This document shows, piece after piece, positions 1 to 64,000 of a stretch of DNA of 64,000 bases (position 1 is its first letter; the number at the start of each line of letters is the position of its first letter). This stretch comes from Candidatus Palauibacter poriticola (GTDB lineage Bacteria > Gemmatimonadota > Gemmatimonadetes > Palauibacterales > Palauibacteraceae). The notes beneath the pieces are model-generated. The model was not told the origin of the DNA and made no database searches. It saw nothing but the letters and a program-made list of their open reading frames with translations. The position numbers and the translations under genes were made by a program. The stretch is from assembly GCA_012270965.1 (NCBI GenBank), contig JAAXHJ010000066.1, positions 95,494 through 159,493 on the forward strand. Direction: 5' to 3'.

Positions 1-1547
<1,547 letters not shown>

Positions 1548-1574
1548 TTAGCACTCTGGCACGGCGAGTGCTAA
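1548..1574. promoter_or_regulatory. CIRCE operator (HrcA binding site)
   Basis: A perfect inverted repeat, TTAGCACTC, nine spacer bases, then GAGTGCTAA, begins 74 nt upstream of the groES start. This is the canonical CIRCE consensus bound by the repressor HrcA, which controls groESL and often dnaK operons in many phyla. It implies that an hrcA gene exists elsewhere in the genome. Both 9-base arms match exactly. Confidence 0.97.
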
Positions 1575-1835
1575 GGTGAGCCGAAGATACGCGGATGCAC
1601 CGCTCCGATCAAGAGGCTTCCGGAGTTCCGATCAAGAGGCTTGCGGACGGCCGGCTCGAGGGGCTGCGGCGAACGAGTGCGAACGGGGGCGGCGAACCGG
1701 GGCGAGGGTCGGCCGCGGCGCCCGTGCAAGGCTCGGCCGGGAGACGGTGCGAGGACTGGTCGGGAGGCGGGCGCGGGGGTTATGAAACCGGCCCCGCACC
1801 CCTATCGTAGGGGCGGGCCAGAAAGGGAGGTCGAC
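1575..1835. other. Intergenic region between groESL promoter and small membrane protein
   Basis: About 260 bases without a supported gene lie between the divergent groES and the small membrane-protein gene. They contain a direct repeat of CCGATCAAGAGGCTT (copies at about 1605-1619 and 1628-1642, 23-bp period). The rest is GC-rich sequence with no RNA gene or clear terminator that I can see. Promoters for the rightward gene are expected here but no confident -35/-10 pair stands out. Confidence 0.5.
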
Positions 1836-2054
1836 ATGTTTCGAGCAGCCGTAGTGCTGGTGGCCGCGGGCGCGGTGGGTGTGTGGGTGACGGGAATCCT
1901 CTTCTCCGTCGTCCTGCCCCTCGTGTGGATGGCCCTGAAGGTCGCGATCTTCGTCGCGGTCTTCTACCTCGTCGTGCGGATGATCAATCCGGAGTTCGCA
2001 AACAAGATGAAGGAGAAGTGCTGCGGCAGCGCCGCCTTCTTCCGCGGGTCCTGA
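1836..2054 (+). CDS. Small hydrophobic membrane protein, unknown function
   Basis: A 72-residue product. The start ATG at 1836 is supported by an AAAGGGAGG Shine-Dalgarno sequence 5 nt upstream. Residues 2-48 are almost continuously hydrophobic and probably form two transmembrane helices (about 4-23 and 28-48). A short charged tail follows with a CC pair (KMKEKCCGSAA). I do not recognise a family. The good ribosome site, the clear membrane character and the isolated position divergent from groESL support a real gene. An upstream in-frame extension exists but is low-complexity and lacks a ribosome site. Confidence 0.65.
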   Translation: MFRAAVVLVAAGAVGVWVTGILFSVVLPLVWMALKVAIFVAVFYLVVRMINPEFANKMKEKCCGSAAFFRGS

Positions 2055-2096
2055 CGCCCGCTTGTCGTCGCGCGCTAGCAGTCCGAGAAAGGACCG

Positions 2097-2187
2097 CCGG
2101 CACCCCGAGACGCCGGCACAGCCCGAGACGCCGACAGCCCGAGACGCCGACAGCCCGAGACGCCGCCGGCACCCCGAGTCGCCAGCA
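2097..2187. repeat. Short tandem array, unit CCCGAGACGCCG
   Basis: Five copies of CCCGAGACGCCG (the last reads CCCGAGTCGCC) start at about 2104, 2122, 2138, 2154 and 2173. The spacing is 16-19 bases, separated by GACAG- or GCACA-like linkers. The array abuts the 3' end of coaX and fills the space after the small membrane protein gene. Spacers are too short and too similar to be CRISPR. Confidence 0.8.
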
Positions 2188-2190
2188 AGC

Positions 2191-2961
2191 CTAGTCGGTC
2201 GGCGCTCCCAACAGGTATCGGTCGGCGATCGCAAGGCCGGTGATCGTCAGCGCCGGTTCGATGCGGTCGACGGTTCGGCAGTGCGGCCCCACAACCCGCG
2301 CGAGTCCGCCCGTCGCGACGATGAGCGGCTCGCGCCCCCATTCCTCCACGATCCGCCGCACGATGCCGTCGATCCCCTCCACCACCGAGTAGAACCCGCC
2401 GCTCCGTAGGCAGTCCCGCGTGTTGCGGCCGATGACCCGAGCCGGTTCCTCCACGTGGATCTGCGGGAGCTGCGCCGTCGAGCGCGCGAGCTGGTCCGTG
2501 CCGGCCGTGGGCCCGGGCGCGATGACGCCGCCCACGAAGACGCCATCGGCCGTAATGCAGTCGAAGGTCGTCGCCGTCCCGAGGTCCACGACGACGGTGT
2601 CGCGACGGTAGAGTTCCGCCGCGGCGAGCGTGTTCGCGATGCGGTCGGCGCCGACTTCGAGGGGGTGGTCGACGTCCAGCCGGACGGGGATGGGAGAGCC
2701 GCCGCTCAGGAAGCGCAGCGGAGCGTCGAGGCTCCCGCCCACCGCCAGCCAGACCCGGTGCAGCGCCGGAACGACGGAACCAACGACGATGCGCTCCGGG
2801 GCCGGCAGTTTCCGGGCCCCGAGGAGCCCCCGGAGCTGGAGTCCGATCTCGTCCGCCGTTCGCCGACGATCCGTCGCGATCCGCCACGTGTGCACGGGGG
2901 TGACATCCTCGAACCAGCCGAGGACTGATTCGGTGTTCCCGATGTCTACGGTGAGGAGCAT
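2191..2961 (-). CDS. coaX: Type III pantothenate kinase
   Basis: Phosphorylates pantothenate in the first step of coenzyme A synthesis, in the cytoplasm. The 256-residue product has the ASKHA-fold signature of CoaX: DIGNT at 6-10, GADR at 104-107 and DLGTATTFD at 126-134, plus the later GIDGIVRRI segment. The start MLLTVDIGNT was chosen because family members begin immediately before the DxGNT motif; a longer frame upstream lies inside birA. It lies 4 nt after the birA stop, so the two are co-transcribed, a common pairing for CoaX. The 3' end runs into a tandem array. Confidence 0.95.
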   Translation of the reverse strand: MLLTVDIGNTESVLGWFEDVTPVHTWRIATDRRRTADEIGLQLRGLLGARKLPAPERIVVGSVVPALHRVWLAVGGSLDAPLRFLSGGSPIPVRLDVDHPLEVGADRIANTLAAAELYRRDTVVVDLGTATTFDCITADGVFVGGVIAPGPTAGTDQLARSTAQLPQIHVEEPARVIGRNTRDCLRSGGFYSVVEGIDGIVRRIVEEWGREPLIVATGGLARVVGPHCRTVDRIEPALTITGLAIADRYLLGAPTD

Positions 2962-2965
2962 GGGG

Positions 2966-3784
2966 TCAGCTTTCGCCAAGAACGATGGAGCCCGCGACGA
3001 CGCGGCGCAGGGCACCTCCGCGCGGCCGCAGCAGGAGGGCGCCGTCCGGAGCGATCCCGGCGGCGAGGCCAACGGCCGGTGCGCGGTCCGAGAGGCGGTG
3101 CTCGACCCAGCGGTTCTTCAACCAGTCGAGACGGTCGAGTTCATCGAGCGACGCCGCGTCGAGTGAGGTCGGGGCCCGGGGGAGTCGGCGCTCGAGTCCC
3201 ACCACCACCGCATCCGCAACGTCGATTAGGCGCGACGGACCCACGCAGTCGGCAAGGGCCACCGCTCCGTCCACATCATCCGGCAGCCGGCCGGACTCGA
3301 CGTTGATGCCGACGCCCACGACGAGGGACGCCTCCCCGCCACCGGCCCGGGCCGACTCCGCCAAGATGCCGCCGAGCTTCCGCTCCCGCGCCATGAGGTC
3401 GTTGGGCCACTTCACGGCCGCGCCGAGGCCCGGGAAGCGCCGGTTCAGCTCGCGCGCGAGATCGACCCCGGCCACGACCGTGACGAGCGGCGGGACGGTG
3501 GCTTCACGCAGGCGAAACGCCATGCTGAGGTAGACGCCGGCCCCCGCCGGAGAGGCCCAGCTCCGGCCCGCCCTTCCCCGCCCGGCCGTCTGCTGACGGC
3601 AGAGGACGATCGTGCCGGACGGCGCCCCGGCTTCCGCCAGCTCGCGGGCGAGATCGTTCGTCGAGGGGACGCGGTCGAAGGCGAAGACCGACTCCCGGTC
3701 CCAGTGCTCGCGCAGGGCGGCGACAGGCTCCCCGGCCCAATCTTCCGCCTCTTGTGCGAGCATGGTCGCTCCGACGTCAGTCAT
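2966..3784 (-). CDS. birA: Biotin--[acetyl-CoA-carboxylase] ligase (monofunctional BirA)
   Basis: Attaches biotin to the carrier protein of acetyl-CoA carboxylase through a biotinyl-AMP intermediate. The 272-residue product carries STNDLA (41-46), the adenylate-binding loop GRGRAGRSW (68-76) and KWPNDL (125-130). There is no N-terminal winged helix-turn-helix, so this is the enzyme-only class rather than the E. coli-type repressor. The ATG at 3784 is used here; MLAQE eight codons inside is an alternative. It lies upstream of coaX in the same transcription unit. Confidence 0.93.
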   Translation of the reverse strand: MTDVGATMLAQEAEDWAGEPVAALREHWDRESVFAFDRVPSTNDLARELAEAGAPSGTIVLCRQQTAGRGRAGRSWASPAGAGVYLSMAFRLREATVPPLVTVVAGVDLARELNRRFPGLGAAVKWPNDLMARERKLGGILAESARAGGGEASLVVGVGINVESGRLPDDVDGAVALADCVGPSRLIDVADAVVVGLERRLPRAPTSLDAASLDELDRLDWLKNRWVEHRLSDRAPAVGLAAGIAPDGALLLRPRGGALRRVVAGSIVLGES

Positions 3785-3785
3785 T

Positions 3786-3882
3786 CAACGGTCATCCGCG
3801 CAGCGCCCTCCGTTCGAGGGGAACGGCCAGCACGAAAACGCAGACCCGGTGTCGGCCATGCGACGGTCATCCGCGCAGCGCC
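3786..3882. repeat. Direct repeat duplicating the 3' end of uppP
   Basis: The sequence ACGGTCATCCGCGCAGCGCC occurs at 3788-3807 and again at 3863-3882. The second copy contains the stop codon and last codons of uppP, and the first lies just downstream of it near the birA start. It looks like a local duplication of the gene end. The intervening 55 bases hold nothing recognisable. Confidence 0.75.
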
Positions 3883-4667
3883 GGCCAGATCGCGGCCGCG
3901 GCCAGGTACCCTCCGCCGATGAGCCAGCAGTACCAGGCGAAGCGGTGGAAGACACGCCGTTCAAGCATCCGCAGGAAGATACGGATGGCGAACACCCCTG
4001 ACAGGGCCGCGGCCGCGAAGGCAATCGCGAGGGGCAGCGTCCCGGCCGCGAGTCCGGCCTCTCCGAGAGCCGGCGCCTGCAGCGTGGCCGCCCCTCCGAT
4101 GGCGGGGATGGAGAGGAGAAAGGAGAACTCGGCCGCGCGGCGGGGTTCGACGCCGGCGGCAGTCGCCGCGGCCACGGTGCTTCCCGAACGGGAAATCCCG
4201 GGCAGGATGGCGGCCGCCTGCGCCACACCGATCGCCAGCGCCCCGCCGACGGTCGGCCGCGCCCGCGTGCCCCGGCGCGACAGGGGCCGGATCGACCACA
4301 CGACGGCGCCGGTGACGAGCAGCATCGCCGCCGCGAGCACGGGCCGTTCGAATGTGGGCTCGAGCGCGCCCCGCAGGCCGAGCCCGACGGCGGCGGCCGG
4401 AAGCGTGGCCGCCGCCAGGAGTCCGACATCCCCGAGACTCCCGCGATCCGCCGAGCACACGCCCCGCACGAGCGCCGCGAGGCGTCCGCGATAGACCCAG
4501 CACACGGCGCACAGCGTCGCGACGTGCACGGTGACTTCGAACAGGACGCCGGGGAGTTCGACCCCGAACAACGCCTGCCCGAGAACGAGATGCCCGGAAC
4601 TCGACACGGGCAGGAACTCGGTGAGACCCTGCACGACGCCGAGGACAAAGGCTTCAAACGGGTTCAC
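3867..4667 (-). CDS. uppP: Undecaprenyl-diphosphatase UppP (BacA family)
   Basis: Integral membrane phosphatase that recycles undecaprenyl pyrophosphate to the lipid carrier for peptidoglycan and other cell-wall polymers. The 266-residue product has both family signatures: TEFLPVSSSGH at 16-26 and PGISRSGST in the second half, among several transmembrane helices. The start is GTG at 4667, overlapping the bshA stop by 4 nt (GTGA), which implies translational coupling. It ends the secD-to-uppP run. The last codons are duplicated downstream. Confidence 0.96.
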   Translation of the reverse strand: MNPFEAFVLGVVQGLTEFLPVSSSGHLVLGQALFGVELPGVLFEVTVHVATLCAVCWVYRGRLAALVRGVCSADRGSLGDVGLLAAATLPAAAVGLGLRGALEPTFERPVLAAAMLLVTGAVVWSIRPLSRRGTRARPTVGGALAIGVAQAAAILPGISRSGSTVAAATAAGVEPRRAAEFSFLLSIPAIGGAATLQAPALGEAGLAAGTLPLAIAFAAAALSGVFAIRIFLRMLERRVFHRFAWYCWLIGGGYLAAAAIWPALRG

Positions 4668-5818
4668 TCGGTCCCAACCCCGGAGCCGTCCCCCTCGGCG
4701 AGGACGGCGCGGTACAACGACTCGTAGCGGGGGACGATGCGGTTGATCGTGAAGCGCCCGAGGGCCCGATCCCGTGCCGCGGTCGAGAACGCGTCCCAGC
4801 GCGCCTCATCGCTCAGCAGCGAGATCGCCGATGCCGCCATGGCGTCGACCGCTCCGACCGGATGGAGGTACCCGGTCACGCCGTCCTCCACGACCTCGTC
4901 GAGGCCCGTCCCGGAGGACCCCACGACGGGAACCGCGGAAGCCTGCGCCTCCAGCGCCACCAAGCCGAAGGACTCCTGCTCGCTCGGGAGGAGGAAGAGA
5001 TCGGCGCCGGCGAGGAGTTCGGCGACGGAGTCGATCTTGCCGAGAAACACGACCCGCTCCGCGATGCCCAACTCTGCGGCGATTTCCGAGGCGCGCTGCC
5101 GCTCCGGCCCGTCTCCCACGAGGATGAGGCGGGCCGGCAGGGCGCGCTGGATCCGCGCGAACATCTCCATGAGGTCCGGGATCCGCTTGACCGCCCGAAA
5201 GTTCGAGATGTGCATCACGATCTTCTCTCCGGCCCTCGCGAGCCGGTGCCGACCCCGGTGGCGCTCGCAGTCGTAGATCCGCGGATCGACGAAGTTCGGG
5301 ATGACCTCGATCGCGCAGCGGGCGCAGTCGAAGTCGCGGTGCGTGCGCTCGCGGAGCCACTCGGAGACGGCGGTGATCCGGTCGGACTTCTCGATCGAGA
5401 AGCGGGTGATCGACCAGTACGACGGGTCCTGGCCCACGAGCGTGATGTCCGTCCCGTGCAGGGTCGTCACGAGCTTCACGTCGCGGCCTCCGTCCCGGAG
5501 CATGTCGCGCGCGATCCATCCCGCCGTCGCGTGCGGGATCGCGTAGTGCACGTGGAGGAGGTCGAGTCCCTCGCGCCTGGCCACTTCGTGCATCGTGACG
5601 GCGAGCGCGAGCGAGTAGGGGGGATACTCGAACAGCGGGTAGCGGTTGACCTCGACCTCGTGGAAGTAGACGCCATCGATGAAGTGGGTGAGACGGAAAG
5701 GCTGCGCGTAGGAGATGAAGTGTACCTCGTGCCCCCTGCGGGCGAGGCCGAGCCCCAGCTCCGTGGCGATCGCCCCCGAGCCCCCGTACGTCGGATAGCA
5801 GGTGATCCCGATCTTCAT
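4664..5818 (-). CDS. bshA: N-acetyl-alpha-D-glucosaminyl L-malate synthase BshA
   Basis: GT4-family glycosyltransferase expected to make GlcNAc-malate from UDP-GlcNAc and L-malate, the first step of bacillithiol synthesis. The 384-residue product starts MKIGITCYPTYGGSG, very typical of BshA, continues with LHVHYAIPHA and TTLHGTDITLVG, and has the GT4 EQESFGLVALEA motif at about 280-291. The inner ATG at 5818 fits this N-terminus; a longer frame runs into miaA. The gene sits 10 nt after miaA and overlaps uppP by 4 nt. bshB and bshC are not in the window, so a full pathway is inference. Confidence 0.93.
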   Translation of the reverse strand: MKIGITCYPTYGGSGAIATELGLGLARRGHEVHFISYAQPFRLTHFIDGVYFHEVEVNRYPLFEYPPYSLALAVTMHEVARREGLDLLHVHYAIPHATAGWIARDMLRDGGRDVKLVTTLHGTDITLVGQDPSYWSITRFSIEKSDRITAVSEWLRERTHRDFDCARCAIEVIPNFVDPRIYDCERHRGRHRLARAGEKIVMHISNFRAVKRIPDLMEMFARIQRALPARLILVGDGPERQRASEIAAELGIAERVVFLGKIDSVAELLAGADLFLLPSEQESFGLVALEAQASAVPVVGSSGTGLDEVVEDGVTGYLHPVGAVDAMAASAISLLSDEARWDAFSTAARDRALGRFTINRIVPRYESLYRAVLAEGDGSGVGTE

Positions 5819-5828
5819 CGTCCCGTCT

Positions 5829-6773
5829 TCACCCTGATGCGCGCCAGCCGGCTGCAATGCGGCGCGCAAGTTGCCCCGGCGTCGTCGACCCGTCCAGCGC
5901 CCGAAGCACGACGGCGTCCTCCGGCACCTGGTGCCGGAACCATGTCCGCTGCCGGCGCGCGTAGCGCCAGGTGGCCCTCGACACCCGCGCGATCGTCTCG
6001 TCCACCCCCGCCTCGCCCCGGACGAGCGCCGCGACGTCCGCATAACCCAGCGCGTCGAAGGCGCGCGACCCGTCGAGGCCGCGCGCCAAGAGGCCGCGAA
6101 CCTCCTCCGGCCAAGCGCCGCCGCGGATCAACACCTCGGCGCGGCGCGCGATCCGTTCGCGGAGGAGCGGCGCGGGCCACTCCAGCACATGGGTCGAGGT
6201 CCGCAGCGGCGGGCGTTCGGCCGGCGCTCTCGCCATCCAACGAGAGAGCGGCTCGCCCGTCAGGAGCGCGAGTTCCACCGTGCGCGCCGCCCGCTGCCGG
6301 TCGAGCGGGTGGTGCCGCGCCGCCAGCTCCGGATCGAGGCGGGCCGCCCAGCGCGCGAGATCGCCGCGTTCGATCCGGTTCAGCCAGGCGCGCAGCGCCG
6401 CCCGGCGCGCCGGATCGAGCGGAGGCTCCTGGAACATCGGGTGCGTGAGCGCGCGCAGGAACAGCCCCGTCCCGCCGGCGAGGATGGGGACGCGACCCCG
6501 CGCCCGGATCTCGGCCAGCCAGCGGGTCGCCAGGCGGGCGAAGCGACCCGCGCCGTAGCGTTCGCGCGGGTCGAGAAAGCCGACGCCGTGGTGCGGCGCG
6601 GCGGCGAGTTCGCCGGCGGAGGGCGCCGCGGTCCCGATGGCGAAGCCGCGGTACGCTTGGCGGCTGTCCATGGAGATGATCTCGCCATCCAGCCGCCGCG
6701 CAACCTCGATGGCGATGGATGTCTTGCCCGAGGCGGTGGGCCCCGCGATGGTCGGCACGGGCGAACTCTCCAC
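5829..6773 (-). CDS. miaA: tRNA dimethylallyltransferase
   Basis: Adds the isopentenyl group to A37 of tRNAs that read codons beginning with U. The 314-residue product has the P-loop GPTASGKTS at 11-19, DSRQAYRG at 36-43, GGTGLFLRAL in the middle and the late RRQRTWFRHQ segment typical of MiaA. The mutL stop lies 10 nt upstream and bshA begins 10 nt downstream, so it is embedded in the operon. mutL-miaA adjacency is a widespread arrangement, which supports both calls. Confidence 0.97.
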   Translation of the reverse strand: MESSPVPTIAGPTASGKTSIAIEVARRLDGEIISMDSRQAYRGFAIGTAAPSAGELAAAPHHGVGFLDPRERYGAGRFARLATRWLAEIRARGRVPILAGGTGLFLRALTHPMFQEPPLDPARRAALRAWLNRIERGDLARWAARLDPELAARHHPLDRQRAARTVELALLTGEPLSRWMARAPAERPPLRTSTHVLEWPAPLLRERIARRAEVLIRGGAWPEEVRGLLARGLDGSRAFDALGYADVAALVRGEAGVDETIARVSRATWRYARRQRTWFRHQVPEDAVVLRALDGSTTPGQLARRIAAGWRASG

Positions 6774-6783
6774 GGGCCGGCGG

Positions 6784-8589
6784 CTATCCGCGGCCGAACC
6801 GCCGGTCGAGTTCCTCGACGCTCAGGCGCACGATCGTCGGGCGGCCGTGGACATCGTGGCCGGGCAGCGGCGTCGCGAACAGCCGGTCGAAGAGTTCCCT
6901 CGCCTCCTCCGGGGAGATGTGCTCGCCCGCCTTGATGGCTCCCTTGCACGCCATACTCTTCGCGAGCCGCTCGTGCTGGCTGCGCGCCGTGTTCACGAGC
7001 GGGGAGCCCTCCGCCAGTTCCCGCACCATCTCGCGCAGGCAGCGCTCGGCGTCGAAGCGGGCGTGGGGCTGCGGGGCCGCCGTCAGAATCCAAGTCCGCT
7101 CGCCGAACGGCTCCAGCTCGAAACCCTGCCGGGCGAGCAGTCCGGCGAGAGCCTCGACCGCCTCGGCCTCCGGCGGCGAAAACTGCAGGGTGACCGGAAA
7201 GAGGAGCGCCTGGGACGTGCCGCCCCCGGCTTCGAACCGCGCCATGATCTCCTCGTAAAGTACCCGCTCGTGCGCGGAGTGCTGGTCGACGATGAGGAGT
7301 CCCTCGCGGGTCGCGGCGAGGATGTAGCGGTCGTGGAGTTGCCACAGCTCCGGGCCCGCGAACGGCGGCGCCGCCGCGCCCCCCGGCCCACTCGCCCCGG
7401 CCTTGGCCCCGGTCTCGGCTCCCGGCTCGCCCGCCACGCCCGCGTCGTCCCGTCCGGAGACGAAGAGCGCGAACTGCGGCGTCTCCGCGGACGGCTCGCC
7501 GCGGCGTTTCGCGGTGCGGCCACGCGGGGACGTTCGCGGGCCTCGTCCCGCGTCGGGCGCCTCGCCGCGGATTCCCATCGGCTTCGTCGAATCGAGCCGC
7601 GCCAGCGCGGCGCCAACGGCATCGCGAACCGCCGTCTCGACGCGCCCGCGGTCGCGGAAACGCACCTCCGCTTTGGCCGGATGAACGTTGACATCAACGG
7701 ATGCGGGCGGCGTTTCTATCCGCAGGAAGAGACTCGGCCGCAGGCCCTCGACGACCGTCGTCCGGAAGGCGTCGTCCACCAGGCGCAGGAGAGCGGGATC
7801 CCGGAAGGGACGGCCGTTCACGAAGGTGTAGCGGCGCCCTCCCCTCGCCCGCGCCGCATCGGGCCGCTGAATGAAGCCCCGGATCCGCACGGGCCCGTCC
7901 GCGTCTTCCACGGGAATGAGCGTGGGGGCGAGGTCTCCCCACAGCTGTTCGATCCGTCCGAGCCACTCCCGAGCCGGGGCGAGATCCATGGAGGCCCGGC
8001 GATTCGACTCGAGCCGAAAGGCGACGCCGGGGTTCGCAAGCGCGAGGAGCACGAGCGCTTCGCCCGCGGCCCGCGTCTCGGCGGCGGCGCTCCTGAGGAA
8101 CTTCGCGCGCGCCGGAAGATCGTGGAACAGCGCCCGGACCGTCACCGTCGTGCCGCGCCGGCGCGGCACGTCATCGACGCTGCGGATGCGACCGAAATCG
8201 ACCCGCGCCCGCACGCCCTCCGCCGGGCTCGGCGCGGTGTGCAACTCGAACCGGCTGACCGCCGCGATCGAGGGCAGCGCCTCGCCGCGGAAGCCGAAGG
8301 AGCGGACGCTCCGCAGATCATCCACGCTCCGGATCTTGCTCGTCGCGTGCCGGTCCAGCGCGAGCACGGCGTCCTCGCGATTCATCCCGCTCCCGTCGTC
8401 CGACACCCGGATCTCGCTCTTCCCTCCGTTGCGCAGCCCGACCTCGACGCGACGCGCCCCGGCATCGACCGCGTTCTCGGCGAGTTCCTTGACAACGGAG
8501 GCGGGACGCTCCACGACCTCGCCCGCCGCGATCTGGTTCGCGACATGGTCGGGCAGGATCCGCACGCCACCCGCCCGCGGTCGATTCAC
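6784..8589 (-). CDS. mutL: DNA mismatch repair protein MutL (endonuclease-type)
   Basis: Mismatch-repair ATPase that links mismatch recognition to strand removal. The 601-residue product has the GHKL ATPase motifs: LPDHVANQIAAGEVVERP at the N-terminus, then DDGSGM and GFRGEAL. A low-complexity linker follows, then a C-terminal dimer domain. The C-terminal domain has DQHSAHERVLYEE, matching the DQHA(X)2E(X)4E metal motif of nicking MutLs, and ACKGAIKAG. The CPHGRP motif reads DVHGRP, so its Cys is absent. The start is GTG at 8589, overlapping the tatD stop by 4 nt; longer in-frame extensions lie inside tatD. Confidence 0.97.
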   Translation of the reverse strand: MNRPRAGGVRILPDHVANQIAAGEVVERPASVVKELAENAVDAGARRVEVGLRNGGKSEIRVSDDGSGMNREDAVLALDRHATSKIRSVDDLRSVRSFGFRGEALPSIAAVSRFELHTAPSPAEGVRARVDFGRIRSVDDVPRRRGTTVTVRALFHDLPARAKFLRSAAAETRAAGEALVLLALANPGVAFRLESNRRASMDLAPAREWLGRIEQLWGDLAPTLIPVEDADGPVRIRGFIQRPDAARARGGRRYTFVNGRPFRDPALLRLVDDAFRTTVVEGLRPSLFLRIETPPASVDVNVHPAKAEVRFRDRGRVETAVRDAVGAALARLDSTKPMGIRGEAPDAGRGPRTSPRGRTAKRRGEPSAETPQFALFVSGRDDAGVAGEPGAETGAKAGASGPGGAAAPPFAGPELWQLHDRYILAATREGLLIVDQHSAHERVLYEEIMARFEAGGGTSQALLFPVTLQFSPPEAEAVEALAGLLARQGFELEPFGERTWILTAAPQPHARFDAERCLREMVRELAEGSPLVNTARSQHERLAKSMACKGAIKAGEHISPEEARELFDRLFATPLPGHDVHGRPTIVRLSVEELDRRFGRG

Positions 8590-9440
8590 GCCGCGCCCTC
8601 CCACGGCCCGTGGCGAACCCCCGCGGATGCGGCGGCGCTCGAACGCAGCGGAGCTTCGCCATGGGCTGCTAGGCGGTAGAAGCGGCGGGCGTTCTCCGCC
8701 GTGAGCGCCGCGGCCTCCTCGAAGGCCACGCCGCACACCTCCGCCAGCCGCCGGCACGTGTGCGCGAGGTAGGCGGGCTCGTTGCGGCGTCCGCGGCGGG
8801 GGGCGGGCGCGAGGTAGGGGGCGTCGGTCTCGATGAGGAGCCGATGCGCCGGCACCGCGCGGGCCCACTCGGCCAGCTCGGGGACAAACGTGAGCAGACC
8901 CGAGAACGAGACGTACCAGTCCGCATCCAAGGCGGCATCGAGGAGTGCCTCGCCTCCCGTGAAGCAGTGCAGCACTCCGGCGGCGCCGTCGCCGTACTCC
9001 CTCACCCGCTCCGCCGTTTCGGCCTCCGCGGAGCGCGAATGTACGATGATCGGCAGACCGAGCCGCGCCGCCAACCCAAGGTGCGCCTCGAAGTTCTCCA
9101 GCTGTGCCCGCCGGTCCGCATTGTCGTAATGGAAGTCCAGACCCGTCTCCCCGATCGCGACGACTTCGGGGGCTTCGGCGATGCGTTCGATCTCGTCCAT
9201 GAGGGAGGTCGAGGTCCGGTCCGCCGCGTGGGGATGGAGCCCGGCCGTCGCCCACAGGCCGGGCGTCCGCGCGGCCAGCGCCACGGCCTCCCCCGCGTCC
9301 TCGGGGTCCGAGGCGACGGTGACCATCAGGCGTACGCCCCGCGCGCGGGCCCGGTCCACGACCTCGTCGAGATCGGGGACGAAGCGGGCCGCCGTCAGAT
9401 GCAGGTGCGAATCGAAGAGCGTCGTCCCGGTCCGCGCCAC
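8586..9440 (-). CDS. tatD: TatD family metal-dependent DNase/hydrolase
   Basis: TIM-barrel metal-dependent hydrolase of the TatD family (3'-exonuclease or D-aminoacyl-tRNA deacylase-type activities are known). The 284-residue product starts with GTG, giving VARTGTTLFDSHLHL, where the HxH is at residues 12-14. It continues with GLHPHAAD, GETGLDFHYD, IVHSRSAE, LHCFTGG and ETDAPYLAP, all family signatures. The last 25-30 residues, after ENARRFYRL, are encoded by a copy of the dispersed palindromic repeat. The stop overlaps mutL. The GTG start is inferred from spacing before the HxH motif. Confidence 0.92.
   Translation of the reverse strand: MARTGTTLFDSHLHLTAARFVPDLDEVVDRARARGVRLMVTVASDPEDAGEAVALAARTPGLWATAGLHPHAADRTSTSLMDEIERIAEAPEVVAIGETGLDFHYDNADRRAQLENFEAHLGLAARLGLPIIVHSRSAEAETAERVREYGDGAAGVLHCFTGGEALLDAALDADWYVSFSGLLTFVPELAEWARAVPAHRLLIETDAPYLAPAPRRGRRNEPAYLAHTCRRLAEVCGVAFEEAAALTAENARRFYRLAAHGEAPLRSSAAASAGVRHGPWEGAA
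8604..8668. repeat. Dispersed palindromic repeat, copy inside tatD 3' end
   Basis: The arms GCCCGTGGCGAA (8606-8617) and TTCGCCATGGGC (8655-8666) form an inverted repeat with one mismatch. They enclose CGGCGCTCGAACGCAG, the reverse complement of the core seen elsewhere. The element is translated as the C-terminal tail of TatD. Confidence 0.8.
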
Positions 9441-9448
9441 CGCTTCAC

Positions 9449-9490
9449 CGCGTTCGGCGCTGACGCGGGGTTTCGCCACGGCCTGCTGGC
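9449..9490. repeat. Dispersed palindromic repeat, half copy between secF and tatD
   Basis: A right-half copy of the repeat, with GGCGCTGACGCGGGG followed by TTTCGCCACGG and CTGCTGG. It fills nearly the whole 56-nt gap between the secF stop and the tatD start. No left arm is present. Confidence 0.7.
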
Positions 9491-9496
9491 GCGGCG

Positions 9497-10438
9497 CTAG
9501 GCGCGCGAGGTGCGGGCGGCGATCGCGGCGCGCCGGCGCGCCCGCTCGTGAATCTCGACGAGAACGGGAGACGCCACGAAGATCGAGGAATAGGTCCCGA
9601 TGAGAACGCCGATGATGAGCACGCCCGCGAAGGGCCGAATCACTGCCCCTCCGATCACGACCAGCGAGAGGAGCGCGATGAGCGTCGTGCCGCTCGTGAG
9701 CACCGTTCGGGGCAGCGTCTCGTTCAGGCTGCGGTTGAGCGTCGCGTCGTACGGTTCCTTCCGCTTCTTCCTGAGGTTCTCCCGCACGCGGTCGAAGACG
9801 ACGATCGTGTCGTTGAGCGAATACCCGATGATCGTGAGGATCGCGGCGACGGTCGCGAGGTTGATCTCGATGTCGAACAGCGAGATGAACCCGAACGTAA
9901 TCAGCATGTCGTGCACCGTCGCGATCACGGCGGCGACCCCGAAGCGCCACTCGAAGCGGAAGGCGAGGTAGATCAGGGTCAGGAAGAAGGAGAGCAGCAC
10001 GGCGATGACCGCGGTGCGCTGGAACTCGTCGCCCACCTTGGCGCTCAACGTATCGCCGCGCGCGATCTCGAAGCTCCCGGCGGAGTACCGCGTCTCGAGG
10101 CTCGCCCGGATCTGGTCCCGGATCGCGTTCTGGTCCTCCTCCTCCCCGACCGGAACCCGCAGCAGAAAGTCGTTGGTCTCCGCTCCGACCGTCCGCAACT
10201 GCTGAATCTGGACGCCCGTCGTGCCCCCGGCCGTCAGCGCGTCGCGGATCTCGCCCACGTCGGTCGTCTGCGAGAACTGGACCTCGAGCAGCACGCCGCC
10301 CGTAAACTCCACGCCCGTGCGCAGCCCGCCGCGAAAGATGATCGACAGGAGGCCGATCGTGATGACCGCGGCCGACGCGAAGTACGCCGGCCGGCGCATG
10401 GAAAGGAACTGGTAGTTCGCGTTCTGGAAGACCCTCAT
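9497..10438 (-). CDS. secF: Protein translocase subunit SecF
   Basis: Inner-membrane component of the SecDF complex, which uses the proton motive force to complete protein export through SecYEG. The 313-residue product has the N-terminal helix, the GVEFTGGVLLEVQF periplasmic signature and a five-helix C-terminal core. That core contains YSLNDTIVVFDRVREN and LNRSLNETLPRTVLTS, which are characteristic of SecF. It begins 12 nt after the secD stop and is co-transcribed with it. Confidence 0.97.
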   Translation of the reverse strand: MRVFQNANYQFLSMRRPAYFASAAVITIGLLSIIFRGGLRTGVEFTGGVLLEVQFSQTTDVGEIRDALTAGGTTGVQIQQLRTVGAETNDFLLRVPVGEEEDQNAIRDQIRASLETRYSAGSFEIARGDTLSAKVGDEFQRTAVIAVLLSFFLTLIYLAFRFEWRFGVAAVIATVHDMLITFGFISLFDIEINLATVAAILTIIGYSLNDTIVVFDRVRENLRKKRKEPYDATLNRSLNETLPRTVLTSGTTLIALLSLVVIGGAVIRPFAGVLIIGVLIGTYSSIFVASPVLVEIHERARRRAAIAARTSRA

Positions 10439-10450
10439 ATGACTTCGTTC

Positions 10451-12229
10451 CTAAATGCTCACGGACTCGCGGGAGCCGCGTCGGTTCAGGTACATGATGA
10501 AAAGCGTCCGCGTCACGTAGATGGCGGAGAAGAACGACGCGAGGATCCCGATGCAGAGCGTGACCGCGAAGCCCCGCACCGCGCCGGTCCCGAACTGGAA
10601 GAGGATGATCCCGGTGATGAGCGTCGTGAGGTTCGCGTCCACGATGGCCGACAGCGCGTTGCCGAATCCCGCGTCCACCGCCGTGCGCGGCGTCTTCCCG
10701 GACGCGAGTTCCTCCCGCACCCGTTCAAAGATGAGGACGTTCGCATCCACCGCCATTCCGATGGAGAGGATGAGACCCGCGATGCCCGGCAGGGTGAGCG
10801 TCGCGTCGAGGCCGGCCAGACCGCCCAGCATGAGGATGACGTAGGTGAGCAGCGCCCCGACGGCGAGGATTCCCGCCGCCCGGTAGTAGATCATCATGAT
10901 GATGATCACGCCGACGATCCCGATGATGAAGGCGGTGCGGCCCTGCCGGATGGAGTCTTCGCCGAGCGAGGCGCTCACGTTGCGCTCCTCAACGACCTCG
11001 ATCGGCATGGGCAGCGCGCCGGCCCGCAGGACGAGCGCGAGTTCCTGCGCCTCCTGGAAGGACGCGCCGGGGGTGAGTTCGATCTGGGCGCGCCGGCTCA
11101 GGACGCTGCGGATGACGGCGTAGCTCTGGACCCGGCCGTCCAAGACGATGGCCATGTTCTCGCTGATGTTGCGCGCCGTGCCGCGCTCGAACACCCGCGC
11201 GCCGCGCCGGGTCGTTTCGAAGGGGACGATCGGCTGGTTGAAGGTCGGATCGCGGTTCGCCGGCCCCGCGTCCTGAAGCATGTCCCCCGTGATGAGCGGC
11301 TCCGCCTCGAGCACGTAGAGCGGCACGTAGGACCCCGCGCCCGCCCCGACCTGCTCCACTCCCCAGTGAAGCGTGACGCCCCTGGGGATCGCTTCCCGGA
11401 CGCCCTCGATTTCCAGCCACGCCGCCGCGGTGGGTTGATCCTCCTGCGGGACGAGATACTCGCCGAGGATCCGTCCCTGTCCGAGAAGGGCCGAGAGCGG
11501 CCGAGCCGTGGCCTCGTCCGCCGCGTCGGCGGGCCCCGCGTCGTCCCCGTCGGCGGGCCCCGCGTCGTCCCCGTCGGCAGGCTCCGCATCGCCCCCGCCG
11601 GTCGCGAGCGAGTCGGCGGCCGGATCCTCCTCGTTGGCCGGATCCTCCTCGCTGGCCGGGCTCTCCTCATCGGCCGGATCCTCCGCCCCGGCGGAATCGG
11701 AGGCGGCGCCGAGGATGTCGCTGAGGTCGACCTCCGGCTCGGTCTCCAGCGTCGTGACCCGGAGGTTCTCGATCCCCACCTCGTTCACGATCGCGCGGTC
11801 GATCCGCTCCAGAGCGTTCACGAAATCCTGACCGTCCGTGACGATCTTGAACTCCATGAACGCGGTCTCCGTGGCGATCCGCTTCGCCTGCTCCGGGTCG
11901 TCGACGCCCGCGAGTTCGATGATGATGCGGTTGCCCGAGCGCTGGATCGTCGGCTCGCGGACGCCGAACTCGTCGATCCGGTTTCGAATCGTCGTCAGCG
12001 TGCGTTCGACCGCGTCGTCGAGGTCCTGCCCGCTCAGGGCGTTCTCGGGGTCGAAGATCTCGACCGCGAGGTGCATGCCGCCCTGGAGGTCCAGTCCGAG
12101 CTTGAGCGGCCAGACCCGCTCGGATTCGCCCGTGACTTCGTCCACGATGGTCTCGGGCACCAGGGCGAAACCGCAAACAGTTATCAGAACGGCGATCCAG
12201 ATCAACCGCCATCGTACCGAACCGAACAT
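10451..12229 (-). CDS. secD: Protein translocase subunit SecD with acidic repetitive insertion
   Basis: Partner of SecF in proton-driven protein export. The 592-residue product has the N-terminal helix, LGLDLQGGMHLAVE, NRIDEFGVREP and the C-terminal membrane core with AVDANVLIFERVREEL. Between about residues 175 and 250, inside the periplasmic P1 region, is a long Asp/Glu/Ala/Pro-rich stretch (PADEE, ASEEDPANEEDPA, then three GDDAGPAD-like units). The corresponding DNA at 11508-11690 is tandemly repeated. This insert is not typical of SecD and probably forms a flexible acidic loop outside the membrane. First gene of the long minus-strand run. Confidence 0.96.
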   Translation of the reverse strand: MFGSVRWRLIWIAVLITVCGFALVPETIVDEVTGESERVWPLKLGLDLQGGMHLAVEIFDPENALSGQDLDDAVERTLTTIRNRIDEFGVREPTIQRSGNRIIIELAGVDDPEQAKRIATETAFMEFKIVTDGQDFVNALERIDRAIVNEVGIENLRVTTLETEPEVDLSDILGAASDSAGAEDPADEESPASEEDPANEEDPAADSLATGGGDAEPADGDDAGPADGDDAGPADAADEATARPLSALLGQGRILGEYLVPQEDQPTAAAWLEIEGVREAIPRGVTLHWGVEQVGAGAGSYVPLYVLEAEPLITGDMLQDAGPANRDPTFNQPIVPFETTRRGARVFERGTARNISENMAIVLDGRVQSYAVIRSVLSRRAQIELTPGASFQEAQELALVLRAGALPMPIEVVEERNVSASLGEDSIRQGRTAFIIGIVGVIIIMMIYYRAAGILAVGALLTYVILMLGGLAGLDATLTLPGIAGLILSIGMAVDANVLIFERVREELASGKTPRTAVDAGFGNALSAIVDANLTTLITGIILFQFGTGAVRGFAVTLCIGILASFFSAIYVTRTLFIMYLNRRGSRESVSI

Positions 12230-12618
12230 CTAGATTGTCACCGTTCCTCGTGGGTCTCGTGATCGCGGCCCATGGTGGGGCCACGAGCGACCCCGGCCGA
12301 GCCGGGCACCGTCGCTGCGAAGCGGCAAGGGGACGCAAAGCTAGCCCAGCGGCCCGCGAGAGGAAACTACGCGCCGTCCCGCGCCGGATGGTACGTTCCT
12401 CCGCCGCGGCGCGCCATCTCCGACGGCGCGCGCCCGGGCCCCGGCGGGCGGGACCGAAGACCCGGGGCCCAAGGCCGAGAACGCGGAGGCCGGGGCCGAA
12501 GAGGCGGAACCCGGAGCCGATAAACCCGGGGCCCGGAGCCGATAAACCCGGGGCCCGGAGCCGAACACCCCAGAGCCCGGAGCCGATAACCCAGGGCCCG
12601 GAGGCGACGAGGACGTTC
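12230..12618. other. Divergent intergenic region, secD / SLC13
   Basis: 389 bases between the secD start and the downstream transporter start. No gene is supported: the open frame reaching back from the transporter is Arg/Pro/Gly-rich repeat-derived sequence. Promoters for both directions must lie here. The right half is the 22-bp tandem array described separately. Confidence 0.6.
12510..12605. repeat. 22-bp tandem array upstream of SLC13 gene
   Basis: Units containing CCCGGAGCCGATAA start at 12510, 12532, 12554, 12576 and about 12597, a near-exact 22-bp period with about 4.3 copies. The array ends 14 bases before the transporter start codon, so it occupies the 5' untranslated or promoter region. 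Confidence 0.9.
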
Positions 12619-14169
12619 ATGGCACACCACCGTTCGGAGAACAGATCCGGGACGCGCTCGCGCGGCCAGCGCATCGGACTCTGGCTCGGACCGCTTCTCT
12701 TCCTGCTGATCCTGCTGCTCGATCTCGAGCCGGGACGGCCGGAGGTCACCCGCATGGCGGCGGTGGCGGTCCTCATGGCCACGTGGTGGATCACCGACGC
12801 GATTCCGCTCTTCGCGACCGCGTTGCTCCCGCTTCTCCTCTTCCCCATCCTCGGGATCGAGCGGACGGGGGAGACGGCGCCCATCTACTTCAACAGCACG
12901 ATCGTCCTTTTCCTCGGCGGCTTCATGATCGCGCTCACGATGGAGAAGTGGGACGTGCACCGGCGGATCGCTCTCTGGGTCATCCGCGCGGTGGGGGGCG
13001 GTCCCGCCCGCATCGTGCTCGGCTTCATGCTCGCGGCGGCCTTCCTCTCCATGTGGATCTCGAACACGGCGACCGCGATCATGATGGTCCCGGTCGGGCT
13101 CGCGGTCATCCTCCGCATGGAGGAACAGTTCGGGCGCGGTCGGACGCGCGCCTTCTCCGTGTCGATCATGCTGGGAATCGCGTACGCCTGCTCCGCCGGC
13201 GGGATCGCGACGCTGGTCGGCACGCCGCCGAACCTCTCCCTCCAGCGCATCTTCGCGATCACCTTCCCGGAAGCCCCGCACATCTCCTTCGGAGCGTGGT
13301 TCGTCATGGCGCTCCCGATCGCGGCATTCATGCTGCTCTTCGCGTGGCTCCTGATCACCCGGATCTTCTTCCGCGTGCCCGAGGAGGTCACCGTCGACCG
13401 CGACGTCGTGGAGTCCGAGATGCGGAAGCTCGGCCCCGTCGCCTTCGAGGAGCGGGCGATCCTCGCCGTCTTCGCCACGACGGCCCTGCTGTGGGTGTTC
13501 CGCGCCCCGCTCGAGATCGGCCGGTTCACGGTCCCCGGCTGGTCCTCGCTCCTGCCCTACGGCCACCTGATCGACGACGGAACCGTCGCGATCACCATGG
13601 CCTGCATTCTCTTCCTCGTCCCGACGAGGTCGCCGGGCGCTCGGTCCGCCACGGTCATGGGACCCGGCGTGGTGCGACGGCTTCCGTGGAACATCGTGCT
13701 GCTGTTCGGAGGAGGCTTCGCTCTCGCGCACGGCTTCCAGTCCACGGGGCTGGCGCGGTTCGTGGGAGAGGGGTTCGGCGGGCTGTCGGCGGTGCCGCCG
13801 CTCGTGCTGATCCTCGTCATCTGCATCGCGATGACGTTCCTCACCGAACTCACCTCGAACACGGCGACGACGGAGATGGTGCTCCCGATCTTCGCGGCCG
13901 TCGCCGTCGCGACCGGCGTCCACCCGCTCCTCCTGATGGTCCCGGCGACGCTCTCAGCCTCGTGCGCGTTCATGATGCCGGTGGCGACGCCGCCCAACGC
14001 CGTGGTGTTCGGGAGCAACCGGGTGAGGATCGCGGAGATGGCGCGGGCGGGACTCCTCCTCAACCTCATCGGGGCCGTCGTGATCACGCTGATCTTCCGC
14101 GCCCTCGGGCCGCTGCTGTTCGGCATCGAACCGGGCGTCCTGCCGGACTGGGCGCACCCGGGCTCGTAG
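12619..14169 (+). CDS. SLC13/DASS family sodium:anion (dicarboxylate or sulfate) symporter
   Basis: Predicted inner-membrane sodium-coupled anion transporter. The 516-residue product, starting MAHHRSENRSG, has about a dozen hydrophobic helices. It carries the two DASS ion/substrate motifs, SNTATAIMMVPVG near residue 145 and TSNTATTEMVLP near 412, each with the SNT signature. GTPPNLSL and ATPPNAVVFG are the paired re-entrant-loop motifs. Substrate (succinate-type dicarboxylate, citrate or sulfate) cannot be told from sequence. The ATG at 12619 was chosen because everything upstream in frame is repeat sequence. It is monocistronic, with a strong terminator downstream. Confidence 0.93.
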   Translation: MAHHRSENRSGTRSRGQRIGLWLGPLLFLLILLLDLEPGRPEVTRMAAVAVLMATWWITDAIPLFATALLPLLLFPILGIERTGETAPIYFNSTIVLFLGGFMIALTMEKWDVHRRIALWVIRAVGGGPARIVLGFMLAAAFLSMWISNTATAIMMVPVGLAVILRMEEQFGRGRTRAFSVSIMLGIAYACSAGGIATLVGTPPNLSLQRIFAITFPEAPHISFGAWFVMALPIAAFMLLFAWLLITRIFFRVPEEVTVDRDVVESEMRKLGPVAFEERAILAVFATTALLWVFRAPLEIGRFTVPGWSSLLPYGHLIDDGTVAITMACILFLVPTRSPGARSATVMGPGVVRRLPWNIVLLFGGGFALAHGFQSTGLARFVGEGFGGLSAVPPLVLILVICIAMTFLTELTSNTATTEMVLPIFAAVAVATGVHPLLLMVPATLSASCAFMMPVATPPNAVVFGSNRVRIAEMARAGLLLNLIGAVVITLIFRALGPLLFGIEPGVLPDWAHPGS

Positions 14170-14209
14170 GTGGGAGCTCACGGCCGGGGGGAGCCGGAAG
14201 GGAGGGTGG

Positions 14210-14243
14210 CCGGTCGGGTCGCCCGCCGGGACGACCCGACCGG
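14210..14243. terminator. Bidirectional hairpin terminator
   Basis: A perfect 12-bp stem, CCGGTCGGGTCG and CGACCCGACCGG, with a 10-base loop, lies between two convergent genes (SLC13 ending 14169 and the NTF2-like lipoprotein ending 14268). There is no long T-run, as is usual in such GC-rich genomes. Confidence 0.75.
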
Positions 14244-14267
14244 TACGGAGGCGGCTACATCCGTTTG

Positions 14268-15158
14268 CTACATCCCCTGGTGGGCGCCCATCAGGAACCA
14301 GTGCAGCATCAGACTGCCGTCCTCGCCGCGGGAATAGAGCGCGGCGTAGTGCCCCCCGCCGGCCCCGTCCGCGCCTTCGGTGCCGTAGGTGCCGATGCCT
14401 ACCGCGTGCCCCTCGTCCAAGTCGTGCGCGGACCAGGCCGACATTTCGCTGAACGTGACGCCGGCGTCGAACATCGCCTGCAGTCCCTCCTCGACGGCGG
14501 CGCGGCCCTCACGGGCCCTCTCGCCGGCCAGCATGGCGACCGCGTCCTCGGTGAACGTGTTCGCGACCATGGAGGCGTGCCCCATGTTGTGGTGCGTGAC
14601 GAAGTAGTCGCCGCTCGCCTGGATGAGATCACCGCCCATCCCCTCCGGCATCTCCATCATCGCGCCGGCCGACATGGTCTGTTCGGGCGTGTCGAGATTG
14701 GCCACCATGCCCTTCAGCGCCCACTCTCCGTCCACGTTCTCGGCCACGGCCATGTAGTAGCCGGAGTTGCGCGCGTCCCCGCCCGTCAGCACGTAGTGTC
14801 CGCGCGCGACGATCTGGTCGCCGAACGCCATCGCCGCGCCGGGGTGGATCGCGATCTCCGAACTCCCCGCGTCCATCCGGGACTGGAGGCCCTCGCCGAT
14901 CGCTTCCCTTCCGTAGAGCATGGCCCCCGAGCTGCCCCAGAGGACGCCGTCCTCCGCGAACTTGCTCGCGACCATGCTGCCGTGACCCATGTTGTAGTGG
15001 GTCTGCCAATAGTCCGTGATCGTCGCCATCGCCGCATCGGCGTCGGGCATGGCGGGGGCGTCCTCCATCGCCTCCGTCGTCGCGGCCTCGTCCGTCTCCG
15101 CCCCGCCGCAGGCGATGGTCAGAGCGAGGGCAAGGGGAGCCAGGGTGCGGATGCGCAT
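14268..15158 (-). CDS. Lipoprotein with two tandem SnoaL/NTF2-like (DUF4440-type) domains
   Basis: Predicted secreted lipoprotein of 296 residues. The N-terminus MRIRTLAPLALALTIAC has a lipobox-like end (TIAC) followed by Gly and acidic residues. Two internally homologous NTF2-like units follow. Each contains a HxNMGHxSMVA segment, TFTED or KFAED, and an EGLQxxxDAG segment (first unit about residues 40-150, second about 180-290). NTF2-like folds of this class are small catalytic or binding cups. No ligand or reaction can be assigned here. It is convergent with the SLC13 gene and divergent from the metalloprotease. Confidence 0.8.
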   Translation of the reverse strand: MRIRTLAPLALALTIACGGAETDEAATTEAMEDAPAMPDADAAMATITDYWQTHYNMGHGSMVASKFAEDGVLWGSSGAMLYGREAIGEGLQSRMDAGSSEIAIHPGAAMAFGDQIVARGHYVLTGGDARNSGYYMAVAENVDGEWALKGMVANLDTPEQTMSAGAMMEMPEGMGGDLIQASGDYFVTHHNMGHASMVANTFTEDAVAMLAGERAREGRAAVEEGLQAMFDAGVTFSEMSAWSAHDLDEGHAVGIGTYGTEGADGAGGGHYAALYSRGEDGSLMLHWFLMGAHQGM

Positions 15159-15425
15159 CGGGATACCTCCTTCGAATAGGACGTCGCGCCCTCCGACGCG
15201 TGCCTTTCACCGCGGGGACCGTCGACGAGACAAGGCGTAACCGGTAAGACGCTACGCGCTTCAATGCGGATCCGTCAATGCGCCGGCCGCGAAGGGACCG
15301 CCGCGGGTGAACCGCCCCGGGTGAACCGCCCCGGTTGGCCCGCCATTCCGCCCGCCCTTACGTTGGGCGCGCGGGTCGAGGCCGTCGAGACCCGCCTACG
15401 CCACCCCGAACCGGAAGCCCACAGC
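15159..15425. other. Divergent intergenic region with GGGTGAACCGCCCC repeat
   Basis: 267 bases between two divergent lipoprotein genes, expected to hold both promoters. GGGTGAACCGCCCC occurs twice in direct tandem at about 15304-15331. Translation of the rightward frame could begin at 15264, but the signal peptide argues for 15426. I see no RNA gene. Confidence 0.5.
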
Positions 15426-17951
15426 ATGGTCCAGATCGCGCGCAGTACCCGCCCTCTCGCCCTCATGTTGGCACTCTCGCTCATCATCGTGGCCACGGGC
15501 TGCATCCGGCCCTTCGCCCGGCCGGCGCCCGGCCCGTCGGCCGCGGGCGAAGGCGGACCCGGCGCCCGCGGCGGCGGCGAGGATGACGACGACGGGCCGG
15601 AACCTTATTCGGAAGTCGTCACGGAGGAGGCGGTCACGGACTCGGGGATGGTCCACGTCCACCGGGTGGACGACAAGTGGCTGTTCGAGATTCCCGAGGA
15701 GATCCTGGGACGCGAGATCCTACTCGTGAGCCGGCTGGCGTCGGTTCCCGAGGGGATGGGCTACGGCGGCCAAAAGGCGAACACGCAGGTCCTTCGCTGG
15801 GAGAGGAACGGCCCCGACGACGAGCGGATCTTCCTCCGCGTCGTGCGACACACGAACGTGGCGGACGAGGCCCTGCCGGTGGCGCGCGCCGTGCGGGGCG
15901 CGAACTTCGAGCCGATCGTGCGGGCCTTCGACATCGAGGCGCTGAACGACGACTCGACGAGCGTCGTCATCGACGCCACGCCGCTCTTCGAATCCGATAT
16001 CCCCATGCTCGGGCTGAGCCAGTTCCGCCGCGACGCGTACCGGGTGCGCTCGCTGGACTCGAACCGCACCTACGTCGACTGGATCAAGAGCTTTCCCCGC
16101 AACGTCGAGGTGCGGCACGTCCTCACCTACAACGCGCAGACGCCTCCGTCGAACGCGAGCACGAACTCGATCTCGATGGAGATGAATCAGTCGATGGTCC
16201 TCCTCCCGGACGAACCCATGGAGCCGCGCATCTTCGACGAGCGGGTGGGCTTCTTCAACGTGAGCCAGGTGGACTACGGCCGCAGCGACCAGAAGGTCGT
16301 CACGCGCACCTACGTGACGCGCTGGCGGCTCGAGCCGAGCGACACCGCGGCCTTCCGGCGCGGCGAACTCGTCGACCCGGTCCAACCCATCATCTACTAC
16401 CTCGACCCCGCCACGCCGGAGAAGTGGCGCCCGTACCTCATCCAGGGCATCGAGGACTGGCAGGAGGCCTTCGAGGCGGCGGGCTTCAGCAACGCGATCC
16501 AGGGGCGGATGCCGCCCTCCTTCGAGGAGGACCCCGAGTTCAGTCCGGAAGACGTGCGCTATTCCGTGATCCGCTGGCTCCCCTCGCAGGTTCAGAACGC
16601 ATCCGGACCACACGTACACGACCCGAGGACGGGGGAGATCCTCGAGAGCGACATCCAGTGGTACCACAACGTCGCGAACCTGCTGCGCAACTGGTACTTG
16701 ATCCAGACGGGGGCCGTGAATCCGGCGGCGCGGCGGGCGCTCTTCGACGACGAGGTGATGGGCCGGCTGATCCGCTTCGTCGCCGCGCACGAGGTCGGGC
16801 ACACCATCGGACTCCAGCACAACATGAAGTCGGCGTCCGCCTTCCCCGTGGATTCGCTGCGGGCCCCCGGCTTCGTGTGCCGCAACGGGGTCTCGGCGTC
16901 GATCATGGACTACGCGCGCTTCAACTACGTCGCGCAGCCGGAGGACGAGGGCGCGTGCGTGGATCCGCGGATCGGCGAGTACGACCGTTTCGCGATCAAC
17001 TGGGGCTACCGCCCGATCCTCGATGCGGACGCGGACGAGGAGCGCCCGACGCTCAACGCGTGGATCCGCGAGGTCGAGGACGACCCGGTCTACGCCTTCG
17101 GCAGCTCGACGCCGATCGACCCGACCTCCCAGACGGAGGCGATTGGCTCCGACGCGATGGAGGCGAGCGATCTCGGGATCGAGAACCTCAAGCGGATCCT
17201 GCCCCGGCTCGTCGAGTGGAGCAGCGACGGACGCGAGGGGGAGAACTACGAGGAGTTGGCGGAACTCTACAACAACCTCATCGGCCAGTGGAACCGCTAC
17301 ATGGGCCACGTCGGGACCGTGGTCGGCGGGGTGACGCGCACGCGTAAGCGGATCGGGCAGGAGGGGGCCGTCTACGAGTTCGTGGACGAGGCCACGCAGC
17401 GGCGGGCCATGGACTTCTTTGCGCGGCAGGCCTTCGACCCGCCGGCATGGATGGTGGACGAGGACATCCTGTCGAAGATCGAGAACCCGTCGACCGTGGA
17501 CCGCATGCGGAGCATTCAGGTTCGGGTCGTGAACATGATCCTCGACCCTGGCCGCATGCAGCGGCTGATCGAGGCGGAAGCCCGGAACGGGGGCGACCAC
17601 TACAGTCTCGGCGAGCTGTTCGAGGATCTGCGCGGCTCGATCTGGGGAGAGCTGGACACCGGTGCCCCGATCGGGGTCTACCGGCGGAACCTCCAGCGCG
17701 GGCACCTGGAGCGGCTCGAGTTCCTGATGACGCAGGAACTCTCGCTCCCGACCTTCGTCTTCGCCGGTCTCTCGGACTTCTTCACCTCGGTGGACGTGTC
17801 GCAGTCGGACATTCGGGCCTTCGTGCGGGGCGAACTGCACGGGCTCCAGGATGCGATCGAACGCGCGCTCCGGCGGCGACTCGACCGCACGACGGACCTG
17901 CACCTTCGCGACGCCCTCGCCAGGATCGACGACATCCTCAACCCGGACTGA
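15426..17951 (+). CDS. Zinc-dependent metalloprotease lipoprotein (DUF5117/DUF4953-type)
   Basis: Predicted exported zinc peptidase of 841 residues. The start MVQIARSTRP leads a lipoprotein signal ending VATGC (Cys about 30), which is why it is preferred to the upstream frame start. A Gly/Asp-rich linker and a large N-terminal domain precede the zinc motif HEVGHTIGLQHN near residue 455, of the HExxHxxGxxH metzincin type. A downstream SIMDYARFNYVAQ resembles a Met-turn. The arrangement matches the large secreted DUF5117/DUF4953 metalloproteases common in Bacteroidota and Gemmatimonadota. Substrate is unknown. It stands alone, ending at a strong hairpin. Confidence 0.9.
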   Translation: MVQIARSTRPLALMLALSLIIVATGCIRPFARPAPGPSAAGEGGPGARGGGEDDDDGPEPYSEVVTEEAVTDSGMVHVHRVDDKWLFEIPEEILGREILLVSRLASVPEGMGYGGQKANTQVLRWERNGPDDERIFLRVVRHTNVADEALPVARAVRGANFEPIVRAFDIEALNDDSTSVVIDATPLFESDIPMLGLSQFRRDAYRVRSLDSNRTYVDWIKSFPRNVEVRHVLTYNAQTPPSNASTNSISMEMNQSMVLLPDEPMEPRIFDERVGFFNVSQVDYGRSDQKVVTRTYVTRWRLEPSDTAAFRRGELVDPVQPIIYYLDPATPEKWRPYLIQGIEDWQEAFEAAGFSNAIQGRMPPSFEEDPEFSPEDVRYSVIRWLPSQVQNASGPHVHDPRTGEILESDIQWYHNVANLLRNWYLIQTGAVNPAARRALFDDEVMGRLIRFVAAHEVGHTIGLQHNMKSASAFPVDSLRAPGFVCRNGVSASIMDYARFNYVAQPEDEGACVDPRIGEYDRFAINWGYRPILDADADEERPTLNAWIREVEDDPVYAFGSSTPIDPTSQTEAIGSDAMEASDLGIENLKRILPRLVEWSSDGREGENYEELAELYNNLIGQWNRYMGHVGTVVGGVTRTRKRIGQEGAVYEFVDEATQRRAMDFFARQAFDPPAWMVDEDILSKIENPSTVDRMRSIQVRVVNMILDPGRMQRLIEAEARNGGDHYSLGELFEDLRGSIWGELDTGAPIGVYRRNLQRGHLERLEFLMTQELSLPTFVFAGLSDFFTSVDVSQSDIRAFVRGELHGLQDAIERALRRRLDRTTDLHLRDALARIDDILNPD

Positions 17952-18000
17952 GCCGCGGGGGGAGGTCGCGGGACCGCGGGTATGGTCCGCTGGTGGAAGC

Positions 18001-18034
18001 GCAAAGGGCCGGGGGGAGACCCCGGCCCTCTTGC
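18001..18034. terminator. Bidirectional hairpin terminator
   Basis: The stem GGGCCGGGG/CCCCGGCCC with a 5-base loop is extended by GCAA/TTGC outside a small bulge. It lies between convergent genes (the metalloprotease ends at 17951 and Hsp20 at 18076) and can serve both. Confidence 0.8.
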
Positions 18035-18075
18035 ATGGTGGCGCACCCTCGGTGGAGGGCGCTGCGGGAAGGCTT

Positions 18076-18507
18076 CTACTTCGTGCCGTCCACGGCGACC
18101 CGGTGCGGCTTCGCCTCCGGCGACTTCGGCAGCTCGACCGTGAGCACGCCGGCGTCGAGGCGCGCCTCCACATCCTCGCCGCGGATGGAGGCCGGGAGCG
18201 AGAAGCTGCGCGTGAAGCGCTCGTTCCTCCGCTCGCGCACGTGGTAGGTGCGGCCCTTCTCCTCGTCCTCCTTCGAACGCGCCCCCGAGATGGTGAGCAC
18301 GCCGCGGTCCACGGTCACGTCGATCTCGGCCTCGGTGAATCCGGGCAGCTCGAGTTCGAGGCCGTAACCCTCCTCGGTTTCGTACAGATCCGCGGCCGCC
18401 ACGGAACGGCTCGAGCGATCGAGGTCCAGTAGGCCGGCGAACAGCGGGTCGAAGTCGAAGCCCGCGCGGCGCCGGGTCGGGGCCCGGTGAATGATGGTCG
18501 GCAGCAT
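18076..18507 (-). CDS. Small heat-shock protein, Hsp20/alpha-crystallin family
   Basis: ATP-independent holdase chaperone of 143 residues. The alpha-crystallin domain spans roughly residues 38-135, with LELPGFTEAEIDVTVDRGVLTISGARS and a terminal strand GVLTVELPKS that carry the family pattern. The ATG at 18507 (MLPTIIHRAP) is preceded by GGAGGG at suitable spacing, so the longer upstream frame is rejected. No CIRCE element is visible upstream. The gene is monocistronic and convergent with the metalloprotease. Confidence 0.94.
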   Translation of the reverse strand: MLPTIIHRAPTRRRAGFDFDPLFAGLLDLDRSSRSVAAADLYETEEGYGLELELPGFTEAEIDVTVDRGVLTISGARSKEDEEKGRTYHVRERRNERFTRSFSLPASIRGEDVEARLDAGVLTVELPKSPEAKPHRVAVDGTK

Positions 18508-18762
18508 GGAGATACCCTCCGTCGAATCGTTGGAACAGTTTGTGCCTTGGGGCCGCATGGAGCCCCGAAGAGCGATCCCGGGGCGCGGCCACTTGGAGGG
18601 ACGTGCAATCCGCGTGCCCCTCCGTTCGCGCATCGGCGACGGGCAGCTATGCCGTGGTTACAGGACGCGGGACGCGGAACTGCCGTCCGGACGGGCGCGG
18701 CCTCGACCGATCATGTCAAATCGGCAGGCGCAGCCGAGCGTTCTCCGGTCGGAGGGCGTTCG

Positions 18763-19362
18763 TCAGGGCCTCAGGCCCAGGAAGGACGGCACCACGCGCC
18801 CGAACCAGCGTCCGATCACGTTCACCGGCACGGACACGCCCACGGCGGTGGAGGTCTGCGGGGGCTCCGTGCCCGGATGGTCGCCGGCGTCGCCTCCTCC
18901 GACTCCCGCCGCGGCGACCGCCAGGGCGGCCGTTCCCGCCGCGATTCCGGCTCCGAGCAGAACGCTCTTCGTCGTCGAGAACTCGCGCACCTCGATACTC
19001 ACGAGACCATCCCGGGCCACGCTCAGGGTGTCGTACTGCACGACGTCGCGGAACGTACCGAGCACGTGCCGCGTGCTCGCTTCGAACCGGATCGTATCTC
19101 CCACGCTGATGATCTTCCCCTCGATCGCGACCGTTCCGGGAGGCGAGTTGGGATCGACGATGGCGGACTGGACCGGCACGCGAAGCCTGGCCGTGGTACC
19201 CACGGGCGCCTCGTCGGTGAGTCTGTAGGAGTAGCACCCCGAGACCGTGAGTACGACGCAGAGAACGGCGCCGAGCCGGTGTCGCGGCGTTAACCGCCCG
19301 TGGTAAAAGCCCCGCTGCGTTCGAGCGGCGCCGCCGGCCGGCGGAGATTCAGAATGCCACAT
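18763..19362 (-). CDS. Predicted lipoprotein, unknown function
   Basis: A 199-residue product with a lipoprotein signal ending LTVSGC (Cys at about 43). A beta-rich region follows (VGTTARLRVPVQSAI, GKIISVGDTIRFEAS), then a hydrophobic Gly/Ala-rich stretch (SVLLGAGIAAGTAALAVAAAG) that could be a membrane-associated segment. I do not recognise a family. The start at 19362 overlaps the upstream lipoprotein stop by 14 nt, placing it last in the receptor-SusC-SusD cluster. The n-region before the signal is encoded by a copy of the dispersed palindromic repeat, so the true start may be uncertain. Confidence 0.6.
   Translation of the reverse strand: MWHSESPPAGGAARTQRGFYHGRLTPRHRLGAVLCVVLTVSGCYSYRLTDEAPVGTTARLRVPVQSAIVDPNSPPGTVAIEGKIISVGDTIRFEASTRHVLGTFRDVVQYDTLSVARDGLVSIEVREFSTTKSVLLGAGIAAGTAALAVAAAGVGGGDAGDHPGTEPPQTSTAVGVSVPVNVIGRWFGRVVPSFLGLRP
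19296..19335. repeat. Dispersed palindromic repeat, copy at lipoprotein 5' end
   Basis: GCCCGTGG followed by CCCCGCTGCGTTCGAGCGGCGC is a left-half copy of the repeat with the core intact. It is translated as part of the n-region (QRGFYHGR) of the lipoprotein signal peptide. Confidence 0.7.
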
Positions 19363-19795
19363 CGATGTCTCGCGTCAGGAGCTGGTTGAACGAGTAGACG
19401 AAGTGCCAGGGTTCGCCGGGGAAAATCCCACCGGATTCGTCCACCAGCCCCCGGTCGTCCACATTCACGATGACGTGCACGGAGAGAGTATCCCCGCCGA
19501 GCGCCTCCGCCTGGACGAACCACCGCCGGTCGATGGAAATATCGATGGCTCGCTCGAAGGGGATCGAGTGAACGATGGTGTCCGCCCGGGCGACCTGCAC
19601 CCGCGTGACCCCGAACTCGTTGAGCCCGGCCACGAACTGCGTGGAGTAGATGACCCTGACCTGATCGCCGGCCTCGCCCCGCATCTCGAAATAGATGTTC
19701 TCGGGCGTGAGGTCAGCGAAGACCTCCGAGCAGCCGGCAAGGGCGACGACCGCCGACAGAAGCGCCATCCCCCTGGCAGCCGGTGAGCGCCTCAC
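19349..19795 (-). CDS. Small predicted lipoprotein in the SusCD cluster
   Basis: A 148-residue product. The GTG start gives VRRSPAARGMALLSAVVALAGC, a convincing lipoprotein signal with RR n-region and AGC lipobox. The inner ATG (19768) would leave too short a signal without charge, so GTG is preferred. The mature part is beta-rich (EMRGEAGDQVRVIYSTQFVAG, IDISIDRRWFVQAEALGG) and of unknown family. It begins 80 nt after the SusD-like gene and precedes another lipoprotein, so it is likely a surface or periplasmic accessory of the same uptake locus. That role is inference from position. Confidence 0.65.
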   Translation of the reverse strand: MRRSPAARGMALLSAVVALAGCSEVFADLTPENIYFEMRGEAGDQVRVIYSTQFVAGLNEFGVTRVQVARADTIVHSIPFERAIDISIDRRWFVQAEALGGDTLSVHVIVNVDDRGLVDESGGIFPGEPWHFVYSFNQLLTRDIDVAF

Positions 19796-19875
19796 CGCTC
19801 TCGGCGCTGACGCGAGGTCTGGACACGGGCCTCTAAGGGGGGAGGCGGCTGGGAAGCGCCGCCTCCCCCGCGGGC

Positions 19876-21207
19876 TCAACCTCCGCAACCCAAGCCGTTC
19901 AGGTGGCAGTTCGCCCGCAGCTCGATGATCGAGATCGGGAGCATCGTACCCGGCTGGGACAACGCGGCCGAGGCACCCTGCCACATGGGATCCGTGAGTC
20001 CCCACCGGTACATGTCCGCCAAGCGCAGGCCCTGCAGCATCACGTTCACCCGGCGCGTGTGCTGGAGCATCTCCATGTCGGATATCTGGCCGGCGTACGG
20101 CGTCAGGTCGTCCAGCGCGCGGATGTGGTTGATGTGCATGGCGAAGCCGTTGGAATCCCCGCCCGCCAGCGCGTTTTCGGCCAGAATCAGGTGCATCATC
20201 CGGGCCGAGGCCAGCGTCAGGGGCGGATAGATCCCGCCCTTGTCGAGATAGCTGCCGCCCTTCCACTGATTCAGCCACTTGACGACCGCCGGATCGTCGA
20301 CGCCATCGATGGGATCCTTGAGCGCGATGCCGTTGATGTCGTTCTGGTCGTCCACCGTGGCGATCGAGAGGTCGATCTGGTTTTCCTTGCGGTCGTTGAC
20401 CCAGGCCGCCATCGAGTTGGAGACGCTGGCACTCGAGAACGTCAGGTTGTGCGTCCAGTCCGCGCTGACGCTCGCCAGCACCGCGCTGGCGTCCGCGCCG
20501 GCTTCGGGTGAGGACACGAGCCCGTTCCCGGATGGCGACGGGTTGATCGCGTCCCATATCGCGCGGGACTGCCTGGCGCGAGCGCGGAGAGCCCGGGCCC
20601 GGGTGGCCATGTCCGTGTCTCCCACCTCGTTGAAGCCGGAGATCGCCGAGGAGAACCTGTCGATCGCGCCGTCCAAGACCTGAGACATGTTGGCCGGTCC
20701 GACCGGAGGTCCGCTCTCCGTCTTGTCCGAGAACGCGTAGTCCTCCTGAATCTCCCCGATCACCATGTAAATGATGCCGGAGTACATGTACGCCCGCGCC
20801 AGATCGGTCTTGATCGCGGTGCTTGGGTTGTTGCCGTGGTGCTCCTGGACGATCTCGATGGCCTCGTCGCTCATCCACCGGGCCTGTCCCATGGCCGGGA
20901 ACGGGCCGTCGATGAACTCGTTCAGCGGATCATCCACGAACCCGAGATCGAGCGACAGCCAGGCATCCCTGGAGCCGATCCAGCGCATCTCGTCGGACGC
21001 CACCAGATACGGCTGCCAGGACTGGGAGACGGAAGACGACACGAGCGTGAGCGTCCCGTTCACGACGGCGGCGGCGGCGGCCTCCTTGCGGATGTCCTCC
21101 TCGACCAGGTCGTTGGGGTTGTTGACGTCCAGCAGATCGCCGCACCCGAGCGCGAAAACGGCCAGAAGAGGCGTGGCCAGCCAGGCCTTCATGTTTCGAT
21201 TCCTCAT
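19876..21207 (-). CDS. SusD/RagB-family nutrient-binding outer-membrane lipoprotein
   Basis: Surface lipoprotein partner of a SusC-type TonB transporter. It is expected to form the lid that captures substrate. The 443-residue product starts MRNRNMKAWLATPLLAVFALGC (lipobox FALGC) followed by GDLLDVNNPNDL, the classic SusD opening. It has helical TPR-like segments such as DLARAYMYSGIIYMVIGE and the C-terminal DMYRWGL signature. It lies 22 nt downstream of the SusC gene, on the same transcript. The ligand (glycan, peptide or other) is not deducible. Confidence 0.92.
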   Translation of the reverse strand: MRNRNMKAWLATPLLAVFALGCGDLLDVNNPNDLVEEDIRKEAAAAAVVNGTLTLVSSSVSQSWQPYLVASDEMRWIGSRDAWLSLDLGFVDDPLNEFIDGPFPAMGQARWMSDEAIEIVQEHHGNNPSTAIKTDLARAYMYSGIIYMVIGEIQEDYAFSDKTESGPPVGPANMSQVLDGAIDRFSSAISGFNEVGDTDMATRARALRARARQSRAIWDAINPSPSGNGLVSSPEAGADASAVLASVSADWTHNLTFSSASVSNSMAAWVNDRKENQIDLSIATVDDQNDINGIALKDPIDGVDDPAVVKWLNQWKGGSYLDKGGIYPPLTLASARMMHLILAENALAGGDSNGFAMHINHIRALDDLTPYAGQISDMEMLQHTRRVNVMLQGLRLADMYRWGLTDPMWQGASAALSQPGTMLPISIIELRANCHLNGLGCGG

Positions 21208-21229
21208 GGTATGGTTCCCCCGCTTGGTT

Positions 21230-24200
21230 CTAGAGAGTGACGCGCACGGACATCGTGAAGCGCCGCGGGACCGGAATGCCCCAGCCTTCCGTCGAATTCA
21301 GGAAGTTGCAGTTGAGGCCCTCGTTGCAGCGCCCGAGGACGTTGCCCTCCGGGTCCATGCCGGGGTAGTCGCCCAGCATGAAGAGCATCAGGTTGCGCAC
21401 GCCCAGGTTCACGGTCGCGGCCGAGAAGCCCCAGCGCTCGACGAGCGACGACGGCACCCGATAGCTGAGCGACAGCTCGCGCCACTGGACCCAGTCGGCG
21501 TCGTAGATCCCGTTCATGCCGCTCATCGGGGAGAGGCCCTCGACTTCGTGGGCCCAGGCGACCGCCGCATCGAGCCGCTGCTCCGCCGTCGAGCCCGGAT
21601 TCAGCATCGTCGAGTACAGCTCGGCCGAACGCGGCGTGTTGCGCCCGATGAAGTTGTTGGCGCGCCGGAACATGCCCGAGAGATCCTGCACCTGGTGACC
21701 GATCTTGTACTCCATGAGCGACGTCAGCTGGAAGTTGCCCAGGAACGCGAGGTCGAAGCCGAACGAGCCCGCGAAGTCCGGGGTGGGATCGCCCAGGTGG
21801 GTTTCGAGCAGTCCGGTCCCGCAGTTGTGCGACGCCAGCTCGCCGTTGGGCACTCCGAAGTCCTCGTTGCCGATCGCCAGCGGCTTGAAGCTGTTGGGGT
21901 TGACCGGCTCGCTGAAGTACGCGAGCGCCTGATCGCGCGTCGGCACGACGCACTGGCCGTCAACGGGATCGAGAATGTTCAGAGGGATCGCCACGTCGGC
22001 GACCTTCGCGCCGAAGAAGGCGCCCGGCGTGAAGCCCTCGACCAGATAGTTGCGGTAGCGCGGGTAGCTGCCGCCGGTCTTGAGGGGAGGAGCCCCGCCC
22101 ATGTCGGTGATCTGCTCGGACAGCCAAGCCGTGTTCGCGAAGACGTTCAGCGAAACATCCCGCGCCTGGATCAGGTTGCCGCGTATCCCGAACTCGAAGC
22201 CGGCAGCCGTGACCTCGCCGATGTTGTCGAGCTGGGTCTGCGTGAAGCCGCCCGTGACCGGGAACTGGCGCGCCACCATGGCGTCGCTGACCACCCGGTC
22301 CCAATAGGTCGCCTCGATCGACCACCGGTCGTTGAAGAGGCCCAGGTCGATCCCGAACTCCAGCTCCGTGGAAACCTCGGGCTTCAACTGCTCGTTGCCG
22401 AGATTCGACGGCTGGACGCCGGGACCCACCTCGGTGCCCAGCGACGAGAAGGTCGTGAACTTGTCGAAGGCGCCCGGCTGCAGCCCGGACGTGCCGTAGG
22501 CCCCCTTGATGCGCATCGACGAGAAGACCTCGCTATCCCAAAGTTCGCTGGGCACGATCGCGAAGTTGGCCTTCGGGTAGAAGGCGGTGTTGAACGCCTC
22601 GCCGAACGCGGAGTTGGCGTCCCAGCGAGCGCCGAGGGTGAGGAAGAGCCAGTTGTCCCACCCGATCTGGTCCTGCACGTATCCGCCGATCTGCGTCACC
22701 CGGAGCCAGTTCTCGTACGAGGACTCGGAGCCCAGCGCCGATAGCGTCTCCAAGCCGGGACCGGGGAAGTCGCGTCCGCTGCCCCCCGCCGACTGCGCCT
22801 GGCGCAGGAATCCCTGGCCGCCGAACAGCAGCGTGTTCTCGAGCCGGTCGGTGTTGAAGAGGTAGGATCCCTTGATGTCGGCCGTAATCTCCCGGCTACG
22901 ATTCTCGTTGACGTTCCGGTTTCCGTCGGGGGTCGAGCCGGAGAAGCCGTCCACGTTCCACCGGTAGGGCCGGAAGCTCACCGCGTCGTCGGAGGTGAAG
23001 TCGATCCCGAAGGTTCCGTCGAGGCTGAACGCGTCGGAGGGCGTGAAGTTGATGTTCGTGGATCCCGCGAAGTGCTGCGAGTTCACGAAGTTCAACTGGT
23101 AGGCGTTCTCGCGCAGCGTGGCGAACGCCGGCTGGCCGTAGTAGTTGATCTGCCCGAGTTCCGGGTCGGCGTTGGCGAGCCGCAGCTGCGACATGAGCGC
23201 CGAGGAGAACACGCCGTAGATGTTGTTGGAGTTGTCGGGCGTGTGGTGCTCCATGTCCGAATAGAGCGTGGTCACGCCGATGCGCAGATCGTTGTTCGGA
23301 ACCAGCGTGAAGTTGGTGTGGATCGAGGCGCGCCGGTTCGTGTCGTTCTCGGGATCCAACCCTTCCACCACTTCGAAGTTCTGCGCCGCGTCGTAGGGCC
23401 CATCCTCGGTGGCGAGCCGCGCCGATGCGAAGTACTGGAACACGCTCGAGCCACCTTGGAGCGACCCGGAGTAGGTCTGGCCGAATCCGGTGGTGAGCAG
23501 ATCGGGGATGAGGTCGCGCTCGACCGGATCCCAAGGCGACACGGGCTCTCCCCAGCGGTTCGACATCAGGTTGACGGCATCGGACAGCCGCTGGGCGTCG
23601 CCCTCACCCATGCAACCGGGACTGGAGCAGACGCGGCCGGCAAAGTCGGCGACCGGCAGGATGCGGTTGGTCGGCACGGATATCGCGGTCAGATCCGTTC
23701 GGAAGGTGAAGCGCGGGGCTCCCACGGTGCCGCGCTTCGTGAAGATCTGGATCACGCCGTTCGAGGCCTCCGTCCCGTACAGGGTCGCGGCCGCGGCACC
23801 CTTCGCGATCTCGACGCGCTCGATGGACTCGGGCGGGATGTCGTCGAGGCGTGAGGGGTTGCCCTGCCCGTTGAAGTTCTGCACGGCGGAGCGGTCCACG
23901 CGGATTCCGTCCACGTAGACGATGGGCTCGTTCAGCTGTGACAGCGACGCCGACCCGCGGATGCGGATGCGGGCACCCTCGCCCGTGTAGCCCGACGAGG
24001 GCAGCGCCACCACGCCGGGTTCGCGACCCGCGATGAGCTGGCTGAAGTCGGCGATGGGCGCGTTCTCGAGTTCCGCGGCGTCCAAGGTTGCGATCGTGTG
24101 GCCGAGCTTGCGTTTCTCGGTCGCGACGCCCGTGCCCGTCACGACGATCTCGTCCATTTGGACGGCCGTCACGTTGAGGGCGAAGTTGAGGGTCCGGGCC

Positions 24201-24508
24201 TCTCCGGCGGTGACCGCGACGGTCTCGGAGGCCTGGCGGTAGCCCACGAGGCGCACGGTGACCGTCTGCTCGCCGGCGGGGACGTTGAGGAGTACGAAGT
24301 CTCCGCTGGCGTTGGTGAAGGTTCCGATGCCGGTGCCTTCGATGAACACCTGCGCGGACGAAAGAGGTCGGAGCGAGCCTTCTTCGGTCACTCGGCCCGC
24401 GATGCTGCCCGCGCCCTGGCCGCTCAAGCCTGGTGCGAGGCAGGCGAGCGCGAGCGCGGCCACGCGCCATGCTCCGATCCTGCTCGTGCTAAATGCCTTG
24501 CGTTTCAT
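21230..24508 (-). CDS. SusC/RagA-family TonB-linked outer-membrane transporter
   Basis: Outer-membrane TonB-dependent transporter of 1092 residues. A signal peptide (MKRKAFSTSRIGAWRVAAL) is followed by a carboxypeptidase-D regulatory-like domain (about 35-110: GSIAGRVTEEG, SAQVFIEGTGIG). Next is a plug domain with VVTGTGVATEKRKLG, GREPGVVAL, IRIRGSASLSQLNEPIVYVDG and EIAKGAAAATLYGTEASNGV, the SusC/RagA signature, then a large beta-barrel ending in Leu (SVRVTL). It heads the SusC-SusD-lipoprotein-lipoprotein unit and lies 241 nt below the Oar-like receptor. Confidence 0.96.
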   Translation of the reverse strand: MKRKAFSTSRIGAWRVAALALACLAPGLSGQGAGSIAGRVTEEGSLRPLSSAQVFIEGTGIGTFTNASGDFVLLNVPAGEQTVTVRLVGYRQASETVAVTAGEARTLNFALNVTAVQMDEIVVTGTGVATEKRKLGHTIATLDAAELENAPIADFSQLIAGREPGVVALPSSGYTGEGARIRIRGSASLSQLNEPIVYVDGIRVDRSAVQNFNGQGNPSRLDDIPPESIERVEIAKGAAAATLYGTEASNGVIQIFTKRGTVGAPRFTFRTDLTAISVPTNRILPVADFAGRVCSSPGCMGEGDAQRLSDAVNLMSNRWGEPVSPWDPVERDLIPDLLTTGFGQTYSGSLQGGSSVFQYFASARLATEDGPYDAAQNFEVVEGLDPENDTNRRASIHTNFTLVPNNDLRIGVTTLYSDMEHHTPDNSNNIYGVFSSALMSQLRLANADPELGQINYYGQPAFATLRENAYQLNFVNSQHFAGSTNINFTPSDAFSLDGTFGIDFTSDDAVSFRPYRWNVDGFSGSTPDGNRNVNENRSREITADIKGSYLFNTDRLENTLLFGGQGFLRQAQSAGGSGRDFPGPGLETLSALGSESSYENWLRVTQIGGYVQDQIGWDNWLFLTLGARWDANSAFGEAFNTAFYPKANFAIVPSELWDSEVFSSMRIKGAYGTSGLQPGAFDKFTTFSSLGTEVGPGVQPSNLGNEQLKPEVSTELEFGIDLGLFNDRWSIEATYWDRVVSDAMVARQFPVTGGFTQTQLDNIGEVTAAGFEFGIRGNLIQARDVSLNVFANTAWLSEQITDMGGAPPLKTGGSYPRYRNYLVEGFTPGAFFGAKVADVAIPLNILDPVDGQCVVPTRDQALAYFSEPVNPNSFKPLAIGNEDFGVPNGELASHNCGTGLLETHLGDPTPDFAGSFGFDLAFLGNFQLTSLMEYKIGHQVQDLSGMFRRANNFIGRNTPRSAELYSTMLNPGSTAEQRLDAAVAWAHEVEGLSPMSGMNGIYDADWVQWRELSLSYRVPSSLVERWGFSAATVNLGVRNLMLFMLGDYPGMDPEGNVLGRCNEGLNCNFLNSTEGWGIPVPRRFTMSVRVTL

Positions 24509-24749
24509 CTGGCACTCCTTGGGCTGGAGGGTTGCAAACAGCCGAACGCCGAACGATCCGGCCCCGGTTCCTCAACTCGTTCCACGAGCCATCTATCTAT
24601 CTATACGGTTCGGCACACCCGCCGTAAAGGGGCCCGCCCAAGAGGGGCGCCGGTGCCACCGAACGCGCCCGTCCCCCTCGGTTTCCTCGCCGGACGCGGC
24701 GTTCCCGCGCGGATGCCGGGGCGCGGGCCGGGGAGCAGGCTGGAAGCGG
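24509..24749. other. Intergenic region between two TonB-type receptor genes
   Basis: 241 bases upstream of the SusC gene, probably holding its promoter. A CTATCTATCTATA microsatellite (CTAT x3) sits near 24593-24605, the only AT-rich stretch here and a plausible promoter region. No gene or obvious terminator is seen. Confidence 0.5.
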
Positions 24750-27700
24750 CTAGAAGCGGACGCGGACCCCGAGTTGGGCCCGGCGCGTGTCGCCGAGTCC
24801 GCTCCGGATCGTGCCGTCGAAGTTGAACAGGAGTCCGGTCTGCGCGGTGTCGAGGAAGTTGTCGGCGCCCGTCAGGTTGAAGACCTCCAGCATCGGCTCG
24901 ACCGTGCGTCCGTCGCCGATGCCGAAGGCCTTCGAGAGCCGAAGGTCCCAGGTGAGGAAGTCGTTCTCGCGCCGGAGCGTGTTGCGCTTGAGGACGGAGC
25001 CATCGGCGCACACGCGGTCCGCCGGGGCCCCCGCCCGCTGGCCCGCGGGGGCGGCGAGGGGATTCGCCGGGGTCGGGCCGCAACTCTCCGACACCGGCGA
25101 GGCGGAGAGGTATCGGAGGACGTGGTTGAGGACGACGCCGCGCCCGAGATCGAAGAGCACGAAGCCCGTCAGCTGGTGTCGGCGGTCCCGCACCGACCAG
25201 TGGTACTCGGGCTCGAAATCGGTTGCGGTCGCATAGAAGAAGTTGAACGGATCACGTTCGTTATCGTCGTCCGACTTGTCGAACCCCAGCGTGTAGTTCG
25301 CTTCGAACGCCAGCTTTCCGCCGAGCGCGCCGTCCCCCCGCAGGCCGAGAGTGATGGCGTGGTAGCGGGAGCGCGCGCTGCTCTCCGTCGCGGTGACCGT
25401 CCCGAGGCCGTTGGCCCCCTCCGCGAAGGGCGCGCCGAGTTCCGCCGCGTTGCGGTCCACGAAGCGGAACAGGTTGTCGGTGCGGGCGTGCCGCAGCGAG
25501 AGCGCCGCGGCCGTGTTCTCGTTCAGCGCCTGCTCGACCGCGACGTTGAAGGACCAGGTCCGCGGCAGCTCGAGGTTGCGATCCGCGATGTTCACGCCGG
25601 GCTGGAAGGGCGGCGTGCCCGGCGGGGGCGGCGCCAGAAACTCGCCGATTCGCGGCGGGGGCGGAAGGAAGGTCGCGTCGCTGGCCGCGAACTGCGTTCC
25701 CTGGAAGGCGCCGTTCGTCGTGCGGTGCTGCGCGAACACGAGCATCGGGATGCGCGAGAAGTAGGACCCCGCGTTGAGGCGGACGAGAGTGCGCCCATCG
25801 TCCCGGGGATCCCAGGCAAGTCCGAAGCGCGGCTGGAAGTTGTCGAGGTCGTCCGGAATCGTCCCGTCCGACGGGAAACCCGGGGTCCCGATCCACGGTC
25901 CGTAGAAGGTGTCCTCCGGCTCGATGAATACCCCCGGATGCCACGACCCCTCCCAGCGCAGGCCGAGGTTCAGGGTCAGGTTGTCGCGCGGGCGCCAGGT
26001 GTCCTGGATGAAGAGCCCGAGTTCGTGCATCGAGAAGTCCTGCCGTCCCAACTGCTCGGCCGGGGTGTTCCCCAGCGTGAGGGCCTGCAGGTAGAGGAGT
26101 ACGGGGCCGGTGATCGCGGTCCCGGGCGGACAGACGCCCTCCGCGCTGTCGGAACCGTCGGAGCAGGTGACGTAGCGGTTCCCCCGCGTGACGAAGTTCA
26201 TGAATCCGTCGACGGAGGAGAACTTGTAGAGGCCGTTCGCGAAGCCGATGAACTGCTGGCCGACCCCCGTCCGATTGTACTCCGCGCCCACCTTGAGGAG
26301 GTGGTCTCCCGCGAGGAGGGAGAGGTTGTCGACGAGCTGGATCCGGGTGTCGTAGCCGGGGTCGATGGGGAGGAAGAAGGGCATCCCGATGCGGAAACCG
26401 TCCGCGAAGTCCATCGCGATGTCCGGGAAGGGGCGGCCGCCGATCGCGGCGAAGGCCGGCTGCGGCGGCGGGTCGGAGCCCGGAACCAGGGGTCCGTCGT
26501 ATCCCCGGGGCCGGTCCTCGCGCGCGTACTGAACGCGGAACTCGTTGGAGACGGTGTTCGAAAGCTGCGAGCGGAGGCTCGCGTTGATCGCGTGGGAGAA
26601 GTCCTCCTCGAGACCGTTGGCGCTGAGACCCCACGCGTCCACGTCGAACGTCCCGTTCACCTGCTGGGACCAGGTGTGGTTGTACTTGAGGGACGCCTGG
26701 TGATGGGCGCTGAGGTTGAAGTCGAGCTTCGCCACGAGCGCCCGGTTGTCGTCGGTGCGGTGGATCGGGCCGAACTCGGCGTCGAACAGGCCGGGCCACT
26801 GCGTTCGAAGGAAGTCCTCCAGCTTCTCGAGTTCGGACCGGTTCGCGACGCTGCGCGTGAACTGCTTCGTCTCGCCCGCCTCCTGCTGGTCGTAGGCGAC
26901 GAAGAAGAACGCCCTGTCGCGCATGATCGGACCGCCGAAGGTGAAGCCGAACTGGCCGCGTCCGAACTCGGGCTTTCCGCCCCCGCGCTCGCTCGGGTAC
27001 GCGCTGGAGATCGCATCCCACTGGCCGAAGTAGTGCGCGGAGCCCGCAAACTCGTTCGTGCCCGACTTCGTGATGACGTTCACGAAGCCTCCCGCGGAGC
27101 GCCCGAACTCGGCCGACGCCCCCTGGCTCACGACGACGATCTCCTCGATGGCGTCCTGGTTGAAGGTGAAGGCGGGGCGCTGGCCGCCCCGCTGCTCGCC
27201 GAAGAAGGGGTTGTTGAAGTCCGCTCCGTCCACGGACACGTTGTTGAAGATCCCCCGCTGCCCCCCGATGTTGAGGACGTCGCCGTCCGGACCCTGCGAG
27301 ACGGACACGCCCGGAGTGAGGAGGGTGTAGTCGAAGAAGTTGCGGCCGTTGTTGGGCAGGTTGTCGACGACCTCCTCGGCGAGCCGGTGGGAACTCGACG
27401 AGTCCTCGGTATCGACGAGCGGCGTCCGGTCCGCGCTCACGGTGATTTCGGACAGCGCGACGGGCCTGAATTCGAGCACGAGATCGAGGATCTCTCCCAC
27501 GCGGAGTACGAGCCCCTCCGCGCGCTCGTCGCCGAACTGGCCCAGAGCCCGGGCGGTGACATCGTAGACCCCCAGCGGCAGGAGCGTGCGCACGAACGCC
27601 CCGTTCGAGCCCGTCACGGCGGTCGTCGAGAAGCCGGTGGCGCGATGCTCGATGACCACGGCGGCGCCGGCCACGGGTCCTCCCACGGGATCGCGGACGA

Positions 27701-27827
27701 CACCGCGGATGACGCCGGTCGTCGCCTGGGCCTGCGCGGCCGCGTCCGCCGCGGCACGGCACAGCGCGAGCCCGGCGAGCGCCAGGGTGAACCCGCGTCG
27801 GAGTACCGGAACCCGGCGTGGACGCAT
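24750..27827 (-). CDS. TonB-dependent receptor with carboxypeptidase-regulatory-like domain (Oar-like)
   Basis: Outer-membrane receptor of 1025 residues. The signal peptide (MRPRRVPVLRRGFTLALAG) leads into a carboxypeptidase-regulatory-like domain at about 35-115 (GVIRGVVRDPVGGPVAGA). A plug with NIGGQRGIFNNVSVDGADF and SAEFGRSAGGFVNVITKSG follows, then a long barrel ending RVRF, a typical terminal aromatic. This layout matches Oar-like receptors of Myxococcota, Bacteroidota and Gemmatimonadota, often linked to protein or peptide traffic. Its ATG at 27827 has AAGGAG upstream and lies only 21 nt below a tRNA 3' end. It precedes, and may be co-expressed with, the SusCD unit. Confidence 0.94.
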   Translation of the reverse strand: MRPRRVPVLRRGFTLALAGLALCRAAADAAAQAQATTGVIRGVVRDPVGGPVAGAAVVIEHRATGFSTTAVTGSNGAFVRTLLPLGVYDVTARALGQFGDERAEGLVLRVGEILDLVLEFRPVALSEITVSADRTPLVDTEDSSSSHRLAEEVVDNLPNNGRNFFDYTLLTPGVSVSQGPDGDVLNIGGQRGIFNNVSVDGADFNNPFFGEQRGGQRPAFTFNQDAIEEIVVVSQGASAEFGRSAGGFVNVITKSGTNEFAGSAHYFGQWDAISSAYPSERGGGKPEFGRGQFGFTFGGPIMRDRAFFFVAYDQQEAGETKQFTRSVANRSELEKLEDFLRTQWPGLFDAEFGPIHRTDDNRALVAKLDFNLSAHHQASLKYNHTWSQQVNGTFDVDAWGLSANGLEEDFSHAINASLRSQLSNTVSNEFRVQYAREDRPRGYDGPLVPGSDPPPQPAFAAIGGRPFPDIAMDFADGFRIGMPFFLPIDPGYDTRIQLVDNLSLLAGDHLLKVGAEYNRTGVGQQFIGFANGLYKFSSVDGFMNFVTRGNRYVTCSDGSDSAEGVCPPGTAITGPVLLYLQALTLGNTPAEQLGRQDFSMHELGLFIQDTWRPRDNLTLNLGLRWEGSWHPGVFIEPEDTFYGPWIGTPGFPSDGTIPDDLDNFQPRFGLAWDPRDDGRTLVRLNAGSYFSRIPMLVFAQHRTTNGAFQGTQFAASDATFLPPPPRIGEFLAPPPPGTPPFQPGVNIADRNLELPRTWSFNVAVEQALNENTAAALSLRHARTDNLFRFVDRNAAELGAPFAEGANGLGTVTATESSARSRYHAITLGLRGDGALGGKLAFEANYTLGFDKSDDDNERDPFNFFYATATDFEPEYHWSVRDRRHQLTGFVLFDLGRGVVLNHVLRYLSASPVSESCGPTPANPLAAPAGQRAGAPADRVCADGSVLKRNTLRRENDFLTWDLRLSKAFGIGDGRTVEPMLEVFNLTGADNFLDTAQTGLLFNFDGTIRSGLGDTRRAQLGVRVRF

Positions 27828-27848
27828 GGGACGACTCCTTCTTGAAGA

Positions 27849-27922
27849 TGGGCCCGGCAGGATTCGAACCTGCGACCTTGGGATTATGAGTCCCCTGCTC
27901 TAACCGGCTGAGCTACGGGCCC
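27849..27922 (-). tRNA. tRNA with CAT anticodon (tRNA-Ile2 or elongator Met)
   Basis: A 74-base cloverleaf: acceptor GGGCCCG/CGGGCCC, D-arm TAGCTCAGCCGGTTAGAGC, anticodon loop CTCATAA, T-arm GCAGG-TTCGAAT-CCTGC, discriminator A. The CCA tail is not encoded. The CAT anticodon fits elongator methionine or the lysidine-modified isoleucine tRNA. Acceptor C4 and C5 pairs, used by TilS to recognise tRNA-Ile2 in E. coli, and the GGGGACTCATAATCCC anticodon arm make Ile2 slightly more likely. Initiator identity is excluded by the paired first base and the lack of three GC anticodon-stem pairs next to the loop. Confidence 0.93.
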
Positions 27923-28009
27923 CGGAGGAGCGTGAAACGTACGCGCCGCGGTGCTCCGCACCAACGCTCCGGCGACCGCCGCGTGGCCGCCGCGCTTCCG
28001 CGGCCGCCG

Positions 28010-29071
28010 TCACGGCGCGACCTCGACCGCGACCGCCGGACCGTCCCGCGCGACGACCTCTCCGATCACGGCGGCCGCATAGCCCGCCGCGGCGAGCGCG
28101 GCGGACGCGGCCGGCGCCTCGTGCGCGGGGAGGGCCGCCAGCAGTCCGCCCGACGTCTGCGGGTCGAGGAACAGGGTCCGCAGGTCTTCGGGGACCGCGT
28201 CGTCCCACCGCACCTGCGACGCGTACGCGTCCCGGTTCCGGGTCGTGCCGCCCGGCACGCACCCCCGCCCGGCGAGGCGCGGCGCTCCGGGGAGGAGTCT
28301 TGGCGCCGAAGCCCGGATGCGGGCGCTCGCGTCCGAGGCGCGGCACATTTCGAGCAGGTGGCCCACGAGTCCGAAGCCGGTGACGTCGGTGGCCGCGCGA
28401 ACGTCGAACTCGGAAAGGACGGCCGCCGCCTCGCGGTTGAGTTGCCGCATGGAATCGACGGCGGCGAGGAGATCGGCCGGCTCGGTCACGCCGCGCTTGA
28501 GTCCGGTGGTGACGACGCCCGTTCCGAGCGCCTTGCCCAGCACGAGCGCATCTCCCGGCCGCGCTCCGCCCTTCCTCCACAGGCGGCCGGGGTCGGCGAG
28601 TCCGATGGCCACCAGTCCGAACTTCGGTTCCGCATCGTCGATCGAGTGTCCGCCCGCCACGGCGATGCCGGCCTCGCGGCACACCTCCCCCGCGCCGCGA
28701 AGGATCGCGCCCACCGTCTCATCGGAGAGCGTCCCGGCGGGAACCGCGAGGATGTTGAGCGCGAAGACGGGACGGGCCCGCATCGCGTACAGATCTCCGA
28801 GCGCGTTCGCGGCCGCGATGGCGCCAAAGTCCGCCGGGTCGTCGACGAGCGGAGTGAAGAAGTCGAGGCTCGCGACGATCGCCTCCCCATCGTCGAGCAG
28901 ATACACCGCGGCGTCGTCCGGACCCTCGAGTCCCACGAGGAGCCGGTCGTCCGGAAGGTGCGGAACGTGCTGCAGGATGCGGCCCAGATCCTCCGGGCCG
29001 AGCTTGCACGCTCAGCCGGCTCCGTGCGAGTACTGGGTTAGGCGGGCCGCTTCGGCCGAAGGCGAGTTCAT
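28010..29071 (-). CDS. selD: Selenide, water dikinase SelD, itself a selenoprotein (UGA = Sec20)
   Basis: Makes selenophosphate from selenide and ATP, the selenium donor for selenocysteine and selenouridine. Read from ATG 29071 the protein starts MNSPSAEAARLTQYSHGAG, then an in-frame TGA (29012-29014), then ACKLGPEDLGRIL. The TGA falls exactly at the catalytic Cys/Sec position, followed three residues later by the conserved Lys (Sec20/Lys23; Cys17/Lys20 in E. coli). Downstream are the AIR-synthase-type motifs LDFFTPLVDDP, NALGDLYAM, GGHSIDD, TDVTGFGLVGH and DPQTSGGLL. Length is 353 residues including Sec. It follows batC by 43 nt. A TGA-intolerant caller would start at GTG 28936 and lose the active site. 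Confidence 0.95.
28980..29014 (-). promoter_or_regulatory. Bacterial SECIS element in selD mRNA
   Basis: Starting 11 nt after the UGA, the RNA can form a 9-bp hairpin: CGGCCCGGA pairs with UCUGGGCCG (one G-U) around a GGA apical loop. The loop begins with G about 21 nt after the UGA. That is inside the 16-37 nt window, and the stem spacing matches the E. coli fdhF type used by SelB. The element lies entirely within coding sequence, as bacterial SECIS elements do. Confidence 0.85.
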
Positions 29072-29114
29072 GGCGACCGAAGCTATGGCGACGCGAGGCG
29101 TCTCGCAGGCATTC

Positions 29115-29825
29115 CTACCAGTTCCGCTCCACGACGGGATCCTGGAAGCGGTTGCGGCCCATCACGCGGTCGCGGATCGCCGCCTCCGCGTCCCCCGCCT
29201 GTTCGAGCAGCGCCGCCGCCTGCTCGGGCGACAGCATCTCCATCTCGCCGGAGCCCGCGGCCGCCGCGGCGCCGGCGCCGGCCCCCTGGGGAGACTGTCC
29301 CTGCCCGCCCTGCTGCTCGTCGCCGCCGCTCTCCCCCTCCTCCTCGAGCCAGCGCTCGACGAGTTCGAGGTTCCAGCGCGCGTCCTCATCGTCCACACGG
29401 CGTCGGAGGACCTCGCGAAAGGCTTCGCGAGCCGACTGGAGGGCGGCCCGGCGCGCGGTGGGGTCGCTCTGGGCGAAACGGCCGTCGAGGGCCGTGCTGA
29501 GTCCGAGGTTGTAGAACGCGCTCTCGCGCACTTCGTCTCGCTCGCTGCCGATCGAGAGTTCGAGGGGGGCCTGCGCCTCGCCCACCTGTCCGTCGTGGAG
29601 GAGGGCCGTCCCGAAGTTGTAGTGGTCGATCGGCCGGTCGGAGCCGGTGGCTCGCTCCCTGTAGCGGGCGACGGTCTCGGATTCCGGCGCCTGCGGGTCG
29701 GCGGACCCGGACTGGCCGGGCACCTGGCCCGGCGCACCCCGCGGCCCGCCCCCGGCAAAGGCCGCCAGCGAGGCGGCCGCGGCCGCGAGCCCGAAGATCG
29801 CATACTTCCGTGTCGATTCAACCAC
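29115..29825 (-). CDS. batC: BatC-like TPR protein (Bat operon)
   Basis: A 236-residue exported or membrane-anchored TPR protein. The GTG start gives an N-terminal hydrophobic segment (FGLAAAAASLAAFAG). TPR-like helices DHYNFGTALLHDGQ, AFYNLGLSTALDG and AREAFREVLRRRVDDEDARWNLELVERWL follow. A Gln/Gly/Ala-rich low-complexity stretch comes next, then a C-terminal helix pair with MGRNRFQDPVVERNW, resembling the tail of Bat-operon TPR proteins. Its start overlaps the BatB stop by 8 nt. In Bacteroides the Bat operon affects aerotolerance; the molecular role is not settled. Confidence 0.8.
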   Translation of the reverse strand: MVESTRKYAIFGLAAAAASLAAFAGGGPRGAPGQVPGQSGSADPQAPESETVARYRERATGSDRPIDHYNFGTALLHDGQVGEAQAPLELSIGSERDEVRESAFYNLGLSTALDGRFAQSDPTARRAALQSAREAFREVLRRRVDDEDARWNLELVERWLEEEGESGGDEQQGGQGQSPQGAGAGAAAAAGSGEMEMLSPEQAAALLEQAGDAEAAIRDRVMGRNRFQDPVVERNW

Positions 29826-30807
29826 GTGGCAGCAGAAACCCCTCTCCCCAGAGACTGACGAAGGCGAGCAGCAGCAGCGCGGCCATGGCCGCGTCGTCGG
29901 TCGACGTCAGGGGTTCCCGGCCGCCCTGCGCCAGCTCCCGCTCGATCGCGTCGATGCCGTCGGAGCCGTCAACATAGCGGCCGCCGGTGCCGAGAGACAT
30001 CTGCCGCAGCGACGCGGCGTTCAAGCGCGTGATGACGGGGCCGCCATCCGGCCCCTGCAGCACCGAGGCCCCGCCCCGCCGCCGCGCGGCCATCGTCGGG
30101 TCCAGAGACGCCTCCCGCGTCAGTGGAATCTGTCCTCCGAGTTCGGTTCCGATCCCCACCGCATGGATGACGATCCCCGCATCCCGCGCCCTCCCGGTCG
30201 CCTCCCCGAAGGGCGCGCCGGCGGTTTCCTCGCCATCGGAGAAGACGACGATCGACTTGCGCGCCTCATCCTCTCCGCCGGCGAGGAGGTCGATCGCCTG
30301 CGTGAGGCCGGAGGCGAGCGAGGATCCGCCCAGCCCCACCGCCGCGGGCCGCACGCCCTCCGCCAGCATCTCGATGGCGCTCATGTCCGTCGTCAGCGGC
30401 GAGAGCACGTACGCGCGGCCCGCGAAGTAGACGACGCCCATCCGACCCTCCGTGCGCGTCGCGAGGCGGGCGGCCAACCGACGCTGCACCTCGAGCCGGC
30501 TCGGTTCGACATCGGCCGCCAACATCGAGTTCGACGCGTCAAGCACGAGGATCGTTTCCGCCCCCCCCTCGTCGAGACGCCGGGCCTCCGTCCCGCCCGA
30601 GCCGGAGGCGAGCGCGATCGCAACGACCCCCACACCGAGCAGGGCGAGGCGTACGGCGTGAAGGGGGCGGACGGGCAGCCGGACGTAGCGCTCGAGCAGC
30701 GAGGTGTCGGCGAGTTTCCCGCGATCCGCACTCGCCCGTCGCGACGCGAGCAGCCGAAGCCCTACGGCCAAGGCGCCGACCAAGAGGGCGACCGGGAGCG
30801 GGGCCAC
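29818..30807 (-). CDS. batB: BatB-like von Willebrand factor A domain membrane protein
   Basis: A 329-residue membrane-anchored VWA protein. N-terminal and second hydrophobic segments flank a basic stretch. The VWA domain begins ILVLDASNSMLAADVEPSRLE, where DASNS is the MIDAS DxSxS, and continues with GVVYFAGRAYVLSPLTTD and IVVFSDGEETAG. A C-terminal transmembrane helix ends the protein. GTG start. It lies 2 nt after the batA stop and overlaps batC, so all are translationally linked. Its pairing with a second VWA gene is the hallmark of Bat operons. Confidence 0.88.
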   Translation of the reverse strand: MAPLPVALLVGALAVGLRLLASRRASADRGKLADTSLLERYVRLPVRPLHAVRLALLGVGVVAIALASGSGGTEARRLDEGGAETILVLDASNSMLAADVEPSRLEVQRRLAARLATRTEGRMGVVYFAGRAYVLSPLTTDMSAIEMLAEGVRPAAVGLGGSSLASGLTQAIDLLAGGEDEARKSIVVFSDGEETAGAPFGEATGRARDAGIVIHAVGIGTELGGQIPLTREASLDPTMAARRRGGASVLQGPDGGPVITRLNAASLRQMSLGTGGRYVDGSDGIDAIERELAQGGREPLTSTDDAAMAALLLLAFVSLWGEGFLLPRG

Positions 30808-30809
30808 GC

Positions 30810-31796
30810 TCAGACCCAGACCCGGCGGGAGCGCGTCGCCGCCACGAGGAGTTCAAGCAGGACGAGCGCGAGCGCCGCGATCAGAAGTTCCCGCCGCATC
30901 CCGATCCGCTCCTCCGTCCGCACTTCCTTGATCGGGGTGGTCTCGAGTTCGTTGATCCGCTCGTAGATCCGCGTCAGCCCCTCGGGATCGGTGGCGCGGA
31001 AATAGAGCCCACCCGTGCGCGTCGCCATGCGATCGAGGAGTTCGTCGTTCACGTGGACGCGGATATTGGCGTACTGGTATCCGAAGGCGGTCCGGGCGAC
31101 GGGCACGGGGGCGACCCCGTCGCGGCCGACGCCGATCGTGTACACGCGGATGCCGAGGGAGGCGGCGGCGGCCGTCGCCTCCTCGGGCGAGATGCCGCCG
31201 CTGTTGTTGTCTCCGTCGGTAAGCAGGACGACGATGCGCGATTCGGGCTCCATGTCGCGGAGACGGTTCGCCGCCGTGGCCAGCGCGACGCCGATGGCCG
31301 TCCCGTCCCGGAGCTGTCCGGCCTCGAGCCGTTCCACCGCACTCTCCACCACGGCGTGGTCCAGGGTCCCGGGAACCATCGTGAGGGCCTCTCCCGCGAA
31401 GGCGACGAGACCGATCCAGTCCGACTCCCGTCCCTCCACGAAGCGGACGACCTCCCGCTTCGCGACCTCGATGCGGTTGTCGGGACGAAAGTCCTCCGCC
31501 AGCATCGAACTTGAGATATCGACCGCCAGCATGATCGCCACGCCCTCGCGCTCCGACTCCACGCGCTCCCATACCCGCACGGGGTTGACGAGGGTGATGA
31601 TGACGAGAGCGAGGGCGAGCGAGCGCAGCGCGGCCGGTAGCCACCACCAGAAGCGTCCCCGGCCCCGGGAGCCGGCGAGGCGGGCGACATCCGGATATGG
31701 GAGACGGATTCTGCCCGAGCCCATCAGGGCCCAGCCGAGCGGAAGCAGGACCAGCAGGAGCAGGAACGGCCAGCCGGGAAGCGCGAATTCGCTCAT
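30810..31796 (-). CDS. batA: BatA-like von Willebrand factor A domain membrane protein
   Basis: A 328-residue protein with N-terminal hydrophobic helices (FALPGWPFLLLLVLLPLGWALMG and LRSLALALVIITLV). The VWA domain starts IMLAVDISSSMLAEDF (MIDAS DISSS) and includes GLVAFAGEALTMVPGTLD, GTAIGVALATAANRL and IVVLLTDGDNNSGG. A C-terminal transmembrane segment follows. It overlaps the upstream batD gene by 4 nt. The VWA/MIDAS pair probably binds divalent metal and partner proteins, by analogy with MoxR-associated VWA proteins. Confidence 0.9.
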   Translation of the reverse strand: MSEFALPGWPFLLLLVLLPLGWALMGSGRIRLPYPDVARLAGSRGRGRFWWWLPAALRSLALALVIITLVNPVRVWERVESEREGVAIMLAVDISSSMLAEDFRPDNRIEVAKREVVRFVEGRESDWIGLVAFAGEALTMVPGTLDHAVVESAVERLEAGQLRDGTAIGVALATAANRLRDMEPESRIVVLLTDGDNNSGGISPEEATAAAASLGIRVYTIGVGRDGVAPVPVARTAFGYQYANIRVHVNDELLDRMATRTGGLYFRATDPEGLTRIYERINELETTPIKEVRTEERIGMRRELLIAALALVLLELLVAATRSRRVWV

Positions 31797-32764
31797 GCGC
31801 CGCCCCCGTTTCCGCCCGGGCCGGCCGCGTGGACGACGTTCCGGACGGCCTCATCCTCGATGGCACCCGGCTCGCCGGCTTGGTCGGCGTGGTCGGCGGG
31901 AAGCGACGCCGCCATGTCCGCGCGCACGAACGCCTCGCCGACGTCCACGTCGCCCAGCGGACCCTCCCACTCCGTCCGCATGCGCGCGAAGCGGGCCAGA
32001 ATCGAGTGGCGCAGGGCGGCGACGAGCCCCGTATCGGAGCCTCCGAGCCCGAGAAGCTCCTTCGACGGCGCCCACCCGCGCGTCGCGTGCGCGTAGCGCC
32101 GCAGCGTCTCCTCGTAGCCATCGTAGAACCGGTCGCCGCTCACCTGCCGCCGGACCCATCCCTCGCGGAGGCGCGCGAGGTCGCGAAGCGCGAGGTCGCC
32201 GGGGCCGAGGGCGACATCGGCGGCACCCGCGGCGGCGCGGGCGCGACCCCACGTCCACCACGCGAGGCCGGCGAGCGCCGCGGCGAGCGGGAGCAGCCAC
32301 CAGGACAGGGCCCGCAGACTCAGGAGAGGCCGGGCATCCCTCAACTCGAGCGGATCGTCCGCGGCCGGCAGCACGCTCACGACGGGGACCGGGGGCGGAT
32401 CCAGCCGACGGCTGACCCCGCCCGCGCCCGCGAGTTCCACCTCCACGGGCGGGATGAAGAGCGTATCCGCGCGCCACGCCCGAAGCGTGTACTCCGCTTC
32501 CCAGCGCCGACCCTCGTCAACGGACCGGATCTGCACCGGTCCCGTCTGCTCGATCGACTCCGGCCCCTCGATGAGCGCCGGGAAGAGGACCTCTCCGGCT
32601 CTCACCTGGACGACGACGAGGCGAACCGTGAACGCCTCGCCGACCCGCACGGACTCGGGGAGGACCGTCGCCTCCAGGTCGACCGCCGACTGGGCGGCCA
32701 CACCCGGAGCGAGCCCCAACCCCAGGCCCAAGGCCGTCCGGACCGTCCACCGGGATCGCCTCAC
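31793..32764 (-). CDS. BatD-like exported membrane protein
   Basis: A 323-residue product. The GTG at 32764 overlaps the DUF58 stop (GTGA) and gives VRRSRWTVRTALGLGLGLAPGVAAQ, a signal peptide with AAQ cleavage. A longer open frame starts inside the DUF58 gene. The periplasmic part has beta-sandwich-like repeats (LPESVRVGEAFTVRLVVVQV), then a transmembrane helix (ALSWWLLPLAAALAGLAWWTW) and a cytoplasmic helical domain with the ETLRRYAHATRGW segment. The position between DUF58 and BatA and this topology suggest the BatD/DUF4381-like component. Function is unknown beyond the cluster. Confidence 0.75.
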   Translation of the reverse strand: MRRSRWTVRTALGLGLGLAPGVAAQSAVDLEATVLPESVRVGEAFTVRLVVVQVRAGEVLFPALIEGPESIEQTGPVQIRSVDEGRRWEAEYTLRAWRADTLFIPPVEVELAGAGGVSRRLDPPPVPVVSVLPAADDPLELRDARPLLSLRALSWWLLPLAAALAGLAWWTWGRARAAAGAADVALGPGDLALRDLARLREGWVRRQVSGDRFYDGYEETLRRYAHATRGWAPSKELLGLGGSDTGLVAALRHSILARFARMRTEWEGPLGDVDVGEAFVRADMAASLPADHADQAGEPGAIEDEAVRNVVHAAGPGGNGGGA

Positions 32765-33689
32765 CGCAGCCTCCGCCGGCCGCGAGCGGCGAAGAAGCCG
32801 GCGAGCCGGGACTCGTAGGGGGCGTCGGTGCGCAGCCGCATGAGGTCGACGTGGCAGTGCGCGCACAGCCGCTCCAGCGCCCGCGCTCCCGTGCTCGCGC
32901 GCTCCGCGAGCCGCCGCCGCACCGTTGCATCTCCGAGGTCGACCACGGCGCGGTCCCCCGTCTCCGGGTCCACGACTTCCACCCAGCCCGATGCGGGGAT
33001 CGTCGCCTCCGCGGGGTCATCGACCGCGAGCGCGACGACGTCGTGGCGGCCCGAGAGCCCCAACAGCGGCCGGGCCAGGTTCTCGGCGCCTACGAAGTCC
33101 GAGATGACGAACACAAGGGAGCGGACGGTGAGCATGCGCGCCGCGGTCGCGAGAGCGAGATCGAGGTCCGTCCCCTTCCCCTCCGGCTGGACGGACACCA
33201 GTTCGTGCAGGAGGCGGAGGTTGCGGTTGCGGCCCCGCGCCGGCCGCACGTAGCGCTCGATCCGGTCGCTAAAGAGGAGCATGCCCACCGGATCTCCGGC
33301 CCGCATCGCCGCGAGGGCGAGGGTGCTCGCCACCTCCGCGACGAGATCGCGTTTTAGGGATCGTCGCGTGCCGAACTCGTTCGAGGCGGAGACGTCGACG
33401 ACGAGGAGGACGGCAAGTTCCCGTTCCTCCACGAAGCGCTTCACGTACGGGTGCCGCATGCGGGCGGTCACCTTCCAGTCGATCGCCTGGAACGAGTCGC
33501 CCGGCTGGTATTCGCGCACCTCGGAGAACTCGATGCCGTGGCCGCGGAAGAGCGACGGGTAGGGCCCCAGAGCCGGGTTGTTCATGAACCGGCGGCTCTT
33601 CAACTCCAGCCTCCGAACCTCTTTCGACGCGGTGGCGGAGTCGGCCGCCGGCGCCGGCCGTCGCGGGCGCCACAGGAAGTCGGGCAGCC

Positions 33690-33693
<4 letters not shown>
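32761..33693 (-). CDS. DUF58 domain protein of the MoxR/Bat operon
   Basis: A 310-residue cytoplasmic protein with the DUF58 signature: RRFMNNPALGPYPSLFRGHGIEFSEVREYQPGDSFQAIDW, then VKRFVEERELAVLLVVDVSASNEFG. The second part is a VWA-like fold with a DVSAS MIDAS-type motif. DUF58 proteins almost always follow moxR. Here the start overlaps the moxR stop by 4 nt and the stop overlaps batD by 4 nt, implying tight stoichiometric expression. Confidence 0.93.
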
Positions 33694-34709
<1,016 letters not shown>

Positions 34710-34758
34710 GCGTTCTCCCGCTGTCGCGGTGATGTTCGGTCTGCCAGCCGCCCGATGT

Positions 34759-35499
34759 TCACTCCGTAACCGCCCCGGAGCAAGCGGGACCCGCCGCCCG
34801 CCGGAGCGCCGCCCGTTCCTTCGGGGACAGCTCGCGGGTCGCTCCCGCTGCGAGACCGCCCAGGCGAATCGGACCGAACGAGGTCCTGCGGAGGCTCCGC
34901 AGCGTGACTCCGAGTGCGGCGAGCATGCGCCGGATCTCCCGGTTTCTTCCCTCCGTGAGGACGATCTCGACGGTGGGCGACGCCGTATGCGGAGGCGTGA
35001 TCCAGCCGGCGCGGCGGGCCCGCGCGGGTCCGTCTTCGAGCGCCACGCCGGCCCGTAGGCGATCCGGAAGCTCCGCCAGCGCGGGCCCGCGGAGTCGCGC
35101 GCGATAAACCCGCTCGATTCCGGTTCGGGGGTGGAGGAGCCGATGTACGACGTCCCCCTCGTTCGACAGGAGAATGAGACCCTCGCTCATGAAGTCGAGC
35201 CGGCCGACGTGAGGCAGGTGGCGCGTATCGGCGGAGAGCAGATCGTAGATGATCGGACGCCGGCCGGGATCGTGCCGGGTACACGCGTACCCCGGCGGCT
35301 TGTTGAGCGCCAGCCAGAGCACGGGCTTCAGGCGGACGCGGCGGCGGTCCACCTCGACCCGTTCGGCGTTCGGATCCACCGTGGTCCCGAGCCTCGTCAC
35401 CACTTCGCCGTTCACGCGCACGCGGCCGCTCGCGATGAGTTCCTCGCTCCCGCGTCGGGAAGCCACGCCGGCCCTGGCAAGGTACTTCTGCAGTCGCAT
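34759..35499 (-). CDS. 23S rRNA/16S rRNA pseudouridine synthase, RsuA/RluB family
   Basis: A 246-residue enzyme that isomerises uridine to pseudouridine in rRNA. It has an N-terminal S4 RNA-binding domain (MRLQKYLARAGVASRRGSEELI, VRVNGEVV) and the catalytic region with GRLDFMSEGLILLSNEGD, where GRLD carries the catalytic Asp. The segment LTEGRNREIRRMLAALG is typical of the RsuA/RluB/RluE/RluF group. scpA-scpB-rluB order is widely conserved, which favours an RluB-like role. It lies 22 nt downstream of scpB. Confidence 0.94.
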   Translation of the reverse strand: MRLQKYLARAGVASRRGSEELIASGRVRVNGEVVTRLGTTVDPNAERVEVDRRRVRLKPVLWLALNKPPGYACTRHDPGRRPIIYDLLSADTRHLPHVGRLDFMSEGLILLSNEGDVVHRLLHPRTGIERVYRARLRGPALAELPDRLRAGVALEDGPARARRAGWITPPHTASPTVEIVLTEGRNREIRRMLAALGVTLRSLRRTSFGPIRLGGLAAGATRELSPKERAALRRAAGPACSGAVTE

Positions 35500-35521
35500 G
35501 AGCCGTCCGCGCCTCGTGCGG

Positions 35522-36109
35522 CTAGCCCGCGCCGGGTTCTTCCGGCCGCGGCGCGGGTGCGTGGGTATGGGACGCCTCCGGTGCGGTGCGCGCGAGCGCG
35601 ACGGACAGCTCCTCCGGCCCGGGGAGATCGTCCAGCGACTGCAGGGCGAAGTGATCCAAGAAACGAGACGTCGTCCCGTAGAGGAGCGGCCGCCCGAGTC
35701 CCTCTCCCCGCCCCACGACCTCGATCAACTCCCAGTCTTGGAGTGTTCGCAGCACCGAGGTGGACGCCACGCCCCGGATCTCCTCGACCTCGATCCGCCC
35801 GATGGGCTGCCGGTAAGCGATGATCGCGAGCGTCTCGAGCGCGGCGCGGGAAAGCGTTGGCGGCCGCGGCACCGAGTCGAACCGCTCGAGATACGGCACG
35901 AATTCCGGACGCGTGAGAATCTGGAATCCGTCTCCAAGTTGGTAGACTTGGAAGGCCCGTCCGTCCGTGTCGTAGTGCTCACGTAGAGCGGCAAGCGCTT
36001 CGCGGACGCGCCGCACGTCGAGCGCGTCGTCGGCCCGGGCCAGTTCGCGGGCGGTCAGAGGCGTCTGGCTCGCGAACAGCGCGGCCTCCACGATCTGCTC
36101 GGGGCTCAC
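35522..36109 (-). CDS. scpB: Segregation and condensation protein B
   Basis: Subunit of the SMC-ScpAB condensin that compacts and segregates the chromosome. The 195-residue product has tandem winged-helix features: EQIVEAALFASQTPLTARELA at the N-terminus, and the conserved SRAALETLAIIAYRQPIGRIEVEEIRG and DWELIEVVGRGEGLGRPLLYGTT. The C-terminal tail is Pro/Glu-rich and not conserved. The start overlaps the scpA stop by 4 nt, implying coupled translation, as expected for partner subunits. Confidence 0.96.
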   Translation of the reverse strand: MSPEQIVEAALFASQTPLTARELARADDALDVRRVREALAALREHYDTDGRAFQVYQLGDGFQILTRPEFVPYLERFDSVPRPPTLSRAALETLAIIAYRQPIGRIEVEEIRGVASTSVLRTLQDWELIEVVGRGEGLGRPLLYGTTSRFLDHFALQSLDDLPGPEELSVALARTAPEASHTHAPAPRPEEPGAG

Positions 36110-36891
36110 GCGGCCCCCTCGCCGATTTCCTTCCCGCCGTCCCCCGGGCGGCGTCCGAACAGCCAGATCGCGCCGAACCGCTTCACCTGCTCAAGCCTCA
36201 CGAGCTGTTGTCGGGCGAGTTCCAGACAGGCGAGGAGCGCCGCGACGACGTGCTGCCGCTCCTGCCACGAATCGAACAGCCGGTGGAACGGCACCCGCCG
36301 GTTCTCGCCCAGCAGCCGCCGGATGACGATGATCTTGTCCTCGACCGGCACGATGCGGATGGGAGCGAGGTGCGTCTCCACGGGATCCGGGCCCCGTATA
36401 TCGCCGAGGACCGCAAGGAAATCGTCGAGTGTCGTCGCGAGTTCCCGGCCATCGGCCTCGCGCGGAGGCTTGGGAGGCAGGAAACCCTTCGACATGTGTC
36501 GCCGCCGTTCCAGTTCGGCTGCGCCCAGCGTCCGCGCGATCTCCTGAAACAGCTCGTACTCCAGGAGACGCCGTACGAGTTCGGCCCGAGGATCATCTTC
36601 CCACTCCGAGTCGCTGCGCCCCGGCAGCAGGAGTTGCGCCTTGATGTGGACCAGCGTCGCGGCCAGCTCCAGGAACTCCCCGGCGCGGTCCAGCTCCAGA
36701 CGGTCGAGGCCGTCGGTGAGGGCTTCGTGGAACTGCCGGGTGATGGTGGAGATCGGGATATCGAAGATGTCGATGTCCTGCGACCGGATGAGGTGCAGAA
36801 GAAGGTCCAGGGGCCCCTGAAAGCGGTCGAGTTCGACGAGGAACGGCTGCGCCGTCCGCTGGCTTGGAAGTCGGTTGGGAACGGCCGTCAA
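36106..36891 (-). CDS. scpA: Segregation and condensation protein A (kleisin)
   Basis: Kleisin subunit of the SMC-ScpAB complex. The 261-residue product (TTG start) contains FLVELDRFQGPLDLLLHLIRSQDIDIFDIPIS, the ScpA N-terminal hallmark, followed by GEFLELAATLVHIKAQLLLP and a C-terminal winged helix. No ATG or GTG lies near. The TTG at 36891 is preceded by GGGGAGG at close spacing, and a longer frame upstream is GC-repeat sequence. The short N-terminus before the motif fits the family. SMC itself is not in the window. Confidence 0.93.
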   Translation of the reverse strand: MTAVPNRLPSQRTAQPFLVELDRFQGPLDLLLHLIRSQDIDIFDIPISTITRQFHEALTDGLDRLELDRAGEFLELAATLVHIKAQLLLPGRSDSEWEDDPRAELVRRLLEYELFQEIARTLGAAELERRRHMSKGFLPPKPPREADGRELATTLDDFLAVLGDIRGPDPVETHLAPIRIVPVEDKIIVIRRLLGENRRVPFHRLFDSWQERQHVVAALLACLELARQQLVRLEQVKRFGAIWLFGRRPGDGGKEIGEGAA

Positions 36892-37246
36892 GAAACCTCC
36901 CCGCACGCTCGGGCCGGGCGGAAACCGGAGATCGCCGGCCAGTCGGCGCCCAATGTAGCACGCCCGGTCCCGCGGCGAGTACCCCCGAGACGCGCGTGCC
37001 GCCCCACGCGCCGCCCCACGCCCCACCACGAGCCCCACACGCCCCGCGGGACCCACACGCCGACACGCCCCACGCCAGGCCGCACACGCCGCACATGCCC
37101 GAGACGCCCCATACGCCGGGTTGGACGTATCCGGTAAGTCTGGTATGTTCCTCGCCGATTTCCGACGCGGTTGGGCAGGTCACCCTGCGATCCGCCGCAA
37201 CCGCCGCACGTTTTGAAGCGACAAAGAGCGAACAAGAAGGAATCGA
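36892..37246. other. Divergent intergenic region with C-rich low-complexity stretch, scpA / rpsT
   Basis: 355 bases. From about 36985 to 37125 the sequence is a degenerate array of CCCCACGC, CACACGCC and GAGACGCCCC units, giving no credible protein. The last 120 bases before rpsT are more balanced and include TTCCTCGCCGATTT and an AAGAAGGAA ribosome site, so the rpsT promoter likely lies at 37125-37220. No RNA gene is recognised. Confidence 0.6.
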
Positions 37247-37501
37247 ATGCCGAATAACGAGAGTCAGAAGAAGCGGCTGCGCCAGTCGCGGGCGAGGAGG
37301 CTCCGGAACCGCCGGGTGCGGTCCGAGATCCGAACGCGGACCAGGCATCTCCTCGCGACGGAATCGCGGGAGGAGGCGACGCCGGCGCTGTCCGAGCTAT
37401 ACCGCGTCCTCGACAGAGCGACCCGCCGAAACGTCATTAAGGCGAACGCCGCGGCCCGCCGGAAGGCGCGCGCGGCACGGCACGTCAACAGCCTGGGCTA
37501 A
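37247..37501 (+). CDS. rpsT: 30S ribosomal protein S20
   Basis: An 84-residue basic helical protein binding 16S rRNA in the 30S body. The sequence MPNNESQKKRLRQSRARRLRNR, then ALSELYRVLDRATRRNVIKANAAARRKARAA, is the standard S20 pattern of long helices rich in Arg/Lys, with the conserved KxxAARRKxR near the end. AAGAAGGAA lies ahead of the ATG. It is transcribed alone, as usual for rpsT, and convergent with pyrC. Confidence 0.97.
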   Translation: MPNNESQKKRLRQSRARRLRNRRVRSEIRTRTRHLLATESREEATPALSELYRVLDRATRRNVIKANAAARRKARAARHVNSLG

Positions 37502-37504
37502 CCG

Positions 37505-37561
37505 CCAGCGGCGAGCGCCCCTCTGCGTTCGAGCGGCGCGCATCTCGCCTGACGGCGCTGC
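37505..37561. repeat. Dispersed palindromic repeat remnant between rpsT and pyrC
   Basis: CTGCGTTCGAGCGGCGC matches the core of the dispersed repeat, and outer CGCC/GGCG arms allow a hairpin. It fills the 60-base gap between convergent rpsT and pyrC and may act as their shared terminator. Confidence 0.6.
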
Positions 37562-38866
37562 TCAACCGCCGTCCTCGTAGCGGGTCTCCCCGCCGACGAT
37601 CGTACGCTTCACGCGTCCCGTCACCTCCCACCCGCCGAACGGGGTATTCCGGCTCTTCGAGCGGAAGTTCGCGGGGTCGACGGTCCACTCCTCCTCCGGA
37701 TCGAAGAGGACGAGATCCGCGCGGCTTCCGGGGCGCAGCGTGCCGCCGTCGATCCCCATTAGCCGGGCCGGCGCGGTGGACATGCGCTCGATGAGATCGA
37801 AGAGCGGGAGGTCCCCCGGCTGGACGAGTTCGCCGATGCACACGGCGAGCGCGGTCTCAAGACCGACGATGCCGAAGGGCGCATCGTCGAACTCGCGCTC
37901 CTTTTCCTCGTAGTGGTGCGGCGCGTGGTCCGTCGCCACGCATTCCAGCACGCCGTCGATGAGCCCCTTCCGCACCGCCAGGCGATCGGCCTCGGACCGG
38001 AGCGGCGGGTTCATCTTGGCTTCGGTGCGGTAGCCGCGCACCGCCTCTTCCGTCAGCGCCATGTGGTGGGGGGAAGCCTCGCCGCTCACCCGCGCGCCGC
38101 GCCGGCGCGCGAGGCGAATGAGTTCGACCGCCTCGCCCGTGGAGACGTGCTGTACGTGTACGTGGCCGCCCGTGAGTTCCGCCAGATAGATGTCCCGCGC
38201 CACGACGGTGGCCTCCGAGGCGTTCGGGATCCCGCGCAGGCCGAGCGCGGTGGCCACGGCACCCTCGTTCATCACCCCTCCGGCCGAGAGCGCCATATCC
38301 TCCGCATGCTGAAGCACGGGGATCCCGAAGGACTGCGTGTACTCGAGCAGGCGCCGCATGAGCGCCGGATCGTGGATCGGGTGTCCGTCGTCGGTGACCG
38401 CGACCGCGCCCGCCTCGACCAGGCCACCGATCTCGGTCATCTGCTTCCCGGCGAGGCCGAGCGAGGCGGCGGCCACGGGACTCACGCGCGCCCCGCCCTC
38501 TCCCTGGCGGGCCCAGCGCCGCGCCTCCTCCCGCACGAAGCCGACGGCGGCGGGGTCGTCGAGCGGCGGATCCGTGTTCGGCATCGCCCAGATCGTCGTG
38601 AAGCCGCCCGCCGCCGCGGACCGGGCACCCGTGCGGATCGTCTCCTTGTGTTCGGCTCCCGGCTCCCGCAGGTGGACGTGCACATCGATCAACCCGGGGG
38701 CGACGACGAGTCCCCGCACCTCGATTCGCGGGATCCCCTCCGGCCCCGCGATGCCACGGGCGACCGTCTCGATCCGCCCGTCCCGCACGAGGACGTCCCG
38801 CACCTCGTCCATCCCCGCGGAGGGATCGATCACCCGGCCTCCGGCGAGCAGGAGCGATCCGCTCAC
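37562..38866 (-). CDS. pyrC: Dihydroorotase (type I)
   Basis: Zinc amidohydrolase that cyclises carbamoyl-aspartate to dihydroorotate in pyrimidine synthesis. The 434-residue product has [17 protein letters not shown] (HxH metal ligands), [15 protein letters not shown], the later VQHVSTG and [12 protein letters not shown] metal and His segments, and CVATDHAPH near the C-terminus. This is the long, type I class usually encoded beside pyrB, and the start overlaps the pyrB stop by 4 nt (GTGA). Last gene of pyrR-pyrB-pyrC. Confidence 0.96.
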
Positions 38867-39837
38867 GATCCTCCCACCTTCGCATCCTCCGCCAGCTCGG
38901 GGCGTCCGCCCGCGAGCAGATAGAGAACGGCCATCCGTACGGCGACCCCGTTCGTCACCTGCGGCAGGATCACCGAGCGCGGACCGTCCGCCACGTCGGA
39001 GTCGATCTCGACGCCGCGATTCATGGGCCCGGGGTGGAGGACGATCATCTCATCGCCGGCGCGGGCGAGGCGCTCGGAGCTGACGCCGAACACGCGGTTG
39101 TACTCGCGCAGCGACGGGACGTAGCCGCCTTCCATCCGCTCGAGTTGCAGCCGCAGCACGTAGAGCACATCGCACCACTCGATCGCCTCCTCGATCGAGC
39201 CCAGCCGCCCCACGCCCAGGTGCTTGATCCCGGCCGGGATCAGTGTGCGCGGCCCGCACACTGCGACTTCGGCCCCGCACTTGAGGAGGCCCCATATGTT
39301 CGAGCGCGCCACGCGCGAGTGCAGGATGTCGCCGACGATGCAGACGCGCCGGCCCGCGATGGCCCCGAACCGGTCCCGAATCGTCAACAGGTCGAGGAGG
39401 GCCTGCGTGGGATGTTCGTGCTGGCCGTCGCCGGCGTTGATGACGTTGGAGGGAATCCGGTCGGCGAGAAACTTCGCCGCTCCCGACGATCCGTGACGCA
39501 CGACGACCATGTGGATCCTCATCGCCTCGAGGTTGCGCGCCGTGTCGACAAGCGTCTCGCCCTTCTGCACGGAGGAGCCCGCCGAGGAGATGTTCACCGT
39601 ATCGGCCGAGAGCCGCTTCTCGGCGAACTCGAAGCTGATGCGCGTCCGGGTGGAGGGTTCGAAAAAAAGGTTGACGATCGTCTGGCCGCGGAGGACCGGC
39701 ACCTTCTTGATCTTCCGCTCGCTGATCTCCTTGAAGGGCTCCGCGGTATCGAGAATCGCCTCGATCTGTCCCCCCGTGAGGGATTCGAGTCCGATGAGGT
39801 CCTTTCCGAGCCCCAGCTCGCGGCCCTGCGCCGTCAT
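38863..39837 (-). CDS. pyrB: Aspartate carbamoyltransferase catalytic subunit
   Basis: Joins carbamoyl phosphate to aspartate, the committed pyrimidine step. The 324-residue product has the carbamoyl-phosphate motif [12 protein letters not shown], then [47 protein letters not shown] and the aspartate-side [11 protein letters not shown]. No pyrI regulatory subunit is seen, fitting the pyrR-pyrB-pyrC arrangement in which regulation is by PyrR. It overlaps pyrR by 4 nt and pyrC by 4 nt. Confidence 0.97.
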
Positions 39838-40385
39838 GCTCCCGCCTTCGGGACGGTTGGGAGGGCGACGATGTCCACACCCCAGTCGCCGTCCGTGTCC
39901 GCGACGCGCACCGCCACGTCCCGGTTGGGCCCGACTTCGATCACGCGGCCCACGTAGTCGGGCTGGATCGGGAGCTGGCGCCCCCCGCGATCCACGAGGA
40001 CGCAGAGCTGGATCCGGCGGGCGCGTCCGAAATCCGACAGCTCCCGGAGCGCGGCCCGAATCGTTCGTCCCGTGTGGAGCACGTCGTCCACGATGACGAT
40101 GTGCGCGTCCTCGATGGACTCGGGGATGCGGGTCGTTCCGACGGTGGGGAGGGCGCCGACCTGCCCGAAATCGTCCCGATAGAGCGTGATGTCGAGCGAA
40201 CCGATGGGGATGGGGCCGCGCGCCGGCTCGAGGAGACGGCCGATCTCGGCCGCGATCGAATCGCCGCGGCGGTGGATGCCGATGAGGATGAGGCGGGCCT
40301 CGGGCTCGATCGCCCGGTCAAGCTGCGTGGAAAGCTCGGCAATGAGCCCTCGCGCAGCAGCCTCGTCGAGGACGTTGTGCGTCAG
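39834..40385 (-). CDS. pyrR: Pyrimidine operon regulator / uracil phosphoribosyltransferase PyrR
   Basis: UMP-responsive RNA-binding attenuator of pyr genes, with uracil phosphoribosyltransferase activity. The reading frame spans [42 protein letters not shown] and the PRPP-binding motif [17 protein letters not shown], ending at 39834. No ATG, GTG or TTG lies in frame upstream of the first half of the domain. The best start is CTG at 40385 (MTHNVLDEA if initiated with Met), giving 183 residues, the normal PyrR length. A common-start caller would report only the last 85 residues. First gene of pyrR-pyrB-pyrC. Confidence 0.85.
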
Positions 40386-40429
40386 TGTCGTCTCGGCTTC
40401 GCTCGATCCGTGGCGGGCGGCTCGAAATC

Positions 40430-40446
40430 GGCAGCCCGTGGCTGCC
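40430..40446. promoter_or_regulatory. Small hairpin upstream of pyrR
   Basis: GGCAGCC and GGCTGCC form a perfect 7-bp stem with a CGT loop, 45 nt upstream of the proposed pyrR start. It could be part of a pyr leader or a remnant of the dispersed repeat, whose arm (CAGCCCGTGGC) it contains. I cannot separate these options. Confidence 0.45.
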
Positions 40447-40509
40447 TGGGCGGCCCCGGTCGGGCGGGAGTATAGATCGCCCCCCTGCCGCGATCAACGT
40501 CGCCCCCCG

Positions 40510-40612
40510 CTTCAGGCTCACCGCTCGGTGGAAACCCGCCGCCCCTCGGGCTCACTTCCCGGTGGCAACCCGGCCCACCCCCTTCAGGCTCCGCCTCCCG
40601 CTGGACATGCCT
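40510..40612. repeat. Degenerate tandem array upstream of NhaC gene
   Basis: Three imperfect units of about 35 bases, each beginning CTTCAGGCTC or CCTCGGGCTC and ending GGTGGAAACCCG or similar, start at about 40510, 40544 and 40582. They occupy most of the divergent region between pyrR and the antiporter gene. Confidence 0.7.
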
Positions 40613-40652
40613 CCGCGTTGACCCTCCCGAGGCGGTCCCGGTAGGTTCGGGC

Positions 40653-42614
40653 ATGCAAGTCCGATCCGACGTCTTCCGGCGCGCCGGACGGTGGCTTCCG
40701 CTGCCGGCGCTCGTCTTGCCCGCGTTTCTTCCGGGCACGGCCTTCGCGCAGGACGGCCCCTCGCTCACCGTGGAGGGGCCCGCCGTCGTCCTGACCAACG
40801 TCCCCTTCTCCCTCACGCTCCATACCGAGGACGGGGAGAACGCCCGCTATCGGGTAAGGTCCGCCTCGGGACGCGAACTCGCCGCCGGCACCCTGCCTCT
40901 CCGGTCCGAGACCTCGGTCGGCGGGCTGCGGGCCGCGGCGGGGGACCTCCCGCTGTCGGTGGAGATGGACTCCGACCAGGGACCGGCAAGCGCGAGCGTG
41001 GACCCGCCGCGGTTCCCGGGCTGGATCAGCCTGCTGCCGCCGCTCATCGCCATCGCCCTCGCGCTGATTTTCCGGCACGTCGTAGTGTCGCTCTTCTTCG
41101 GCATCTGGCTCGGCGGCTGCTTCGTCGCCGGCCTCAATCCGCTCTCGGGGTTGTGGCGGACCGTGGACACGTTCATCGTGCCCTCGCTCGCGGACCCCGA
41201 CAACGCGTCGATCCTCATGTTCTCGGCGCTGCTGAGCGCCATGGTGGGGGTGATCTCGCGCTCCGGAGGCACGCGCGGGATCGTGGAGGCCGTACGGCCG
41301 CTGGCCACCACGCCGCGCCGCGCGCAGCTCGCCACCTTCTTCGCGGGGGTCGGCATCTTCTTCGACGACTACGCGAACACGCTCATCGTCGGAAACACCT
41401 TCCGCCCCGTCACTGACAAGCTGAAGGTGTCGCGCGAAAAGCTGGCCTACCTCGTGGATTCGACGGCCGCCCCCGTCGTCACGATCGCCTTCGTCTCGAC
41501 CTGGGTCGGTTTCGAAATCTCGCTGATCCGCGACGGGCTTCGCATCGCCGCCGAGCAGACTTCCGACCCCGCGCTGGCCGGGGCCCTCGCCTCGGCCAGC
41601 CCCTTCACCGTGTTCCTGAGCAGCATTCCGTACCTCTTCTATCCCATCCTCGCCCTGTTCATGGTGGCCGCGGTCGTCGTCTCGCAGCGGGATTTCGGCC
41701 CCATGCACGGCGCGGAGACGAGGGCGCGCACCGGCGGCGGCGTGTTCCGGCCGGGCTCCCAGCTCATGGTGAACTCCGAGGAGACGGGACTCGACGCTGC
41801 GGAGGGCGTGCCGCTGCGCTGGTACAATGCGGCGATCCCCGTCCTGACCGTGGTCGTGACGGTCCTGCTGGGGCTGTACCTCGATGGTCGCGGCGCGGTG
41901 GGGCAGGCCTCGCTCTGGGACACGTTCGGCGCGGCGGATCCGTTCAAGGCGATCCTGTGGGGTTCGCTCGCCGGCTGCCTGGTCGCGATCGGGCTGGCCA
42001 CGACGCAGCGCATCCTGTCGCTCAGCCAGGCGCTCGATGGTTGGCTCGCCGGCATCCGGGCGATGACGATGGGGTTCGTGATCCTCACCCTGGCGTGGTC
42101 GCTCGGCGAGGTGACGAGCCAGCTCGCGACGGCACAGTACCTGACCCAGGTCCTCGAAGGCAACCTCGCACCGGAACTCGTCCCCGTCATCACCTTCGTC
42201 ACCGCCGCCATCGTCAGCTTCTGCACCGGCACTTCGTGGGCCACGATGACCATCCTGCTCCCGCTCGTCGTCCCGCTCATCGTCGCCCTTGGCGGGGCAA
42301 CCGGCTTCGAGGCCGGCGGCGGCATGCTGCTCGTGAGTTCGATCAGTTCGGTCCTCGCCGGATCCATCTTCGGGGACCACTGCTCGCCCATCTCCGACAC
42401 GACCGTGCTCAGTTCGATGGCGTCGGCGTGCGACCACATGGACCACGTGCGGACGCAACTCCCCTACGCGCTCGTCGTCGCAGTGTGCGCGATGCTGTTC
42501 GGCCACGTCGGGACGTCGTACGGGCTGTCGCCGTGGATCGCCCACCTTCTCGGCATCGGCGTCGTCATCGTCGTGCTGCGCGTCGTGGGGAGGCCCGTTC
42601 CCGCGAGCACTTGA
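40653..42614 (+). CDS. NhaC-type Na+/H+ antiporter with exported N-terminal domain
   Basis: A 653-residue membrane protein. Residues 1-32 look like a cleavable signal peptide (LPALVLPAFLPGTAFAQ). Residues 33-125 form an Ig-like or beta-rich extracytoplasmic domain, unusual for this family. The remainder has about 12 transmembrane helices with NhaC-family features: HVVVSLFFGIWLGG, FFAGVGIFFDDYANTLIVGNTFRP, VDSTAAPVVTIAFVSTWVGFE, SFCTGTSWATMTILLPL and GSIFGDHCSPISDTTVLSS. Likely exchanges sodium for protons or an amino-acid/dicarboxylate pair, as some NhaC homologues do. It starts the plus-strand pair with the MerC-like gene. Confidence 0.9.
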   Translation: MQVRSDVFRRAGRWLPLPALVLPAFLPGTAFAQDGPSLTVEGPAVVLTNVPFSLTLHTEDGENARYRVRSASGRELAAGTLPLRSETSVGGLRAAAGDLPLSVEMDSDQGPASASVDPPRFPGWISLLPPLIAIALALIFRHVVVSLFFGIWLGGCFVAGLNPLSGLWRTVDTFIVPSLADPDNASILMFSALLSAMVGVISRSGGTRGIVEAVRPLATTPRRAQLATFFAGVGIFFDDYANTLIVGNTFRPVTDKLKVSREKLAYLVDSTAAPVVTIAFVSTWVGFEISLIRDGLRIAAEQTSDPALAGALASASPFTVFLSSIPYLFYPILALFMVAAVVVSQRDFGPMHGAETRARTGGGVFRPGSQLMVNSEETGLDAAEGVPLRWYNAAIPVLTVVVTVLLGLYLDGRGAVGQASLWDTFGAADPFKAILWGSLAGCLVAIGLATTQRILSLSQALDGWLAGIRAMTMGFVILTLAWSLGEVTSQLATAQYLTQVLEGNLAPELVPVITFVTAAIVSFCTGTSWATMTILLPLVVPLIVALGGATGFEAGGGMLLVSSISSVLAGSIFGDHCSPISDTTVLSSMASACDHMDHVRTQLPYALVVAVCAMLFGHVGTSYGLSPWIAHLLGIGVVIVVLRVVGRPVPAST

Positions 42615-42701
42615 CCGGCGTGACACGGGATTGAGAATCCGTTATCATCACGGACCCGGCTCTCACGCACCGCTCCTCTTCGCCCCCGGCGTCGCGATAC
42701 G

Positions 42702-43130
42702 ATGAAGAACTCTCTCGCCACCGCTCCATCGCCCGCGGTCCTGGCTTCCGGGTCGCGCCTCGCGGCGTGTGCGGCGGCCTGGTGCGGCGTGCACTGCGCG
42801 CTCACGCCGTTCCTCGTCGCGGTGGCCCCCGCGCTCGCGCTCTCCGAAGGAGTTGAGCGAGCGGTCTGGATCGGGACCGTCGGTCTCGGGGCGGTGATCC
42901 TCGTCCTGGGCCCGGCCGGGAGAAACGCGGCCGTGAATCTCGCCTTCGCGGCGGGAGCCGCGTTCTGGGCGGCCTCCCTCGCCGGTTGGCTCGAGCCGCT
43001 ACCCGAGACCGCGACCTCGACCGCTGGCAGCCTGGTCCTCGCGGGCGCGCTGGTGCAGGGTGCCCGCATCTGCCAAACCGGCGCGTGTGCGGTATGCGAC
43101 GACGACGGGACTGCGGACGAACGAGGCTGA
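42702..43130 (+). CDS. MerC-like small membrane protein
   Basis: A 142-residue membrane protein with about four hydrophobic helices. An early WCGVHCALTPFL segment carries the CxxHC-type cysteine pair seen in MerC-domain proteins, and the tail ICQTGACAVCDDD has three more cysteines. MerC of mercury operons takes up Hg(II), but chromosomal MerC-domain proteins are of unknown role, and no other mer gene is nearby. It lies 87 nt after the antiporter gene, possibly co-transcribed, and is convergent with tadA. Confidence 0.7.
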   Translation: MKNSLATAPSPAVLASGSRLAACAAAWCGVHCALTPFLVAVAPALALSEGVERAVWIGTVGLGAVILVLGPAGRNAAVNLAFAAGAAFWAASLAGWLEPLPETATSTAGSLVLAGALVQGARICQTGACAVCDDDGTADERG

Positions 43131-43137
43131 CGCACCG

Positions 43138-43605
43138 CTAGCGCCGCTGGCGGAAGAAGTCCCGGAGGAGGCGCGCGGATTCCTCGGCGAGCACGCCGGG
43201 CACGATTTCCACTCGATGGTTTAGGCGCGGGTCCCGGACCAAGTTCTCGAGCGACCCGCACATGCCGGCCTTCGGGTCCGCGGCCCCGAACACGACCGTG
43301 CGGACGCGCGCGAGGACCGCGGCGCCGGCGCACAGCGCGCACGGTTCGAGCGTCGCGTACAGCGTGTGGCCCTCGAGACGCCAGTCCCCGAGGCGGGCTC
43401 CGGCGGCGCGCAACACCAGCACTTCCGCGTGGGCCGTGGGGTCGGCGTCGGCGCGCGTGCGGTTGTGCGCTTCCGCGACGATCTCGCCCTCCGCATCCGT
43501 GACGAGGGCGGCGACGGGCACCTCACCGCGCTCGCCGCCGAGGGCCGCAAGTTCGAGCGCCCGCCGCATGGGCGCCTCGTGCTCGGCCGGCCACGTCCCG
43601 TTCAC
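43138..43605 (-). CDS. tadA: tRNA-specific adenosine deaminase TadA
   Basis: Zinc deaminase converting A34 to inosine in tRNA-Arg(ACG). The 155-residue product has the cytidine-deaminase fold signatures: TAHAEVLVL (His59 zinc ligand, Glu61 proton shuttle) and EPCALCAGA (Cys89 and Cys92 zinc ligands). The late KAGMCGSLENLVRDPRLNHR segment is typical of TadA. The GTG start overlaps the gltX stop by 4 nt. Confidence 0.95.
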   Translation of the reverse strand: MNGTWPAEHEAPMRRALELAALGGERGEVPVAALVTDAEGEIVAEAHNRTRADADPTAHAEVLVLRAAGARLGDWRLEGHTLYATLEPCALCAGAAVLARVRTVVFGAADPKAGMCGSLENLVRDPRLNHRVEIVPGVLAEESARLLRDFFRQRR

Positions 43606-45077
43606 GCCGCGCCCACGCGGGCATCGAGGAACCGGACCGCCGCGCCGATTCGGGCCAGGGCCCGCTCCCGCCCCATCGCCTCGAGCACCTCGAAGATGCC
43701 GGGGCTGACGGCCTGGCCCATGAGGGCGACGCGAAGGGGGTTGATGATCCGCCCCGCGCCGACATCGAGTTCTTCCGCGAAACCCCGCACCACGGACTCC
43801 AGCGTCTCGGCGTCGTCGAAGACCGCCGCGCCGGCGAGACGCTCCGCCAGACGCCGCAGGTGAAGCGCCGTCTCCTCCGGCCGCTTCCAGAAACGCTTCA
43901 CCGCATCTTCGTCGTAACGGATGGTCGCCGCGAAGAAGGGAGCCACCTGCCGGACGAGCGCGGGGAGCGTCCGGGGACGCCCCTTCACGAGATCGATGAT
44001 TCGCGCCAGACGCTCCGGCGAGGTCTCGAGTCCGGGGTGGCTCCCGGCCAGGTCCCGCCCCTCCTCCCGCGCCTCGCGGCCGAGAATCTCGACGACGGCG
44101 CCGGCCAGGCCGGCCCCCCGGGCGGCGGCGATGTGGCGCCCGTTCAGCCAGCCGAGCTTCTCGAGGTCGAACACCGCGCTCTTCTTCAGCACGCGGCCGA
44201 TGGAGAACGCCTCGATCAGGCCTCCGACATCGAGCACCTCCCGGTCGTCCCCCGGCGACCAGCCGAGGAGGGCGAGGAAGTTCAGCATCCCCTCGGGCAG
44301 GTAGCCGTCGTCGCGATAGGCGAGGACCGACAGCGCGCCGTGGCGCTTCGAGAGCCGCTTGCCGTCCGGCCCGAGGATCAGCGGCACGTGCCCAAAGCGG
44401 GGGAGCGGCCGGCCGAGGGCCCGGTAGAGGAGGATCTGCTTGGGCGTGTTCGAGATGTGGTCGTCCCCGCGAATCACGTGAGTCATCCCGGCCTCCGCAT
44501 CGTCGGAGACCACGGCGAGATTGTAGACGGGCGTCCCGTCGGAGCGCAGGACGATGAAGTCATCGATCGACCCGGCGGGGAACGACATCGGCCCGTGGAT
44601 CATGTCCTCCCACCCGATCGCCTCCTCCGGCACCCGCACGCGGAGCGCGAACGGCTCTCCGGCGTCGGCCCGGGCCTGCGACAGCGCGGGGTCCAGCCGG
44701 CCACAGCGGCCGTCGTACCCGTATCCCGACCCGGCCCGCTTCGCCTCCTCGCGTCGCGCCGCGAGTTCCCCGGCACTGCAGAAGCACGGGTAGGCGCCAC
44801 CCCGACCGAGCAGCTTGAGGGCATCGCGCCGGTGGCGCTCAACGCCGTCCGCCTGAAACACGGGCCCCTCGTCCACGTCCAGCCCCAGCCAAGCAAGTCC
44901 GTCCAGGATGGCCCGCGTGTGCTCGGGGCGGGAACGCGCCCGGTCCGTGTCCTCGACGCGCAGGAGAAACGTCCCGCCCGCGCGGCGAGCATACAGCCAG
45001 TTGAACAGCGCCGTGCGCGCACCGCCCACGTGCAGGAAACCGGTGGGACTGGGGGCGAACCGCACCCGCACCGCCAT
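43602..45077 (-). CDS. gltX: Glutamyl-tRNA synthetase
   Basis: Class I aminoacyl-tRNA synthetase charging tRNA-Glu. The 491-residue product begins MAVRVRFAPSPTGFLHVGGARTAL, where HVGG is the HIGH motif. It has LRVEDTDRAR, VIRGDDHISNTPKQILLYRALG and the KMSKS equivalent KRLSKRHGA, then an all-helical anticodon-binding domain. ATG 45077 is preceded by GGAGGAGCG, so the longer frame upstream is rejected. The Cys-containing insert YPCFCSAGELAARREE is the usual zinc-region remnant. It may be discriminating or non-discriminating; the sequence alone does not tell me. Confidence 0.96.
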   Translation of the reverse strand: MAVRVRFAPSPTGFLHVGGARTALFNWLYARRAGGTFLLRVEDTDRARSRPEHTRAILDGLAWLGLDVDEGPVFQADGVERHRRDALKLLGRGGAYPCFCSAGELAARREEAKRAGSGYGYDGRCGRLDPALSQARADAGEPFALRVRVPEEAIGWEDMIHGPMSFPAGSIDDFIVLRSDGTPVYNLAVVSDDAEAGMTHVIRGDDHISNTPKQILLYRALGRPLPRFGHVPLILGPDGKRLSKRHGALSVLAYRDDGYLPEGMLNFLALLGWSPGDDREVLDVGGLIEAFSIGRVLKKSAVFDLEKLGWLNGRHIAAARGAGLAGAVVEILGREAREEGRDLAGSHPGLETSPERLARIIDLVKGRPRTLPALVRQVAPFFAATIRYDEDAVKRFWKRPEETALHLRRLAERLAGAAVFDDAETLESVVRGFAEELDVGAGRIINPLRVALMGQAVSPGIFEVLEAMGRERALARIGAAVRFLDARVGAA

Positions 45078-45133
45078 GAACGCTCCTCCGTCGTTGAAGG
45101 CTTCCCTCGGGTTGGGCACTTAGCGTCCGCCGC

Positions 45134-45180
45134 AAGCCCGCCGCGTTCGAGCGGCGCCGCATCCCGCCTTAACGCTGCCA
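45134..45180. repeat. Dispersed palindromic repeat, copy upstream of gltX
   Basis: CCGCGTTCGAGCGGCGCC matches the core exactly, flanked by AAGCCCG and CATCCCGCC. It lies in the divergent region between gltX and the thiolase gene. Confidence 0.7.
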
Positions 45181-45229
45181 CGGACATCGATCATTCCATC
45201 CTCGTTGAACGGCCGATAGGATGCCACGC

Positions 45230-46519
45230 ATGAATCCCGGATCGGCGTTCGTGCTTCCCGGCCTGCGCACTCCCTTTGCGAAGATCGACCGCGAACTGTC
45301 GCGCTACGACGCCCTCGCGCTGTCCGCCCCGGTGATCCAGCAGACGGTGGCGGGCGACCGGGGCCCCGGCCGCGAGAACGCGGGGCGGATCGATCTCTTC
45401 CTGTGGGGCGCCGTCATCCCCTCGCTCACGGTGAGCAACTGGGGCCGGGAAGTCTGGTTCGACGCGGGCCTCGACGCGAGCGTCCCGGCCCAAGGCGTCG
45501 TCCAGGCGTGCGCCACGTCGATCGCCGCCGCCACCCTCGGCGCGGGTCAGGTGGCCGCGAGACGGGCGGACCTCGTCCTTTGCGGCGGCGTGGAATCGAT
45601 GAGCCACACGCAGATCGGTCTCTCGCCCGGGCTCAGCCGGACGATTCGGCGCGCCGGGAGCGTGGGCAGTCCGCCGCGCATGGTGCGCACCCTGGCGGGG
45701 ATTCGCCCCCGCGACCTCCGGATCTCGGCCCCGGCGGTGAAGGAGCGCGCGACGGGGAAGACGATGGGACGGCACGCCGAGGAGATGGCCCGCGAATGGA
45801 AGATCCCGCGCGAGGCCCAGGACCGCTTTGCGCTTGCGAGTCACGAGGGCGCCACCCGGGACGAGGCGGCGTTCCTTCGGCGGCTGCTCGTCACGCCCGG
45901 CAGCTTCCCCATCGACCGCGACATCCTCCCGCGCGCCGACACCTCCTTGGAGAAGCTCGCCGGCCTTCGCCCCGCCTTCTCCCGCTCGGAGGGGACGCTC
46001 ACGGCGGGCAACTCGACCCCGCTCACGGATGGGGCCGCCGCGTGCTGGGTCGCGTCCGAGGCCGGGCTCTCCCTGCTCCCCGACTCCCTCCCCCGGGCGC
46101 GCCTCCTCGACTGGCGGCAGGCCGCGATCGATCCCGACCGGGAGGGGCTCCTCATCGCCCCGGCCCTCGCGATCGCCGAACTGCTCCACCGCCACGGACT
46201 GTCGCTCGAGGACATCGGGCTGTGGGAGTTCCACGAGGCGTTCGCGGCGCAGGTTCTGTGCACGGTCGCGGCCCTGGAGGACTCGAAGTGGCTCGCCGCG
46301 CGCTCCTCGGTGAAGGGCGGCCTCGGCGCCTTCCCGCGCGGCCGAATCAATCCCAACGGCGGCAGCGTCGCGCTCGGACACCCCTTCGGCGCCACCGGAG
46401 CGCGCATCCTCTCCCAGACGGTCCTCGAACTGGCCGACCATCCCGCGGGCACGCGGGCGGTCGTCAGCGTGTGCGCCGCCGGCGGTCTCGGCCACGTGGC
46501 ACTCCTGGAGGCCTCTTAG
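45230..46519 (+). CDS. Thiolase (acetyl-CoA acetyltransferase / FadI-like)
   Basis: A thiolase of about 429 residues that cleaves or forms beta-ketoacyl-CoA. The start MNPGSAFVLPGLRTPFAKID is used; an ATG three codons earlier is possible. It has the catalytic-Cys segment VVQACATSIAAA, CGGVESMSHTQIG, a middle NSTPLTDGAAA, EFHEAFAAQVL, NPNGGSVALGHPFGATGARI and the C-terminal VCAAGGLG with the second catalytic Cys. The relatively long loop domain and FHEAF resemble FadI or trifunctional-complex beta subunits. No FadJ partner is adjacent, so the physiological direction is unclear. It ends 10 nt from the convergent heme A synthase gene. Confidence 0.93.
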   Translation: MNPGSAFVLPGLRTPFAKIDRELSRYDALALSAPVIQQTVAGDRGPGRENAGRIDLFLWGAVIPSLTVSNWGREVWFDAGLDASVPAQGVVQACATSIAAATLGAGQVAARRADLVLCGGVESMSHTQIGLSPGLSRTIRRAGSVGSPPRMVRTLAGIRPRDLRISAPAVKERATGKTMGRHAEEMAREWKIPREAQDRFALASHEGATRDEAAFLRRLLVTPGSFPIDRDILPRADTSLEKLAGLRPAFSRSEGTLTAGNSTPLTDGAAACWVASEAGLSLLPDSLPRARLLDWRQAAIDPDREGLLIAPALAIAELLHRHGLSLEDIGLWEFHEAFAAQVLCTVAALEDSKWLAARSSVKGGLGAFPRGRINPNGGSVALGHPFGATGARILSQTVLELADHPAGTRAVVSVCAAGGLGHVALLEAS

Positions 46520-46528
46520 CCCTTCACC

Positions 46529-47791
46529 CTATTGACCGACATCCGTCCCGCCGCCTCCCGGCCACGTCCGCCCGCCAGCTTCCACCCGCTGGCCACGTTC
46601 CCGCGCCGGCATTTGCCCGCCCGCATCCACCGGCTGGCCACGTCCACGCGCCGGCATCCGCGCGTCCACGTCCGCACGGCGGAGTTCGAACGTCAGGCCG
46701 AGGAGCGCGGTGATGAGGATGAGCGCGTCCGCCTGATGGAGCGCCGCCAAGGGGATGGGGACGAAGAGCAGCAGGGTCGCGACCCCCAGCGCCGCCTGCA
46801 CCCACGCCGCCGCGAAGCCCGCGTGCGCCCACCTTCTGGCCGGCACCGGGGCGCGCCGAGCGCAGGCCCACCAGAGCGTCGTGACGCCCGCGAGCAGGAC
46901 GATGGCGAGGATGCGGTGGTTGAACTGCGCCGTCGTCCGGTCCTCGAAGGGGCTCAGCCACCAAGGGGTTGCCCCAAAGAGGTCGGGCGGGATCCACCCG
47001 TCCCCCATTCTCGGGAAGGTGTTGTAGACGAGCCCCGCGTCCAAGCCGGCCACGAAGCCGCCCGAGAGCAGGGTGAGCGCGGCGAGGCCGAGCACGATGG
47101 CGGATCCGCGTCGGAGGCCGATGCCCCACGGGGACTCCGGTTCCCGGTCGCCCGCCCCGGCAGCCCGTGGCGCAACCCGGCCGCGTTCGAGCGGCGCTGA
47201 CGCGGGGTCTCGCCACGGGCTGCCGGGGCGCAGCAGCGAGAGCGCGGTCCAGAGCGTGAGGGCGTAGACGAGCACGGCGAGCGCGAGATGCGCGGTCAGG
47301 CGGTAGGGGCTCACGCGAGGGATGTCGACGAGTCCGCTCCGCACCATCCACCAGCCGAGCAGTCCCTGCGCGCCGCCCAGCGCGAACAGGAGCAGGAGGC
47401 GGGGGATGAGGGATCGAGGAATCATTCGCCGCAGGAGGAAGACCGCGAAGGGGATGATGAAGACGAGGCCGATCACGCGTCCAAGGAGGCGGTGCGCGTA
47501 CTCGAACCAGAAGATGCGCTTGAACTCGGCCAGCGACATCCCCCGGTTCACGAGCCGGTACTCCGGGGAGTCGCGATAGGCGGCGAACTCGCGCTCCCAA
47601 GCCTCGGCGCTCATCGGAGGGACGGCGCCGCTCACCGGCTCCCAGTCGACCATCGAGAGGCCCGATCCGGTCAGACGCGTCACGCCTCCCACGACGAGCG
47701 TCGCCCCGACGAGCGCGCAGCCGACCAGGAGCCAGGCCGCGATGATCCGCGCGTGGCGCCGCGATCCGCTCTGAAGGGGAGGCGATGGCAT
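46529..47791 (-). CDS. ctaA: Heme A synthase (COX15/CtaA family) with repeat-derived insertions
   Basis: Membrane enzyme converting heme O to heme A for cytochrome oxidase. The 420-residue product has eight expected helices with GGVTRLTGSGLSMVDWEPV, FEYAHRLLGRVIGLVF, LTAHLALAVLVY, NTFPRMGDGW, QFNHRILAIVLL and ALHQADALILI, carrying the heme-ligand histidines. Two stretches are atypical. A loop after helix 4 (RPGSPWRDPASAPLERGRV and on) is encoded by a complete copy of the dispersed palindromic repeat. The last 60 residues (PARGRGQPVDAGGQ-type units) are encoded by a tandem array. The core looks intact, so it is probably functional. Confidence 0.93.
   Translation of the reverse strand: MPSPPLQSGSRRHARIIAAWLLVGCALVGATLVVGGVTRLTGSGLSMVDWEPVSGAVPPMSAEAWEREFAAYRDSPEYRLVNRGMSLAEFKRIFWFEYAHRLLGRVIGLVFIIPFAVFLLRRMIPRSLIPRLLLLFALGGAQGLLGWWMVRSGLVDIPRVSPYRLTAHLALAVLVYALTLWTALSLLRPGSPWRDPASAPLERGRVAPRAAGAGDREPESPWGIGLRRGSAIVLGLAALTLLSGGFVAGLDAGLVYNTFPRMGDGWIPPDLFGATPWWLSPFEDRTTAQFNHRILAIVLLAGVTTLWWACARRAPVPARRWAHAGFAAAWVQAALGVATLLLFVPIPLAALHQADALILITALLGLTFELRRADVDARMPARGRGQPVDAGGQMPARERGQRVEAGGRTWPGGGGTDVGQ
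46558..46675. repeat. 45-bp tandem array in heme A synthase 3' end
   Basis: CTGGCCACGT followed by CGCGCCGGCAT occurs at about 46589 and 46634 (45-bp period), with a partial earlier copy at 46558. The array is translated as the low-complexity C-terminus of heme A synthase, giving PARxRGQxVxAGG units. Confidence 0.8.
47153..47230. repeat. Dispersed palindromic repeat, complete copy inside ctaA
   Basis: The best-preserved copy: two perfectly complementary 20-base arms (47153-47172 and 47211-47230, inner ends CCCGTGGCG and CGCCACGGG) enclose a 38-base loop containing the core CCGCGTTCGAGCGGCGC. The 78-bp element has no stop in the ctaA frame and is translated. Confidence 0.92.
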
Positions 47792-47902
47792 GAGGGTTCC
47801 GGGGTGTGTTTGCGCCGGTTTCGCGACCCGTGCGAACTTCGGTCCCTCCCGGAGTCACCGGGGCGCGGAAGATAGACGGGGACGGTGGAGAGGCCAAGCG
47901 CG

Positions 47903-49657
47903 ATGTCGGACTCCGGAGCACGCATCTCGATGTTCGCCCTTCGGCGGCTTGCCCCGAGACTGCGTGCCCACCGTCCGGCGCTCGCCGGGGCCGGGTTCTG
48001 CCTGCTCCTGAGCACCGCGATCGGGCTCGCCTTCCCCCTCATCGTGCGCTACCTGATGGACGCGGCCTTCGGCGAGGGCGACCCCGCCCGGCTGGGCGCG
48101 ATCGCGCTCGGACTGCTGGGACTGTTCGCGCTTCAGGGCGCGTTCAACTTCGGAGAGACGTACTGGCTGGGAGCGACGGGCGAGCGGGTCGTGACGCAGC
48201 TGCGCGACGAACTCTTCTCCAAGCTGGTCGGGCTCTCCCCCGGCTTCCACGCGGGCCGAACCAGCGGCGAACTCACCTCGAGGCTGGCCTCCGACTGTTC
48301 GACGCTCCAGCAGATCATGGGCCACCAGATCGCCGAACTCGTGCGGCAGGTGCTCTTCCTCGCCGGCGCGGTCATCCTCCTCACGCTGCTTCACTGGCAA
48401 CTCATGCTGACGACGCTCACCGTCGCCCCCGTGGTCGTCCTCGCCGGCTTCGCGCTCGGCCGTCTCCTGCGGCGCCGGAGCACCGAGGTGCAGGATCGTC
48501 TCGCCGCAGCACACGCGGTTGCGGACGAAGCCTTCGGCCAGATCGAAGTCGTGCAGGGGTTCGTCCGGGAAAGGTGGGAAGAGGCCCGCTACCGAGCCGG
48601 GATCGCCTGGGCGCTCGAGGCGGCGCTCGCGCGCGCGGTGGTGCGGGCGATCCTCTTCGGCGTGCTCACGGTGGTCGCCTTCGGCGGCATCGTGGTCGTG
48701 CTGTGGCAGGGCGGGCGGCTCGTGCTCGCGGCCCAGATCACGGCCGGCCAACTGGTGTCGTTCCTCCTCTACGCCTTCTCCGTCGCGGCGGCGATCATGG
48801 CGCTCGCTTCGCTGTGGAGCAGCTACCAGGAGGCGCAGGGGGCCGCGCGCCGCGTCTTCGACCTCCTCGACCGCGACAGCGAGATCGTGGACCCGGAAGC
48901 CCCGGAATCGCTAGCGGGAGAGGGACCGCCGGCCATCGCCTTCGAGGGCGTCTCGTTCCGCTACGGCGATGACGAGCCGTGGGCGCTGGAGAAGATAGAC
49001 GCGATGATCCGCCCCGGCGAGGTCGTCGCCCTCGTGGGGCCGAGCGGCGCCGGGAAGACGACCCTCGCGTCGCTCATCCCCCGCTTCTGGGATGTGACCG
49101 CCGGAAGCGTCCGCGTGCGCGGGACCGACGTACGTTCCAGCGCCGTCGCCGACCTGAGATCGCGGATCGGGATCGTGCCGCAGGACCACCCGCTCTTCGC
49201 CGGCACGGTCGGGGAGAACATCGCCTACGGGAGGCCGAACGCGGACCGGCCGGCCATCGAGGAGGCAGCGGCGGCGGCACACGCGCGCGAGTTCATCGCG
49301 CGGCTTCCGCAGGGCTACGACACGCCGGTCGGCGAGCGCGGGGTCCGGCTCTCCGGCGGACAGCGTCAGCGGATCGCGATCGCCCGCGTCCTCCTCAAGG
49401 AGCCCGAAATCCTCATCCTCGACGAAGCGACGAGCGGCTTGGACGCCGAGAGCGAGGCCCTGGTCGAGGAGGCGCTGCAGATCGCCTCGGCGGGGCGAAC
49501 GACCGTCATCATCGCGCACCGCCTGCGCACGGTGCGGCGCGCCCACCGGCTCTTCGTCCTGGACCGGGGGCGCCTCGTCGACAGCGGCCCGCACGACGCG
49601 CTCATCGGCCGCTGCGAACTCTACGCCCGCCTCTACGAGGGCCAGCAACTCACCTGA
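47903..49657 (+). CDS. ABC exporter, fused permease and ATPase
   Basis: A 584-residue half-transporter. The N-terminal six-helix membrane domain spans about 20-310, with LDRDSEIVDPE marking the linker. The ATPase domain has Walker A GPSGAGKTT, Q-loop IGIVPQDHPLF, signature LSGGQRQRIAIAR, Walker B ILILDEATSGLD and H-loop VIIAHRL. The architecture is that of MsbA/multidrug-type homodimeric exporters (ABCB group). Substrate may be lipid or drug and cannot be read from sequence. The ATG at 47903 is preferred to GTG 47885 because GGAGAGG is well spaced from it. Divergent from heme A synthase. Confidence 0.93.
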   Translation: MSDSGARISMFALRRLAPRLRAHRPALAGAGFCLLLSTAIGLAFPLIVRYLMDAAFGEGDPARLGAIALGLLGLFALQGAFNFGETYWLGATGERVVTQLRDELFSKLVGLSPGFHAGRTSGELTSRLASDCSTLQQIMGHQIAELVRQVLFLAGAVILLTLLHWQLMLTTLTVAPVVVLAGFALGRLLRRRSTEVQDRLAAAHAVADEAFGQIEVVQGFVRERWEEARYRAGIAWALEAALARAVVRAILFGVLTVVAFGGIVVVLWQGGRLVLAAQITAGQLVSFLLYAFSVAAAIMALASLWSSYQEAQGAARRVFDLLDRDSEIVDPEAPESLAGEGPPAIAFEGVSFRYGDDEPWALEKIDAMIRPGEVVALVGPSGAGKTTLASLIPRFWDVTAGSVRVRGTDVRSSAVADLRSRIGIVPQDHPLFAGTVGENIAYGRPNADRPAIEEAAAAAHAREFIARLPQGYDTPVGERGVRLSGGQRQRIAIARVLLKEPEILILDEATSGLDAESEALVEEALQIASAGRTTVIIAHRLRTVRRAHRLFVLDRGRLVDSGPHDALIGRCELYARLYEGQQLT

Positions 49658-49675
49658 GCCTAGCTACCAGTGCGA

Positions 49676-49705
49676 AGCCCGGCCGCGTCGAGCGGCGCTG
49701 GAGCT
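49676..49705. repeat. Dispersed palindromic repeat remnant after ABC exporter
   Basis: AAGCCCGGCCGCGTCGAGCGGCGCTG matches the left half and core with one deletion (GTCGAG for GTTCGAG). It lies between the convergent ABC exporter and first propeller genes. Confidence 0.6.
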
Positions 49706-49791
49706 GCCGTTCCCAATACCGCTCGTCGCCTTCCGTGGCGGGGCCGACAGTTGTCTGCGGACCACAGGCGGCGCGGGCCGCAGCGCCCGAC

Positions 49792-50877
49792 TCAACGGTT
49801 ATCGGCAATGCTCGGCAGGAGATGTTCGTCGATCGCGAAGCTGCCGTCGTAGTTGATCGTGTAGGTTTTGGGATAGAACACGGTAGGGGCCCGCATCCAC
49901 GATCGGTCGAAGACGTATCGTTTCGTCACCCGGCCTCGCTTATCGAGTTCCCACATCTCGGTCGGGTTCCTGTTCGGATTCTCGGGGACCGCCTCGACGA
50001 GGAAGGATCCTCCGCTGATCGGCGCGGGCTTCCCCAGCCAGATCTTGCCGGCCGAGATCCGACCGCCGCCGCCAGCCGCCACGATGCGTCCCGCACGGCG
50101 GATGTTCTCCAGGAACGCCTCTCGCCACTCCGTGAGAACATGGCCCAGTTCGGTGAACGCGAATGCATTCAACATCGTCCCGTCGAGCCTGTAGATGCGT
50201 CCTTCGGGAACGGTGGGTTTCAGTACGACCAGCAATCCCTCGCCGAGGTATGTGACCGAACATGCAACACACTGACTGCTGCTGCCGACAAACCCTCCGT
50301 CCCCGACGGAGCCGAGGCGTCGTCCGTCCGTATGGAAGAATTCGAAGAGCGCACCCTCCGGACCGGGTAGGACGGCCAACAGTGTATCGGCTATGGTCGT
50401 TATGTCCCGAGGCGAATGTTGTAGGCGGATCTCCGTTACCATCTCGCGGGTGTCGCGATTGAAGATCACAAGCTTCCCGTTCCCGACATCCAAGGTGGTC
50501 ACATGGTCGGCACCGATCTCAAACGCGAGGAGATTCCTCAACTCGCCCGGCCCCCCGCCGCGCCCTCCGAAGCTACCCAGGAACCGGCCTTCGGTCGTGA
50601 ACTCCACGATCCGCTGATCATCCCGCTCCAGCGCGAGGAGGTGACCCGTCACTGGATCGTGTTGAAGCTTTGTGGGCCGTCCCAGCCAAGCAGTCGTTTC
50701 CGAAGTGTCCGGCTGAATCAATGTGCGCACCCACGTCAGCTCCAAGGGATGGGCCAGGGACGAAGCGTCGGCCGTCGCGGGCCTGCCGCAGGCCGCCAGC
50801 CCAACGGAAGCAAGCACCGCGCTCGCGAGAACCCCGACCAGGGTCCAGTGCAAGCCCGGCCCACAAGCCTTCAGCAA
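49792..50877 (-). CDS. Six-bladed beta-propeller lipoprotein, module copy 1
   Basis: A 361-residue exported lipoprotein. The start is TTG at 50877, overlapping the upstream peptide-gene stop (TTGCTGA), and the signal peptide ends VGLAAC. Longer frames start inside the peptide gene. The mature part has NHL/6-bladed-propeller strands: LQHDPVTGHLLALERDDQRIVEFTTEGRFLGSFGGRGGGPGEL, KLVIFNRDTREMV, GRIYRLDGTMLNAF and KRGRVTKRYVFDRSW. A conserved CVAC pair (Cys203/Cys206) sits in the middle. It is about half identical by eye to module copy 2. Function is unknown; ligand sensing or binding is a guess. Confidence 0.85.
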   Translation of the reverse strand: MLKACGPGLHWTLVGVLASAVLASVGLAACGRPATADASSLAHPLELTWVRTLIQPDTSETTAWLGRPTKLQHDPVTGHLLALERDDQRIVEFTTEGRFLGSFGGRGGGPGELRNLLAFEIGADHVTTLDVGNGKLVIFNRDTREMVTEIRLQHSPRDITTIADTLLAVLPGPEGALFEFFHTDGRRLGSVGDGGFVGSSSQCVACSVTYLGEGLLVVLKPTVPEGRIYRLDGTMLNAFAFTELGHVLTEWREAFLENIRRAGRIVAAGGGGRISAGKIWLGKPAPISGGSFLVEAVPENPNRNPTEMWELDKRGRVTKRYVFDRSWMRAPTVFYPKTYTINYDGSFAIDEHLLPSIADNR

Positions 50878-51086
50878 CTGCCCCCGAAACTCATGTAGTA
50901 GTGGTTGTCGCTGTACCCACACTCGATCCCGCCGAGATCATGCTCGTAGCAGAGGTGGAACCAGCCCCAACCGTCAAAGGGACAATCGTCGTCACAGTCC
51001 CCGGCCCGAGCATCGCCAACCGCAGCCGTCGCGGCAATCACGGTGGCGACAAGAATGGGTCGGGTGATCTTTCTGAGTGTGGTCAT
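50871..51086 (-). CDS. Secreted Cys-rich mini-protein, module copy 1
   Basis: A 71-residue product with a Sec signal (MTTLRKITRPILVATVIAA, cleavage expected after GDARA). The mature peptide is about 43 residues and rich in Cys, Asp, His and aromatics: GDCDDDCPFDG, then FHLC, EHDLG, ECGYSDNHYY and terminal GGSC. It has five cysteines, all conserved with copy 2, as are DDDCPxDG, HDLG and YSDxHYY. AAGGGAG precedes the ATG. Its stop overlaps the propeller start, so the two are translationally coupled. It may be a metal-binding or disulfide-linked peptide, or a precursor that is modified. No known family is recognised. Confidence 0.8.
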   Translation of the reverse strand: MTTLRKITRPILVATVIAATAAVGDARAGDCDDDCPFDGWGWFHLCYEHDLGGIECGYSDNHYYMSFGGSC

Positions 51087-51105
51087 TGATCGTGCTCCCT
51101 TCCGT

Positions 51106-51157
51106 CTCGTGAACCGACTCGTTCCACCAGTGCCCTTGCAACCGGTGGTCTCACGAG
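51106..51157 (-). promoter_or_regulatory. Structured leader of peptide gene copy 1
   Basis: The transcript leader can fold with outer arms CTCGTGA/TCACGAG and an inner CCGGT/ACTGG hairpin with a nine-base loop. The sequence is nearly identical to the leader of copy 2 (three differences in about 70 bases) while flanking sequence diverges more. It could be a regulatory RNA element, a transcription-factor site or simply a recent duplication. Confidence 0.5.
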
Positions 51158-51216
51158 CACACCCTACCCCCCCCTTCGCACGCGCGCAAGGCAACGGTTG
51201 AGCGGTATCGACATCG

Positions 51217-51279
51217 CCGGAATCGACGGCGAGTCCCAGGACCACGACGGGCCGTCCAGAGTACGCCCGGGCCAGCCGG
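51217..51279 (-). pseudogene. tlpA relic at duplication junction
   Basis: A 63-base segment that matches 52907-52969 inside the intact tlpA gene closely and without gaps. It encodes a fragment around LGLAVDSG in the same orientation, directly below the stop of propeller copy 2 and upstream of peptide copy 1. It is what remains of a second tlpA after tandem duplication and deletion of about 227 bases. Confidence 0.85.
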
Positions 51280-51281
51280 CA

Positions 51282-52349
51282 CTAATCCTCTTCAGCAGGC
51301 AGACGGTACTCGTACACGCCAAACTCGTGGCTCAGACCAAGCGCGAAGATCCGTGGGGGCGAGGCGGTGGAGGCCCCTATCAACGGACGGTCGAACACAT
51401 ATCGCTTCCGGACCCGCCCGCGATGATCGAGTACCCAGAATTCGTCCGCGTTCACGGCCAAGTTCTCAGGGCTCGCCCTTACGAAAAAGAGCCCGTCGCC
51501 AAAGGCTCCGGTTGGCAATCCAGCCCAGGCCCTGCCAGCCGCGATCCGGCCTCCCCCTCCGGTCGCGACCCTGCGCGACGCCTTGCGAATCGTCTCCAGG
51601 AAATCCTCGCGCCAAGCCGCCAAGACATGGTTGACCTCGCCGAAACCGAATGCGTCGAACATGGTTCCGTCCAGCCGGTAGACGCGCCCCTCGGGCGACT
51701 CGGGTTTCAAGACGACCAGCAACTCCTCGCCGATACTCGTGATGGAGCACGCAAGGCATGAGGAACCGAGGAAGGCCGCGTCTCCGAAGGCACCCAGGCT
51801 CTGCCCGTCGAGGTCGAAGAGTTCCCATAGTGTGCCGCCCGGGCCGGGCATGACCGCAACCAGCGTATCGCCCAGAACCGTCATGTCCCTGGTGCCGCGG
51901 TTGAGGGGCACCTCCGTAACCGCCTGCCGGGAGAGGCGGTCGAAGAAGAGGAGTTTGCCGTTCCCCCGATCCAGCGCGACTACCAAGCGCCTGGTGATCT
52001 CGAAGCTCCCGAGGTTCCGTATTTCACCGGGTCCCCTTCCGTGGCGACCGAAGTAGCCCACGAATTCGCCGGCGGTAGTGAATTCGACGATGTGCTGGTC
52101 ATCGATATCCACCCCCATGAGATGGTCCTCCACCGGATCGTGGCGCAGATTCCTGATCCGTCCAAGCCAAGCCGTCGCATCACTTGCGTCCTGTCGCACG
52201 ATCATGCGCACATGCTCCAAGGGGACCGGACGCGAGAGGGATCGATCCGGGCCGTCAGGGGCATCTCCGCCACACGACGGGAGATAGAGGCACAGCAGTC
52301 CGGCTTTCAGCTGTCGCGGCAACCCGGACGGGCGGATCGACGTCAGCAC
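51282..52349 (-). CDS. Six-bladed beta-propeller lipoprotein, module copy 2
   Basis: A 355-residue lipoprotein, paralogue of the copy at 49792. The GTG at 52349 overlaps the peptide-gene stop (GTGCTGA), exactly as in copy 1. The signal ends LYLPSC. The propeller strands are LRHDPVEDHLMGVDIDDQHIVEFTTAGEFVGYFGRHGRGPGEI, KLLFFDRLSRQAV and GRVYRLDGTMFDAFGFGEVNHVL, with the CLAC pair at Cys198/Cys201 conserved with copy 1. A short C-terminal acidic tail (PAEED) follows. It is probably anchored on the outside of the inner or outer membrane. Function is unknown. Confidence 0.85.
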   Translation of the reverse strand: MLTSIRPSGLPRQLKAGLLCLYLPSCGGDAPDGPDRSLSRPVPLEHVRMIVRQDASDATAWLGRIRNLRHDPVEDHLMGVDIDDQHIVEFTTAGEFVGYFGRHGRGPGEIRNLGSFEITRRLVVALDRGNGKLLFFDRLSRQAVTEVPLNRGTRDMTVLGDTLVAVMPGPGGTLWELFDLDGQSLGAFGDAAFLGSSCLACSITSIGEELLVVLKPESPEGRVYRLDGTMFDAFGFGEVNHVLAAWREDFLETIRKASRRVATGGGGRIAAGRAWAGLPTGAFGDGLFFVRASPENLAVNADEFWVLDHRGRVRKRYVFDRPLIGASTASPPRIFALGLSHEFGVYEYRLPAEED

Positions 52350-52549
52350 CCAGCCGAGGTCCAATAGTAGTGCATATCACTGTACCAGCACTGGCCGGGA
52401 CCGAGGTCGTGCTGCCAGCAGTTCGTGAAGGATCCCGCCCCGTCCCAGGGACAATCGTCGTCGCAACCTCGAGCGTCGCTGACGCCGCCGGTCACGAAGA
52501 GGATGGTGGAGAGGAGCGTGAGTCGGGTGATCCTTCTGAGGGTGGTCAT
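52343..52549 (-). CDS. Secreted Cys-rich mini-protein, module copy 2
   Basis: A 68-residue product with signal MTTLRRITRLTLLSTILFV and a mature part of about 40 residues starting near RGCDDDCPWDG, then FTNC, QHDLG, QCWYSDMHYY and terminal SAGC. It is shorter than the average called gene and hidden in a long in-frame open frame that also reads antisense of tlpA. Its ATG with GGAAAGGAG upstream and its alignment with copy 1 fix the start. All five Cys, HDLG and HYY match copy 1. Its stop overlaps the propeller start by 7 nt. Confidence 0.82.
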   Translation of the reverse strand: MTTLRRITRLTLLSTILFVTGGVSDARGCDDDCPWDGAGSFTNCWQHDLGPGQCWYSDMHYYWTSAGC

Positions 52550-52568
52550 TGATCGTGCTCCTTTCCGT

Positions 52569-52620
52569 CTCGTGAACCGACTCGTTCCGCCAGTGCCCTT
52601 GCAACCGGTGGTCTCACGAG
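52569..52620 (-). promoter_or_regulatory. Structured leader of peptide gene copy 2
   Basis: Same element as at 51106-51157: outer arms CTCGTGA/TCACGAG and inner CCGGT/ACTGG are unchanged between the copies, while the substitutions fall outside these pairs. It lies 20 nt upstream of the ATG and ends near the ribosome site. Confidence 0.5.
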
Positions 52621-52695
52621 TACACCCTACCCCCCCCCGCAAGCACGCAAGGCAACGGCTTGAGCGGGGGCTCCGGCTCGGTTCCGGCGAAGCCG

Positions 52696-53265
52696 TCAGG
52701 GGAGGAGGGCCTCGATCTCCCCCGTCAGCGACGCGGCGGTCTGGGGACCGAGGAGTTCCTTTCGGATCCAGCCGTCGGGGTCGATGACCAGCGTCGTCGG
52801 GAAGCCCACGGCCCCGAACGTGGCGACGGCATCGTCCATCCCGATGATCCAGTTCCGGTACTCGACGCCGTAGTCCTCGAGGAAGTCGCGGATCTCCTCC
52901 GGAGTCCCGGAATCGACGGCGAGCCCCAGGAGTACCACGCGCCGTCCGGCGTACGCCCGGGCCAGCCGGACGAGCTCCGGCAGCTCGTCGCGGCACGGGA
53001 GGCACCAAGTGCCCCACAGGTTGGCGATGACGACACTTCCGCGGAGATCGTCGAAGCTCGCCTCGCCGCCGTCCAGGGCGCGAAACACGTCGCCGGGCGC
53101 GGGCTTCGCCCCCGAGGGCACCCCATCCGGAGCGCCGCTCGCGGCCAAGTCGCGATCCGCCGCGCCCCCGGCTTCGGACGCATCGTCGCCCGCGGCGCAC
53201 CCGAGCCCGATCAGCGCCACGAGGGCGACGGCGCTCCACGCACCCGTCATCCGGTCAGCTCTCAT
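52696..53265 (-). CDS. TlpA-like thioredoxin-fold lipoprotein
   Basis: A 189-residue membrane-anchored thioredoxin-like protein. The lipoprotein signal ends LIGLGC (Cys23), and a Gly/Ala/Asp linker follows. The thioredoxin fold then has GSVVIANLWGTWCLPCRDELPEL (active-site Cys88-Leu-Pro-Cys91), VVLLGLAVDSGTPEEI and the cis-Pro segment GFPTTLVIDPDG. Family members reduce disulfides or haem-protein cysteines outside the cytoplasm. It is the gene immediately upstream of the peptide/propeller modules on the same strand (146 nt gap) and overlaps the amidohydrolase stop upstream by 11 nt. Confidence 0.93.
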   Translation of the reverse strand: MRADRMTGAWSAVALVALIGLGCAAGDDASEAGGAADRDLAASGAPDGVPSGAKPAPGDVFRALDGGEASFDDLRGSVVIANLWGTWCLPCRDELPELVRLARAYAGRRVVLLGLAVDSGTPEEIRDFLEDYGVEYRNWIIGMDDAVATFGAVGFPTTLVIDPDGWIRKELLGPQTAASLTGEIEALLP

Positions 53266-54976
53266 CGTCCGTCGCCGGCGTGAGGACCACTCCCGGGAGC
53301 GCCCACGTCAGCTCTCCCGCATCGACCACGAAGGCGCCGCCCACCAGCACGTAATCCACGCCCGACGGGTACTGGTGCGGCTCGAAGAACGTCGCGTTGT
53401 CCCGAAGTTCATCCAGGTCCAGCACGGCAATATCCGCGATGAGTCCCTCCCGGATGAGACCCCGGTCGCGGAGGCCCAACACCTGCGCCGGGAGACTCGT
53501 CATCGAGCGCACCGCGCTCTCCACCGACAGGATGTCGAGATCCATCGCGTAGCGCTTGATCTTGCGAGGGAAGGTGCCGTAGAAGCGCGCGTGCACGGGT
53601 CCGTCGTCCGGGAGGGCGATGCCGGCGTCGGAGGCTGTGACCAGCCACGGATGGGCCGAGAACTCCTCGACGTCGATCTCGGACAGGGAGAAACCGCGCA
53701 CGCGCGCCCCGCCCGGCCTCGCGCGGTCGCCCTCGAGTTGCAGCCGGATTGCGACTCCGACGGGAAACGCGTCCCACTCGGCCGCCAATTCCGCCACCGT
53801 CCTGCCGACCAGAGTCTCGTCGGGGTGATCCATGATGACGAGGTTCTCGGGCCCGCCGCGGCGGCTGATCTCGTGCGCGATATCGAGGCGGACGCGTTCG
53901 CCGCGCTCGGGATCGGAGAGCGCATACGTCAGCACCGCGGCGTAGTCGACGGCTTCCGGGCCGCCCGGACGCCCTCCCGGTCCGCCGCCGGGGAAGATCC
54001 AGCGCGGGAGGAGCACGGTGTTCCCGTCGCTGCCCGTCGTGTTGTACGGGTACTGGTCGGCGAAGATCGGGACTCCGCGCCCGCGGGCCCTCTCGATGAG
54101 GTCGACGAGCGCCCGTCCCGCCCCCCAGAAGTCCGCACCCCGGGCCTTGATGTGGGTGGCCACCGTCGTCACGCCCGTGCGCTCCGCGACTTCGATGTCC
54201 TCCAGAATGGTCTGGATCATGGTCGGCGGTCCCGGATCGTCCTGGCTCGGCCAAAACCACATCGGCGTCATGCCGGAGCTGCGCTCGTGCACGATGTAAA
54301 CGCCGCCCGCGCGACCCGCCGCTTCGACGAGGGGGAAGAGCTCGGAGGTCTCGCTCCAGATCCCCGGCACGTACTCGAGCCCGGCGCTGAGGCCGTAGGC
54401 GCCCTCCGCCATCCCCTGCTCGACCATCTCCGTCATCCGCTCGACCTCGGCGGGGGTTGACGGGCGCATGAAATCGGCTCCGAGCGCCATGCGCCGGATC
54501 GTGTTGTGCCCGACCATGAGCGCCGCGTTGGGCCCGTGCCCGCGGGACTCGAGGCGGCCGCGCTGCTCCGCGATCGGCCACGGCCCGCCGCCGTCTTGGT
54601 TGATGACGACGGTGGTGATGCCCTGACTCACGAGGTTCGGGGCGGCCCGGCGGCGCGCGCCCTCGCTCCCGGCGTCTCCCTCCGCGTCGAGTCCCCCGTC
54701 CGCGTGCGAATGAATGTCGATGAAGCCGGGGACGACGTACCGGCCATCGAGTTCGATCACGCGGTCGGCGGTGGCGCCGGCCAAGTTCCCGACCCGGAGG
54801 ATGCGCCCGCCGCGGATTCCCACATCCGCGCGGAACCAGGGATTCCCCGTGCCGTCCAGGACGCGTCCGCCACGCAGCAGGATATCGAAGGCCGGCTGTT
54901 GAGCGGCCGAGGGCGCGATGTGCATGAAGCCGAGGACGGCCGAAAAAAGGAGCGTGCGAAGGTCGCGGCGCTTCAT
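53255..54976 (-). CDS. D-aminoacylase-type amidohydrolase (N-acyl-D-amino acid deacylase), exported
   Basis: A 573-residue amidohydrolase with a signal peptide (MKRRDLRTLLFSAVLGFMHIAPSAAQ), so periplasmic or secreted. It has the beta-sandwich start LRGGRVLDGTGNPWFRADVGI, the metal site GFIDIHSHAD, YGLSAGLEYVPG, and late ATHIKARG, LDIAHEIS and HPWLVTASDAGIA segments of the D-aminoacylase group. Known relatives deacylate N-acyl-D-amino acids. The ATG at 54976 follows GGGAGAAG. Its last codons overlap tlpA. Confidence 0.9.
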   Translation of the reverse strand: MKRRDLRTLLFSAVLGFMHIAPSAAQQPAFDILLRGGRVLDGTGNPWFRADVGIRGGRILRVGNLAGATADRVIELDGRYVVPGFIDIHSHADGGLDAEGDAGSEGARRRAAPNLVSQGITTVVINQDGGGPWPIAEQRGRLESRGHGPNAALMVGHNTIRRMALGADFMRPSTPAEVERMTEMVEQGMAEGAYGLSAGLEYVPGIWSETSELFPLVEAAGRAGGVYIVHERSSGMTPMWFWPSQDDPGPPTMIQTILEDIEVAERTGVTTVATHIKARGADFWGAGRALVDLIERARGRGVPIFADQYPYNTTGSDGNTVLLPRWIFPGGGPGGRPGGPEAVDYAAVLTYALSDPERGERVRLDIAHEISRRGGPENLVIMDHPDETLVGRTVAELAAEWDAFPVGVAIRLQLEGDRARPGGARVRGFSLSEIDVEEFSAHPWLVTASDAGIALPDDGPVHARFYGTFPRKIKRYAMDLDILSVESAVRSMTSLPAQVLGLRDRGLIREGLIADIAVLDLDELRDNATFFEPHQYPSGVDYVLVGGAFVVDAGELTWALPGVVLTPATDDES

Positions 54977-55047
54977 GATCGCTTCTCCCGTGAGAGATCC
55001 GAGGTCGTGCGCCATAAGCTACGGCAGGTCGCATACGGGTCCAACCG

Positions 55048-55105
55048 GGCGGTTTGACAGGGCGGTTTGAGGGGGCGCCTTGGCGGGGCGGTTTGGCGTC
55101 CGGCA
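55048..55105. repeat. GGGCGGTTTG tandem repeat upstream of hemE
   Basis: GGGCGGTTTG occurs three times (about 55047, 55060 and 55094), with intervening G-rich sequence. The first two copies overlap a TTGACA, so a hemE or divergent promoter may be embedded here, but no matching -10 is apparent. Confidence 0.55.
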
Positions 55106-55130
55106 GGCGACGGGGTAACATCGGCGGGCC

Positions 55131-56144
55131 ATGAACGATCTCCTTCTGCGCGCGCTCGCCCGCCAGCCCGTGGAGCGGACGCCGGTGTGGTTCATGCGGC
55201 AGGCGGGACGCTCCCTTCCCGCCTATCGCGAACTCCGCCGAGAACGCGGGTTCCTCGAACTCGTGCGCGACCCGCGGGCGGCCGCGCGGGTCACCCGCCT
55301 CCCGCTCGAGTACTTCGATGTCGACGCGCTCGTCCTCTTCATGGATCTGTCGACGCCGTTCGAGGCGGCCGGGGTCGAGATCGAGCTGCGGCCCGGCGTG
55401 GGGCCCGTTCCCCTGCCCCCCTGGGGCGGCCTCGCCGACGTGGGACGCCTGCGCCCCTTCGAGCCGCGCGAACGCCTCGCCTTCGCGCTCGAGGCGATCC
55501 GCCTCGTCGCGGCGGACGAGGAGCGCCCGATCATCGGCTTCGTGGGCGCCCCCTTCACCCTGTGTTCCTACCTTGCTCGCGGCACGCGTGACAGCCGGCT
55601 GGCGCAGCTGCGGGCCTTCATGCTCCGGTCCCCGGCGCTCTGGGACCGGCTCGCGGGGTTCTGGGCCGAGCATCTGGCGGAGTTCGCAATCGCTCAGCAC
55701 GAGGCCGGCGCGGGCGCGATCCAGGTGTTCGATTCCTGGTGCGGCATCCTAGATCCCCACACGTACCGGACGCATGTGCTCCCGTATTCGCGCCGCCTGC
55801 TGGAACGGCTTCGCGAGACGGGGATCCCCACCGTGCACTATGGCGCCACGCACGCCGCGGTGGCGGAGGCGGGAGGCGATGCGATCGGCGTCGATTGGCG
55901 CACGCCGCTCGACGAGGCGTGGGACATCTTCGGCCCGGAGCGCGCGATACAGGGGAACCTCGATCCGGCCTGCATCCTGGCGGGCGAGGAGGCGGCGCGC
56001 GCCGGGACGCGCGACGTGCTCCGCCGCGCCGGCGGCCGACCCGGCCACATCTTCAATCTCGGGCACGGTCTCCACCCGGACTCCGACCCGGAGGTGATCG
56101 CCGCCGTGGTCGACGAGGTCCGGCGGCCGGGGTCCGCGGGATAG
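55131..56144 (+). CDS. hemE: Uroporphyrinogen decarboxylase
   Basis: Removes four carboxyl groups from uroporphyrinogen III to give coproporphyrinogen III in haem synthesis. The 337-residue product has the family opening RTPVWFMRQAGRSLPAYRELR with the catalytic Arg, and the GFVGAPFTLCSYL, FDSWCGIL, IPTVHYGATHA, IGVDWRTPLDEA and GHIFNLGHGLHPD segments. It stands in a haem cluster with a protoporphyrinogen oxidase and hemH on alternating strands. The start fits the family exactly. Confidence 0.97.
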   Translation: MNDLLLRALARQPVERTPVWFMRQAGRSLPAYRELRRERGFLELVRDPRAAARVTRLPLEYFDVDALVLFMDLSTPFEAAGVEIELRPGVGPVPLPPWGGLADVGRLRPFEPRERLAFALEAIRLVAADEERPIIGFVGAPFTLCSYLARGTRDSRLAQLRAFMLRSPALWDRLAGFWAEHLAEFAIAQHEAGAGAIQVFDSWCGILDPHTYRTHVLPYSRRLLERLRETGIPTVHYGATHAAVAEAGGDAIGVDWRTPLDEAWDIFGPERAIQGNLDPACILAGEEAARAGTRDVLRRAGGRPGHIFNLGHGLHPDSDPEVIAAVVDEVRRPGSAG

Positions 56145-56210
56145 CCTTGCCACGGGCTGCCGGCAACCGCCGCGGACACTCTCGCGGGCCCGGCGGCGGC
56201 CGGGACGGCG

Positions 56211-57476
56211 TCAGGTGCGCGCGGCGAGTTGCTCCGCCACGGACTCGGCTTCGGCGATCCGACTCGATATGCCCAGCCGTCCGGTGTAGCCGGCGGTGAG
56301 CGTGATGCCGGGAGGGACGTCGAGTCCTTCCAGCGCCGCCCACGAGCCGTCGTACGCCGGGAGGCGGGGCCGGGCCGTACGGATCGGGGTCGCCGCCACC
56401 CCGTGGATCGCCTCGTACTCGTCGGCCGCGGTCCGTTCGAGCCGGGCGGCGTCCCAGGCGACCACGCCGGGATCGAGGCCGCCGCCCAGATAGGCCGTAC
56501 AGATGCCGTCGCGCCCGAACAGCGACGCGTTCCACGTCACGCCGCGCGTTCGCAACCGTTCTCCCAAGGCGACTTGGAAGCCGAACCCCTCCGGCGCGCT
56601 CTCCACCTGCAGCGGCACCACGGCCACGCGGTGATACCGCAGTCCGGCGAGACGGTCGGCCGCGGCGGGCGCGACGGCCCTCAGAAGCTCCGCCGCGGCG
56701 GGCGCCGGCGTGGCGATCGCCACATGGTCCACGGTCTCCGAGTCCGGGCGCGGACCGCCGTGGGCAATCTCGAACCGCCGGCCGGAGCGCCGCAGCTCCC
56801 TGACCGGCGCCGCGACCCGCACCCGGTCCCCGTGCCGGCGCGCGATGGCGCGGGGGAGCGTAGCCATGCCCGCCATGAAGGTGAACGCCGGTGGCGCGGC
56901 GGCGGGCTCCCAGCGCCGAGCCGCGGCGAAGAGACTGCGCTTCACGCCCAGGGGGTCGAGGAACATGGGAAGCACGCGCGCCGCCGGCATCGTCTCCGGA
57001 TCGGATCCGAAGGTCGCGGAGACGAGGGGGCCGAAGAGCCGCCCGTACGCCTCGCGGCCGGTCTTGCGGCGAAAGTAGCGGGCCACGGACTCGCGCGGCC
57101 GAATCCCCCGGGTGCAGGGTTCGAGGGCGGCGCGGACGCGTCCGGCTGGCGAGAGCAGGTCCCCCGTCAGGAGCCCGCGCGGGCCGTTCGGCACGGCCCG
57201 CAGGCGGCCGCGAGCCCAGATGAACAGACGCGCGCCGGATCGCGCCTCCACCATCTCCCCTCGAAGCTCCAGTTCATCGACAAGCCGCCGCACCGGCGGC
57301 GAAAGGCGCGTCCGCTGGGGGCCGAGTTCTACGACCCGGCCGTCGTGGCGGGAGGTGCGGATCACGCCCCCGACGTCATCCGCTTCCTCGAGCAGGATCG
57401 AGTCGACGCCGCGCTGCGCCAAGGCGTGCGTGAGCGCCAGCCCCGTGATCCCTCCACCGATGATTCCGACCCGCAT
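56211..57476 (-). CDS. hemY: Protoporphyrinogen oxidase (HemY/HemG-type FAD enzyme)
   Basis: FAD enzyme oxidising protoporphyrinogen or coproporphyrinogen. The 421-residue product begins MRVGIIGGGITGLALTHAL, the Rossmann dinucleotide-binding GxGxxG, followed by LLEEADDVGGVIRT. It has LGPQRTRL near residue 50, the substrate-domain GRLFGPLVSATFGSDPETMPA, and the C-terminal PPGITLTAGYTGRLGISSRIAEAESVAEQL that contacts FAD. ATG 57476 follows GGGAGGG; the upstream frame is longer but overlaps hemH's leader. The gene lies between hemE and hemH. Protoporphyrin- and coproporphyrin-dependent routes cannot be separated here. Confidence 0.93.
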   Translation of the reverse strand: MRVGIIGGGITGLALTHALAQRGVDSILLEEADDVGGVIRTSRHDGRVVELGPQRTRLSPPVRRLVDELELRGEMVEARSGARLFIWARGRLRAVPNGPRGLLTGDLLSPAGRVRAALEPCTRGIRPRESVARYFRRKTGREAYGRLFGPLVSATFGSDPETMPAARVLPMFLDPLGVKRSLFAAARRWEPAAAPPAFTFMAGMATLPRAIARRHGDRVRVAAPVRELRRSGRRFEIAHGGPRPDSETVDHVAIATPAPAAAELLRAVAPAAADRLAGLRYHRVAVVPLQVESAPEGFGFQVALGERLRTRGVTWNASLFGRDGICTAYLGGGLDPGVVAWDAARLERTAADEYEAIHGVAATPIRTARPRLPAYDGSWAALEGLDVPPGITLTAGYTGRLGISSRIAEAESVAEQLAART

Positions 57477-57607
57477 GCCCTCCCCTGTCCGGCTGCCTCG
57501 CCGCTCGAATGGCCAAGGCGTTTTCTGCGGCACCACACCGGGAGGCGGCAACGTTCCGAAGCCTCCCGGCGCGGGCAAGCCGGGGATCGCCCCGGTATGT
57601 TCGAGCG

Positions 57608-58678
57608 ATGACGAACTCCGAACCCCGACCCGCCGTCCTCCTCCTGAACTTCGGTGAACCGGAAGGAGCGGACCCGAGCGCCGTCACCCGCTTTCTGGAA
57701 CGGATCTTCCTGGCGAACGCGCGCCTGGAGCCGCACCCGGACGTGGCGGCGGCCCGTGCGCGAAGTCGCGAACTCGCGCGGCGGCGGACGCCCGGCCTGC
57801 TCCAGGTCTACGAGAGGATCGGCGGCTCACCGCTCGGCCGGCAGGCGGATGCGCAGGGCGCGGCGCTCGACCGGGCGCTCAAGGCCCGTGGCCACCCGAT
57901 GAGCGTGGCCGTGGGGATGCAGTTCACCGAGCCATCGATCGAAGAGGCCCTGCGCCGCCTGCGGGAGACGGGGGCCGCGGCACTCGTTCCTCTCCCCGCG
58001 TACCCGCTCTGCGGCCCTTCGACCACCATCGCGGCGCTGCGCGAAGTCGAGGAAACGCTCAACCGCGTAGGGTGGCGCCCCCGGGTGCGCGGCGTGACGG
58101 GGTGGCATCGCCATCCCCGCTACGCACGCCTTCGCGCCGACGCGACCCGCCGCGCGGCCGCGGAGGCCGGCTGGAACCTGGCCGACCCGGACGTCCGCCT
58201 CGTGTTCAGCGCCCATGGGACGCCGCTTCGCTACATCGAAGAGGGCAGCCGCTATGTGGAATACGTCGAGGAGTGGTGCGCGACCCAAGCTCGCGCGCTG
58301 GGCGTGGACAGGTGGACACTCGGCTACCAGAACCACACGAACCGACGGATCGCATGGACCCCGCCGGACATCGAGACGGCGCTGGAGCGCCTCCCGGGCG
58401 TCGCGAAGGTCCTCGTCGACCCCGTCAGCTTCATGCACGAACAGTCCGAGACGCTCATGGAGCTGGACGTGGATCTCGCCGAGCACGCCGCCACACTCGG
58501 CCTCGAGTTTCACCGCGTGGGCATTCCGCACGACGATGGAGCGTTCGCCGGGGTGCTGGCCGACCTCGCGCTGGCGGCGCTGGGCGCCGACCTTCCGGCC
58601 CTGCCTCCGCGGACTTCGTGCCGGTGCCGCCCGGGAACGGCCGTCTGCTTCAACGGCGAGCCGTTCTCCCAACCCTAA
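57608..58678 (+). CDS. hemH: Ferrochelatase with C-terminal cysteine cluster
   Basis: Inserts ferrous iron into the porphyrin ring. The 356-residue product starts MTNSEPRPAVLLLNFGEPEG and has RIGGSPLGRQAD, VGMQFTEPSIEEAL, PLPAYPLCGPSTTIAAL, VFSAHGTPLRYIEEG (catalytic His) and FMHEQSETLMELDVD. The tail SCRCRPGTAVCFNGEPF adds three cysteines; such C-terminal Cys sets in other ferrochelatases bind a [2Fe-2S] cluster. Porphyrin or coproporphyrin specificity is open. It sits divergent from the oxidase gene, in the haem cluster. Confidence 0.95.
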   Translation: MTNSEPRPAVLLLNFGEPEGADPSAVTRFLERIFLANARLEPHPDVAAARARSRELARRRTPGLLQVYERIGGSPLGRQADAQGAALDRALKARGHPMSVAVGMQFTEPSIEEALRRLRETGAAALVPLPAYPLCGPSTTIAALREVEETLNRVGWRPRVRGVTGWHRHPRYARLRADATRRAAAEAGWNLADPDVRLVFSAHGTPLRYIEEGSRYVEYVEEWCATQARALGVDRWTLGYQNHTNRRIAWTPPDIETALERLPGVAKVLVDPVSFMHEQSETLMELDVDLAEHAATLGLEFHRVGIPHDDGAFAGVLADLALAALGADLPALPPRTSCRCRPGTAVCFNGEPFSQP

Positions 58679-58762
58679 CTTCCGCGTGCCGGAAGCACTG
58701 GGCCGCGTGATCGTTGAAGATCCCCGCCCAGCCGCGACGCAGCCGGGCACCGGGCATCTCCG

Positions 58763-59362
58763 TCAGCCTTCGGGACGTGCGGTCAGGTCTTCTATCACCC
58801 GGCCCCCGACGCTGTCCACCTGCCCGCGGATCACACACGCCAGCATGTCGGCGGCTTCGCGGAGCATCGACGCCGGTTCCCGCCGGTCGCCCTCGAAACG
58901 AACCACCTCGCCGAGGAAGATCCCGACCAACTGCGTGGACCGGGAATCGCCGCCACCCGCCTTGATCGCGTCATCGTACGCCGCCCCGGGGACGCTGGCC
59001 CTCCAAGGCTCATCCCGCTCGGATCCGCCCCGTGGCGCCCGATCCATCGGCACGAGCGCGAGAAGACTGCCTTCCATGCCGGGCCCACCCTTCCGGACGT
59101 TTAGGGCGAGCGCGACGGGCCTGTCGAAGAGGTCCATCTCGAGGAAGTCCCTCACGCTCTCGCGGGGGATGGCGCAACGCCCGATCGGCCTGTCCTCGTG
59201 AAAGGTTCCGATGCAGATACTGCCTTGGGGCGTGAGGTGGTGCTTAATCGCCCTAACGTCGAGCTTGAGCGGGGTGGCGGTGCCGACGAGGACGTGTTCA
59301 CGGCGCCTCTCGGCGGCATCGGGCGACGGTGGCAGCATGTCCCCGAAGAACAGTGTCGTCAT
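58763..59362 (-). CDS. Conserved-looking orphan protein, unknown function
   Basis: A 199-residue product. ATG at 59362 is preceded by GGGAGGTGAT, so the longer frame upstream is rejected. It has no signal peptide or transmembrane segment that I can see. Segments such as VLVGTATPLKLDVRAIKHHL, SICIGTFHEDRPIGRCAIP, VALALNVRKGGPGMEGSLLALVP and GIFLGEVVRFEGDRREPASMLREAADMLACVIRGQ are well-formed alternating strand and helix sequence, so a folded cytoplasmic protein is likely. I recognise no family. It lies alone between hemH and the dehydrogenase, convergent with hemH. Confidence 0.75.
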   Translation of the reverse strand: MTTLFFGDMLPPSPDAAERRREHVLVGTATPLKLDVRAIKHHLTPQGSICIGTFHEDRPIGRCAIPRESVRDFLEMDLFDRPVALALNVRKGGPGMEGSLLALVPMDRAPRGGSERDEPWRASVPGAAYDDAIKAGGGDSRSTQLVGIFLGEVVRFEGDRREPASMLREAADMLACVIRGQVDSVGGRVIEDLTARPEG

Positions 59363-59541
59363 CCCATCACCTCCCGTTCGGTCGCCGCCGTCTCGCCTGC
59401 CGAGCCCCGATACGCGATCGCGCCGCGCATGTTCCCAATGTCGCCCGGCCGGGCAGCGCGCGATAGTCTGACCGCGCTCGCGCACGCGACGGCGTCCGAA
59501 TCGAATCACGAACCGAATCGCGAACCGAATACGGAGAGGGT

Positions 59542-60678
59542 ATGACCCGCGGCTTTCTTGATGTCATGGCGGCGTGGGACGGCGAGTCCGTCGTCACCGC
59601 GTTCGATTCCGCGACCGGAGCGTGGGTGTTCGTGGCCCTGCACGATACGCGCCTGGGTCCGGCCGCCGGAGGAACCCGGATGGCCTCCTATCGCGCGCCG
59701 GTGGACGGCTTGATCGACGCCATGCGTCTCGCCGAGGGGATGACTTGGAAGTGGGCGGGCGTCGGTATTCGGTTCGGCGGCGGCAAGGCGGTGATCGCCG
59801 TCCCGAAGGGCCTGGGCGACGAAGCCCGCAGCGGCCTGGTCGACCGATATGCGGCGCACCTCGTCTCCCTCCGCGGCGCCTTTCAGACCGGCGTGGATCT
59901 TGGCACCACGCCGGTGGACATGGCCCGTATCGGAGCGATCTCCGGGCACGCCGTCGGCCTCATCGACGGGAAGCCCGGTGACCCGGGACCGTATACCGCG
60001 CGCGGCGTGCTCGCCGGAACGCGGGCCGCCCTCGAACACCGGTTCGGCGAGGCGAACTTCCACGACCGTTCCGTACTCATCCAAGGGCTGGGCGGCGTCG
60101 GCTTCCCGCTTGCCGGGCTCCTGGCCGAGGCCGGGGCGACACTCTACCTGACGGATCTCAGCGAGGAGGCGGCCGAGCGGGCGCAGACGCGCTTCGGGGG
60201 GGTCGTCATCCCGGCGGACGAGATTTGGGATGTGGACGTGGACGTGTACGCGCCCTGCGCCGTCGGGGCGACGCTGAATCGGGACACGATCCCGCGCCTT
60301 CGCTGTCGGATCGTCGCCGGTTCGGCGAACAACCAGCTCCTCTCGGAGACCGACGCGGAGAGGCTGCGCGAGCGCGGCATCCTCTACGCCCCCGACTACG
60401 TGATCAACGCCGGCGGGGCGGTCGCCTTCGCCGCCATCCATGAGGGCGAGCGGGACGAGACCCGGCTGCGGGCCCGCGTCGACGAGATCGGGTCGTCGCT
60501 GCGAGAAATGTTCGAGGAGGCGGCCGCCGCCGGCGAGTCGCCGCTTCACGCCGCCCGCCGGCGAGCCGAACGCTTCCTCAAGGATCCCGACGCGCTCGCC
60601 GCCGGGAATGGCCACGGCGGACCCTCCGCCCGGCGGCCTCAGCGGCGGGAGGTGATGCGGTGCGGCGGCGGGAAGTGA
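59542..60678 (+). CDS. Leucine/phenylalanine-type amino-acid dehydrogenase
   Basis: NAD-dependent oxidative deaminase of the Glu/Leu/Phe/Val dehydrogenase family. The 378-residue product has LGPAAGGTRM, the lysine-rich active-site RLAEGMTWK and GIRFGGGKAVI (Lys82), GTTPVDMARIG, and the NAD-binding Rossmann loop LIQGLGGVGFPLAG. PCAVGATLN and SANNQLL are also present. Leu-, Val- or Phe-specificity cannot be settled by eye; the short form with GGGKAVI fits leucine dehydrogenase best. The last 20 residues (PQRREVMRCGGGK) are encoded by repeats of the neighbouring nitroreductase gene end, so the native C-terminus may be earlier. Confidence 0.93.
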   Translation: MTRGFLDVMAAWDGESVVTAFDSATGAWVFVALHDTRLGPAAGGTRMASYRAPVDGLIDAMRLAEGMTWKWAGVGIRFGGGKAVIAVPKGLGDEARSGLVDRYAAHLVSLRGAFQTGVDLGTTPVDMARIGAISGHAVGLIDGKPGDPGPYTARGVLAGTRAALEHRFGEANFHDRSVLIQGLGGVGFPLAGLLAEAGATLYLTDLSEEAAERAQTRFGGVVIPADEIWDVDVDVYAPCAVGATLNRDTIPRLRCRIVAGSANNQLLSETDAERLRERGILYAPDYVINAGGAVAFAAIHEGERDETRLRARVDEIGSSLREMFEEAAAAGESPLHAARRRAERFLKDPDALAAGNGHGGPSARRPQRREVMRCGGGK

Positions 60679-60735
60679 TGCGGGTCCACCCCGCGAAGCC
60701 GGTCGCCGGCGGTTGTCAGCGGCGGGAGGTGATGC
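60640..60735. repeat. Direct repeats of the nitroreductase 3' end
   Basis: CAGCGGCGGGAGGTGATGC occurs at 60640-60658 and 60717-60735, with a variant (GCGGCGGGAAGTGATGC) near 60665-60681. The rightmost copy contains the last codons of the nitroreductase. The leftmost copies fall in the 3' end of the dehydrogenase gene, altering its tail. Confidence 0.75.
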
Positions 60736-61390
60736 TGGCCAGCGGCTTCTTCGTGATGTCGGGGACGAGCGCGCCGGCTGCCGGGTAGCCCACGACGAGC
60801 AGCAGGAAGGGCCGCTCGTTGGGGGGGCGGTCGAGGACCTTGTTCAGGAAACCCATGGGACTCGGCGTGTGGGTGAGGGTGGCGAGCCCCGCGTGGTGCA
60901 GCGCCGTGATGAGGATCCCGGTCGCGATGCCGACGGACTCCGTCACGTAGTAGTTCTTAAGCTTCTCCCCGCCACGCACTTCGTAGCTCTCCGCGAAGAT
61001 CGCGATGAGGACGGGCGCCGTCTCCAAGAACGGTTTGTGCTCGTCCGTTCCGAGGTGGGCGAGCGCTTCGAGCCACGCGGCGGGGGCGCGATGTTCGTAG
61101 AAGTCCCGCTCCTCCTTCTCCGCCTCCACCCGGATCCGATGCTTCACTTGGGGGTCGCGCACGACGACGAAGTGCCACGGTTGCCGGTTCGCGCCGTTGG
61201 GCGCCGTGCCCGCCGCCTCGATGCAGGCGTCGATGACCTCCGCCGGGACGGGCTCGCCGGAGTATTCGCGGACCGTCCGGCGGCACCGCATCTCGTCGCG
61301 GAAGGCCCGCGCGCGACGCACCATCTCCTCCTCCCCGCGCCGCGTGAACGTCGCCAGCGGAACCGGACGGTAGGCACCCCCACCCGTCAT
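60716..61390 (-). CDS. Nitroreductase-family FMN oxidoreductase (iodotyrosine-deiodinase-like)
   Basis: A 224-residue FMN flavoprotein. The opening [44 protein letters not shown] is the nitroreductase FMN signature. [61 protein letters not shown] resembles the iodotyrosine deiodinase and related subgroup. The physiological substrate is not deducible. It is convergent with the dehydrogenase gene, and a 23-bp tandem array precedes the start. Confidence 0.9.
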
Positions 61391-61395
61391 CGGAT

Positions 61396-61555
61396 CGACG
61401 TGGGAGTCACGGGAATCGGAACGTGGGGGTCACGGGAATCGGAACGTGGGGGTCACCGGATCGACGCGAGGGTCGCGGGATCGACGCGACGAATCACGGG
61501 AGCGGCGCGCGAATCACGGGAGCGACCTGCGAGTCACGGGATCGACGCCGGATTC
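61396..61555. repeat. 23-bp tandem array between nitroreductase and amidohydrolase 1
   Basis: GTCACGGGAATCGGAACGTGGG-type units start at 61406, 61429 and 61452 (23-bp period). They then degenerate into GAATCACGGGAGCG and GTCACGGGATCGACG variants up to the amidohydrolase stop at 61554. No protein or CRISPR structure is present. Confidence 0.88.
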
Positions 61556-63017
61556 AGCGGATCCCGACGAGCCCCCGCGTCGCCTGAATCAGCGCGCGGG
61601 AATCGTAGCCGACGCCGTCCTTGAACACCCAGCGCACCGCACGAATCGCACTCGGATCGCTCGCCGGATCGCCGTTCAGGACGATGATGTCGGCGAGTTT
61701 GCCGGCCTCCACGGTGCCGAGTTCGTCGTCCACGCCGAGGATCTTCGCGCCGTTGGCGCTCACCACCTGCACGGCCTGCACCGGCGTGAGTCCGGCTTCC
61801 AGCAGAAGCTCGAAGTTCCGCTGGTTCCCGAAGCCGGGGAGCGCCCCGCCGTTGCCCGTGGGATCGACGCCCGAGGCGAGCAACCCGCCGGCGTCGACGA
61901 ACGCCTTCTCGAAGCGCAGTTCATTCTGGAAGTTATCGGGATCGGGTCCCATCTCCTGGATGCGGCCGCGCTCGTCGAGGTAGGCTTCCCGGAGGTCCGG
62001 AGTCATCAGCTCGAGCGTCCGCTCGTCCACCACGTCGCGGCCGGGGAAGAAGGCCTCGTACACCGAGAGCGTCGCCGTGAGCCCCACTCCTGCCTCCACC
62101 ATCGCCTCGATCGTTCGCTGCGCGACGGGCCCCGCGGGGTCCGAGCCGCCGGCGCGCTGCATGATGTTGCCGGGGCACCGGTCCGGCTCCTTCTCGGGCA
62201 CGAAGTCGGACGCCGTGAGCATCCCGTGTTCGAGGTTGTCGATGCCGAGCGCGACCGCCTCCTGGAAGCTCACCGAGCACAGGTGACCGGTGACGCGGAG
62301 GCCCAGACGGTGCGCCTCCTCGATCGCCGCCTCGAGTTCGGCGCTCCCGATCGACGTGTACGCCTTCACCCACGTGGCCCCCTCCTCCGCCCAGTACTCG
62401 ACGAAGCGCCGCGCCTGTTCGGGGGAGGTCACGCGGGCCTGGTGGGGCGCTCCCATCGAGCCGGTGATGTACGGTGCCGTGATATGGATGCGCGGGCCCG
62501 GCGCATCACCGCGGTCGATCGCGTCCTTCAGATGCACATCCGCGTAGGGAGTGATGCTCCCGGTCGTGCGGACCGTTGTCACGCCGGAGCCGAGGTAGAG
62601 CCGCGGCGCGCTGTAGCCGAGCTGCACGCGCCGTCCGCCGACGGCGGTGTAGAACAGGTGGTCGTGCATGCCGACCATGCCGGGGATCACGGTGTGGCCG
62701 CCCAGGTCGTGGCGCTCCGCGCCCTCCGGGATGGCGGTGGACGAGGAGGGGCCCACGGCGGCGATCCGCCCGTCGCGCAGCAGCACCGTCTGGTCCTCCA
62801 AGACCGGACCGCCGGTGCCGTCGATCACGCGGACGTGTTCGAGCGCCACGGCCGGCCCCTGCACGGCGACGTAGGCGCGGGTTTCCTCGGACAACCGACC
62901 ATAGCTCTGCGCGGCCAAGGGATCGGCGGTCACCGCCGTCATGGCCGCGAAGGCGGCGAGAAGCGCGCGAACCCGGCTCGGTGCCGACGCGGGGTTTCGC
63001 CACGGGCTGCTGGACAT
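61554..63017 (-). CDS. Imidazolonepropionase-like amidohydrolase 1, exported
   Basis: A 487-residue exported metal-dependent hydrolase (COG1228-like). The ATG at 63017 lies a good distance from GGGAGG; an ATG two codons upstream is too near. The signal peptide is MSSSPWRNPASAPSRVRALLAAFAAMTAVTADPLAAQ, whose first 13 residues come from the dispersed palindromic repeat. Motifs are GMHDHLFYTAVGG (HxH), WVKAYTS (possible bridging Lys), GHLCSVSF, LEHGM and GVDPTG (late Asp). It is paralogous to the next gene. The reaction is likely cyclic amide or dipeptide-type hydrolysis, not assignable. Confidence 0.9.
   Translation of the reverse strand: MSSSPWRNPASAPSRVRALLAAFAAMTAVTADPLAAQSYGRLSEETRAYVAVQGPAVALEHVRVIDGTGGPVLEDQTVLLRDGRIAAVGPSSSTAIPEGAERHDLGGHTVIPGMVGMHDHLFYTAVGGRRVQLGYSAPRLYLGSGVTTVRTTGSITPYADVHLKDAIDRGDAPGPRIHITAPYITGSMGAPHQARVTSPEQARRFVEYWAEEGATWVKAYTSIGSAELEAAIEEAHRLGLRVTGHLCSVSFQEAVALGIDNLEHGMLTASDFVPEKEPDRCPGNIMQRAGGSDPAGPVAQRTIEAMVEAGVGLTATLSVYEAFFPGRDVVDERTLELMTPDLREAYLDERGRIQEMGPDPDNFQNELRFEKAFVDAGGLLASGVDPTGNGGALPGFGNQRNFELLLEAGLTPVQAVQVVSANGAKILGVDDELGTVEAGKLADIIVLNGDPASDPSAIRAVRWVFKDGVGYDSRALIQATRGLVGIR
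62979..63013. repeat. Dispersed palindromic repeat, half copy at amidohydrolase 1 start
   Basis: GCCGACGCGGGGTTTCGCCACGGGCTGCTGG is a right-half copy of the repeat. Read on the minus strand it is translated as SSSPWRNPASAP, nearly the same as SPWRDPASAP in heme A synthase. Confidence 0.85.
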
Positions 63018-63067
63018 CTTCATACCTCCCTGGACGGGTCCTCTATCGACCTCATCGGGTCCCTCGG

Positions 63068-64000
63068 TCAGCGGATCCCCACCATCCCCTTCACGGAGTC
63101 GATGAGCTTCGCCGAGTCGTAACCCACGCCGTCCTTGAACACGACGGTCACGTTCCCGATGATCGCGGGGTCCGACTCGAGATCGCCCTCGAGCACGACG
63201 AGATCCGCCAGCTTTCCGGCCTCGATCGTCCCCACTTCGTCGTCCACCCCCATGATGCGGGCGCCGTTCGCGCTCACGATCCGGACGACGGTGGAGGCGT
63301 CGAACCCCGCTTCGATGAGAAGCTCGTAGTTGCGCTGATCTCCGAAGCCCGCGATCGCCCCCCCGATCCCCGTCGGGTCCACGCCCGCCGCGAGCACGCC
63401 CCCGGCCTCGACGAAGCCCCGCTCGAACGCCATGTGCTTCTGGAGGTGCTCCTCCGTCATGGACCAGTCGGGGTCCGCCTCGATCCTGCCCACCATCTCG
63501 AGGTAGTCCTCGCGCACCTCGGGGGCCATCGCCTCGAGCGTCCGCTCGTCGAGGACCGCCCGTCCCTTCGTCATGGGCTCGATCACGGCCATGGTCGAGG
63601 TCATCCCCACATCGTTCTCGACCATGGAGAGGATCAGGGCCCGGGCGATCTCCCCCGTCGGATCCCCCTGCTCTCCGACCCTGACCATGGAATTGGGCGG
63701 ACACTCGTCGGGCTGCTTGCGCGGATCGAAGTCCGTCGCGGTCCCGAAGCCGTGCTCGATGTTGTCCATCCCCAGATCGACGGCCTCCTGGAAGGTGATC
63801 GAACAGATGTGCCCCGTGACCCGAAGGCCCTGCGCGCGCGCCTCTTCGATGACGGCGGCGAGTTCGGCGCGGCGGATCGTCGTGTACGCCTTGATCCAAG
63901 AGACGCCCTCCCCGGCCCAGTAGCGGACGAAGCGGCGCGCTTCCTCGGGCGAGGTCACCTGCGCCATGTCCCCCAGGGCCGGGTTGGGTCCCGTGACGTA
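63068..64000 (-). CDS. Imidazolonepropionase-like amidohydrolase 2, N-terminus outside window
   Basis: The C-terminal 310 residues of a second exported-type amidohydrolase, paralogous to the gene at 61554. Shared segments include SYRxGEG-like WIKAYTTIRRAELAAVIEEA, GHICSITFQEAV, DNIEHGF, GVDPTGIGGAIAGFGDQRNYELL, VRIVSANGARIMGVDDEVGTIEAGKLADLVVLEGDL and the end KGMVGIR. The open frame continues to the last base of the window (reading YVTGPNPALGD), so the metal-binding HxH lies beyond it. It sits 51 nt upstream of its paralogue, a tandem duplicate. Confidence 0.9.
   Translation of the reverse strand, partial: YVTGPNPALGDMAQVTSPEEARRFVRYWAGEGVSWIKAYTTIRRAELAAVIEEARAQGLRVTGHICSITFQEAVDLGMDNIEHGFGTATDFDPRKQPDECPPNSMVRVGEQGDPTGEIARALILSMVENDVGMTSTMAVIEPMTKGRAVLDERTLEAMAPEVREDYLEMVGRIEADPDWSMTEEHLQKHMAFERGFVEAGGVLAAGVDPTGIGGAIAGFGDQRNYELLIEAGFDASTVVRIVSANGARIMGVDDEVGTIEAGKLADLVVLEGDLESDPAIIGNVTVVFKDGVGYDSAKLIDSVKGMVGIR

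What the first reader, a model, noticed from the sequence alone, without database searches (positions are those of the whole stretch)
49792..53265. Duplicated TlpA / Cys-rich mini-protein / beta-propeller module
Two copies of a tiny secreted five-Cys peptide gene are each followed by a beta-propeller lipoprotein gene whose start overlaps the peptide stop (TTGCTGA and GTGCTGA). A TlpA-like thioredoxin lies upstream on the same strand. The peptides share CDDDCPxDG, HDLG and YSDxHYY although the signal peptides differ more. Bacteroides NVEALA-type small proteins are also found beside six-bladed propeller genes, but I see no sequence match to them. Inference: peptide and propeller are partners, perhaps in signalling, metal handling or thiol chemistry.
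Basis: partly seen in the sequence, partly recalled or inferred. Interest (0 to 1): 0.82.

Follow-up and report, generated by a model that had tools for sequence, protein, structure and literature searches.

The report
Secreted cysteine-rich peptide plus propeller pair
A Gemmatimonadota bacterium carries two copies of a gene pair that encodes a tiny exported cysteine-rich protein and a propeller-shaped lipoprotein; the pair was inserted between ordinary genes, and similar pairs built on other small proteins recur in relatives, which suggests an uncharacterised two-part system.

Summary
In detail: two five-Cys peptides (68/71 aa, 57% identical) each overlap the start of a DUF5128-type six-bladed propeller lipoprotein (51% identical). 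TlpA is not part of the module. In 14 of 16 congeneric genomes TlpA lies tail-to-tail with the ABC-transporter gene, so the 3.0-kb low-G+C block is an insertion. The two cassettes are long-diverged alleles (propeller dS 1.24) joined recently: their leaders are 93% identical, and a 73-nt TlpA scar between them is a mosaic of two TlpA types of the genus. This peptide family had no convincing match in 297 other genomes. The architecture recurs, though. Three further small exported Cys-rich families without detectable sequence relation (II, III, IV) lie beside DUF5128 propellers in Gemmatimonadota; II and III largely follow propeller clades. Family IV lies in a mau-like cluster with MauE, a MauD-like thioredoxin and a weakly DsbD-like membrane protein. 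33 of 37 complete small proteins have an odd Cys count. Best reading: an exported, disulfide-rich small chain and its own propeller form a two-chain complex that works like, but is not, methylamine dehydrogenase. Binding and activity are inferred, not shown.

The parts
52343..52549 (-). small exported five-Cys protein, copy A (68 aa)
   Evidence: translation; alignment; no Pfam or NCBIfam match
51282..52349 (-). six-bladed propeller lipoprotein A, start GTG overlapping the peptide stop (longest frame reaches 52364)
   Evidence: PF17170 E 8.8e-4, below its cut-off; 51% identical to B; CxxC at SSCLACS
50871..51086 (-). small exported five-Cys protein, copy B (71 aa)
   Evidence: translation; 57% identical to A
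49792..50877 (-). six-bladed propeller lipoprotein B, start TTG overlapping the peptide stop (longest frame reaches 50922)
   Evidence: PF17170 25.2 bits, cut-off 22.9; CxxC at SSQCVACS
52522..52667 (-). leader and start block of copy A, 93% identical to that of copy B over 148 columns
   Evidence: blastn; no Rfam family at its gathering score, two weak matches elsewhere only; the 151-nt query matched only these two places in this genome
51059..51205 (-). leader and start block of copy B
   Evidence: blastn
51207..51279 (-). scar of TlpA sequence between the copies, a mosaic of two TlpA types of the genus
   Evidence: first 25 nt 2 mismatches to own TlpA and 11 to G055; next 48 nt 12 mismatches to own and 1 to G055
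49658..52695 (.). inserted block of 3038 nt that separates two genes adjacent in relatives
   Evidence: TlpA and ABC genes adjacent in 14 of 16 congeners; G+C 63.8% against 70.1% (sd 1.9) in 110 overlapping windows of this length elsewhere in the window
52696..53265 (-). TlpA-like thioredoxin: core gene beside the insertion, not a module member
   Evidence: AhpC-TSA 2.6e-13; matches in 17 of 17 genomes of the genus, own included; gene order
53255..55015 (-). amidohydrolase (D-aminoacylase-like), overlapping the TlpA start
   Evidence: PF07969 3.8e-21; beside TlpA in 13 of 16 congeners
47885..49657 (+). ABC-transporter gene, core gene on the other side of the insertion
   Evidence: counterparts tail-to-tail with TlpA in 14 of 16 congeners; the name is from reading the sequence, no family search was run on it

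Best explanation
The unit is a two-gene cassette. SHOWN: the first gene encodes a small protein with a signal-peptide-like N terminus and an odd number of cysteines (five); the second, overlapping gene encodes a lipoprotein-like protein with DUF5128-type six-bladed propeller sequence. The cassette lies as an insertion between genes that are adjacent in relatives, and two long-diverged alleles now lie in tandem, separated by a mosaic of TlpA sequence. In Gemmatimonadota other propellers have other small Cys-rich exported proteins as neighbours, and families II and III go with particular propeller clades. INFERRED: the second allele arrived by recombination inside TlpA sequence; the small chain is exported, oxidatively folded and then docks on its own propeller in the envelope, so that the propeller is a scaffold or receptor for a disulfide-rich small subunit, as the propeller heavy chain of methylamine dehydrogenase is for its Cys-rich light chain (recalled). 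In the window family the fifth, C-terminal cysteine may form a mixed disulfide with the propeller's CxxC, which the peptide-less homologue L019 lacks. What the complex binds or converts is unknown; my first guess is redox or ligand binding at the cell surface.
For: Overlapping genes, twice. Purifying selection on the peptide: dN/dS 0.275; families II and III: 0.16-0.52 in 11 pairs. Insertion: 14 of 16 empty sites, low G+C. Recombination: propeller dS 1.24, against dS 0.23-0.66 for flanking genes between this genome and four congeners, 93% leader identity, mosaic scar. Recurrence: 13 of 80 propellers have a small exported-looking ORF with at least 4 Cys just upstream (one spurious by eye), against 2.3 expected from the rest of the same strand, Poisson P about 1e-6. 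Of 19 further family II/III loci found with the small protein as bait, the next gene is a propeller in 16. Tree: partner label needs 9 changes against 27.2 shuffled, 0 of 200 as low. Family IV: 10 of 11 hits have a propeller in the same cluster; of 10 regions 8 have a MauD-like, 8 a DsbD-like and 6 a MauE gene. Odd Cys count in 33 of 37 complete small proteins.
Against: No physical interaction is shown, and complexes could not be modelled. The window peptide family has no convincing match in 297 other genomes (one weak hit, E 0.007), by a two-row profile of limited reach. Families I-IV show no sequence relation (hhalign probability under 5% in all six comparisons), so one shared mechanism is inferred from architecture. 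MauE and MauD-like genes were found only with family IV. Several family III propellers have no Cys, so covalent docking cannot be general. Four of 37 small proteins have an even Cys count (L178, L190, L197, L224), and all but L178 have a propeller; an unclassified small protein in L102 has six. In 3 of 19 loci the next gene is not a propeller. 67 of 80 sampled propellers gave no small ORF by the filter; of these, L098, L102, L109 and L151 (and L150, whose hit was spurious) do have a small Cys protein or its remnant nearby. Both structure models are poor (pLDDT 54 and 46.9).
Confidence: 0.55

Rival explanations
1. Secreted effector and immunity pair: the Cys-rich peptide is a bacteriocin-like effector and the lipoprotein propeller protects the producer. 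Stacked, diverged alleles behind a shared leader would reflect arms-race turnover.
For: Mosaic allele stacking and strong divergence next to a conserved leader; patchy presence and insertion with low G+C.
Against: dN/dS is below 0.6 in each pair of small proteins tested; families II-IV are found in more than one taxonomic family of the phylum; family IV carries a maturation set like that of an enzyme. I recall no propeller of this type as an immunity protein.
Confidence: 0.13
2. Peptide natural-product precursor: the small ORF is a precursor and the propeller helps to process or export it.
For: decRiPPter lists Streptomyces candidate RiPP families with MauE, one also with MauD (PMC7794033, passages seen). 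The peptide-amidating lyase propeller appears among weak PDB sequence matches (3fvz, E 1e-4), behind NHL-repeat proteins such as Thin and TRIM71.
Against: No modifying enzyme is evident among the six window proteins scanned; most family III and IV proteins are about 130-165 aa, with a conserved C-terminal tail in III, unlike a short core peptide.
Confidence: 0.1
3. Metal or ligand handling: a Cys/His/Asp-rich small protein delivers or holds a metal for the propeller, as the propeller protein AztD does for zinc.
For: CDDDCPxDG and conserved His and Asp in the peptides. AztD is a zinc-binding protein that passes zinc on (PMC6689063, start of abstract seen).
Against: No metal-handling gene stood out by eye in the regions, but none was searched for; the odd Cys counts and MauE/MauD-like genes point to disulfides.
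Confidence: 0.12
4. The small ORFs are incidental neighbours of very common propeller genes; the two-copy locus is a plain tandem duplication.
For: DUF5128 propellers are frequent (2-34 per genome), and most sampled ones gave no small partner (67 of 80).
Against: Enrichment about five- to six-fold, adjacency in 16 of 19 loci found without propeller bait, label clustering on the tree. A plain duplication does not fit strong coding divergence beside a 93% leader and a mosaic TlpA scar.
Confidence: 0.1

Closest known systems
Methylamine dehydrogenase and its mau cluster (MauA light chain, MauB propeller, MauE, MauD)
   Same: Small exported Cys-rich chain encoded with a beta-propeller chain; family IV relatives also have MauE (PF07291 above its cut-off in the two scanned), a MauD-like thioredoxin and a membrane protein with a weak, below-cut-off DsbD_2 match.
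   Different: No match to any light-chain or heavy-chain profile; six-bladed DUF5128 propeller rather than the seven-bladed heavy chain (recalled); no invariant Trp between the two window peptides; no MauE beside the window pair.
DUF5128 / 6-bladed beta-propeller proteins (PF17170)
   Same: Both window propellers match the family; it is abundant in this genus.
   Different: propA scores below the curated cut-off; no paper of the library holds the name DUF5128.
Bacteroides NVEALA small proteins beside six-bladed propellers
   Same: Small exported proteins next to propeller genes.
   Different: No PF14055 match for the proteins of families I-IV that were scanned; no paper in the library holds the word NVEALA.
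MauE/MauD-associated candidate RiPP families in Streptomyces (decRiPPter, PMC7794033)
   Same: Small precursor-like protein genes found with MauE, once with MauD.
   Different: No propeller partner in the passages read; different phylum.

Membership tests
DUF5128 (PF17170) | profile score at or above 22.9 bits, propB | tested here: met
   25.2 bits
DUF5128 (PF17170) | profile score at or above 22.9 bits, propA | tested here: not met
   19.0 bits, though 51% identical to propB
NVEALA small proteins (PF14055) | match to the family profile | tested here: not met
   no match for window peptides up to E 1 nor for the members of families II-IV scanned, up to E 10 or 1
Methylamine dehydrogenase | light-chain profile match (small proteins, window and family IV) | tested here: not met
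   no Pfam family; no NCBIfam family
Methylamine dehydrogenase | heavy-chain profile match (propellers, window and family IV) | tested here: not met
   only DUF5128, NHL, SGL, Reg_prop and weak other profiles, e.g. ScyF
Methylamine dehydrogenase | two conserved Trp for the TTQ cofactor (recalled) in the small chain | tested here: not met
   no invariant Trp in A1, one in A6; 5 of 9 complete family IV proteins have a single Trp after the signal part
Methylamine dehydrogenase | MauE and MauD maturation genes beside the pair | tested here: inconclusive
   present with family IV (MauE 8.6e-16 and 2.2e-16; MauD TIGR02661 6.1e-7 and 9.8e-5, far below its cut-off); none in the window block
Methylamine dehydrogenase | amine oxidation | not testable with these tools
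   needs purified protein
RiPP precursor | modifying enzyme gene beside the precursor | tested here: inconclusive
   six window proteins scanned: none evident; other neighbours were not scanned
Effector/immunity pair | toxicity relieved by partner | not testable with these tools

The most novel reading that the evidence does not exclude
Gemmatimonadota use a class of two-chain envelope complexes in which a six-bladed propeller carries an interchangeable, mostly odd-cysteine small subunit, in one branch with its own oxidative maturation set (MauE, MauD-like, DsbD-like), possibly with a protein-derived cofactor or cross-link: all nine complete family IV proteins keep a Cys-Trp-Cys motif. The window cassette would be a stripped-down, horizontally moving, allele-swapping version.
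Probability: 0.2. Interest if true: 0.82.

Novelty: new variant of a known kind. Interest (0 to 1): 0.62.

Why it matters
It turns one odd locus into a testable rule: certain propeller clades come with their own small Cys-rich exported protein. If the pairs form complexes, a large uncharacterised propeller family gains a first function, and a mau-like maturation cluster without methylamine dehydrogenase profiles becomes a clear target. The mosaic TlpA scar also suggests how such cassettes move and stack.

Tried and rejected
TlpA as part of the module: rejected by gene order. RNA element in the leader: no Rfam match at gathering score, two weak ones elsewhere; the fold is stronger than shuffles for copy B (z -2.2) but not for copy A (z 0.5), so I explain the leader by recent common origin. 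Plain tandem duplication: rejected on divergence and the mosaic scar. Peptide relatives: in 297 other genomes one weak hit (L018 in G135, E 0.007), a part-match inside a 602-aa frame, which I took as chance; none confirmed in viral contigs (19 pattern matches). Propeller relatives: among congeners only G200 at 51% (L019, same contig stretch as L032 by its coordinates; no small Cys ORF noted upstream) and a distant one (L020); a decayed copy at G000:C59 (L003); distant L026 and L027 outside the genus; none in plasmids. Structure: peptide pLDDT 54, propeller 46.9, so no fold search was run. PDB: weak NHL-type matches for the propeller, nothing useful for families I, III and IV (family II not tried). 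Homology between small families: hhalign probability under 5% in all six comparisons. One search's near-hit in L150 is spurious; L226, a family IV gene just upstream of propeller L151, had been missed by the filter. In one search the comparison with G055 was out of register; one search replaces it. One search's automatic Cys counts are cut in the wrong place for some rows; one search replaces them. Rows dropped: L169, L170 and L192 were left out of the tree; L098 and L151 were labelled 'none' there although small partners lie nearby; L109 (no start of its small protein seen) was labelled III; family IV was not labelled. Broken, partial or doubtful small-protein frames (L109, L147, L180, L192, L201, L220, L221) were left out of the Cys count, and the unclassified protein of L102 too. 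Papers with matching words but no bearing in the passages seen: PMC10875860, PMC12419801, PMC10434189.
Full report
Observation. The peptides are 68 and 71 aa, 57% identical, with five Cys each after the signal part. The propellers are 51% identical and start on GTG or TTG codons that overlap the peptide stops; both then read as lipoproteins by eye. The peptides match no Pfam or NCBIfam family. The propellers match DUF5128, propB above and propA below the cut-off.

TlpA is a bystander. A TlpA match was found in all 16 other genomes of the genus. In 14 of them the ABC-transporter gene follows directly, tail to tail, with at most a few tens of bases between; in two (L046, L047) no ABC gene lay within the 1.5 kb held. 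The amidohydrolase lies on the other side of TlpA in 13 of 16. In the window 3038 nt lie between the TlpA and ABC stops. That block has 63.8% G+C, lower than each of 110 overlapping windows of this length elsewhere in the window (mean 70.1%, minimum 65.3%). I conclude that the block is an insertion.

The two cassettes are recombined alleles. The propeller pair has dS 1.24 and the peptide pair 1.16, whereas the flanking genes have dS 0.23-0.66 between this genome and four congeners. Yet a leader block of 148 columns is 93% identical between copies. Between the copies lies a non-coding piece of TlpA (73 nt): its first 25 nt match this genome's own TlpA (2 mismatches; 11 to G055), its last 48 nt match the type found in G055 (1 mismatch; 12 to own). 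The coding parts thus parted long before the joint was made. I infer that a second allele arrived from a congeneric lineage with a G055-type TlpA. G055 itself has the empty site, so the donor is unsampled. The scar is short, so this rests on few sites.

Range of this family. A two-row profile of the peptide finds nothing beyond the two copies in 297 other Gemmatimonadota genomes except one weak hit (G135, E 0.007) that I took as chance. The propeller has one relative at 51% among 16 congeners (G200); it shows no small Cys ORF upstream by eye and lacks the CxxC shared by the two window propellers. That correlation rests on three sequences. A decayed third propeller lies at G000:C59.

The architecture recurs. 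DUF5128 propellers number 2-34 per genome in 17 of 17 genomes of the genus, 325 matches in all. I fetched 80 propeller loci, mostly from that list, some. 13 of 80 have a small ORF (40-180 aa) with a crude signal peptide and at least four Cys ending just upstream of, or overlapping, the propeller frame; 2.3 are expected from the rest of the same strand (9 hits there, some of them real small proteins), and the whole antisense strand gave 3. One of the 13 (L150) is spurious by eye. The other 12 fall into family II (L128, L147 frameshifted, L148), family III (L099, L108, L133, L134, L138, L166, L152, L156) and family IV (L111). Profiles of families III and II then found 16 and 6 of 298 genomes. 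Of 19 loci among those hits that had not come in through propellers, the next gene is DUF5128 at E below 0.05 in 13 and similar by BLASTP to sampled propellers in 3 more (L184, L190, L192). It is something else in L178, L186 and L196, the last with a propeller-like gene (DUF5128 E 0.019) upstream. Some of these loci are counterparts in sister species, and the profiles were built from propeller-linked members, so they are not 19 independent events.

Co-inheritance. On a quick tree of 96 propellers, partner labels need 9 changes against a shuffled mean of 27.2 (0 of 200 as low). Five of seven family II propellers form one clade with SH-aLRT 100, and all 20 family III propellers lie inside one 26-row group (SH-aLRT 94) that also holds four propellers without a label and two of family II. 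Near-copies inflate such clustering, and many branches are long. The two window propellers group with the peptide-less L019.

Family IV and the mau-like cluster. Family IV proteins have a Tat-like N terminus (twin Arg, by eye). They were found in 6 of 298 genomes, 11 hits, the last one weak. For 10 of 11 a DUF5128-type propeller lies in the same cluster; of 10 regions read (L204, L205, L227-L234), by tblastn at E 1e-3, 8 have a MauD-like thioredoxin, 8 a DsbD-like membrane protein and 6 a MauE gene. Only L204 and L205 were scanned with profiles: MauE is above its Pfam cut-off in both, MauD is recognisable but far below its equivalog cut-off, and the DsbD_2 match of the membrane protein is weak and below its cut-off in one and absent in the other. 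MauE and MauD serve maturation of methylamine dehydrogenase, and MauE has been proposed to act in disulfide formation of its small subunit (PMC7794033, passages seen). No light- or heavy-chain profile matches, so this is a resemblance, not membership. All nine complete family IV proteins keep a Cys-Trp-Cys motif.

Cysteine parity. After the signal part, 33 of 37 complete small proteins of the four families have an odd Cys count: 5, 7, 9, 13 or 15. The exceptions are L178, L190 and L197 with 6 and L224 with 16. Many of the 37 are close relatives, and for family II the count depends on where the signal is cut. An unpaired Cys in an exported protein suggests a partner thiol or a cross-link, but several family III propellers have no Cys, so this cannot be one covalent scheme for all.

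Selection. dN/dS is 0.20-0.52 in nine family III pairs and 0.16-0.21 in two family II pairs, so these small frames look like constrained genes. Family IV was not tested this way.

What is shown and what is not. Shown: the genes, their overlap, the empty sites, the mosaic joint, recurrence and association. Inferred: export, disulfides, docking on the propeller, any redox or ligand role. Papers: no paper in the library holds NVEALA or DUF5128, and none holds both '6-bladed beta-propeller' and Gemmatimonadota. The search for cysteine-rich, beta-propeller and Gemmatimonadetes gave two papers whose passages do not concern such pairs; the search with MauE gave two unrelated titles; one search listed 20 of 68 papers with '6-bladed beta-propeller', of which I looked into one. 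That is absence from those searches only.

Noticed in passing
G000:C59 17456-18037, locus L003: Decayed third copy of the window-type propeller: three fragments and no N-terminal part; the leader was not found there.
   Followed up: partly
L204, L205, L227-L232: Mau-like cluster without methylamine dehydrogenase profiles: DsbD-like membrane protein, 13- to 16-Cys Tat-like small protein, DUF5128-type propeller, MauE (in 6 of these 8) and MauD-like thioredoxin; profiles were run on L204 and L205 only.
   Followed up: partly
L206 2849-5164 (G298:C45): A small six-Cys exported protein, a DsbA/Thioredoxin_4 protein and a DUF5128 propeller in a row on one strand: another thiol-oxidation link.
   Followed up: no
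family III small proteins, e.g. L134 1374-1808: A conserved C-terminal tail around RxCxGxIVxRxYS follows the Cys-rich part in 15 aligned sequences from several families of the phylum; no Pfam or NCBIfam match for the members scanned.
   Followed up: partly
L174, L179, L188, L189, L208-L210, L213, L214: A further exported-looking gene of about 190-360 aa lies just upstream of family III small proteins and may be a third component; four were scanned and had no Pfam match.
   Followed up: no
L147, L180, L192, L201: Several small-protein genes carry a frameshift or stop beside a propeller: decay, or errors in draft genomes.
   Followed up: no
L195 1396-3303: A family II-like small protein is separated from its propeller by a small gene that looks PDZ-like by eye.
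   Followed up: no
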